A DNA stretch of 35,336 nucleotides, taken from an uncultured Prevotellaceae bacterium (GTDB taxonomy: Bacteria; Bacteroidota; Bacteroidia; Bacteroidales; Bacteroidaceae). The stretch covers positions 1 to 35,336 of the forward strand of contig ONDJ01000018.1 in assembly GCA_900316575.1 (NCBI GenBank), written 5' to 3'. Below the pieces are notes generated by a model. The model had not been told where the DNA came from. It saw only the letters and a list, made by a program, of their open reading frames with translations, and made no database searches. Numbering within the stretch: position 1 is the first letter of the stretch; every line of letters begins with the position of its first letter. Below are positions 1 to 35,336 of the stretch, piece after piece. The position numbers and the translations under genes were made by a program.

Positions 1-509
1 GCAGGCACAAAGCCGTTCTCTGCGGTGCATGGAGCATAGGTGATGCGACTCCATGTGCCTTCGTTGATGTCGCCTGCACGACCAGCCATCACGTTGCTGT
101 CAATATATACTGGATAAACGGGATCGGTAATCAGTACGGAGTTGTCTGTCCCGAGAATGTCGCCGAAGTTGCCCGTGTCGCTCTTTGCGCCATCGTTGAT
201 AAAGATTTCGTCAATGCCGATTTCTACGCCACGCGGTTGGAACACGTTGTCTTTGATGGCCTGGCGCAGGAATTCGTAGCCTTGTTCTGGCCCATAGCCA
301 CGAAATGTTTCGCTACTTGCTTGTTCATCCACAGCCTTGTGCAAGGCTTCGATCACGGCGGGAGCCAGTGGGCGAGTAACGTCGCCTATGCCTAAACGAA
401 TTACGGGCGCATCGGGGTGTTCTTCTTTATACTTCGCTACGCGCTGGGCTATTTCTACAAAAAGATAGTTCTTCTGAAGTTTCAGGAAATTGTTGTTAAG
501 CGTTGCCAT
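1..509 (-). CDS. dapL: LL-diaminopimelate aminotransferase, N-terminal part (cut by window edge)
   Basis: PLP-dependent class I/II aminotransferase that converts tetrahydrodipicolinate directly to LL-diaminopimelate in the short lysine/peptidoglycan DAP route. The 169 visible residues start [17 protein letters not shown] and contain the family signatures [37 protein letters not shown] and [18 protein letters not shown], followed by a [18 protein letters not shown] stretch. The catalytic lysine and the C-terminal domain lie beyond the left edge; the family is about 410 aa. The ATG lies 26 nt after the dapF stop, so the two genes probably share one transcript. DapF acts on the DapL product, which fits the pairing. 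Identification is by recognised motifs and is firm. Confidence 0.93.
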
Positions 510-535
510 TTAATGTTGTGCTTTATTTATTGATG

Positions 536-1387
536 TTATTCTTCTACACCGATTTCACCCTCAAAGACTGTAGCTGCCGGCCCTGTCATATAGATATGGT
601 TGTCGGCTTCGCGCCACTCAATGAGAAGTTCGCCGCCATCCATGATGATGCGGCTTTCACGTCCGCTGTTGCCAGTCAAGCAAGCTGCCGTTCCTACAGC
701 GCAGGCTCCAGTGCCACACGCCTGTGTGATACCCGTGCCGCGTTCCCATACGCGAACGCGCAAGCTGCCATCTTGCAGCTTTTCTACAAATTCAATGTTG
801 CAGCGTTCGGGAAACATGGGGCTATTTTCCAAAGCGCGTCCTTCGCCAACAAGGTCGATGTCAGCGATGCTCGGCACAAAGATGACAAAGTGAGGATTTC
901 CCATCGAAACGAATGTGCCTTGATACGTTTTTCCCCCAGCTTCAACCATTCCGTTGCGAAGTGACCCGTCTGCCGTTGCACACTGCTTCGTGTCGGCAAG
1001 AATCGGTTCACCCATGTCAACTGTAACGCTTTCGACCAATCCGTCGTTGCCAAGATGAAGATGGAGCACCTTGATGCCCGAAAGGGTTTCGAGTGTTACG
1101 ACAGTTTTGTTTGTCAAACCTTTGTCGTAAACGTACTTAGCGATGCAGCGTGTGCCGTTGCCACACATCATACCCTCGCTACCATCGTTGTTGAACATAC
1201 GCATGGAGAAGTCGGCCACGTCGCTCTTTCCAATCAGGATAAGCCCATCGCCGCCAATGCCTTTGTGACGGTCGCTCCACAGGATAGAGAGCTCTTCAGG
1301 GTTTTCAATAGGATTGTCGGGCGTATAGACATATACATAGTCGTTGCCTGCGCCGTGCATTTTGGTAAAAGGGATGATGCGTTTCAT
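536..1387 (-). CDS. dapF: Diaminopimelate epimerase
   Basis: Cofactor-independent racemase/epimerase that converts LL-DAP to meso-DAP for lysine and peptidoglycan synthesis. At 283 aa it has the normal length. Visible motifs are MHGAGNDYVYV near the N-terminus, the first active-site cysteine C75 in MMCGNGTRC, the MGNPHFVIF strand around 162-170, and the second active-site cysteine C224 in ERGTGITQACGTGAC. Both catalytic cysteines are present, so the enzyme should be active. A Bacteroidetes-type promoter lies directly upstream, and dapL follows 26 nt downstream, making a two-gene DAP transcript (extent of the transcript is inferred). Confidence 0.97.
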   Translation of the reverse strand: MKRIIPFTKMHGAGNDYVYVYTPDNPIENPEELSILWSDRHKGIGGDGLILIGKSDVADFSMRMFNNDGSEGMMCGNGTRCIAKYVYDKGLTNKTVVTLETLSGIKVLHLHLGNDGLVESVTVDMGEPILADTKQCATADGSLRNGMVEAGGKTYQGTFVSMGNPHFVIFVPSIADIDLVGEGRALENSPMFPERCNIEFVEKLQDGSLRVRVWERGTGITQACGTGACAVGTAACLTGNSGRESRIIMDGGELLIEWREADNHIYMTGPAATVFEGEIGVEE

Positions 1388-1409
1388 TGTTATGGTTTAT
1401 TGTTTGCGG

Positions 1410-1440
1410 CAAAAATAGATGTTCGCTGACTTTCAGCCAA
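1410..1440 (-). promoter_or_regulatory. Promoter of dapF-dapL
   Basis: On the minus strand a -7 element TATTTTTG (1410-1417) is preceded, after 20 nt, by TTG (1438-1440). This matches the Bacteroidetes consensus TTTG / TAnnTTTG. It predicts a start about 7 nt downstream and a leader of roughly 15-20 nt before the dapF ATG. Confidence 0.65.
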
Positions 1441-1517
1441 GCTGCCACATTTGTTTTCTTACTGATTGTAAGCGAACGGACTTTCTAACTTTCAAAAAGT
1501 AAAGTTTGTGTGTCTTT

Positions 1518-2126
1518 TTAGTTGTTCTCTTCAGGTGTTTCGCTGGTGCTTTCGTCCACTTGTATCAGCACTTCCTCTTTTGCTTCAAGCATTGTTCGCT
1601 TGATAGAGCGATGGATGACGAATGCTGTGACGAGTTGCAGCGGAGCGTAGATAATGAGCGAATAGCCTATGATGAGGAAAGGCAGTTCGGCAACTTCGTT
1701 CCAGAAAATGATGACCAAGACACCTGCCACAAATAAAAGTATGGGGAAAAGGAAGTGCCATGGCGATACGCGCGCATCGTTGACGCGAGCCTGCCACACG
1801 TTCAGACAGCCAGTGGTGCCAAAGAGTATCATGACGCCCGCCAATGCATAGAGTAAGAAAGCAATAAACGATTGAGGGAAGCACAGCAAGTAAATACCGA
1901 AGAGTATGCTTCCGCCCGCAGTGAAAGGAACCATGGGCATATAGGCCGCTGATTTGTCGGTGAAAAGTGCCAGCAGCGTCACCAAGCCCGGGAGCATAAA
2001 TAGTATGCCGCAGGCCATGACTATCCATTGCGGTGCGTCGGCACTATAGGTCACAAGCAGAATGCCCAAAGCAAACAGGCAGACATTGCGGAGCAGGGCT
2101 TGCAGAAAATAGTTTTTTGGGTTCAT
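1518..2126 (-). CDS. DUF308/HdeD-like multi-pass membrane protein
   Basis: A 202-aa inner-membrane protein of unknown function. About six hydrophobic segments fill residues 10-165, including CLFALGILLVTY, IVMACGILFMLPGLVTLLAL, FIAFLLYALAGVMILFG, FLFPILLFVAGVLVIIFW and FLIIGYSLIIYAPLQLV. The C-terminal 35 residues are hydrophilic and acidic (EEVLIQVDESTSETPEENN). The hydrophobic pattern with small-residue-rich paired helices resembles the DUF308 (HdeD-like) family; I see no catalytic motif. It starts 56 nt after the rseP stop, so read-through from the rseP operon is likely. The family assignment is a judgement from pattern, not a motif proof. Confidence 0.7.
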   Translation of the reverse strand: MNPKNYFLQALLRNVCLFALGILLVTYSADAPQWIVMACGILFMLPGLVTLLALFTDKSAAYMPMVPFTAGGSILFGIYLLCFPQSFIAFLLYALAGVMILFGTTGCLNVWQARVNDARVSPWHFLFPILLFVAGVLVIIFWNEVAELPFLIIGYSLIIYAPLQLVTAFVIHRSIKRTMLEAKEEVLIQVDESTSETPEENN

Positions 2127-2182
2127 GTGGTTGGTCGTTGTTTGAAGGTTTCAGAACGTTTGTTTGACGAATACCTCTTAAC

Positions 2183-3556
2183 TCAGAAAACAAAGTTGCG
2201 GAAGTCGTTAAAGATAGCCAAAACCATGAGCAGCAAGATGAGCGTCATGCCAATGGTTTCGGCGCGTTCCATAAACTTGTCGCTGGGCTTGCGGCGTGTG
2301 ATGATTTCTACGAGCAGGAAGAATACGTGTCCACCGTCGAGTGCAGGGATTGGTAGTATGTTCATGAACGCGAGCATCAAGCTGATGAAGGCCGTCATCT
2401 CCCAAAAGCGCTGCCACTGCCACGTTTTTGGGAAAAGGCTTCCAATCGCTCCGAAGCTACCCACACTCTTGGCGCCATCAGTAGTGAAAAGATACTTCAG
2501 GTCGTTCACGTAGCCACTCAGCACGTGCCAGCCATACGAAACTCCTGCGGGGAAACTTTCGAAGAAGCCATATACTACCTTTTCGGTCTTGTAGTCCTTG
2601 AGCGGCGAGTTCCACATAATGCCGAGCACATAGTCCTTACCCAGGCTCAATTTGAGCGTGTCAATACTGGTTGCTCCCTTGTGGGCAACAGCAACAGTGA
2701 CGTTGCGCAGGCGAGCACTATCGGCGGCATGGCCAGCAATAAGCACGTCGTCCATTTGACCACGAATTTCGCCAAACTTGTTCCACGTGTCCATGCTTAC
2801 GCCATTGAAGGCTTTGATGGTATCGCCAGCGATGATGCCTGCTTTCGCGGCAGGACTGCCGGCCACGACACTGTCCACGAGGTTTGGAATAAGCAGTGCG
2901 ATGAACGGTGGGTCGGCTTTTACCATTTGCAGTAAGTCGGAACCATCTTCGGGCATGGCAATGCTGACTTCTTTACCTTGGCGAAGCACCTTCACTTGCT
3001 GGGCTTCGCTCAATGTGCGATACAGATCCATAAGTTCCATGCGCTCAATGGGCTGTCCATCGGCACTCACGGGTATGTCGCCGTTGCGGAAACCAAGCTT
3101 TTGTGCTTGACCATTGTAGTAGAAACCATGCGTGACGTTCTTCATCGGTACGTATTCGTTGCCCCACGTGAAGAGCACCATGGCGTAAATGACAAAGGCT
3201 GTGAGAAGGTTCATCAGCACACCGCCCGTCATAATCAACAAGCGCTGCCATGCTGGTTTTGCGCGAAACTCCCATGGCTCAATCTTGTCGGATAGTTGGC
3301 TGGCACTTTGCGTTTCGTCCACCATGCCTGCTATCTGAACGTAGCCGCCCAGAGGGAGCCAGCCTATGCAGTAGGTCGTTTCGCTGCCTTTGGGCTTGAA
3401 TTTCACGGGCGTGAACCAAGGATCGAAGAAAAGCGAGAATTTATTGACGCGCACCTTGAAGAGCTTGGCAAACAAGAAATGTCCACCCTCGTGCAACAGC
3501 ACAAGCAGCGAAAGGCACAAGATGAGTTGCAGGGCGCGAATAAGGAATACTTCCAT
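2183..3556 (-). CDS. rseP: RseP-type site-2 (M50) membrane metalloprotease
   Basis: An intramembrane zinc metalloprotease of the site-2 protease family; E. coli RseP cleaves anti-sigma factors inside the inner membrane. The zinc-binding HEGGH motif is complete (H22, E23, H26) in the first transmembrane helix, and the third ligand lies in NILPIPALDGGH (399-410, Asp407). A PDZ region lies between them, with GSPAAKAGIIAGDTIKAFNG near residues 235-254 and a second degenerate PDZ-like part before it (KLGFRNGDIPVSADG). Length 457 aa is usual for Bacteroidetes. The gene starts 47 nt after dxr, an arrangement common in bacteria (dxr-rseP). No partner sigma/anti-sigma pair is visible in the window, so the substrate is unknown. 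Confidence 0.95.
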   Translation of the reverse strand: MEVFLIRALQLILCLSLLVLLHEGGHFLFAKLFKVRVNKFSLFFDPWFTPVKFKPKGSETTYCIGWLPLGGYVQIAGMVDETQSASQLSDKIEPWEFRAKPAWQRLLIMTGGVLMNLLTAFVIYAMVLFTWGNEYVPMKNVTHGFYYNGQAQKLGFRNGDIPVSADGQPIERMELMDLYRTLSEAQQVKVLRQGKEVSIAMPEDGSDLLQMVKADPPFIALLIPNLVDSVVAGSPAAKAGIIAGDTIKAFNGVSMDTWNKFGEIRGQMDDVLIAGHAADSARLRNVTVAVAHKGATSIDTLKLSLGKDYVLGIMWNSPLKDYKTEKVVYGFFESFPAGVSYGWHVLSGYVNDLKYLFTTDGAKSVGSFGAIGSLFPKTWQWQRFWEMTAFISLMLAFMNILPIPALDGGHVFFLLVEIITRRKPSDKFMERAETIGMTLILLLMVLAIFNDFRNFVF

Positions 3557-3603
3557 CGTTTGATATAATTAAATAAGAGTTGTGTTATCGGTTGTCGTTG
3601 TGT

Positions 3604-4779
3604 TTATGGGTTGGGTTTGTCCTTGATATACGAGCGAGCAATGGCGCGCGCCTCTTTGTCGATCGCGAAACAGTCGTCAAGGGTAGGGGATTCGATGCGA
3701 GGCGTATGTTCCATAGTATATAATATGGTGTCGCACAGTCTGGGGAAACTGATTGTTCCTTGGCGGAATGCAAGGTTAGCCACTTCGTTGGCCGCATTCA
3801 TCGCACAGGGCAACGTTCCGCCTTCTGCGGCAGCCTGATAGGCATAAGCCAAGCATGGGAAACGTTCTGTATCGGGACGCTCAAAGTGAAGCGCACCAAG
3901 GCGGAAGAGGTCTATACATCCCGCGTCTAATTGAGCACGCTCGGGATAGCAAAGGGCATGTTGGATAGGCAGTCGCATATCGGGCACAGCCAGTTGGGCT
4001 TTGACGCTTCCGTCGCAAAACTGCACGGCACTGTGAATAACGCTCTCGGGATGTACGACGACTTCAATCTGGCTGGGTTTTACGCCAAAAAGATGGCAGG
4101 CTTCAATCATCTCAAAGCCTTTGTTCATCATTGTTGCGCTGTCGATGGTTATCTTTTCGCCCATGGTCCAGTTGGGATGTCGCAGGGCTTCTTTGGCTGT
4201 GACGTGGCTGAGGGCTTCTTTTGAGAACGTGCGAAATGGGCCACCGCTGGCTGTGAGCAAGATTTTCTCAATGCTCCCTTGGGGCTCGCCTTGCAGACAT
4301 TGGAAAATGGCTGAATGTTCGCTGTCGATGGGCAGAATGTCAACGCCACGTTCTTTTGCCAATGGCATGATAAGACTTCCTGCCACGACGAGTGTTTCTT
4401 TGTTGGCCAAGGCAATGGTGCGCCCTGCCTTGATGGCTGCCACCGTTGAGGCCAAGCCTGCAAATCCTACCAATGCCGTAACGACGGTATCTACCCCGGG
4501 CCAAGTTGCAGCGTCGCACAGTGCGTCGTTGCCCACGAGCACTTGTGTCGCCGTGCCGGCCAATGCACTTTTCACGTCGTCGTATCGTGCTTTGTCGGCT
4601 ATCACCACAGCTTCTGGACTAAACTCACGGGCTTGCTGTATGAGCAGGTCGGCGTTGTGTCCTGCCGTGAGTACCACTGCTTTGAAGCGCTCGGGATGTC
4701 GGCGAACAATGTCGAGCGTTTGTGTGCCGATAGAGCCAGTAGAACCTATGATAGAAAGTCTTTTCATGCTTAGAGCCAT
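3604..4779 (-). CDS. dxr: 1-deoxy-D-xylulose-5-phosphate reductoisomerase
   Basis: Second enzyme of the MEP pathway: it converts DXP to 2-C-methyl-D-erythritol 4-phosphate with NADPH and a divalent metal. Motifs are the nucleotide-binding GSTGSIG (12-18), the metal-binding DSEHSA (D152, E154), TASGGPFR, HPNWTMG (201-207) and NKGFEMIEA (E223, E226). Length 391 aa is typical. Two ATGs are plausible. The one at 4779 lies one base after the rimM stop (TGA-C-ATG), suggesting translational coupling; the one at 4767 gives MKRLSIIGSTGSIG, which looks more like family N-termini. It is the expected target of fosmidomycin (family knowledge). Confidence 0.96.
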   Translation of the reverse strand: MALSMKRLSIIGSTGSIGTQTLDIVRRHPERFKAVVLTAGHNADLLIQQAREFSPEAVVIADKARYDDVKSALAGTATQVLVGNDALCDAATWPGVDTVVTALVGFAGLASTVAAIKAGRTIALANKETLVVAGSLIMPLAKERGVDILPIDSEHSAIFQCLQGEPQGSIEKILLTASGGPFRTFSKEALSHVTAKEALRHPNWTMGEKITIDSATMMNKGFEMIEACHLFGVKPSQIEVVVHPESVIHSAVQFCDGSVKAQLAVPDMRLPIQHALCYPERAQLDAGCIDLFRLGALHFERPDTERFPCLAYAYQAAAEGGTLPCAMNAANEVANLAFRQGTISFPRLCDTILYTMEHTPRIESPTLDDCFAIDKEARAIARSYIKDKPNP

Positions 4780-4780
4780 G

Positions 4781-5320
4781 TCAGTCGTTTATGTTGAGCA
4801 ATCCTTCGGGAATGAAGAGTTGCAGCGTGCGCTCTTTCTCGTTAATGTTTCTCACAAAGTCTTCATGAAAGGGCAGAATGATTTCTTCCTGTCGCATCGG
4901 CGAGGAAACATAGAGCAAGATGTTTTCATTGCGGTCGTCCACAGCGGTAATCTCGCCGATGACGTTGCCGGCTTCGTCCTTTATCGTATATCCTTTGAAT
5001 GCTTGCCATGAACGAAACTGCGCCTCGTCTGCCAACTCTTTGCTTAGCGCATAGACGCTACAACCTGTGAGATTGGCGGCTTGCGCATCGCTGTCAACAC
5101 CATCAAACTTCACCAGCATAACATCGGTGCCTCGTTCGCGCCATTCGTCGATGAAAAAAGGTACGGGCAGGCTGTCTATCTCAATGAACAGACAGTCGGG
5201 CACATCGCCATCGTCGTTGACTATGTCGCGCATAAGCTGCAAGCGTAGTTCGCCGCGAGTGCCGTGTTTGCGACCTATAGTGCCAACGTGTGTCAAGTCG
5301 TCAAAGGTAAGCGTTTGCAT
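4781..5320 (-). CDS. rimM: 16S rRNA processing / ribosome maturation factor RimM
   Basis: Assists late 30S assembly by binding S19 and the 16S 3' domain. The N-terminal beta-barrel signature VGTIGRKHGTRGELRLQL is visible, followed by a C-terminal PRC-barrel part (SWQAFKGYTIKDEAGNVIGEITAVDD and ILPFHEDFVRNIN). I chose the ATG at 5320 (179 aa). A TTG at 5353 would add 11 residues and overlap the murA stop codon (TTGA), which would also allow coupling, so the start is not settled. The gene lies between murA and dxr with minimal gaps. Confidence 0.9.
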   Translation of the reverse strand: MQTLTFDDLTHVGTIGRKHGTRGELRLQLMRDIVNDDGDVPDCLFIEIDSLPVPFFIDEWRERGTDVMLVKFDGVDSDAQAANLTGCSVYALSKELADEAQFRSWQAFKGYTIKDEAGNVIGEITAVDDRNENILLYVSSPMRQEEIILPFHEDFVRNINEKERTLQLFIPEGLLNIND

Positions 5321-5349
5321 GGAGGAAGTGTGCTTTCTTTGGGATTGGG

Positions 5350-6657
5350 TCAATCTTCGCGCGTGATCCTTGCGCCCAGGGCGTTGAGGCGCTGTTCGAT
5401 GTGTTCGTAGCCGCGATCGATCTGCTCCACGTTTTCTATCACGCTGGTTCCTTCAGCTCCGAGTGCAGCGATGAGCATAGCGATGCCAGCGCGAATGTCG
5501 GGCGAAGCCATGCGTCGGGCATGAAGTTGCAGCTGGCGGTCGTGTCCTACGACGACAGCGCGGTGGGGGTCGCAAAGAATGATTTGTGCGCCCATCTCTA
5601 TGAGCTTGTCGGTGAAGTAGAGGCGACTTTCAAACATCTTTTGATGAATGAGCACACTGCCTTTGGCCTGTGTCGCCACTACGATAAGCGCACTGAGCAT
5701 ATCGGGCGAAAGTCCAGGCCACGGCGCATCGGCCAGCGTCATAAAGGAACCGTCGAGAAACGTTTCCACTTGGTAGTGGTCGTGACGAGGGATAAACATG
5801 TCTTCGCCGCGTTGCTCGAGTGTGATACCTAATCGGCGAAAAGCCTCGGGCATGATGCCAAGCTGTGGCCAGGCTACATCCTTGATGGTGATACCTTCGC
5901 CTACTGTTGCTGCAATGGCTGCGAAGCTACCTACTTCAATCATGTCGGGCAAGATGCGGTGGGTTGCTCCTTTTAGTGTTGAAACGCCTTCAATGGTGAG
6001 CAAGTTTGAGGCAATACCTTCGATCTTCGCCCCCATTGCGCAGAGCAACTTGCAGAGTTGTTGCACGTAGGGCTCGCAGGCAGCATTGTAAATGGTCGTT
6101 GTTCCTTCGGCCATCACTGCGGCCATGATGATATTGGCTGTTCCTGTGACGCTTGCTTCGTCGAGGAGCATGTAGGTGCCTTTGAGCTTGTCGGCTTGCA
6201 GGCAATAGATGCTTGCCGCTTCGTCATAGCAATAAAAGGCTCCGAGTTTTTCAAAGCCGAAAAAGTGGGTGTCCAATCGGCGACGGCCTATCTTGTCACC
6301 GCCTGGACGGGCTATGGCGGCTTGGCCGAAACGGGCAAGCAGGGGGCCTGTGAGCAGGATGCTACCACGGAGCCGAGCGCAGCGTTCCAAATAGTCTTTG
6401 CTGCGTAGGTATGAAAGGTTTATGTGGGCGGCTTGAAAGGTATAGTCGCCTATAGCGTGCTTCGTGACGCTCACGCCCATATCGGCCAGCAATGTGATGA
6501 GGTTGTTCACATCGGCAATGTCGGGTACATTGCATATTCTGACAGGCTCTGCCGTAAGCAGGGTGGCGCAAATCACCTGCAAAGCCTCGTTCTTCGCGCC
6601 CTGAGGTGTGATAGTGCCGCTTAAGGGATGCCCGCCTTCTATGATGAGAGATGCCAT
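5350..6657 (-). CDS. murA: UDP-N-acetylglucosamine 1-carboxyvinyltransferase, Asp-type active site
   Basis: First committed enzyme of peptidoglycan synthesis: it transfers enolpyruvate from PEP to UDP-GlcNAc. The chosen ATG gives MASLIIEGGHPLSG and a 435-aa protein, normal for the family; the frame stays open further upstream but that would run into the preceding gene. Visible signatures are GAKNEALQVICA (20-31), GSILLTGPLLARFGQ (98-112) and PGGDKIGRRRLDTHFFGFEK. The position of the catalytic cysteine (E. coli Cys115, in PGGCAIG) is Asp121 here. Asp-type MurA enzymes are active but not alkylated by fosfomycin (known from Mycobacterium and Chlamydia), so intrinsic fosfomycin resistance is predicted. 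The gene starts 10 nt after the DUF4290 gene. Confidence 0.96.
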   Translation of the reverse strand: MASLIIEGGHPLSGTITPQGAKNEALQVICATLLTAEPVRICNVPDIADVNNLITLLADMGVSVTKHAIGDYTFQAAHINLSYLRSKDYLERCARLRGSILLTGPLLARFGQAAIARPGGDKIGRRRLDTHFFGFEKLGAFYCYDEAASIYCLQADKLKGTYMLLDEASVTGTANIIMAAVMAEGTTTIYNAACEPYVQQLCKLLCAMGAKIEGIASNLLTIEGVSTLKGATHRILPDMIEVGSFAAIAATVGEGITIKDVAWPQLGIMPEAFRRLGITLEQRGEDMFIPRHDHYQVETFLDGSFMTLADAPWPGLSPDMLSALIVVATQAKGSVLIHQKMFESRLYFTDKLIEMGAQIILCDPHRAVVVGHDRQLQLHARRMASPDIRAGIAMLIAALGAEGTSVIENVEQIDRGYEHIEQRLNALGARITRED

Positions 6658-6667
6658 AGGCTTTTTG

Positions 6668-7249
6668 TTACTTCTTTTTGCGCTTCTTGGTGTTGTTGGT
6701 GCTGGTTTCCACTCTGATGGAAGCGAGCGGACGATTGCCAAAGTCGGCGCGTGTGGCTCCTTGGGTTATTCGCTCTATGTCGTGAACGATGCGCTTATCA
6801 TCGGGCTGTTCGCCACGAAAACTAACGATGCAGCGTTTCATCCTCGTACCTATCCCGCGCAAAAGCTCTGTGCGCTGGGCATTGTCGGGCATTTGGCTCA
6901 TTTCGTTCAAGGCGCGTTCCACCAATGTGCCGTAGTGGCGATAGTGCAAGGTGGAGGTAGGGTAGGGTATGTTGGGCCGCTCGTTGGCTTCTGCACGATG
7001 AATTTCGCAAGGGTAGTCAATGTCGAGCTGATATTTGCTGATGTAGGCCAAGTGGTCCCATAGCTTCTCGCGATATCCAGGAACGTTTTTCATCTGCGGG
7101 TTCAGGCCGCGCATCACGCCGATGATGGCTTCGGCATAGGCTTGTCGCTGGGCGCGGTCGGTGATTTTCATCGCGTCGTCCACCATCTGTTGAACAATGC
7201 GCCCGTATTCGGGCATCAGCAATGTGGGACGCTGGGTGTTATAGTCCAT
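6668..7249 (-). CDS. DUF4290 domain-containing protein
   Basis: A 193-aa soluble protein of unknown function that I recognise as the Bacteroidetes-restricted DUF4290 family by MDYNTQRPTLLMPEYGRIVQ, REKLWDHLAYISKYQLDIDYP and the overall helical composition. No signal peptide or membrane helix is present. The C-terminus is strongly basic (TKKRKKK), which could contact nucleic acid (inference only). It sits between tsaB (12 nt gap) and murA (10 nt gap), so it belongs to the same transcript. The linkage to murA hints at an envelope- or growth-related role, but the sequence does not prove one. Confidence 0.85.
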   Translation of the reverse strand: MDYNTQRPTLLMPEYGRIVQQMVDDAMKITDRAQRQAYAEAIIGVMRGLNPQMKNVPGYREKLWDHLAYISKYQLDIDYPCEIHRAEANERPNIPYPTSTLHYRHYGTLVERALNEMSQMPDNAQRTELLRGIGTRMKRCIVSFRGEQPDDKRIVHDIERITQGATRADFGNRPLASIRVETSTNNTKKRKKK

Positions 7250-7261
7250 AATGGGAAGTCT

Positions 7262-7966
7262 TTATCTCTTAACATGCTCAAGCGGGCTCTTGCTCTCTTT
7301 GGCTTCAAAAGCCTTGAGATAGAAAGGCTCAAAGTAGGCCACGTCAGCCGTTTTGCCCCGCAATAGTGCCATTTCGGCCAGGGGCATCATGTGCTTGGCC
7401 AAAGGCATCTGGTTGTCAATGAAGCGTGCGTTGGGGTGATTGATTACTGTTTTGCATTTGTTGGCTCCGCTTCCCATGAAATAAACGGGCTGACGGTCGA
7501 GCCATTCGCGATAGGTGTCGGCAGTGACAATTTCGGCCTGAACACTGCGCAGCGTGCGCAAACCACGGTCGTAGATTGCTGCATAGACCTCCATCCGTCG
7601 TGCATCGATCATCGGACAAAGCAAAGCCCCCTCTTCGACAGCTTCGCTGAGAAGAGAAGGCACGCATAGTAGCTGCAATGTGTCAACAGCAATGAGTGCC
7701 GCACCGCGTGCGTAGCAAATGCCTTTGGCGGTGCTCACACCGATGCGCAGTCCGGTATAAGAGCCTGGCCCTTGCGAAACGGCTACGGCATCAAGCGGAA
7801 TAGCGTGGCTGTCGGCAAACGATAACGCTTCGTCGCAGTAGGGCGCCAATATGCTGGCGTGGTGAGGACCGTCAAGGTCTTCTTTGTGAAAAACCACTTG
7901 CCCCTGGTCGCTCAGAGCAACGCTGCAAGCGCGTTCCGAGGTCTCTATGTGGAGAATACAAGCCAT
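7262..7966 (-). CDS. tsaB: tRNA N6-threonylcarbamoyladenosine biosynthesis protein TsaB
   Basis: Non-catalytic partner of TsaD/TsaE in t6A37 formation on ANN-decoding tRNAs. The ASKHA-fold N-terminus (MACILHIETSERACSVALS) and the diagnostic GPGSYTGLRIGVSTAKG (66-82) are present, with DTLQLLC following. Length is 234 aa, in the normal range. It is the first gene of the minus-strand cluster and has its own good promoter. TsaD and TsaE are not in this window. Confidence 0.94.
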   Translation of the reverse strand: MACILHIETSERACSVALSDQGQVVFHKEDLDGPHHASILAPYCDEALSFADSHAIPLDAVAVSQGPGSYTGLRIGVSTAKGICYARGAALIAVDTLQLLCVPSLLSEAVEEGALLCPMIDARRMEVYAAIYDRGLRTLRSVQAEIVTADTYREWLDRQPVYFMGSGANKCKTVINHPNARFIDNQMPLAKHMMPLAEMALLRGKTADVAYFEPFYLKAFEAKESKSPLEHVKR

Positions 7967-7985
7967 GTTGCTCCGTTTTGAGCCG

Positions 7986-8016
7986 CAAATTTAGTGTTTT
8001 TCTTTATTGCAGCAAA
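7986..8016 (-). promoter_or_regulatory. Promoter of the tsaB-DUF4290-murA-rimM-dxr-rseP cluster
   Basis: The minus-strand -7 element TAAATTTG (7986-7993) is preceded, after 19 nt, by TTTG (8013-8016), matching the Bacteroidetes consensus. The start would lie about 10-15 nt before the tsaB ATG. I see no comparable promoter in the short gaps between tsaB and dxr, so this is probably the main promoter for the run. Confidence 0.65.
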
Positions 8017-8087
8017 TTACCTATGCTTGAAAACGAAATTTTGGCGTACGGGCGGCCTTTACACATGGAAGTTTTTATCCTCCTTGC

Positions 8088-8118
8088 TTGGCTTTCACAG
8101 TCAGACGGTGTACTTTTG
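8088..8118 (+). promoter_or_regulatory. Promoter of the C_GCAxxG_C_C gene / birA fusion pair
   Basis: The -33-like TTG (8088-8090) and -7 TACTTTTG (8111-8118) are 20 nt apart. The predicted start leaves a leader of about 30 nt before the ATG at 8154. Together with the tsaB promoter this makes a divergent promoter region of about 190 bp. Confidence 0.65.
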
Positions 8119-8153
8119 CGTTCATATTTATAACGAAACGTATTTTTTTTACA

Positions 8154-8543
8154 ATGAACACTCGCAAACATATCGCAGCCGAGCGCAAACAGCGTGCCAC
8201 ACACAACTGTGCGCAGGCTGTTGTGTGCACCTATGCCGATGTAGCAGGCTTGGACGAAGCCACGGCTCGGAGCGTTGGGTCTGCCTTTGCAGCAGGGATG
8301 GGCAATATGGAGGGCACGTGTGGCGCATTGGTCGGTGCGGGCATCGTTTTAGGTTGCGCCATGAAAGACAAGACCCAGGCCATGAAAGCACAGCGCCAAG
8401 TGATGACAAAGTTTCAGACGCGCAACGGAGCTACTCAATGCAAATTGTTGAAAGGCGTGGGCGGCTCGGCACCACTACGCGCTTGCCCAGATTGTGTGGC
8501 AGATGCCTGCGAGTTTCTTGAAGAACAAATAACTTCTGACTAA
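8154..8543 (+). CDS. C_GCAxxG_C_C family protein (Cys-rich)
   Basis: A 129-aa protein of the C_GCAxxG_C_C family, usually seen in anaerobes and possibly redox- or metal-linked; the biochemical role is not established. The visible pattern is NCAQAVVC (C19, C25), GMGNMEGTCGALVGA (C56), LGC (C68), then C96, C111, C114 (CPDC) and C119. The start at 8154 is preferred because an upstream in-frame ATG would overlap the promoter element. The biotin ligase fusion gene follows after 22 nt, so the two are likely cotranscribed. The conserved cysteines suggest binding of a metal or a redox cycle (inference). Confidence 0.85.
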   Translation: MNTRKHIAAERKQRATHNCAQAVVCTYADVAGLDEATARSVGSAFAAGMGNMEGTCGALVGAGIVLGCAMKDKTQAMKAQRQVMTKFQTRNGATQCKLLKGVGGSAPLRACPDCVADACEFLEEQITSD

Positions 8544-8565
8544 GTTTTTAACAAGCTCTCAACGT

Positions 8566-9702
8566 ATGGACATAGAAACCCTGCGCATCGCTTTGCTCTC
8601 GCTACGGGGATGCACCGAGGATACTCCCTTTACCGACGATATCGTCGTCTTTCGCGTGAAGGGAAAAATCTTTGCGTGTATCGACATCGCTCGCCCCGAC
8701 CGAGTAGTGCTGAAAAGCGCACCCCAACGCACCGACGAGCTCCTCGCGCATTTTTCTTCAGTCGTGCCCGCCAAGTATTGGAACAAACGCAACTGGATAG
8801 AGGTGCTCTTCGGCGGAGATGTCACCGACGACCAGCTCCTTTCAATGGCGCGCCTGGCCTATGCTATCGTGCTTGGAGGATTTACAAAGAAAGCGCAAAT
8901 CGCCTTTTTCAGAGAGGGCTTGGCGAGCGATACGTTTTTTTACCATACCAACACCTGCTCATCTACTATGGAGCAGGCTTGGGCCGTTGGCGATGCTGCC
9001 TGTGCCAGCGGCGCGCATACCATGGCGTGTGTGCACAGCGACTTGCAAAAACACGGACGAGGCCAAACCGGAACCCACTGGGAGTCTCAGAACGGCAAAA
9101 ACCTCACGTTCACCATGGCCGTGAGCCCCACATGCTTGAAGCCCGAAAACTCCTTCTTGTTGCTCCAAACGGTGGCTGTGGCTTTGCACAGAACAATCTC
9201 GCAGCTACTTCTTACCGACAAGGACGCTCTCACCATTAAGTGGCCGAATGATATTTACTATGCCGACAAAAAACTTTGCGGAACGCTGATACAAAACAAT
9301 ATCAGCGGCCACACATTTCGTTTGTCCGCAATTGGCATAGGACTTAACGTCAACCAAACCGTCTTTCCTACTTGGGTGCCCAATCCCGTGTCGCTCGCAG
9401 AAATCCTCGGGGCGGAAATCTCTCGTTTTGTGCTTCTGGAAGATTTCCTCCACCATTTTGGAAATCTTTATGCCGACTTGAAAAATACCATCACAGAAGC
9501 TCCCCAATCAGCTACCTCAACGCTACATCGCTACTATATGCGCCATCTTTTCCGTAGCCACGGCACATATACTTGGCGCGATGCTGACACTACGTTTCAA
9601 GCCTCAATAGCCGACGTGCTGCCCACAGGCTCTCTCGTTCTTCGCTTGCCCGACGGCTCGCAGCGCACCTACGCTTTCAAAGAAGTGGAATACGTGTTTT
9701 GA
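8566..9702 (+). CDS. birA: MmcQ/YjbR-like domain fused to biotin--[acetyl-CoA-carboxylase] ligase
   Basis: A 378-aa protein with two recognisable parts in one uninterrupted frame. Residues 1-112 resemble MmcQ/YjbR proteins: TEDTPF (17-22), VFRVKGKIFACIDI, SSVVPAKYWNKRNWIEV and a final VLGGFTKK. Residues about 120-378 are a biotin protein ligase: HGRGQTG (163-169) for biotinyl-AMP binding, KWPNDIYY (225-232), KLCG (236-239), GIGLNVN (257-263) and a small C-terminal SH3-like tail. The ligase would biotinylate carboxyl carrier proteins. The usual HTH repressor domain of bifunctional BirA is absent and its place is taken by the YjbR-like fold, whose function is unclear. A terminator follows the stop. 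Confidence 0.88.
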   Translation: MDIETLRIALLSLRGCTEDTPFTDDIVVFRVKGKIFACIDIARPDRVVLKSAPQRTDELLAHFSSVVPAKYWNKRNWIEVLFGGDVTDDQLLSMARLAYAIVLGGFTKKAQIAFFREGLASDTFFYHTNTCSSTMEQAWAVGDAACASGAHTMACVHSDLQKHGRGQTGTHWESQNGKNLTFTMAVSPTCLKPENSFLLLQTVAVALHRTISQLLLTDKDALTIKWPNDIYYADKKLCGTLIQNNISGHTFRLSAIGIGLNVNQTVFPTWVPNPVSLAEILGAEISRFVLLEDFLHHFGNLYADLKNTITEAPQSATSTLHRYYMRHLFRSHGTYTWRDADTTFQASIADVLPTGSLVLRLPDGSQRTYAFKEVEYVF

Positions 9703-9730
9703 AGCCTCCACGCTCTCTTCTCTCTATGGC

Positions 9731-9761
9731 GGGCTTTTCCAAATAAGAGCCCACTTTTTTT
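9731..9761 (+). terminator. Rho-independent terminator after the birA fusion
   Basis: GGGCTTTT (9731-9738) pairs with AAGAGCCC (9745-9752) with one G-U pair and is followed by a run of seven T. It is oriented for the upstream plus-strand pair. Confidence 0.7.
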
Positions 9762-9841
9762 GTACAGCCCTTAGATGAACATTCCGAAATCGGATGCTTG
9801 CGTGCAATCAAGCCTATCTCTTCTGAAACACATAGGACCTT

Positions 9842-9895
9842 TTCGCGTTCGCACCGTACGAAAATTATGTTCGCGCCGTACGCCGCGAACGCGAA
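9842..9895. repeat. Inverted repeat with internal direct repeats (intergenic)
   Basis: TTCGCGTTCG (9842-9851) and CGAACGCGAA (9886-9895) form a perfect 10-bp inverted repeat. Inside, GTTCGCaCCGTACG (9847-9860) recurs as GTTCGCgCCGTACG (9869-9882). The element lies in the 460-bp gene-free stretch between the birA terminator and the kinase gene. It may belong to the same dispersed repeat as 9915-9991. Function unknown. Confidence 0.6.
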
Positions 9896-9914
9896 GCAAA
9901 GCCGCGTGGCTCAT

Positions 9915-9991
9915 GGGGCGCGGGCGTCCCGCCCGCGAATAGCTTGTATCAATCGCCCATTCTCGCTTTGCGGGCGAGACGCCCGCGCTCC
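9915..9991. repeat. GC-rich REP-like inverted pair
   Basis: Two roughly 20-bp GC-rich palindromic units (9918-9937 and 9969-9988) are inverted copies of each other with one mismatch (GCGCGGGCGTCCCGCCCGC against the complement of GCGGGCGAGACGCCCGCGC). Each unit also folds on itself. This head-to-head layout, about 30 bp apart, is typical of REP/BIME-type dispersed repeats. Composition is much more GC-rich than the surroundings. Whether it recurs in the genome cannot be seen from this window. Confidence 0.65.
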
Positions 9992-10113
9992 CAAGTATTG
10001 CGATAGGCCTGCGCGACCCCAAGATTTCACTGCGTTTATCAACAAACGAAGTCCCACAAAAGTTAATCCACAACCTTGTTGTGCCTACTTTAAGTTGAAA
10101 AAGAGCGACTTTG

Positions 10114-10145
10114 TTGCATTACTTTGTTAAAAAAGCTTACTTTTG
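10114..10145 (+). promoter_or_regulatory. Promoter of the kinase-SUMF1 gene
   Basis: TTG (10114-10116) and TACTTTTG (10138-10145) are spaced by 21 nt, a good Bacteroidetes promoter. A TTG in frame with the gene at 10143 lies inside the -7 box, which supports the downstream ATG at 10170 as the true start with a leader of about 20 nt. Confidence 0.65.
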
Positions 10146-10169
10146 CGCAGACTTCAATTTCTTAGCACT

Positions 10170-12713
10170 ATGCCCCAAGCGAAAGACAACAACTTCCTAC
10201 ACCCAGGCACGCGGCTCGGTGCAGAGCGTCAGTATCTCATTCTGAAACCGCTGGGCAATGGTGGTTTTGGCAAAACCTATTTGGCTCGCAACACCAAGTT
10301 TGGCGACGGCGGACCTCAGTTGGTCATCAAAGAGTTTTTCATGCTCAGGGAAATGCACCGCGATGAACATTCATCTCGTGCCTTGGTGAGCAATCCGCTC
10401 AATCAAGCTGCGGTGAACGATTTTCGCGCCAAGTTTATTCGCGAAGCCCAGCGCATCTATCAGCTCAGCCATCCTGGCATTGTGCGTGTCACCGACATTA
10501 TCTACGACGAGAACGACACGAGCTACTACGTGATGGACTACGTGGGCAGTCAATCCCTGAACGACCTCCTCGACCAGCGTGGCGTACTGCCCGAGGCTGA
10601 GGCTGTAGATTATGTTTGCCAAGTGCTTGAGGCTCTGCGCGTGGTACATGCCAATCGTATGCTCCATCTCGACGTGAAGCCCAGCAACATTATGCTCAAT
10701 GCCCAAGGACGGGTTGTGCTCATAGATTTCGGTGCGAGCAAGATTGAAAATTTCAAAGGCAAAATCTCGTCCACCCCCATGGCTCTTTCCAGGGGCTTTG
10801 CTTCGCCTGAGCAAATCAGCGGTTCGCTGAAACACATTGATCCGCGTGCAGACATTTATGCTGTAGGTGCCACACTCTACAATTTGCTTACGTCAAACGT
10901 GGTGCGTGATCCCATGGATCTTCTACAAGACAAAGATGCCGCCTTTGTCTTTCCACTTTCAGTAAGTGAGCCTGTGCGTCGGGCTGTAGTCCTCATGATG
11001 GCCTATCATTCTTCTGACCGTCCTGCCACGGTTGACGAAGCGCTTGCGTTGTTGCGTACAGCAGCGGCTGATATTACGTATGCCGATTCCACAGCAGATC
11101 TGTCGCTTCAAGAAATGCTTGAAATGGTAGAAGTAGAAGGCGGCACGTTCACTATGGGAGCCACAAGCGAACAGGGAAGTGATGCCTATGATGATGAAAA
11201 GCCCGCTCACCAAGTTACACTGAGTACGTTCTCTATCGGCAAGTACGAAGTGACGCAGGCGTTGTGGCAAGAAATTATGGGCAGTAATCCGTCCTACTTC
11301 AAAGGCGACAATCTGCCCGTTGAGCAAGTCTCTTGGGACGATTGTCAAGAATTCCTCAGCAAACTGAATGCACGCAAGGGCGAATTTGGTATTACAGATG
11401 GTCGCACGTTCCGTTTGCCCACCGAGGCCGAGTGGGAATACGCCGCGCGCGGCGGCAAGCTATCTAAAGGCTTTAAGTACAGCGGCTCGAACAACATTGG
11501 AGACGTGGCTTGGTACTGGGATAATAGTGGCAAAAAGACCCACCCTGTAGGCAGGAAGCAGGCTAACGAACTTGGCATTTACGACATGAGTGGCAACGTT
11601 TTGGAATGGTGCCATTGGTGTGGCGGTTATTCCTCTGGTGCTCAGACGAATCCGCAGGGTCCTGCTTCGGGCTCCCGCCGTGTGATTCGCGGCGGCTGCT
11701 GGGACAGCGGCGCGCGGGATTGCCGCGTGTCGTACCTGAACATCCTCACGCCCGTCAGCCGCTTCGCTAGCCTCGGCTTGCGCCTCGTCCTGAACGTAAG
11801 CAAACCTTTTGAAAAGCCCAAACCGAAACCTCAGTCCAAGCCACAACCTGTTCGTTCTAAGAAAAACAAAGGCAACCTCGTGCTGCTTCTTTCAGCTCTG
11901 GCAGGCATGGTGATTGTTATAGGGATTATGCTCGGTGTGCGGCAGTGTGGAGGAGGTGAGACGGTAGCGTATGATGATGCTTATGCCGATTCCACAGCAG
12001 ATCTGTCGCTTCAAGAAATGTGGGAAATGGTAGAAGTAGAAGGCGGCACGTTCACAATGGGAGCCACAAGCGAACAGGGAAGTGATGCCTGGGAAAACGA
12101 AAAGCCCGCTCATCAGGTAACGCTGAATACGTTCTCTATCGGCAAGTACGAAGTGACGCAGGATTTGTGGCAAGAAATTATGGGTAGTAATCCTTCCAAC
12201 TTCAAAGGCGACAATCTGCCCGTGGAGAACGTCTCTTGGGACGACTGTCAAGAATTTCTCCGCAAACTCAATGCTCGCAAGGGCGAATTTGGTTTTACTG
12301 ATGGTCGCACGTTCCGTTTGCCCACCGAGGCCGAGTGGGAATACGCCGCGCGTGGTGGCAAGTTATCTAAAGGCTTCAGGTACAGCGGTTCGAACAACCT
12401 TGGGGACGTGGCTTGGTACTGGGATAATAGTGGAGGAAAGACACATCCCGTAGGCACGAAGCAGCCCAACGAACTTGGCATTTACGATATGAGTGGAAAC
12501 GTTGATGAATGGTGTCAAGATTGGTATGGCGGTTATTCCTCTGGTGCTCAGACGAATCCGCAGGGTCCTGCGTCGGGCTCCGACCGTGTGAGGCGCGGTG
12601 GCAGCTGGAACAGCTTCGCGCAGGATAGCCGCGTGGCGTACCGGCGCAGCATCCTCACGCCCGAACCCCGCAGCAATTACCTCGGCTTGCGCCTCGTCCT
12701 GAAGTTCCCATAG
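10170..12713 (+). CDS. Membrane-anchored Ser/Thr protein kinase with two SUMF1/FGE-like domains
   Basis: An 847-aa protein. Residues 22-300 are a Hanks-type kinase: glycine loop LGNGGFGKTY (28-37), ATP-binding Lys54, HLDVKPSN (catalytic Asp169), DFG (186-188) and SPE (212-214), so it looks active. Residues 308-541 are a first SUMF1/FGE-sulfatase-like domain (GGTFTMG, EVTQALWQEIMGSNPS, RLPTEAEWEYAARGG, YDMSGNVLEW, RGGCW). A Lys/Pro-rich linker (548-568) and one transmembrane helix (569-590) follow, then a second, nearly identical SUMF1 domain (about 609-847). By the positive-inside rule the kinase and first SUMF1 are cytoplasmic and the second is periplasmic. The C-x4-C active site of true formylglycine-generating enzymes is not present, so ligand binding rather than catalysis is likely. 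The variable C-terminal ends suggest a DGR target (see findings). Confidence 0.9.
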   Translation: MPQAKDNNFLHPGTRLGAERQYLILKPLGNGGFGKTYLARNTKFGDGGPQLVIKEFFMLREMHRDEHSSRALVSNPLNQAAVNDFRAKFIREAQRIYQLSHPGIVRVTDIIYDENDTSYYVMDYVGSQSLNDLLDQRGVLPEAEAVDYVCQVLEALRVVHANRMLHLDVKPSNIMLNAQGRVVLIDFGASKIENFKGKISSTPMALSRGFASPEQISGSLKHIDPRADIYAVGATLYNLLTSNVVRDPMDLLQDKDAAFVFPLSVSEPVRRAVVLMMAYHSSDRPATVDEALALLRTAAADITYADSTADLSLQEMLEMVEVEGGTFTMGATSEQGSDAYDDEKPAHQVTLSTFSIGKYEVTQALWQEIMGSNPSYFKGDNLPVEQVSWDDCQEFLSKLNARKGEFGITDGRTFRLPTEAEWEYAARGGKLSKGFKYSGSNNIGDVAWYWDNSGKKTHPVGRKQANELGIYDMSGNVLEWCHWCGGYSSGAQTNPQGPASGSRRVIRGGCWDSGARDCRVSYLNILTPVSRFASLGLRLVLNVSKPFEKPKPKPQSKPQPVRSKKNKGNLVLLLSALAGMVIVIGIMLGVRQCGGGETVAYDDAYADSTADLSLQEMWEMVEVEGGTFTMGATSEQGSDAWENEKPAHQVTLNTFSIGKYEVTQDLWQEIMGSNPSNFKGDNLPVENVSWDDCQEFLRKLNARKGEFGFTDGRTFRLPTEAEWEYAARGGKLSKGFRYSGSNNLGDVAWYWDNSGGKTHPVGTKQPNELGIYDMSGNVDEWCQDWYGGYSSGAQTNPQGPASGSDRVRRGGSWNSFAQDSRVAYRRSILTPEPRSNYLGLRLVLKFP
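11079..11796 (+). repeat. SUMF1 domain duplication, copy 1
   Basis: The first copy of a tandem intragenic duplication, beginning in both copies at TATGCCGATTCCACAGCAG. It covers the linker ADSTADLSLQEM and the whole SUMF1 domain. The two copies are close to identical at the nucleotide level, including many third positions, except for the last 105 bp or so (about 11670-11775), where differences pile up. The offset between copies is 903 bp. Confidence 0.88.
11982..12707 (+). repeat. SUMF1 domain duplication, copy 2
   Basis: The second copy, which ends the gene. Its C-terminal variable stretch (about 12577-12685) differs from copy 1 mostly at first and second codon positions and has one extra codon. 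Both copies end in an identical GC-rich block CTCGGCTTGCGCCTCGTCCT. Confidence 0.88.
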
Positions 12714-12737
12714 GCAGAAAACTAATTTGCGATAACT

Positions 12738-12763
12738 GTTCGCAGTGCCTTAGGAGTGCGAAC
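12738..12763. terminator. Hairpin between convergent kinase and porin genes
   Basis: GTTCGCA (12738-12744) and TGCGAAC (12757-12763) form a perfect 7-bp stem in the 61-bp gap between the convergent stops. It has no strong T-run on either strand, so terminator activity is uncertain. Its location 25 nt after the second SUMF1 domain would also suit the hairpin that often follows a DGR variable region (speculative). Confidence 0.4.
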
Positions 12764-12774
12764 GACTTGTAATA

Positions 12775-14982
12775 CTAATTGATAAAGTTCCACGAAACGC
12801 CCAGACGTAGTACAAGGCGATTGATGGGATGGTGTGGAACAAGGAACGGACGGCCACTGCCACTGCTATAATTGATGTGGGAAGCCATGACGTAGAAGCG
12901 CGTGCGCTTCAGGTGGAAATTGGCGTAGGCGTTGATGATGGGATAACCGCCAATCTTAACGGCCGTTTCAGCGTCTTGCACGGCATATTGCCCAATGATG
13001 GGGGAGTAGGTCGGTGCATAGTACTTGGTGAACCAACGTAGGTCAACACCTATCTGTGTGCGGAGCACGCGGGCGATGCGAAAGTCAATGCAAAGGTTTG
13101 TGTAGGCATTGAGTGAGGGCAGGGGCAGCACGTCTTTTTCGCTGCTGACTTGGGCAGTCAACTCGCCAGTCCAGCGGAATATGCCAAGCTTGAGGTCTTG
13201 GGCCAAAGTGCCGCTGAGCACTTGGATGTTTTTTGAGGCCTGACGTGCTGACACACCATAAAGATAAAGGTTCTCCGTGTCGGTGGCTTGGCGCGTTTCG
13301 GCAAAGTAGCAATAGTTTTGTATGGACTCAAAACCTAAAGAAAGCCGTGTGCCTCTCCATTGCAGGGTTCCTGTAAGACGCGAGCGGAATTCTTTGTCGT
13401 AGTCTTCGTGGTCCCACCAGGCGTTGCGGGCATGATAGTGCTCAATGTAGATATCAGGACGGTCGGCACGAATGGTTCCTTTGAGGTCTATCTGGAGCGT
13501 GTCGCCAAAGAGCGGTATGTTGCCGCTGGCTTTGGCGTGAAGCAGAAACTCGCCCCAGGTGCTACCATCGCTGCGCGTTTCGCCAAAAGCGTCGTAGCTG
13601 AAGTATCGGCTATGTGTGCTCAAAATGCGCGCTCCGAGCGTGATGGTGTGGCTGGTGTAGGCTTCTTTGGAAAGATCCAGCAGGGGAAGTGTGTAGCGCT
13701 CAAAGTCGTGCGACACGTATAGTCGCAATCCGGCTTTCACCCATCGGCTGAAGCCCTCGTTGATTTCGAGCGAGAGCATGTTGTGTACTCGAGTGTAGTG
13801 CGTACGGTCGGAAGCACTGTCGCCTGGGAGGTAGAAGTCCAGGAAATAGCTGGTGTTGTCGGCGTTCATCGGCAAGTTCGACCGAAACTCTCTGCGGTCG
13901 GCATCAACGCGCAGAGAGTGGACAATGCTGGCTACGGGCACAAATTCGGGCGTGAGGCGCAGGCTGTCGGGAACAGATTGTTGTGAACTGCTTTGCTGCG
14001 GGAGTTGCGGCTGTGACGACCGCGAAGTGTCGGCAGCAAGCGCATTGATGCTGTCGGTTACAGCCGTGCGAAGCAAAGGGAGCGATGTGCCAAAGAGCCG
14101 GCTCACTTGCGAGGTATGAACGATTTCGCCTTTCGCGTTGCGATAGCGCGTAAAGCCCAGACGATAGCGGTGGGAGAGCGTAACGGTGGTCATGCGCAGA
14201 CGGTTCCAAGTCTTCGAAAGACGCATGGGCAAGTCGGCTTCGCTATAGCTTGACGAAAAGGCTTCGGGATTGGTTACGTAAGTGTCGTCTTCCAATCCGC
14301 CATTCTCTGAAGTCTTGTAGTAGTTGGTATAAGCCGAAAAGTGCAAATCATAGCGTTCGCCGATGTAAGAGCCAAAAAGACGGGCGTAGATTTGCGAAGT
14401 GCTCTGCGAAGAATAGTAGCCACGTCCGTAGAGATAATCAGCCTCGAAGCCTACACCAAGTCGCTTGTTGACGTTGGTGGCAAAAAGAGCCGTGAGGCGG
14501 TCTTCGCCATTTTGTTTGTTGCCACATTCGTGGTAGGTGAGGTTGGTAAAAGGCGACTTTGTGTTGGTGTACCAAAGGTCGGACGGTTCGCGAAAGAAGA
14601 AGTCGTAAGGTTCGGCAAAAAGGAAACTAAAAGGAGAGAAGTCGGACGGCGCGTCAAACCAAAGGCGCGAAATGCGCGGTGCGCCCAAGTTGCCCGTGTA
14701 ATTATAGTGTCCCGTGCGTCCGCTGGTGAAGGCATTGTTCTGAAAAAGCGTCATTGCCGTGTCGGGAACGGAACGAACAATGTCGCCAAAACGTTCGTCA
14801 ACTTGCCAGTAGTCAATACCCTCGGGTACGTCTTCCTTCTGAATGCTGTCGGACGCAAAGGCATCGCGCTCCTCGTCTAAGTCGGAAAGTACACGCTGGG
14901 CAAAAGCTCCACTGAAAGGATAAAACCCAAGGAGCAACGCAAAGAGAAGAAGGAAAAAAATCCTTGCTGTATGTAGGAACAT
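12775..14982 (-). CDS. Putative porin, outer-membrane beta-barrel (Bacteroidetes family)
   Basis: A 735-aa exported protein. The chosen ATG at 14982 begins a classical signal peptide (MFLHTARIFFLLLFALLLGF, cleavage likely after SGAFA). An earlier in-frame start is rejected because the promoter lies between the two. The mature part begins with an acidic stretch (DLDEERDAFASDS) and then shows many alternating, aromatic-rich beta strands, e.g. RLGVGFEADYLYGRGYYSS, YDLHFSAYTNYYK, LGFESIQNYCYFAE and the final NRLVLRLGVSWNFIN. This matches the 'putative porin' family common in Bacteroidales. Substrate is unknown. It has its own promoter and is not in an operon. Confidence 0.8.
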   Translation of the reverse strand: MFLHTARIFFLLLFALLLGFYPFSGAFAQRVLSDLDEERDAFASDSIQKEDVPEGIDYWQVDERFGDIVRSVPDTAMTLFQNNAFTSGRTGHYNYTGNLGAPRISRLWFDAPSDFSPFSFLFAEPYDFFFREPSDLWYTNTKSPFTNLTYHECGNKQNGEDRLTALFATNVNKRLGVGFEADYLYGRGYYSSQSTSQIYARLFGSYIGERYDLHFSAYTNYYKTSENGGLEDDTYVTNPEAFSSSYSEADLPMRLSKTWNRLRMTTVTLSHRYRLGFTRYRNAKGEIVHTSQVSRLFGTSLPLLRTAVTDSINALAADTSRSSQPQLPQQSSSQQSVPDSLRLTPEFVPVASIVHSLRVDADRREFRSNLPMNADNTSYFLDFYLPGDSASDRTHYTRVHNMLSLEINEGFSRWVKAGLRLYVSHDFERYTLPLLDLSKEAYTSHTITLGARILSTHSRYFSYDAFGETRSDGSTWGEFLLHAKASGNIPLFGDTLQIDLKGTIRADRPDIYIEHYHARNAWWDHEDYDKEFRSRLTGTLQWRGTRLSLGFESIQNYCYFAETRQATDTENLYLYGVSARQASKNIQVLSGTLAQDLKLGIFRWTGELTAQVSSEKDVLPLPSLNAYTNLCIDFRIARVLRTQIGVDLRWFTKYYAPTYSPIIGQYAVQDAETAVKIGGYPIINAYANFHLKRTRFYVMASHINYSSGSGRPFLVPHHPINRLVLRLGVSWNFIN

Positions 14983-14997
14983 TCTATTCACGGGCTG

Positions 14998-15027
14998 CAA
15001 AAATAGAAAAACTCCCCAAAACGACAA
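14998..15027 (-). promoter_or_regulatory. Promoter of the putative porin gene
   Basis: Minus-strand TATTTTTG (14998-15005) with TTG (15025-15027) 19 nt upstream. The predicted leader before the ATG at 14982 is very short (about 10 nt). Confidence 0.6.
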
Positions 15028-15142
15028 GAGAAGCGTACACCCTTTTCGCACTCCGTATTATATATATAGGGCGGAAAACATACGTTGAGTTTGGCTTTTG
15101 CAGCCTTTTTGCTTGTTTTTCAGTCATTTTCAGCGCAAAAAC

Positions 15143-15173
15143 TTTGGCAGGGAAAGAAAAGTTGCTACTTTCG
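15143..15173 (+). promoter_or_regulatory. Promoter of rpsA
   Basis: TTTG (15143-15146) and TACTTTCG (15166-15173), 19 nt apart, resemble the consensus with one mismatch in the -7 box. The leader would be about 50 nt, AT-rich, without a Shine-Dalgarno sequence (TTTTTATTAAAACAACC before the ATG). Confidence 0.55.
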
Positions 15174-15231
15174 CGCCGATTTAGTTCACATAATGTCTAA
15201 CTGTTTTTATTAAAACAACCAAAAATCTCTA

Positions 15232-17022
15232 ATGGAGAACAACAAAAACATCGTCCCATTGCAGGATTTCGATTGGGAAGCATTCGAACAAGGTACACTG
15301 GGACAAGCCGAAAACCGTGAGGCTGCCGAAAAGAGTTATGATGCTACGCTGGGTCGTGTGCAAGAAAACGAAGTCGTAGAAGGAACCGTCGTTTCCATCG
15401 GCAAGCGCGAAGTCGCTGTTAGCATTCAGGGCAAGAGCGATGGCATCATCTCAGCCAACGAATTCCGTTACAACCCCGACCTCAAAGTGGGCGACAAGGT
15501 AGAAGTCTTCGTCGAAAACCAAGAGGACAAGAAAGGCCAGCTCGTGCTTTCGCACAAGAAAGCTCGTGTGAGCAAGTCTTGGGATCGTGTCAATCAGGCA
15601 CTCGAAAACAAGGAAATCGTTAAAGGCTTTATCAAATGTCGCACGAAAGGCGGTATGATCGTTGACATCTTTGGCATTGAGGCCTTCTTGCCCGGTAGCC
15701 AAATCGACGTGAAGCCTATTCGCGACTATGACGTATTCGTTGAAAAGACCATGGAGTTCCAAGTTGTGAAGATCAACCAGGAATTCAAGAACGTGGTAGT
15801 AAGCCACAAGGCACTTATCGAAGCCGAACTCGAAGCTCAGAAGCAAGAAATCATGTCCAAGCTGCAAAAGGGTCAAGTGCTCGAAGGCACCGTGAAGAAT
15901 ATCACCAGCTACGGTGTGTTCATCGACCTAGGCGGTGTGGACGGACTCATTCATATCACCGACCTCAGCTGGAGCCGCGTAACCGATCCACACGAGGTTG
16001 TAGAACTCGACCAAAAGCTCAACGTCGTTATCCTCGATTTCGATGAAGAGAAGAAGCGCATCGCTCTCGGCCTGAAGCAACTCACTCCGCATCCTTGGGA
16101 CGCTCTTGATGAAAACCTCAAAGTGGGCGACAAGATTTCAGGAAAAGTAGTCGTGATGACCGATTACGGTGCATTCGTCGAAGTAGCACCTGGCGTAGAA
16201 GGACTTATCCACGTAAGCGAAATGAGCTGGAGCCAGCACCTGCGCAGTGCAAGCGACTTCCTCAAAGTAGGCGACGAAGTAGAAGCCGTAATCTTGACGC
16301 TCGATCGTCCGAACCGCAAGATGTCGCTCGGTATCAAGCAACTCAAGGAAGACCCATGGCTTGACATCGAAACCAAATATCCCCTCGGCTCAAAGCACAC
16401 AGCCAAAGTACGCAACTTCACAAACTTCGGCGTGTTCGTTGAACTCGAAGAAGGAGTTGACGGTCTTGTTCACATCAGCGACCTTTCATGGACCAAGAAA
16501 ATCAAGCATCCCAGCGAGTTCACCAAAGTGGGCGACACGATGGACGTTGTCGTTCTTGAAATCGACACCGACAACCGCCGCTTGAGCCTCGGCCACAAAC
16601 AACTCGAAGACAACCCATGGGATCAGTTCGAAACCATCTTCACCGAAGGTAGCGTACACGAAGGAACCATCGTAGAAATGATGGACAAGGGCGCTGTTGT
16701 TCAGTTAGAATATGGCGTAGAAGGCTTTGCCACGCCTAAGCATCTCGTGAAGGAAGACGGCTCTCAGGCTCAGCTCGAAGAGAAACTCCCCTTCAAGGTG
16801 CTGGAGTTCAACAAAGACAGCAAGCGCATCATCGTAAGCCACAGCCGCACGTTCGAAGATCCAGCTCGCGAAGCAGCTCGTCAAGAAAAGCGTGCAGCCC
16901 GCAAAGCAGCCGCTCCCAAGCGCGAGGCTACTCCTACGATCCAAAACCAGTCGTCAGCCCAAACACTCGGCGACCTCGATGCACTTGCCGCACTCAAAGA
17001 GCAAATGCAACAAGGAGAATAA
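15232..17022 (+). CDS. rpsA: 30S ribosomal protein S1
   Basis: RNA-binding ribosomal protein that helps mRNA docking. At 596 aa it shows six consecutive S1 (OB-fold) repeats starting near residues 48, 130, 215, 300, 385 and 470. The clearest are GTVKNITSYGVFIDLGGVDG, DYGAFVEVAPGVEGLIHVSE and NFGVFVELEEGVDGLVHISD. The acidic N-terminus and a basic, Ala-rich C-terminal tail (EKRAARKAAAPKREA) flank the repeats. Codon choice is biased toward few synonymous codons, as expected for a highly expressed gene. Five tandem short hairpins and a strong terminator follow the stop. Confidence 0.97.
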   Translation: MENNKNIVPLQDFDWEAFEQGTLGQAENREAAEKSYDATLGRVQENEVVEGTVVSIGKREVAVSIQGKSDGIISANEFRYNPDLKVGDKVEVFVENQEDKKGQLVLSHKKARVSKSWDRVNQALENKEIVKGFIKCRTKGGMIVDIFGIEAFLPGSQIDVKPIRDYDVFVEKTMEFQVVKINQEFKNVVVSHKALIEAELEAQKQEIMSKLQKGQVLEGTVKNITSYGVFIDLGGVDGLIHITDLSWSRVTDPHEVVELDQKLNVVILDFDEEKKRIALGLKQLTPHPWDALDENLKVGDKISGKVVVMTDYGAFVEVAPGVEGLIHVSEMSWSQHLRSASDFLKVGDEVEAVILTLDRPNRKMSLGIKQLKEDPWLDIETKYPLGSKHTAKVRNFTNFGVFVELEEGVDGLVHISDLSWTKKIKHPSEFTKVGDTMDVVVLEIDTDNRRLSLGHKQLEDNPWDQFETIFTEGSVHEGTIVEMMDKGAVVQLEYGVEGFATPKHLVKEDGSQAQLEEKLPFKVLEFNKDSKRIIVSHSRTFEDPAREAARQEKRAARKAAAPKREATPTIQNQSSAQTLGDLDALAALKEQMQQGE

Positions 17023-17025
17023 CCT

Positions 17026-17180
17026 ACAGCAGTCTTTCTTTTAGACTATAACTACTACAGCAGTCTTTCTTTTTAGACTATAACAACGACAGCAGTCTTT
17101 CTTTTTAGACTATAACAACGACAGCAGTCTTTCTTTTTAGACTATAACAACGACAGCAGTCTTTCTTTTTAGACTATAAC
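17026..17180 (+). repeat. Five tandem 31-32 bp repeats, each a small hairpin
   Basis: The unit ACAGCAGTCTTTCTTTTTAG plus ACTATAACAACG recurs at 17026, 17057, 17089, 17121 and 17153. The first unit lacks one T and has ACTACT as spacer; the last is 28 nt. In each, AGTCT pairs with AGACT across a T-rich 7-8 nt loop. The array begins 4 nt after the rpsA stop and ends 4 nt before the terminator stem, so it makes up the rpsA 3' UTR. Function unknown; copy number could vary between strains by slippage. Confidence 0.93.
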
Positions 17181-17184
17181 CCAA

Positions 17185-17229
17185 ACTCGGGCGACGCAAT
17201 CATCAAGATTTGCGCCGCCCGAGTTTTTT
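17185..17229 (+). terminator. Strong Rho-independent terminator of rpsA
   Basis: ACTCGGGCG-a-CGCAAat pairs with the right arm ending in CGCCCGAGT, with one mismatch in an otherwise 15-bp stem, followed directly by six T. Oriented for rpsA. The rest of the gap up to the tRNA (17230-17358) shows nothing I can name. Confidence 0.9.
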
Positions 17230-17358
17230 GCTGTCCAATAGGAGAACGGATAGTCTTTCAGCATCACTTTACACCCACACACGTCCTACAAAACAAATAG
17301 GGAGCCCGCTCTCGCAAGGCTCCCTAACCCCTTAAAACCCAGTCACTTAATCATTCCG

Positions 17359-17433
17359 TCGGGGTGAAAGGATTCGAACCTTCGACCCCCTGCTCCCAAA
17401 GCAGGTGCGCTAACCGGACTGCGCTACACCCCG
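17359..17433 (-). tRNA. tRNA-Pro (anticodon TGG)
   Basis: On the minus strand CGGGGTG (acceptor) to CACCCCG plus discriminator A folds as a full cloverleaf. The D arm contains AGTCCGGTTAG, the anticodon stem is CCTGC/GCAGG with loop TTTGGGA (anticodon TGG), and the T arm contains GGTTCGAATCC. CCA is not encoded. It is isolated between the rpsA terminator and the amidase gene, on the opposite strand to both. Confidence 0.96.
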
Positions 17434-17587
17434 TTGGACAAGCCATTGGCTGTTTTGCGGGTGCAAAAATAAGTAAAAATCTTATCTCCACACATTTTTG
17501 TTGATAAAAAGTTTTATTCTTTTCATTCTAAGGGCGCAGAAAATGAAAAAAAACGGCCTTGCAAGCACTTTTGTATGCGTGGATTAG

Positions 17588-17595
17588 TATTTTTG
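17588..17595 (+). promoter_or_regulatory. -7 promoter element of the amidase-lysS-gpsA group
   Basis: TATTTTTG followed by CGCC, 10 nt before the ATG at 17605. No TTG/TTTG at the ideal distance is clear, so only the -7 box is claimed. Its position makes the earlier in-frame ATG at 17575 unlikely as a start. Confidence 0.5.
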
Positions 17596-17604
17596 CGCCT
17601 TGTA

Positions 17605-18909
17605 ATGAAGCGTTTCTTTCTCAGCATATTGCTTGCAGTGGTTACTTTGTGTGCATCGGCAAGGAGTAAGCAATTTATATTGTGTATTGACCCTGGGCAT
17701 GGTGGTCATGATGCGGGTGCTATGGGCATCAAAGCTAAGGAGAAGGATATAAATCTGGCTGTTTCGCTGGCTTTTGGCAAGCTCGTTGAGCAAAAGTGTA
17801 AGGATGTGAAGGTTGTTTATACGCGCACTACAGATGTTTTCATTACTCTGCAGGGTAGGGCAGATATAGCCAATGCTGCTAAGGCAGATCTTTTTATCAG
17901 TGTTCATACCAACAGTGTCCCTGATGGGCATTGGGCATACGGCTCCGAAACGTTTGCTTTGGGGCAGACCACCTTGGGAACAAATTATAGTGTGGTTACT
18001 TCGCAAGGACGACTGACAGTTCATCGCAATGGCCGCGAGTACCAAGAGGCCTATAATGGTGGTAGTAGTGAGAACATAATAGGCTTTGAGATGTTGCATG
18101 CTGAAGGAATGGAGCAGGGGGCTTTGCTTGCTCAGTGTATTCAACGATGGTATGCGAAAGCTGGGCGTGTGGACAAGGGTGTGAAACCTGGCGTTTGGAT
18201 GGTGTTGCGTAGAACGGTTATGCCTGCCGTTTTGACGGAATTGGGATTTGTGAGTACGCCCGATGAGGAAGAGTATTTAACTTCAAATGGCGGTGTTCAG
18301 ACGTTAGCTCGTTGTTTGTACAATGGTTTTATCGACTATCGTAATGCGCTTGACCATCAGCGGCGCAAGACGCTTGACCTCAATGCAGCTCCTTCGCCGC
18401 GTCCACGGCCAAATCCCCAACAACAAACTTCGCCGCTGCCTCAAACTCCAACTCCAACACCAACTCAACCTCAAGCGCAACATCAGCCACAACAATCTGA
18501 TCAGCCAGCTCGTGCGCAGCAACACCCCCAGCGTCAGTCACAACAAACTCAACCTGCTCGGCCCCAACAACAGCCTCAGAGTCAACAGCAGCAACCTTCA
18601 CGTCAGAACCAACAACCTCAGCGTCAGCAATCTAATGCCCCGAAGCCTAAAGTGTGCTTCAAGGTACAGATATTATCAAGTTCGAAAGAGCTGAAACTTG
18701 ATGACCCGCAGTTTAAGGGGTTGAAAGATATTTCTTTTTATCGCGAAGGAAATACTTATAAATATACTTCAGGCAGTTTTGATACACTTGCTGCGGCGCG
18801 CAAGCATAAAGAAAAAATTGCTGCCGACTTTTCAGGTGCTTTTGTGATAGCTTTTGTTGATGGTAAGCGAGTGAGCATTCAGGAAGCTCAAGAAGCTTTA
18901 AAAAAATAA
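17605..18909 (+). CDS. N-acetylmuramoyl-L-alanine amidase (Amidase_3) with SPOR-like C-terminus
   Basis: A periplasmic zinc amidase that cuts the MurNAc-L-Ala bond during cell separation or wall turnover. It has 434 aa. The signal peptide is MKRFFLSILLAVVTLCASA. The catalytic domain has DPGHGGHDAGAMG (zinc His32), ISVHTN and VLTELGFVSTPDEEEYL (catalytic Glu). Residues about 264-348 are a low-complexity Pro/Gln linker encoded by CAA/CAG/CCA-rich DNA. The last 80 residues (CFKVQILSSSKELKL to the C-terminus) resemble a SPOR domain, which binds denuded glycan at the septum. The MlaD gene follows after 56 nt, then lysS and gpsA, all in one direction. The Gln-rich tract is the least conserved part and may vary in length. 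Confidence 0.93.
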   Translation: MKRFFLSILLAVVTLCASARSKQFILCIDPGHGGHDAGAMGIKAKEKDINLAVSLAFGKLVEQKCKDVKVVYTRTTDVFITLQGRADIANAAKADLFISVHTNSVPDGHWAYGSETFALGQTTLGTNYSVVTSQGRLTVHRNGREYQEAYNGGSSENIIGFEMLHAEGMEQGALLAQCIQRWYAKAGRVDKGVKPGVWMVLRRTVMPAVLTELGFVSTPDEEEYLTSNGGVQTLARCLYNGFIDYRNALDHQRRKTLDLNAAPSPRPRPNPQQQTSPLPQTPTPTPTQPQAQHQPQQSDQPARAQQHPQRQSQQTQPARPQQQPQSQQQQPSRQNQQPQRQQSNAPKPKVCFKVQILSSSKELKLDDPQFKGLKDISFYREGNTYKYTSGSFDTLAAARKHKEKIAADFSGAFVIAFVDGKRVSIQEAQEALKK

Positions 18910-18965
18910 TGATCCTCTTATAAACAAATCAGACCCTTTTACCTTTTAAGCGCGTATTTACGTTT

Positions 18966-19967
18966 ATGAAATTCCTAACCAAAGAAGTAAAAATAGCTCT
19001 CACAGCCATTGTAGCCATTGTATTGCTGTTTTTTACGATTAACTTCCTGAAGGGAGTTAACGTGTTCAAGCCGAGCAATACCCTCACTGTAGAGTTTGAA
19101 AACATCGGTGGCTTGGCAGTTTCAAATGCCGTTTATGCTAACGGCTATCCTGTGGGGATTGTTCGCGACATCAAGTACGACTATTCGCGTACCGATCGGG
19201 TGCTTGTCGTTGTAGATCTTGATAAGCACATGAACATTCCTAAAGGGACCTATGCAGAACTTGAAACGGGGCTGATGGGCGGCGTGTCGATGCACTTGAT
19301 ATTAGGTCCAAACCCCGCCGACCTAATTGCACAGGGTGAGACTATTACAGGGCGGATGCATCTGGGCACGATGGACAAGGTGCAGGAGCTTATGCCTGCT
19401 GTGGCTCAGATATTGCCTAAGGTTGACTCTATTCTTTATAATCTAAACACCATTTCTTCATCACCAGCGTTGATGCAGACGTTGCACAATGCCGCTGATG
19501 CTTCATCCAACTTAAACCGCTTGGTGCTTGGGCTTAATGATGTCGTTTCAACGCAGCTGCCGCCGTTCCTCGCATCGTTGCAACAGACTGGGCAAAATGT
19601 GCAGACGCTTTCTGCCGCGTTAAAGCAGGACGTTTCAGGTGCGGACCTTCAAACCACGCTCAACCAAGTGAACGGCACGCTGGGCGATGCTCGCAATTTT
19701 ATTGGCGGCTTGGAAACTTTAAGTACTCAACTTACACAGGCTTCCCAAGAGCTCAATGCTACGGTTGCGACGCTCAATAGTAGCCTCAAGAGTACTGACA
19801 ATACATTAGGATTGATGCTCAATGATCGTCAACTCTATGACAATCTCAACCAAACTGCAAGCAATTTGGCCACTACAGCAGCAAGTGCCGACAGCTTGAT
19901 GCGCGATCTCAAGGCACATCCGAAACGCTACGTCCATTTCTCGATCTTTGGGCGTAAAGACAAATAA
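18966..19967 (+). CDS. MlaD family (MCE domain) lipid-transport protein
   Basis: A 333-aa inner-membrane-anchored MCE protein. In the Mla pathway such proteins bind phospholipids as the periplasmic substrate-binding part of an ABC system. The single N-terminal helix (10-29, [21 protein letters not shown]) is followed by an MCE domain (about 37-115: [20 protein letters not shown] and [16 protein letters not shown]). The C-terminal half is helical with many Asn/Gln/Thr and heptad-like pattern ([20 protein letters not shown]), a probable coiled coil. The expected MlaE and MlaF genes are not next to it here. Close spacing to the amidase (56 nt) and lysS (29 nt) suggests cotranscription. Confidence 0.9.
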
Positions 19968-19996
19968 TTCGAAAACAAACATCAAACTTTCTACTA

Positions 19997-21730
19997 ATGA
20001 ACATTCTTGAACTTTCCGAACAAGAGATAAACCGCCGCAGTTCTCTCACACAATTGCGCGAAATGGGGATTAACCCTTATCCTGCTGAGCTTTTTCCTGT
20101 TGATGCGATGGCTGCAGAGGTTGTCGCCAGCTTCAAAGATGGCGATTCGCCGCGCCAAGTTTGTTTGGCAGGTCGTATGATGAGCCGTCGCGTGATGGGC
20201 AAGGCCAGTTTTGCTGAATTGCTTGATGCCAGCGGACGTGTGCAACTTTATATCACGCGCGACGATATCTGTCCCGAAGAAGACAAGACACTATATAATA
20301 CTGTATTCAAAAAGCTGTTGGATTTGGGCGACTATGTCGGAGTGAAGGGCTATGTGTTCCGCACGCAGACGGGTGAAATCTCGGTGCATGTACAGTCGCT
20401 AACCCTCTTGGCTAAGAGCATCAAGCCATTGCCCGTTGTTAAAGAAAAAGACGGACAAACTTACGACAGTTTTGACGACCCCGAACTCCGTTATCGTCAG
20501 CGCTACGTTGATCTTATCGTCAATCCACAAGTGAAAGAAACGTTCCGCAAGCGTTCGCAAGTGATACGCACCATGCGCCAGTTCTTTGACGAACGTGGTT
20601 ATATGGAAGTGGAAACGCCAATTCTTCAGTCAATCCCAGGCGGTGCTTCAGCACGTCCATTCATCACCCACCACAACAGCCTTGGTGTTGACCTATACTT
20701 GCGTATCGCAACTGAGCTCTATTTGAAGCGTCTTATCGTAGGTGGATTTGACGGTGTTTACGAGATCGGCAAGAATTTTCGCAACGAAGGTATGGACCGT
20801 ACGCACAATCCCGAGTTCACTTGCATGGAGCTCTATGTGGCCTATAAGGATTATCGCTGGATGATGGAAATGACCGAGCAACTTCTTGAGCGCATCTGTC
20901 TTGAAGTAAATGGCACTACAGAAGTTCGAGTCGGCGAAAACACGATATCGTTCAAGGCACCATTCCGACGTTTACCCATTCTTGAAGCCATACAAGAAAA
21001 GACTGGCTACGACCTTTCCGATAAGAGCGAAGACGAAATTCGAACTATTTGCCGCGAATTAGGATTGGAAGAAGTTGATGAAACTTTCGGCAAGGGCAAA
21101 ATGATTGACGAAATTTTTGGCGAGTTTTGTGAGGGCAGTTTCATCCAGCCGACGTTTATCACAGACTATCCCGTTGAGATGTCGCCGTTGACTAAGAAGC
21201 ATCGTAGCAAGCCTGGGCTCACCGAACGTTTCGAGCTTATGGTAAACGGAAAAGAACTGGCTAATGCTTATTCCGAGCTCAACGATCCCATCGACCAAGA
21301 AGAGCGCTTCCAAGAGCAGTTGCGCCTCTCTGAAAAAGGCGATGACGAAGCGATGTTCATTGACCAAGACTTCCTTCGCGCCATGCAGTACGGTATGCCC
21401 CCGATGAGTGGCATAGGTATTGGTATAGACCGACTTGTGATGCTGATGACGGGACAGTTCTTCATTCAGGAAGTACTCTTTTTCCCGCAGATGCGTCCCG
21501 AAAAGAAAGCACCGCGTGATGCCACCGATAAATACACTGCAATAGGCATTCCCGCCGACCTCGTTCCTGTGTTGCAAAAGGTGGGTTACTATCTGGTTCA
21601 AGACCTTGCAGGCAACAATCCGCAGAAAATTCAGCAGCAGATAGGAGATGTGCTCAAGAAGTACAAGCTTGAACTGCAAAAACCTTCTGTTGATGATATA
21701 GCACAGTGGCTTAATGCCTTGGAAGGTTAG
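19997..21730 (+). CDS. lysS: Lysine--tRNA ligase (class II)
   Basis: Charges tRNA-Lys. An N-terminal OB-fold anticodon-binding domain (about 50-150, [19 protein letters not shown]) precedes the class II core. Motif 2 is [19 protein letters not shown] and motif 3 is [16 protein letters not shown]. Residues about 500-577 form a C-terminal extension beyond the usual bacterial length of about 500 aa. It resembles a small helical module ([20 protein letters not shown]), which I believe occurs in other Bacteroidetes LysRS. All catalytic motifs are intact. It is followed at 29 nt by gpsA, a linkage also known from Bacteroides. Confidence 0.96.
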
Positions 21731-21759
21731 TTGTTGTTTTGTTTTAAGGAGGACGGAAG

Positions 21760-22791
21760 ATGGCTCCCTTTGGTTCATCATTTGAAAAATCCAGTGCAAA
21801 CCCACTTGCGCCAGTAGCTGTAATAGGAAGCGGAAGCTGGGCTACGGCCATAGCGAAGATTGTGCTCGAAACCCAGCGCGACATCACTTGGTATATGCGC
21901 CGTCAAGATGCTATTGACGACTTCATGCGTTTGGGTCACAATCCTTCCTATCTTACTAGCCTTCAGTTCGACACCTCGCGCATTTCCTTCACCACCGACC
22001 TAAATGAAGCAGCTCGGCAGTGTCAGACACTGATATTCGTTACGCCATCGCCTTATCTGAAAAACCATCTCAAGAAGCTTAAAACTCGTCTCAGCGACAA
22101 GTTTATCGTCACCGCTATCAAAGGCATCGTGCCCGACGACAATCTTGTCTGCACCGAGTATTTTCGTCAAGTATATAACGTTCCCGACGAAAATCTCGCC
22201 GTTATCGGAGGTCCGAGCCATGCCGAAGAAGTGGCCTTGAATAGACTCACCTACCTCACAGCGGCTTGTAGCGATCTGCCCAAAGCCAAGCAATTGGCTG
22301 CGCTCATCTCAAGCGGATTTATCAAGACCAAAACATCGCAGGATGTTATCGGCATAGAGTATGCCAGTGTGCTTAAGAACGTTTATGCCATAGCTGCTGG
22401 CATTTGCGGCGGTTTGAAATATGGTGATAATTTCCAAAGCGTGTTGATGAGCAATGCTGCGCAGGAGATGAACCGTTTTCTTCGCGCAGTTTATCCCATA
22501 GAGCGTAATATCTATGATAGCGTCTATCTCGGCGACCTGCTCGTGACGGGCTATAGCAATTTCTCACGCAATCGCGTTTTCGGCACCATGATAGGGCGCG
22601 GCTATAGCGTTAAGAGTGCGCAGATCGAGATGGAAATGATAGCTGAAGGCTATTACGGAACGAAATGTATGAAGGATATTAACAAACGCTTTCACGTTAA
22701 TATGCCTATTCTCGACGCAGTATATAATATATTGTATGAGCGTATTTCCCCTGCGGTAGAAGTGAAACTACTTACAGATAGCTTCCGCTGA
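21760..22791 (+). CDS. gpsA: NAD(P)H-dependent glycerol-3-phosphate dehydrogenase
   Basis: Reduces dihydroxyacetone phosphate to sn-glycerol 3-phosphate for phospholipid synthesis. The Rossmann motif is GSGSWATA (23-30). The central TAIKGI, VIGGPSHAEEVA and the catalytic-lysine segment YASVLKNVYAIAAGI are present, as is the substrate-binding region GDLLVTGYSNFSRNRVFG. Length is 343 aa. The start is supported by a clear AAGGAGG (21746-21752) seven nt before the ATG, unusual for Bacteroidetes. In Bacteroides pgi often follows gpsA; here it is absent and rpsP follows instead. Confidence 0.95.
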   Translation: MAPFGSSFEKSSANPLAPVAVIGSGSWATAIAKIVLETQRDITWYMRRQDAIDDFMRLGHNPSYLTSLQFDTSRISFTTDLNEAARQCQTLIFVTPSPYLKNHLKKLKTRLSDKFIVTAIKGIVPDDNLVCTEYFRQVYNVPDENLAVIGGPSHAEEVALNRLTYLTAACSDLPKAKQLAALISSGFIKTKTSQDVIGIEYASVLKNVYAIAAGICGGLKYGDNFQSVLMSNAAQEMNRFLRAVYPIERNIYDSVYLGDLLVTGYSNFSRNRVFGTMIGRGYSVKSAQIEMEMIAEGYYGTKCMKDINKRFHVNMPILDAVYNILYERISPAVEVKLLTDSFR

Positions 22792-22845
22792 AGTATCTCA
22801 AAAGTCAACACCTCTGATACTCGTAAGAATACATTTTGAAAGCAT

Positions 22846-22886
22846 AGCCCAAGAAACGTAAGCTCAGCGTCTGCGTTTCTTGGGCT
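22846..22886 (+). terminator. Long hairpin after gpsA
   Basis: AGCCCAAGAAACG (22846-22858) and CGTTTCTTGGGCT (22874-22886) form a perfect 13-bp stem with a 15-nt loop. There is no T-run behind it, so it may act as an mRNA 3'-end stabiliser or a Rho-assisted terminator rather than a classical intrinsic terminator. It separates the lysS-gpsA unit from rpsP. Confidence 0.65.
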
Positions 22887-22976
22887 GAAACGTTAATAAT
22901 GCGAATTTCATCTTGGCTTTTAGCAGGCTTGTCATCGGTGAAAGGCTTGTAAGCAGCACAATTTCTGGAGACAATG

Positions 22977-23007
22977 TTTGGAAAGAAAAGATTTTTGTTT
23001 ACTTTTG
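22977..23007 (+). promoter_or_regulatory. Promoter of rpsP
   Basis: TTTG (22977-22980), a 19-nt spacer and TACTTTTG (23000-23007) give an almost ideal Bacteroidetes promoter. The leader to the rpsP ATG would be about 65 nt. Confidence 0.7.
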
Positions 23008-23080
23008 CGCCGCCGTTACGCGATAGCGGACCGGTTCAAACTATTTATTTTATTTACAGTTTTTACCAAAACAAACACAG

Positions 23081-23623
23081 ATGGCAACCAAATTAAGATT
23101 GCAACGCCGCGGACACAAGGACTACGCTTTCTATAGCATCGTAGCTGCCGACAGCCGCGCACCACGTGATGGACGCTTCATTGAGAAGCTCGGTACTTAC
23201 AACCCCAACACCAATCCTGCAACGGTGGAACTGAAGTTCGATCGTGCCCTCTATTGGCTCGAAGTAGGCGCACAGCCCACCGACACCGTTCGCAACATTC
23301 TTTCACGCGAAGGCGTTTTGCTCATGAAGCACTTGCGCGGAGGTGTAAAGAAAGGTGCTAAGACCGAAGAGCAGGCTCAGGCCGAATTTGATGCTTGGAA
23401 GGCCGATAAGAACAAACAGGCCGCCGCTATTGTTGATAAGCAAGTAGCTGACAAAAAAGCTGCAGCAGAGGCACGCTTAGCTGAAGAGCGCAAGCAAAAC
23501 GAAGAATTGGCCAAGAAAGTAGCAGAAAAGAAAGCCGCTGCCAATATGGCTGAAGCTGAGGCTGAAGCCGCTACAGAGGAAGCTTCTGCAACAGAAGAAA
23601 CCGAAGCTCCTGCTGAAGCATAA
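23081..23623 (+). CDS. rpsP: 30S ribosomal protein S16, long form
   Basis: The first 90 or so residues are a normal S16 ([59 protein letters not shown]). They are followed by a roughly 85-residue charged, Ala/Glu/Lys-rich tail (e.g. [20 protein letters not shown]) ending in an acidic Ala/Glu/Thr stretch. The total of 180 aa is about twice that of E. coli S16 (82 aa). Such tails are usual in Bacteroidetes S16 and are probably a helical extension. The gene has its own promoter and is followed by a strong terminator. Confidence 0.95.
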
Positions 23624-23653
23624 GCCAAGCCACGCAGCGATTATCCACTAAAG

Positions 23654-23712
23654 GCCACCCGCCCAAACACGTCAGACAACGGACGGAGAGAGGCGGGTGG
23701 CATTCTTTTTTT
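23654..23712 (+). terminator. Rho-independent terminator of rpsP
   Basis: GCCACCCGCC (23654-23663) pairs perfectly with GGCGGGTGGC (23692-23701) and is followed by CATTC and seven T. The 28-nt loop is long for a terminator. Confidence 0.8.
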
Positions 23713-23741
23713 ATTCTTGACAGCACTGAAAACAAAAAATC

Positions 23742-25685
23742 ATGATAAACATTACTTTTCCCGACGGAAGCATTAAGCAGTACGAAGCTGGCGTTACTGC
23801 CATGCAAGTAGCCGAGAGCATTTCGCCCCGATTAGCAGCCGAGGTTTTATCCTGTGGTGTGAATGGCGAAACGCGCGACTTGCTCCGCCCTATCAATGAA
23901 GATTGCGAATTGAAGCTTTATAAGTGGGACGACGAAGAAGGTAAGCATGCTTTCTGGCACACCAGCGCCCACCTGATGGCCGAAGCAATTGGTGAACTTT
24001 GGCCCGGAACGCAGTTTGGTATAGGTCCAGCCATAGAGCGCGGTTTCTATTACGATGTGATGCCGCCCGAGGGTGTCACCATTAAGGAAGAAGACTTTCC
24101 GCGCATTGAGAAAAAGATGATGGAACTTCAAAGCCACAAGGATCAACTCGTGCGCAAGGAAATTGCCAAGAAAGATGCACTGGCTTTCTTCGGTTCAATG
24201 GGGCAAACCTATAAAAACGAACTCATTGAAGACCTTGAAGACGGTACCATTACTACCTATACACAAGGAGCATTTACCGACCTTTGCCGTGGTCCCCACT
24301 TGCCCAGTACAGCCCCGATCAAGGCCGTGAAGGTTACCGCTTGCAGCAGTGCCTATTGGCGAGGCGATGAGAAGCGCCCACAACTTACGCGTGTCTATGC
24401 CATTACGTTCCCCAAGAAAAAACTCTTGGACGAATATCTCGTAATGATGGAAGAAGCCAAACGCCGCGACCACCGCAAGATCGGTAAGGAAATGGAACTC
24501 TTTATGTTCGACGAGATGGTGGGCAAGGGTCTCCCGATGTGGTTGCCAAAAGGTACAGCCTTGCGCTTGCGCTTAGAGGACTTCCTCAAGAAAATTCAAA
24601 AGCGTTTTGGCTATCAACAAGTAATGACGCCCCACATAGGCGGCAAAAACCTTTATGTCACCAGCGGCCATTACGCCAAATATGGTAAAGACTCTTTCCA
24701 GCCCATCCATACCCCTGAAGAGGGCGAAGAGTATATGCTCAAACCCATGAACTGCCCGCATCACTGTGCTATTTATGCTTGGAAGCCCCGCAGTTACAAA
24801 GACCTGCCTCTGCGCTTGGCAGAGTTTGGTACGGTGTATCGCTACGAGCAGAGTGGTGAGCTGCACGGACTTACTCGCGTGCGTGGATTTACGCAAGACG
24901 ATGCCCACATCTTTTGCCGCCCCGATCAGGTTAAAGACGAGTTCCTCCGTGTGATGGACATCATCATGATCATCTTCCGCGCCTTGGACTTCCAGAATTT
25001 CGAAGCACAAATCTCTTTACGCGATAAGGTAAATCGTGAAAAGTACATTGGCTCCGACGAAAATTGGGAAAAAGCCGAGCGTGCTATTATTGAAGCCTGC
25101 GAAGAAAAAGGTTTGCCCGCCGTTGTAGAGTATGGCGAGGCTGCATTCTATGGTCCTAAACTCGACTTTATGGTAAAGGACGCGCTGGGTCGCCGTTGGC
25201 AATTAGGTACCATCCAGGTGGACTACAACCTTCCCGAACGTTTCCAACTCGAATACACGGGTACCGACAACCAGAAGCATCGTCCCGTAATGATTCACCG
25301 TGCGCCTTTTGGCTCTATGGAACGTTTCGTTGCAGTGCTCATTGAGCATACCGCTGGAAAATTCCCACTTTGGCTCACACCCGACCAAGCCGTGGTGCTC
25401 CCCATTAGCGACCGTTTCAATGACTATGCAGCCGATGTGTGTCGCCAGCTTGAAGAAGCCGGAGTGCGTTGCACGATCGACGATCGCAGTGAAAAGATTG
25501 GACGCAAGATACGCGACAACGAACTCAAGCACATTCCCTATTTGCTCATTGTTGGAGAGAAAGAATCGCAGGAAGGAACGGTTTCAGTGCGCAAACAAGG
25601 CGAAGGCGACAAAGGAAGTGCTACTCCCGCAGAATTTGCAGCCAAAGTAAACCAAATAGTGGACGAAATGACACGAGAATACTAA
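23742..25685 (+). CDS. thrS: Threonine--tRNA ligase
   Basis: A 647-aa class II synthetase with the complete ThrRS layout. It has a TGS domain (1-62, [20 protein letters not shown]), an editing domain with HTSAH (H73, H77) and the later [17 protein letters not shown] segment, and a catalytic core with [14 protein letters not shown] (zinc Cys), [13 protein letters not shown] (motif 2) and [11 protein letters not shown] (motif 3). The C-terminal anticodon-binding domain has [20 protein letters not shown]. Both editing and aminoacylation sites are intact. The gene sits after the rpsP terminator; I do not see a strong own promoter (only TATTCTTG shortly before the ATG). Its own terminator overlaps the infC promoter. 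Confidence 0.97.
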
Positions 25686-25701
25686 AAAAAGTTGCAAAAA
25701 C

Positions 25702-25732
25702 TTGTAAGGAAGCGCGGCAAACATTACTTTTG
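25702..25732 (+). promoter_or_regulatory. Promoter of infC-rpmI-rplT
   Basis: TTG (25702-25704) and TACTTTTG (25725-25732) are 20 nt apart. The -7 box lies in the loop and right arm of the thrS terminator hairpin. The expected transcript would start at about 25739, just after the hairpin, and have a leader of about 20 nt. Confidence 0.65.
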
Positions 25733-25742
25733 CCGCGCTTTT
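25711..25742 (+). terminator. thrS terminator overlapping the infC promoter
   Basis: AGCGCGGCAA (25711-25720) pairs perfectly with TTGCCGCGCT (25730-25739) across a 9-nt loop and is followed by TTTC. It is well placed to end thrS transcription 25 nt after its stop codon. Confidence 0.75.
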
Positions 25743-25758
25743 CACATTTATAAACCAA

Positions 25759-26421
25759 GTGAGACAACCACCTCGTAACAAGAAAGAAACAATCCGTTAC
25801 AACGTTAACGGACAAATTCGCGCCTTGGCAGTAAGAGTCGTAGGCGACGATATCGCCCCCACAATCATGGATACGCGCGATGCGCTCAGGCTCGCTCGCG
25901 AAAAGGAGCTTGATCTTGTAGAGATTAGCCCCAATGCAGAGCCTCCCGTTTGCCGTATCTGCGATTATTCCAAGTTCCTCTATCAACAAAAGAAGCGCCA
26001 GAAAGAAATAAAGGCAAAGCAAGTAAAGATTGAAGTCAAAGAAATACGCTTCGGACCGCAAACCGACGACCACGACTACAACTTTAAACTCAAACACGCC
26101 AAGGGCTTCCTTGAGGACGGCGACAAAGTTAAAGCTTACGTCTTTTTCCGTGGGCGAAGCATTCTCTTCAAGGAACAGGGTGAAGTGCTCTTACTTCGTT
26201 TTGCAGCCGACCTTGAAGAGTACGGAAAGGTGGAGCAAATGCCTAAGCTTGAAGGAAAGCGCATGATCATGTTTGTCGCCCCTAAGAAAGCATCAGGCTC
26301 CAAGAAAGACTCAGCCACCAACGGGTTTTCTTCAGATGAGCCCCGAGCTGAAAAGAAAAAGCCCCAACAGAAGGCAAAGAAAGAATATACAGGCCCCAAA
26401 GTTGAAGGCGAAGATTTCTGA
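25759..26421 (+). CDS. infC: Translation initiation factor IF-3
   Basis: Monitors start-codon pairing and keeps ribosomal subunits apart. The N-domain ([20 protein letters not shown] to [20 protein letters not shown]), the linker ([19 protein letters not shown]) and the C-domain ([35 protein letters not shown]) are complete. A roughly 40-residue basic C-terminal tail (about 180-220) extends beyond the usual core. The best start is GTG at 25759, giving [15 protein letters not shown]; there is no ATG nearby upstream in frame. IF-3 genes often use rare starts for autoregulation (known for E. coli AUU). It heads the conserved infC-rpmI-rplT operon. Confidence 0.95.
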
Positions 26422-26519
26422 TAGAAAACAAAAATGAACAAGACCGAGTGCGCGTCGCGTCAGCATTCCACACGACCGCCTCATATTATTCACTATTTTA
26501 ATTAACAACACACAAAGAA

Positions 26520-26717
26520 ATGCCAAAGGTAAAGACCAACTCCGGTGCAAAGAAGCGTTTTGCGCTCACCGGCACGGGCAAGATTAAGCGCCACCACGCT
26601 TACCACAGCCACATTCTCACCAAGAAGACCAAAAAGCAAAAACGTAATCTCGACCACGTAGCCCTGGTAGATGCCAGCAATGTGCGTCAGGTTCGCGAAC
26701 TGCTTTGCCTTCGTTAA
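26520..26717 (+). CDS. rpmI: 50S ribosomal protein L35
   Basis: A 65-aa basic protein with the family pattern [40 protein letters not shown] and a shorter variable C-terminus ending VRELLCLR. It lies 98 nt after infC and 125 nt before rplT, in the usual order. No Shine-Dalgarno sequence; the leader is A-rich (AACAACACACAAAGAAATG). Confidence 0.97.
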
Positions 26718-26842
26718 AGAGTAGGCCATTAAGCCCAGAGAAACAACAAACTTTATCAAGTCAAATCTGATTGTCGAGCACCCCAAGTCCGTTATAATCG
26801 TAGAAAACAACACGGCGCTGACAGTCGAAATCAAACAACAAA

Positions 26843-27187
26843 ATGCCAAGATCAGTTAATCACGTGGCCTCTCGCGCCAAGCGCAAAAGAATTCTGAAAC
26901 TCACACGCGGCTACTTCGGAGCCCGCAAGAACGTGTGGACCGTAGCCAAGAATACTTGGGAGAAAGGTCTCACATACGCATTCCGCGACCGTCGAAACAA
27001 AAAGCGTAATTTCCGCGCCCTTTGGATTCAGCGTATCAATGCCGCTGCCCGCCTTGAGGGACTGAGCTATTCTCAACTCATGGGACGCTTGCATAAGGAA
27101 GGCATTGAAATCAACCGCAAGGTGCTTGCCGACCTCGCAGTCAACAATCCACAGGCTTTTAAGGCCATCGTTGAGAAGGTAAAGTAA
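26843..27187 (+). CDS. rplT: 50S ribosomal protein L20
   Basis: A 114-aa rRNA-binding assembly protein: [60 protein letters not shown] and [15 protein letters not shown] are all family signatures. In E. coli and B. subtilis L20 represses its own operon through mRNA mimicry; I could not identify such a site in the 125-nt rpmI-rplT gap. A strong terminator follows. Confidence 0.97.
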
Positions 27188-27213
27188 ATTCCTTTTTATA
27201 CACCCCTAAACAA

Positions 27214-27258
27214 ATACACAAAGCGTAGTCTCAGTGCTTCGCTTTGTGTATTTTTTTT
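27214..27258 (+). terminator. Rho-independent terminator of the infC-rpmI-rplT operon
   Basis: ATACACAAAGCG (27214-27225) pairs perfectly with CGCTTTGTGTAT (27240-27251), followed by a run of T (27251-27258). The next 160 bp (27259-27417) are AT-rich with no feature I can support. Confidence 0.9.
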
Positions 27259-27417
27259 GTATCTGACACTCAAACCGTCAAATATCAAAGGCTTAAACTA
27301 TTAAAGAGATAGGAGAAAATTAGAATTTAGTCCGATCAAGTTGGGTAAAAATCTTGTTTGCGTATCATTTGTTATGTGAAAAACAAAGCATCAAGCGTTT
27401 ACATCATCGTTTCTTTG

Positions 27418-27425
27418 TACTTTTG
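27418..27425 (+). promoter_or_regulatory. -7 element for the structured RNA / acyltransferase
   Basis: TACTTTTG with CTGAC following. A TTTA at about 27398 stands roughly where TTTG is expected, so the -33 element is weak. The predicted start near 27431 coincides with the 5' edge of the first stem of the RNA described next. Confidence 0.55.
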
Positions 27426-27429
27426 CTGA

Positions 27430-27661
27430 CGTTAATTCCCCTCTGCACAGCGGTGCAGGCTTTTATACATATATTAACGCGTTGGCTATTATTCAAAACG
27501 TTCAGAAACTTGCCGGTTGAAGGACATGTTATCAGGATAGAGCTAACGCCCGCAGTCTCTGTGGGCGTTTTCCTGTACTGATAGCATAGGTTTCCGGCAA
27601 GTACCTTGAACGTTTGGACGAGATTTCGTCCACATTTCTTTTAGCGAAAAGAAGGTACTTG
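27430..27661 (+). ncRNA. Candidate structured leader or small RNA with alternative folds
   Basis: Between the -7 element and the acyltransferase ATG lie about 230 nt dense in perfect complementarity. The 5' module has CGTTAAT (27430-27436)/ATTAACG (27473-27479) enclosing CTGCAC-AGCG-GTGCAG. The rod has AAACGTTCA (27496)/TGAACGTTT (27607), ACTTGCCGG (27508)/CCGGCAAGT (27594), ATGTTATCAG (27526)/CTGATAGCAT (27578) and AACGCCC (27545)/GGGCGTT (27563). Two hairpins follow: GGACGA-GATT-TCGTCC (27616-27631) and TTCTTTT-AGCG-AAAAGAA (27636-27653). An alternative stem CAAGTACCTT (27598)/AAGGTACTTG (27652) would break the rod. I do not recognise a named riboswitch. A 6S-like RNA or a mobile-element remnant are alternatives. 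Confidence 0.45.
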
Positions 27662-27702
27662 TCAGAAACTTTTGTGTATTGGCCAGCACAAACCAATATA
27701 CA

Positions 27703-28896
27703 ATGTCGCAGACTTCTGTTGCAGGCAGTAGTAATAAAAATGCACCTGCTTCTGTACGCACGCCCTATGAACTCAACCAAGAATTATCGCAGATAATAAA
27801 TGCTTTGCGTTTTCCAATGGCTGTTGGTGTAGTTTTTATACATAACAACTGGGTAGCGAAAGGTATTCAAGAGAATGTAGAAAACGGCACGTGGCCTATA
27901 CTTGGTTTCTTCAAGGCATTGCTACCAACTTTCTTTGGAATGGCTGTGCCACTCTTCTTTTTCATAAGTGGTTTTCTCTTTTTTCGCAGTACTCCGAAAT
28001 GGTCATGGCAGCGTTATGGCACTAAGTTTAACAGACGTATTCATTCTTTGCTCATTCCATATTTAATCTGGAATGTGTTTTCAATTTTTGGCGAAGCTCA
28101 AAATCTGTATCGCTTAGGGATGTCTGTCAATGAATATTTTGGGGAATATTCCGCTTTGGGGGTTTTACGACTTTTTTGGTGTTCAGGGACTTATGCTTCA
28201 ACAAGTGTAAATTGGCTCGGTTTTTCGCATCTTACAGACTATCCAGCAAATATTTCCCTTTGGTTTGTACGTGATTTAATCGTGTTGGTGCTACTGGCAC
28301 CGATTATATATGCTGTATTAAAAAAGTTGCGTCAGTGGTTTTTCTTACTGGTCATACCTATTTATCTGTTTGACCTTTGTCCATTCTCTTTTCCAGGTTT
28401 TTCTATCAGTTCCTTACTTTTTTTCTCTTTAGGCTCTTTTTGTTCACTTGAAGAGATTGACTTTGTTAAAAAGGCAGTAGCATCCATGAAGTGGAGCATA
28501 TCTATAGGTGTAATTACGCTTTGTATGATTATTCTAAGTGATCAACTCCGTGGAATACCTAAAGAGCTTATCAATAGGCTTTATGTCCTTGCAGCTGTAT
28601 CTGCTTCGATTGCGATTGCCACATGTCTTTTAAGAAGAGGGTTAATGGACAGGTGCTTACATCTTGCTTCATCATCGTTTTTTGTTTTTGCTTCTCATTT
28701 TGTTTCGTATATAGGTTTCCTTGGAATTAGTCGTTTTACATTGCTCTTCATCTTTGGTGAACCTGAAACAGAATGGCTCGCATTAATACTCTTTTTTGTC
28801 TGTCCGATATTGGCCGTCACGCTTAGCGTATTTTGCTACAAGTTTATGAGTCGTTTTATGCCTCGCACGACTGCTGTGCTATGCGGCGGGAGGTAG
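27703..28896 (+). CDS. Acyltransferase family membrane protein (Acyltransferase_3)
   Basis: A 397-aa multi-pass membrane protein. The first helix carries INALRFPMAVGVVFIHNNWV, the usual start of acyltransferase-3 proteins with the conserved His, and is followed by about nine more hydrophobic segments (e.g. FFGMAVPLFFFISGFLFFRS, LLIPYLIWNVFSIFG, LWFVRDLIVLVLLAPIIYAV, LALILFFVCPILAVTLSVFC). Such enzymes O-acetylate or otherwise acylate surface glycans; the acceptor is unknown. I chose the ATG at 27703 over a TTG at 27679. DNA is clearly more AT-rich than the neighbouring ribosomal genes and the gene has no functional neighbours, which suggests acquisition by transfer. The preceding structured RNA may regulate it. 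Confidence 0.85.
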   Translation: MSQTSVAGSSNKNAPASVRTPYELNQELSQIINALRFPMAVGVVFIHNNWVAKGIQENVENGTWPILGFFKALLPTFFGMAVPLFFFISGFLFFRSTPKWSWQRYGTKFNRRIHSLLIPYLIWNVFSIFGEAQNLYRLGMSVNEYFGEYSALGVLRLFWCSGTYASTSVNWLGFSHLTDYPANISLWFVRDLIVLVLLAPIIYAVLKKLRQWFFLLVIPIYLFDLCPFSFPGFSISSLLFFSLGSFCSLEEIDFVKKAVASMKWSISIGVITLCMIILSDQLRGIPKELINRLYVLAAVSASIAIATCLLRRGLMDRCLHLASSSFFVFASHFVSYIGFLGISRFTLLFIFGEPETEWLALILFFVCPILAVTLSVFCYKFMSRFMPRTTAVLCGGR

Positions 28897-29033
28897 GGAC
28901 AGAGTTGGTGTAAATGCAAATTTCCAAAAGTTGCTAAAATGTTATTTTTTTCGGTTTGGGGATTTTTCAGTGATTATATACTATTCTTGCGGCCAAAAAA
29001 GCCTGAAACATTCTATAATGGGAGCTTGTCTGT

Positions 29034-29079
29034 TTTTCATGGCCGTGAACTTTACTTTTCACGGCCATGAAAAGTAAAG
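29034..29079. repeat. Two overlapping perfect hairpins
   Basis: TTTTCATGGCCGTGAA (29034-29049) pairs perfectly with TTCACGGCCATGAAAA (29058-29073), 16 bp. CTTTACTTTTCA (29050-29061) pairs perfectly with TGAAAAGTAAAG (29068-29079), 12 bp. The two share bases and exclude each other. They lie in the 325-bp gene-free stretch after the acyltransferase; apart from this and the peptidase terminator I see nothing else there (28897-29033 is AT-rich without clear signals). Confidence 0.8.
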
Positions 29080-29161
29080 AAGTGTGGACACAGGCAACTA
29101 TGGTTCGCAACAACTTTGCGCTTATTGCCCAATTCTTTGATTGGAGTGCTATAACAAAACA

Positions 29162-29195
29162 CCCCCAATCGTAGGGTTTAAACCACGATTGGGGG
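29162..29195 (-). terminator. Terminator of the S46 peptidase gene
   Basis: CCCCCAATCGT (29162-29172) and ACGATTGGGGG (29185-29195) form a perfect 11-bp stem, with an inner palindrome GGTTTAAACC extending it. On the minus strand TGTTTTGTT follows. It lies 26 nt after the peptidase stop codon. Confidence 0.8.
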
Positions 29196-29221
29196 ATTAA
29201 GATGAAAATGTTTGTTAGTGC

Positions 29222-31375
29222 TTATTGGCGGATTTCGAGTTCGTTGAATAGGTAGTTGCTCTGTGCCAGATATTCTATGCACCAAAGGACGTAGCGGATA
29301 TCAACGGTGATGCAGCGTTGCAGGTTGCCGTTGTATTCTAAATCGCTGCTGAGGCTTTCGATGTTGCCGTCGAAAGCCAGTCCGATGAGTTCGCCGCGAG
29401 CATTGATAACGGGCGAACCGCTATTGCCACCCGTGATGTCGTTGTCGGTGATGAAGCAGGCGGGAAGCTTTCCGTCGGGGCGTGCATAGCGACCAAAATT
29501 GCCAGCCTCGTAAAGGCGACGCACGTCTTCGTTGATAACATAATCGGGGTCGGCAGGATTTTCCTTTTCAAACATACCGTCGATGATGGTTTGGTAATCG
29601 TAGGTCACACCATCGCGTGGACGCAGGTCGCGCACGTGTCCGTAGGTCATACGCAATGTCATATTGGCATCGGGAGCCGTGGTCCAGCCGTTGCGTTCGA
29701 GCTGAGCGGCAATGTATTTCTTGTCTAATTCGGCAAGTGCGGCATAGTAGGCTTGTATGTTGCCAGCAAGAAGCATGAGGTATTCTTGCAATCCACTGCG
29801 GAACTGATACCAGGGGTCAGCATCGAGCACTTTCTGGGAAGGTTTCTTGAGGAAAGCGGATAGGCGTGTGCTGTCGGTAAGAACGCTTTGGCTATAGATG
29901 CGCTCAACGTAGGCATCAACTTCGTTTTGTTCGTTGATGGGTAGGAAGTTGGCCTGAAGACGCTTGTGGCGTAGGTAGGTGCGTAGGATTTGCTTCATGA
30001 GTGTTTTGTCGCGTTCCAATTCTACGGGTGTGAGGAACGTGGCATCGCCCATGATTTCGGTAGTTACGCTGTCGAGTGCGCCTGTTTTTTTAAGCTCTTT
30101 GTAGTTTTCTACAAATTCAGCCACTTCGGTCGTTGGGGTATTCATCGCTACTTGTCGTATGCCGAAACTGGCCAAGTAGAGGTCGTGGATGGTGTCGGTG
30201 TATTCGCGTGATAGGCGGTCTATCTGCGAGAGCACTTGGGGCATATCGGTGTGTCCGTTCTGCAGGGCCCAAGCGAGGAAGTCGGTTTCTTTCTGCCGTC
30301 TGCGCTCTATGAGTTTTGTTTTGCGCACGGCTTCAATTTCGCCGCCGAAGTTTTTTACCGTGTTGCCTATCATAAAGTAGTCGCTCGCCATGGAAAGATT
30401 GAGCTCAGGGTCGTTATCCATGAGGTTTTTCATGTGAGCGAGCACCACTTCGCCCATGGTGTTGATGGGGCGGTCGAGGCTGTTGACGTGGCTTTCAATT
30501 TCGCTGGCAGTGAGATAGCGCTCGGTGCTACCAGGAAATCCCATAACCATTGTGAAATCGCCTTCCTTCACGCCGCCAAGCGAGATAGGCAGATATTTGT
30601 CGCAGTGTAGGGGAACGTTGTTTTCGTCGTAGTCGGCGGGGTTGCCGTTGCGATCAGCATAGATGCGGAACACGGCGAAGTCTGGGTTATGACGCGGCCA
30701 CATCCAGTTGTCTTGGTTCTCGCCAAACTGGGCAAAGTTTTGAGGAATGTTGACCACAAGGCGCACATCGCTGTAAACCTGCTCGTAGAAAGCATAAAAT
30801 TGGTTGCCGCCAAAGTAAGGGAGTACGCGTACACGCATCCCTGGCACGTCTTTCCAACGGCTCTTTTCTAGAATGGCACTGCTGAACATGCCCAGTAGAA
30901 ATTCGTTTTGACGCGTAAATTCGTCATATTCGGCAGTTAGTGTAATGATTTGCTGGGTAACGTCTTCAATCTCGCGCACAAAAACAAAATCAAGTCCTGG
31001 TGTGGGCAGTTCTTCGGCACGGCTCTTGGCATAAAAGCCCTCTTGAAGATAGTTGTGTTCCATTGTGCTCATGGAGTGCACAAACTGAAATCCGCAGTGA
31101 TTGTTCGTGAAAATGAGACCGTCGGCACTGACAACCTCGCCGGTGCAACCACCGCCGAAGAGCCCAACCACGTCCTTGAGCGAGGCTCCGTTTTCGTTGT
31201 AAACTTCTGATGGATCAATCTCCAAGCCTGCAGCGCGAAGCGAGTCGGCCAAATGTTGTTGCTCCATCAGTTTCAGCAACCACATTCCGCCATCGGCACG
31301 TGCCAGTAGCGGCGACATAACGAGGCTAAGCGCGATAAGCAAAGTCCGCAGTGCAGTAATGTTTTTTGTTGTCAT
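29222..31375 (-). CDS. S46 family dipeptidyl peptidase (DPP7-like)
   Basis: A secreted/periplasmic serine peptidase that releases dipeptides from oligopeptides, central to amino-acid-fermenting Bacteroidetes. It has 717 aa. The signal peptide ends at about residue 27 (LIALSLVMSPLLARA, then DGGMWLLKLM, as in known DPPs). The triad is visible: His93 in IFTNNHCGF, Asp232 in RHNPDFAVFRIYADR and Ser652 in DITGGNSGSPVINARGELIG. Gly670, 18 residues after the serine (AFDGN), corresponds to the specificity position that is Gly in P. gingivalis DPP7 and Arg in the Asp/Glu-specific DPP11 (from memory), so broad or hydrophobic P1 specificity is expected. Monocistronic with its own terminator. Confidence 0.93.
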   Translation of the reverse strand: MTTKNITALRTLLIALSLVMSPLLARADGGMWLLKLMEQQHLADSLRAAGLEIDPSEVYNENGASLKDVVGLFGGGCTGEVVSADGLIFTNNHCGFQFVHSMSTMEHNYLQEGFYAKSRAEELPTPGLDFVFVREIEDVTQQIITLTAEYDEFTRQNEFLLGMFSSAILEKSRWKDVPGMRVRVLPYFGGNQFYAFYEQVYSDVRLVVNIPQNFAQFGENQDNWMWPRHNPDFAVFRIYADRNGNPADYDENNVPLHCDKYLPISLGGVKEGDFTMVMGFPGSTERYLTASEIESHVNSLDRPINTMGEVVLAHMKNLMDNDPELNLSMASDYFMIGNTVKNFGGEIEAVRKTKLIERRRQKETDFLAWALQNGHTDMPQVLSQIDRLSREYTDTIHDLYLASFGIRQVAMNTPTTEVAEFVENYKELKKTGALDSVTTEIMGDATFLTPVELERDKTLMKQILRTYLRHKRLQANFLPINEQNEVDAYVERIYSQSVLTDSTRLSAFLKKPSQKVLDADPWYQFRSGLQEYLMLLAGNIQAYYAALAELDKKYIAAQLERNGWTTAPDANMTLRMTYGHVRDLRPRDGVTYDYQTIIDGMFEKENPADPDYVINEDVRRLYEAGNFGRYARPDGKLPACFITDNDITGGNSGSPVINARGELIGLAFDGNIESLSSDLEYNGNLQRCITVDIRYVLWCIEYLAQSNYLFNELEIRQ

Positions 31376-31444
31376 ATAAAATATAGAGTTAGGATAAATA
31401 AGTTTCGTGCGTGGGGTTACACGATAACAAGGCGCTTAAGCAAA

Positions 31445-31483
31445 CGGGTGTTCCTACAATTGGGTAAATGATAGGAACACCCG
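31445..31483 (-). terminator. Hairpin after the YbjQ-family gene
   Basis: CGGGTGTTCCTA (31445-31456) and TAGGAACACCCG (31472-31483) form a perfect 12-bp stem with a 15-nt loop. On the minus strand it lies about 47 nt after the YbjQ-family stop and is followed by TTTGCTT, a weak T-run. It separates this gene from the peptidase gene. Confidence 0.7.
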
Positions 31484-31530
31484 CTTTCACGCTGAATATT
31501 GTTTCAAAGTCATTACGTTGTAAACAAAAC

Positions 31531-31848
31531 TTACAGCACTACAGCAGTGCCGCTGCAAGTTACCATAAGCATAGAACCCTGAGCACCAACAGTTTCGTAG
31601 TCAAGATCTACGCCAATAACGCCATTGGCTCCGATTTGGGCTGCACGTTGCATCATTTCGTTCATGGCATTGTCTTTGGCTTCGCGCAAGGTTTTTTCGT
31701 ACGTGCTACTGCGACCTCCGAAAAAGTCGGTGAAGCTAGCCTTAATGTCTTTGAAGAAGTTTGCACCTACGATGGTTTCACCAGTGACGATGCCGCGATA
31801 CTCTTTCACGGGATGCCCTTCAATGAAAGGCGTGGTGGTAATGATCAT
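31531..31848 (-). CDS. YbjQ family protein (DUF74, heavy-metal-binding-like fold)
   Basis: A 105-aa soluble protein: [40 protein letters not shown] and [20 protein letters not shown] are the YbjQ/DUF74 signatures. The family forms a small pentameric fold; its function is not established despite the name. Length is normal. No signal peptide. Single gene with own promoter and hairpin. Confidence 0.93.
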
Positions 31849-31917
31849 AGTGATTAAGGGTTTTGTTATTAAAGGAATGTTGATGTTTGTTTTAACAGCA
31901 ATGCTGATTATTTAGCG

Positions 31918-31947
31918 CAAAAATAGGATGTTTGTGTATTACTGCAA
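31918..31947 (-). promoter_or_regulatory. Promoter of the YbjQ-family gene
   Basis: Minus-strand TATTTTTG (31918-31925) with TTTG (31944-31947) 18 nt upstream. The leader would be about 65 nt. Confidence 0.55.
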
Positions 31948-32117
31948 AGCCTTATGCGTGTTTTTGTGCTAAAGTAGTTATCCTAAATTCCGCAGCACTT
32001 TAGTTTACCTTTGTTTATAAGTTCCAGAGCAACAAAAAGTTACTCAGGATTTTGCCATGTCAGATTTTTTACTTACCTTAGTGCTGCAAATCAAGACAAG
32101 CAAAAATCATCAATGGT

Positions 32118-32346
32118 ATGGCAAAGGTAAGCATAAAAATCTGAGAAAATCACTCCTTTTGGAGGACTTTTTCAAATGAGAGAGGAATTTTCCCGTTATG
32201 TAGGTCCGATTATCGACAAAGTACAGGGTCTCCGATGTACGTCATTCGGCTACCAGTACAGCGAGATTGCAGGTTCGCTGGCAAGCGTCTACTTTTGTGC
32301 CGGTGACTGCGTTGAGGACGTTACGAGCCACCTGATGCCCCATCTT
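32118..32346 (+). pseudogene. IS1380-family transposase, N-terminal fragment with frameshift
   Basis: Reading from ATG at 32118 gives MAKVSIK and then, after one surplus A in the AAAAA run at about 32134-32140, SEKITPFGGLFQMREEFSRY. The second part is open from 32176 and contains LRCTSFGYQYSEIAGSL and VYFCAGDCVEDVTSHLMPHL, the well-known start of Bacteroides IS1380-type transposases. Homology stops at about residue 75 of an expected 420 or so, so the catalytic DDE core is missing. An imperfect palindrome (CAGATTTTTTACTTACCTT at about 32064 against AAGGTAAGCATAAAAATCTG) and a possible IS end (CCTAAATTCCGCAGCAC, about 31982) precede it. Confidence 0.8.
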
Positions 32347-32393
32347 TGCAGCGTAGAGAAATACTTTTTTCATAGTTTAATATGTTGGTGAAA

Positions 32394-32645
32394 TTAAAAC
32401 AGTGTGTACTTAATCCTGTCTTTTGGTTTGTTGTTAACGTAGTTGATGTATTGTAATGCAGTCATCACGCTATTCGGGCAAAATGACCGCAGGTTTCCTT
32501 GGCGTAGTTCCTGATGACGAGGAATTGGTCGGTGTAGTTGTGAGAAAAGAGTTTCAACCCTCTTCCTTGCTTTAGCGAGAAAACGCAAGCCTGAAAGGAA
32601 TGAATGTTGGTTTCCAGTTCTTTTCCTGACCACGGCGATGCGTCA
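32394..32645 (-). pseudogene. IS982-family transposase, C-terminal fragment with frameshifts
   Basis: Three minus-strand frames joined give KARKRVETLFSQL, then TDQFLVIRNYAKETCGHFAR, then VMTALQYINYVNNKPKDRIK and a stop at 32394. This is the conserved C-terminus of IS982-type transposases. At least two frameshifts (near 32540 and 32470) and loss of everything before the last 80 residues show it is dead. It abuts the stop of the next gene (32650), so that gene lost or replaced its original downstream region by this insertion. Confidence 0.78.
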
Positions 32646-32649
32646 CAAA

Positions 32650-34716
32650 TCACTTAATCCGTTGCATCGTACACGAGTTCCAGTCTTCGCCATAGTATTT
32701 GCAGGTCAATGTATTGCCCTGGAAGCTGATGTCGCTCATTATGTTGTCGTTGAAGATATGTTGGCGGCCTAACGTTCCCAGGCTCTCTACAATAAGAGCA
32801 GCCGAAACACTGGGAGATTCATTAAGTTCCCGCACGCGCAAGCGTTCCCATCGATCAGAGCCAGTATACGTTAGACTAACGTTTTCGTACCATCTTTCCC
32901 TGTCAAGCTGAATTTTGTTTTCACCTTTAACATTCCATGTTCCACTGACAGTGAACGACAATTTGTAGCCAGCTTTTAGAGTGGGTGGGGCGTAGGTGAG
33001 CCAGATCGTGTATTTACCGTTTGCCAAGAATTGGAAGGTCATGGAGAAACCGAGGCCATCGCATTTGTTATAGGCGTCGCTATACATTCGTGTCACCTTC
33101 CATTTGCCCGTGAGTTTCGGGGCGATGGCTTTTCGATTGTTAGCCTCTTGCGCTTGTCTCCTTTGTGTCAGGAAGGGTGCGGAACCCTCATGAACGGTTT
33201 CTGATGTACCATCTCGGAAAGTCATCAAACCTTCATATATCTCTAAGCCATGACAGAATAATTCCGCGAAAATGTCCACGTCAAACCCGCAGATATAAAA
33301 TAACTCGGTGACTTCGTTGAACTCCTCCGTCCAGCTTTCTTCAGCAGAAGTGGCTCGGAGAACGGCATCGCGACGGTATCCGTTCGAACTACTGTATAAG
33401 TCGCCGTTTTCAAACCTAAATGAAAGCCAGTGCTCATTACCTTTTTGGGCGGGCGCATTGATAGTTAGCACCCCTTCCTCACCATTCAGGTAGCGTTTGT
33501 GGAGCTTGGCAGAAAGGACTATGTATGATTTTTCCTTTCCAGGGTAAGAATGTGCTACATTTTCTTCCATCTCAACATAGTCTCCGTTCGTGTATTCTAT
33601 GCGGATGATGCTCCCTCGTTGGCTTACATTAGTTATTGTGTCCTTCTCTGTTGCAGGATACCACTTGCCATTCCACTTCTGCAACCAACCTTTCTGCCTG
33701 GGCAGCCTTTTCTGATATATGCGGTCGCCTTCTATGTACAATTCGGTGTTGCTGCCGTTTAATGTCACTTCTCTTTGGTCTTTTGCATTGAGCAGAACTT
33801 GTTCTATTTCAGCCAAAGCCCTTTGGTGCTCAAGCTGCTGTGCCTCCTCTACCTTCCTCCTGGCATATTCATCAATGGAGGTATTTATCAGCTGTAAACT
33901 TACCGATATGTCTGGCCTGTTGAGTAAATCCCTAAGATAATTCAGTATGTTTTCACGTTCCGAATGGTTATTTCTGTTTATGTTATTTTCTATTTCAAGC
34001 GTTGTGAGGGAGCACTCAATAAGTTTTGCCTCCGTGTCCGCCATCGGCATGGGGGCTGTTGGGTGATAGGAGCACTTATCTACAAAAAACTGTAAAAATG
34101 ATGTATGCTGATAGATAATCCCGCTGCTATAACTTCTATAATCGGAATAGTTTTCCCTTAGATCAGTCGTCAATTCCGTTATCTGCGATTTCCATTTCTT
34201 ATCGAAGTCGGCGGAGCTCTTTCTAATCACGGCTTTCGCATTCTCTGCCAACACGACCTCGACGCCGTTGAACTCATCTAAATAGAACATCTCAACAGAT
34301 TTGAGGTACACGTCGCGTCCGAAGTTATATTCATACCACTGCCCATCGACAAGCGGTGTCTTGCCAAGCTTTATTACCTCCTTGCCATTTTTGCCTATCT
34401 GGATGGTTTTCTTCTTGTTATCAACAAGGTAATAGCCCTGTTCCTTGCCGTCTGGCAACTCGGAAAAGACGTACTTCTCGTCATGCTTCTGCTTGCTCAA
34501 TCGTATCTTTCTAACGGGAACGCTCTGTGAGAACATTCTCAGCGTGCAGTCAACTTCTTTCGTACGATATCCTTGGTATGTCGTGCCGTCAGTGTAGCAG
34601 CGTGTCTGTATCCCAAGCGGTATCTTGACAATCAGTTCGTTCATTGACACCCATTCCTGTGCTTGGGCGGATAATGCAAACAATAAGGCGATAAGCCCGA
34701 AAAACATTTTTTTCAT
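32650..34716 (-). CDS. Secreted hypothetical protein, 688 aa
   Basis: I do not recognise the family. A clear signal peptide (MKKMFFGLIALLFALSAQA, then QEW) sends it to the periplasm or surface; there is no lipobox. Residues 20-215 look beta-rich with lysine-rich turns (VDNKKKTIQIGKNGKEVIKL). Residues about 225-315 are helical and charged, possibly a coiled coil (ARRKVEEAQQLEHQRALAEI). Residues 320-450 contain short beta repeats including YIEGDRIYQKRLPRQKGWLQ. The last 140 residues start with LTGKWKVTRMYSDAYNKCDG and FQFLANGKYTIWL, resembling a small lipocalin-like domain (GxW start, NGKYxxW strand). It stands alone between insertion-sequence remnants. Function unknown. Confidence 0.75.
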   Translation of the reverse strand: MKKMFFGLIALLFALSAQAQEWVSMNELIVKIPLGIQTRCYTDGTTYQGYRTKEVDCTLRMFSQSVPVRKIRLSKQKHDEKYVFSELPDGKEQGYYLVDNKKKTIQIGKNGKEVIKLGKTPLVDGQWYEYNFGRDVYLKSVEMFYLDEFNGVEVVLAENAKAVIRKSSADFDKKWKSQITELTTDLRENYSDYRSYSSGIIYQHTSFLQFFVDKCSYHPTAPMPMADTEAKLIECSLTTLEIENNINRNNHSERENILNYLRDLLNRPDISVSLQLINTSIDEYARRKVEEAQQLEHQRALAEIEQVLLNAKDQREVTLNGSNTELYIEGDRIYQKRLPRQKGWLQKWNGKWYPATEKDTITNVSQRGSIIRIEYTNGDYVEMEENVAHSYPGKEKSYIVLSAKLHKRYLNGEEGVLTINAPAQKGNEHWLSFRFENGDLYSSSNGYRRDAVLRATSAEESWTEEFNEVTELFYICGFDVDIFAELFCHGLEIYEGLMTFRDGTSETVHEGSAPFLTQRRQAQEANNRKAIAPKLTGKWKVTRMYSDAYNKCDGLGFSMTFQFLANGKYTIWLTYAPPTLKAGYKLSFTVSGTWNVKGENKIQLDRERWYENVSLTYTGSDRWERLRVRELNESPSVSAALIVESLGTLGRQHIFNDNIMSDISFQGNTLTCKYYGEDWNSCTMQRIK

Positions 34717-34751
34717 AGGTGTATATTCCTTTTGAGTTGTTGAATCAATGG

Positions 34752-34759
34752 CAAAAGTA
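34752..34759 (-). promoter_or_regulatory. -7 element for the 688-aa secreted protein gene
   Basis: Minus-strand TACTTTTG, 35 nt before the ATG. A TTG/TTTG at the ideal upstream distance is not evident, so only the -7 box is claimed. Confidence 0.5.
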
Positions 34760-34906
34760 CATACCTGTAAACGCTTGGCGGAATGTCATTCTTGTCATTT
34801 GCGTGTCAAATAGTGTCTTTTTGTTTCTCACACAAGATGAACTATCTAAAATCCACACAAACAAATGAAGAAAACGGGGAAAAGGTCCTAGTGTGTCTTT
34901 TCCAAG

Positions 34907-35152
34907 AACTTTGTCGTTGTAGCCGGCTCCGGGCTTCTGAACAAGATCAACGTGGAATTGCTACGTCTGGCTGGCTACAAGTACATCCTCGGTGCGAGGA
35001 TCAAGAAAAGAAGCTACCGACATAGTGGAATGGATGCAAACAGAGGAGATGAGGTTTCCGGCACGTACCACGAGTAAACCCGTTGTAATGGCGAGAGACT
35101 GATTGTTGGGTACTCCGAGCTGCGAGCGGGGAAGGATGACTATAATCCGTTG
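34907..35152 (+). pseudogene. IS1634-like (IS4 superfamily) transposase fragment, frameshifted
   Basis: Three plus-strand frames joined give NFVVVAGSGLLNKINVELLR and LAGYKYILGARIK, then after a shift near 35005 EATDIVEWMQTEEMRFPART, then after a shift near 35098 RLIVGYSELRAGKDDYN. The pattern FVVVA-x-x-GLL and GY-x-YILGARIK followed by LIVGYS-x-x-RA-x-KD-x-YN is typical of IS1634-type transposases. Only a roughly 80-residue middle piece survives. Family identification rests on these motifs. Confidence 0.7.
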
Positions 35153-35157
35153 AGCCT

Positions 35158-35336
35158 TTATTTATGTTCCTCGGCCTCTGTGGGGCGGAAAAAATCGCTG
35201 GTACTCCTAATTCCCATTTCTTCCAAGCGAGGCAGGAACCAAAAAAACGGAAGGAGGATAAACCGCTTTCCGTTAATCTTGGGTGTGAGGCGAACGAAAC
35301 TTCTTTGTTCTATTTCAAATCCCGCTAATGTAGCGC
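35158..35336 (-). CDS. Unknown protein, C-terminal 58 residues (cut by window edge)
   Basis: An open minus-strand frame enters from the right edge and ends with TAA at 35158-35160. It reads RLTPKINGKRFILLPFFWFL, then PRLEEMGIRSTSDFFRPTEA and EEHK at the end. The composition (mixed hydrophobic stretch ILLPFFWFL, then a polar tail) looks like real protein, but I do not recognise a family and 58 residues are little evidence. It runs convergently against the transposase fragment. Confidence 0.4.
   Translation of the reverse strand, partial: ATLAGFEIEQRSFVRLTPKINGKRFILLPFFWFLPRLEEMGIRSTSDFFRPTEAEEHK

Follow-up and report, generated by a model that had tools for sequence, protein, structure and literature searches.

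Diversity-generating retroelements (DGRs) with kinase targets, DGR proteins with several variable repeats (VRs) and DGR targets without a reverse transcriptase (RT) have already been published, as the excerpted texts of the reports cited here indicate. Kinases are described as the commonest DGR targets of cyanobacteria (Vallota-Eastman et al. 2020, excerpts of PMC7517822). The excerpted account of Thiohalocapsa PB-PSB1 counts 21 VRs spread over 15 targets, which include a kinase domain, and describes loci without an RT as well as action in trans (PMC10907252). In Marichromatium purpuratum, one open reading frame (ORF) encodes three tandem FGE-sulfatase paralogs with three VRs (Schillinger et al. 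2012, excerpts of PMC3521204), and several VRs are reported within one ORF for 31 of 271 multi-VR DGRs (PMC6642488, in excerpt). Strains of T. denticola that lack both the RT and the template repeat (TR) keep their target genes, according to passages of PMC4891356, and the ecology of DGRs is treated in PMC8144416 (likewise in excerpt).

The gene described here lies in a stretch of 35,336 nucleotides (the window), contig ONDJ01000018.1 of the uncultured Prevotellaceae bacterium assembly GCA_900316575.1 (G000; 2.35 Mb in 34 contigs, estimated to be 91.8% complete). Its features are collected in Table 1, together with those of a locus in a member of the same genus, G012.

Table 1. Features of the kinase gene in the window and of locus L043 in the congener G012
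Feature	Position	Strand	Basis or source
Gene for an 847-residue kinase - SUMF1 - membrane helix - SUMF1 protein	10170..12713	+	Pfam, translation
Hanks-type protein kinase domain, residues 25-245	10242..10904	+	Pfam
SUMF1/FGE domain 1, predicted cytoplasmic	11121..11795	+	Pfam, translation
VR1 (variable repeat 1), 41 codons	11670..11792	+	VR alignments
3' block of VR1, CTCGGCTTGCGCCTCGTCCT, candidate IMH	11772..11791	+	Identical in the G012 template
Membrane helix, residues 570-588, preceded by a K/R-rich stretch	11877..11933	+	Hydropathy
SUMF1/FGE domain 2, predicted periplasmic, residues 619-843	12024..12698	+	Pfam
VR2 (variable repeat 2), 42 codons	12576..12701	+	VR alignments
Extra CGC codon of VR2	12645..12647	+	Predicted template here is a run of AAC codons
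3' block of VR2, CTCGGCTTGCGCCTCGTCCT, candidate IMH	12681..12700	+	Same block in the G012 template
L043 SUMF1 gene	6181-7080	-	G012
L043 HRDC-domain ORF	5574-6062	-	G012
L043 reverse transcriptase	4594-5577	-	PHROG 1423 match; IGNLTSQ, YMDD
L043 template repeat, after the RT	about 4414-4555	-	G012

Pfam identifies a Pkinase domain (1.5e-35) and two stretches of FGE-sulfatase (1.3e-93) in the 847-residue protein; the SUMF1/FGE label of both domains is a family assignment, and a catalytic (formylglycine-generating) role is putative. The sequences KEFF, HLDVKPSN and DFG, which we take to be named motifs of such kinases, are readable in the kinase domain. The membrane helix is the sole hydropathy peak above 1.6 in the whole protein and, because a K/R-rich stretch precedes it, the predicted topology puts the kinase and domain 1 in the cytoplasm, with domain 2 in the periplasm. 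Among solved structures, the best match of domain 2 is T. denticola variable protein 1 (TvpA, PDB 2y3c; E 4.2e-40), a DGR variable protein that ranks ahead of the FGE enzymes, and the matches also include FGE-type domains that their depositors assigned to Ser/Thr kinases. Loci related to the kinase protein are largely titled Bacteroidales, or a family or genus within that order (35 of the 49 named loci, some of the names being ones that we presume to belong there), and many come from ruminant samples. Two GC-rich inverted repeats lie upstream of the kinase gene (window 9842-9895 and 9915-9991), and the core of one of them recurs in contig C75 of G012, near a kinase gene 70% identical to that of the window.

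The initial annotation had aligned the ends of the two SUMF1 domains and counted 15 amino-acid-changing codons and about one silent difference. Our recount (11676-11771 against 12582-12680) agrees, the sole silent difference being GGC/GGT at 11691/12597, and the substitution count thus stands, although the alignment had overlooked a one-codon insertion in the second copy. The third base is kept in most of the changed codons, as had been stated: in 12 of 15 with the gap placed by MAFFT and in 13 of 15 with the one-codon gap set at CGC. The GC-rich block said to end both copies is likewise there, 20 bases long. In contrast, the description of the two domains as near-identical outside the last 35 or so codons has to be abandoned, since the 183 codons upstream hold about 30 silent and 22 amino-acid-changing differences (pS 0.26, pN 0.05), against pS 0.08 and pN 0.25 (dN/dS 3.6) in the 41-codon VR. 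This contrast strengthens the case for directed mutagenesis. The final 54 bases 5' of the VR contain 2 mismatches between the window copies, so the 5' edge of the pattern is unreadable from VR1 and VR2 alone. As to the extra codon of VR2, slippage during copying of the predicted AAC run is a plausible origin.

A complete DGR is present in G012, where locus L043 comprises a SUMF1 target, an HRDC-domain ORF, an RT and a TR. The RT contains the (I/V/L)GxxxSQ sequence, described as an RT motif in the excerpted part of PMC3521204. Over 123 bases, the TR differs from the neighboring VR at 15 positions and from a VR on contig C41 at 19, and every one of these differences (15/15 and 19/19) is at a template adenine, with 0 of 91 non-adenine sites changed. 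Since the C41 VR, on another contig, differs from the TR at adenines alone, this DGR acts, or has acted, in trans. The 3' end of the TR is CTCGGCTTGCGCCTCGTCCT, the 20-base block common to both window copies. Both TR-matched targets in G012 are SUMF1 proteins without a kinase domain. When the G012 RT was aligned with eleven others, ten of the 12 proved to stand at loci with an adenine-biased TR/VR pair, the exceptions being L056 and L057.

Further elements were seen in other relatives. Locus L144 (Bacteroidales RGIG3218, 1902-5654) combines an RT (2583-3545) with one template (3565-3696); its two VRs, both in cis, belong to a SUMF1 protein and to a PEGA-SUMF1 protein. The single-contig congener G004 encodes an RT with GLPIGNLTSQ and YVDD (L176, 1624-2694, minus strand), and its SUMF1 paralogs display no cohort signature of the kind described below. 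Two more congeners, G070 (L066) and G006 (L070), contain TR/VR pairs with adenine-only differences, next to RTs that bear only a distant resemblance to the G012 RT.

In the genome to which the window belongs, SUMF1 ends form two cohorts of three: VR1, VR2 and the end of a gene on contig C6 (cohort 1), and the ends of genes on contigs C14, C29 and C21 (cohort 2). The columns at which members of a cohort vary were compared with the adenines of the G012 TR, an indirect test in which the congener's template is used in place of the genome's own and the inserted codon is removed from VR2. VR1 and VR2 differ at 18 of the 32 adenine columns and at 6 of the 91 others; with the C6 gene included, cohort 1 varies at 27/32 and 9/91 (p = 1e-14), and cohort 2 varies at 21/32 and 9/91 (p = 2.7e-9). 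By codon position, the 36 variable columns of cohort 1 are distributed 14, 17, 5. Twenty-five of them contain A (three being single third-position changes), 6 more have A in the G012 TR and 5 have neither; for the 30 variable columns of cohort 2, the corresponding numbers are 18, 5 and 7. The target side of the system therefore displays variation at adenine columns and at codon positions 1 and 2, in a VR at the 3' end of an FGE domain that closes with a GC-rich, IMH-like block. Substitutions relative to the G012 TR itself lie at adenines in 21/36 cases for copy 1 and 16/36 for copy 2, and the many non-adenine differences imply that the window copies were not written from that very template. 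Similarly, VR pS between cohort 1 and cohort 2 is 0.47-0.55, with third positions as in ordinary paralogs, implying that the two cohorts had different templates. Within cohort 1, non-adenine changes number 1 in VR1, 4 in VR2 and 3 in the C6 gene; with the additional codon, they suggest that some time has passed since these VRs were last rewritten.

The same signature was observed in SUMF1 cohorts of two more congeners, G008 (L096, L097, L098, L099, L198, L200) and G019 (L100, L101, L103), with 4 of the 6 and 2 of the 3 members, respectively, used in the adenine-column counts (the third G019 VR is shorter). In contig C21 of the window's own genome, two SUMF1 genes have a short VR-like sequence between them (L048, 5252-5320, minus strand), which aligns at 67% with the G012 template over 69 bases and is perhaps the remnant of a third gene.

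A search for the machinery, which the initial annotation had proposed as a check, came out negative for the genome itself and positive for the congener, whose template ends in the same 3' block and whose adenines predict the varying bases. In the 91.8%-complete assembly of the window's genome, RVT_1, the G012 RT and a 12-RT profile gave 0 RT matches at E values up to 10; searches for a TR, whether with VR sequences from cohorts 1 and 2, with the TR of G012 or with a degenerate pattern, recovered the VRs alone; and the sole match to an HRDC-type accessory (E 0.006) lies inside a 731-residue frame. The assembly thus yielded none of the three components. Self-comparison of the window and nine stretches of the same genome gave no TR/VR pair, by a method that also missed the real L043 pair; one line from it, at L046, proved to be a palindrome. 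The 20-base block also occurs in one viral contig, which was considered as a phage carrier and set aside, the 14,862 bases examined having no RT match and the block having no VR around it. SUMF1-type RTs are likewise absent from the assemblies of the other two cohort genomes: G019 contains none of the searched RTs, and G008 merely an RT fragment of another type. The latter, near the end of contig C4 (L197, 10151-10237, minus strand), consists of 29 N-terminal DGR-like RT residues that are 76% identical to the L062 RT, followed by unrelated sequence; because it ends after about 29 residues and is closest to the L061-L063 RTs, it was rejected as belonging to the SUMF1 system seen in G012.

These results bear on the question of whether a working DGR locus, in the unassembled 8% of the genome or on a mobile element, still rewrites the VRs in trans, which would be a special case of a DGR origin. 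The incomplete assembly leaves room for such a locus, and three of the cohort genes (C6, C14, C29) are cut by contig ends, so an assembly gap could hide it. Furthermore, three of the six G008 VRs have zero third-position differences among themselves, implying that a genome without an assembled RT can carry VRs that look freshly written. Against this, the sequence available downstream of the cut cohort genes contains no RT, three cohort genomes (G000, G008 and G019, at 92, 81 and 86% completeness) all lack such an RT, and cohort 1 has gathered non-adenine changes, whereas G012, which has the RT, shows none. Overall, we regard continued rewriting as possible, if somewhat unlikely.

The extent of the rewritten tract is best seen in pairs with diverged flanks. 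Non-adenine mismatches between VR1 and the C6 gene amount to 18/54 in the 5' flank, 5/91 in the VR and 66/100 in the 3' flank, and those between the C29 and C21 genes to 27/54, 4/91 and 72/100; in such pairs, the frozen stretch coincides with the TR/VR footprint of G012. Other pairs remain alike past the VR, for about 20 bases in VR2 and the C6 gene, about 40 in the C14 and C21 genes and about 75 in two G008 genes, and in several G008 and G019 cohort genes the likeness extends about 75 bases beyond the VR. In these cases, as in VR1 and VR2 with their similar 5' flanks, the copied tract, or a duplicated end, would be longer. A downstream hairpin, needed by some DGRs, was looked for in 16 sequences: the window copies have no stem of at least 6 bases, and G021 and G012-C41 are the only ones with a perfect stem of at least 8. 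The likeness that runs 20-75 bases past the stop codon, exceeding the G012 TR/VR match, could point instead to gene conversion or exchange of 3' cassettes among paralogs, which would have homogenized the ends before selection varied them. Conversion would copy the adenine sites too, yet these differ most, and it does not predict the adenine columns of G012; we consider it very improbable.

The silent sites provide a further line of evidence. Among the six pairs within the genome's own cohorts, VR pS is 0.04-0.10 (0.04-0.08 in cohort 1), against an upstream pS of 0.25-0.87; the C6, C14 and C29 genes, being truncated, allow upstream comparison over 48-49, about 101-106 and up to about 150 codons. 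The comparison was extended to ten genomes, using SUMF1 genes taken by position from the best matches of those genomes (a non-exhaustive set) and requiring of each pair at least 45 aligned upstream codons and at least 30% upstream amino-acid identity; all L088:-2883 rows (a second reading of one gene) were left out. G001 yielded no pair, and the remaining nine genomes gave 173 within-genome pairs: 25 grouped pairs, with a VR pS of 0.00-0.20, and 148 others, with a VR pS of 0.22-0.97, two ranges that nearly touch and that stem from groups assigned with the VRs already in view. The 25 grouped pairs make up five groups, and their upstream pS is 0.25-0.87. In pairs with an upstream pS of at least 0.5, median VR pS is 0.07 when grouped (n = 17) and 0.67 otherwise (n = 143), and the share of VR differences that falls on third positions is 12% in the groups and 40% in the other pairs. 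The clearest case is that of two G008 genes with 57% identity upstream (pS 0.76) and 22 VR differences, 0 of them at third positions. Ordinary paralogs show a mild excess of variation at the same columns (median odds ratio 1.8-3.5, against 11.8 or more in the groups, for one VR length and with cohort 1 represented by VR1 and the C6 gene without VR2); residue-level selection therefore exists in ordinary paralogs, but the silent-site freeze is absent there. An origin without a retroelement, by duplication, ordinary point mutation and then positive selection for change in the binding face, would fit the dN/dS above 1 in the VR and this mild column excess in non-cohort paralogs, but is the least credible of the explanations weighed: selection on residues does not freeze third positions and silent sites beside saturated flanks, the third-position share is low in the groups, and the footprint is that of a real TR in a congener.

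We consider it highly likely that VR1 and VR2 are DGR variable repeats, rewritten in trans from one template. The adenine-directed mutagenesis that the initial annotation had read from the codon pattern is supported by the congener's DGR, by a third cohort member and by a second cohort, and adenine-directed retrohoming, at least in the past, best explains that pattern. Weighing against a DGR are the negative searches for an RT, TR and HRDC-type accessory in the assembly, the non-adenine differences from the G012 template, the non-adenine changes within cohorts, the inserted codon, the likeness beyond the VR (and, for VR1 and VR2, just upstream of it) and the column excess in ordinary paralogs; directly in its favor stand the gene anatomy, the pattern of adenine columns and codon positions, the homogenized silent sites, the footprint and the intact system of the congener. 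An error-prone RT would copy an adenine-rich TR, placing other bases opposite template adenines, and the cDNA would replace the 3' end of SUMF1 domains, which have a C-type-lectin fold. One template would serve several genes in trans, namely both domains of the kinase gene and the C6 gene, and a second would serve the genes on C14, C29 and C21; the RT and TR themselves would have been lost from this genome or lie unassembled. The product would be a Hanks-type kinase that spans the membrane and exposes one diversified face to the cytoplasm and another to the periplasm. The pairing of a kinase with variable lectin-fold domains suggests a sensor with a randomized binding face. Ligands in the periplasm would be met by domain 2 and those in the cytoplasm by domain 1, and the kinase probably responds to what is bound; ligand binding, signaling and membrane topology are all predicted from sequence.

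Kinase and SUMF1 domains are also combined, according to Pfam, in two cohort members of the congeners (L096 in G008 and L103 in G019), and the G008 member L198 contains a kinase-like motif only. Neither of the G012 targets that match its TR, and neither of the two in L144, has a kinase domain, which counts against this reading. That a single template in trans diversifies one kinase on both sides of the membrane, with the DGR components still at work and encoded in an unassembled locus or on a mobile element passing through, we hold to be rather doubtful; if true, a cell could pair a random cytoplasmic with a random periplasmic binding face. More broadly, paralogous targets suffice to read the history of a DGR, even where RT and template are both missing, by means of homogenized silent sites, scattered adenine sites and a footprint borrowed from a congener. 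Searches that start from the RT would miss genomes such as this one. A Ser/Thr kinase with two diversified domains, predicted to lie across the membrane from each other, would also make the sensor idea for kinase targets testable in a gut or rumen lineage.

Comparison with known systems places this locus closest to L043 of G012 and other Bacteroidales DGR loci with SUMF1 targets, with which it shares the target domain, the VR footprint, the 20-base 3' block and action in trans; unlike the assembly that holds the window, G012 has the RT and TR, and its TR-matched targets lack a kinase domain. The T. denticola system resembles the window in providing, as TvpA, the best solved match of domain 2 and in having targets that outlast the RT and TR, but its targets are mostly lipoproteins, and a kinase is not mentioned in the excerpted text (PMC4891356). 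The Marichromatium ORF similarly has several VRs in tandem FGE paralogs, but the paralogs number three, the RT is present, and neither kinase nor membrane helix is mentioned in the excerpts (PMC3521204). Thiohalocapsa has multi-VR targets and lectin-fold domains placed in the cytoplasm or periplasm, but its genome contains complete systems, and in the excerpted report none of the kinases is noted as carrying one VR domain in the cytoplasm and another in the periplasm (PMC10907252). The variable kinases of cyanobacteria, as excerpted (PMC7517822), share with the window a Ser/Thr kinase joined to a diversified lectin-fold domain, remote targets and a proposed role in sensing; they differ in having one C-terminal lectin-fold domain each, in being mostly cytosolic and in having the RT in the genome. 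Among the papers listed and in the excerpted DGR literature, we recognized no kinase whose VR domains are divided between the two sides of the membrane, the arrangement predicted here.
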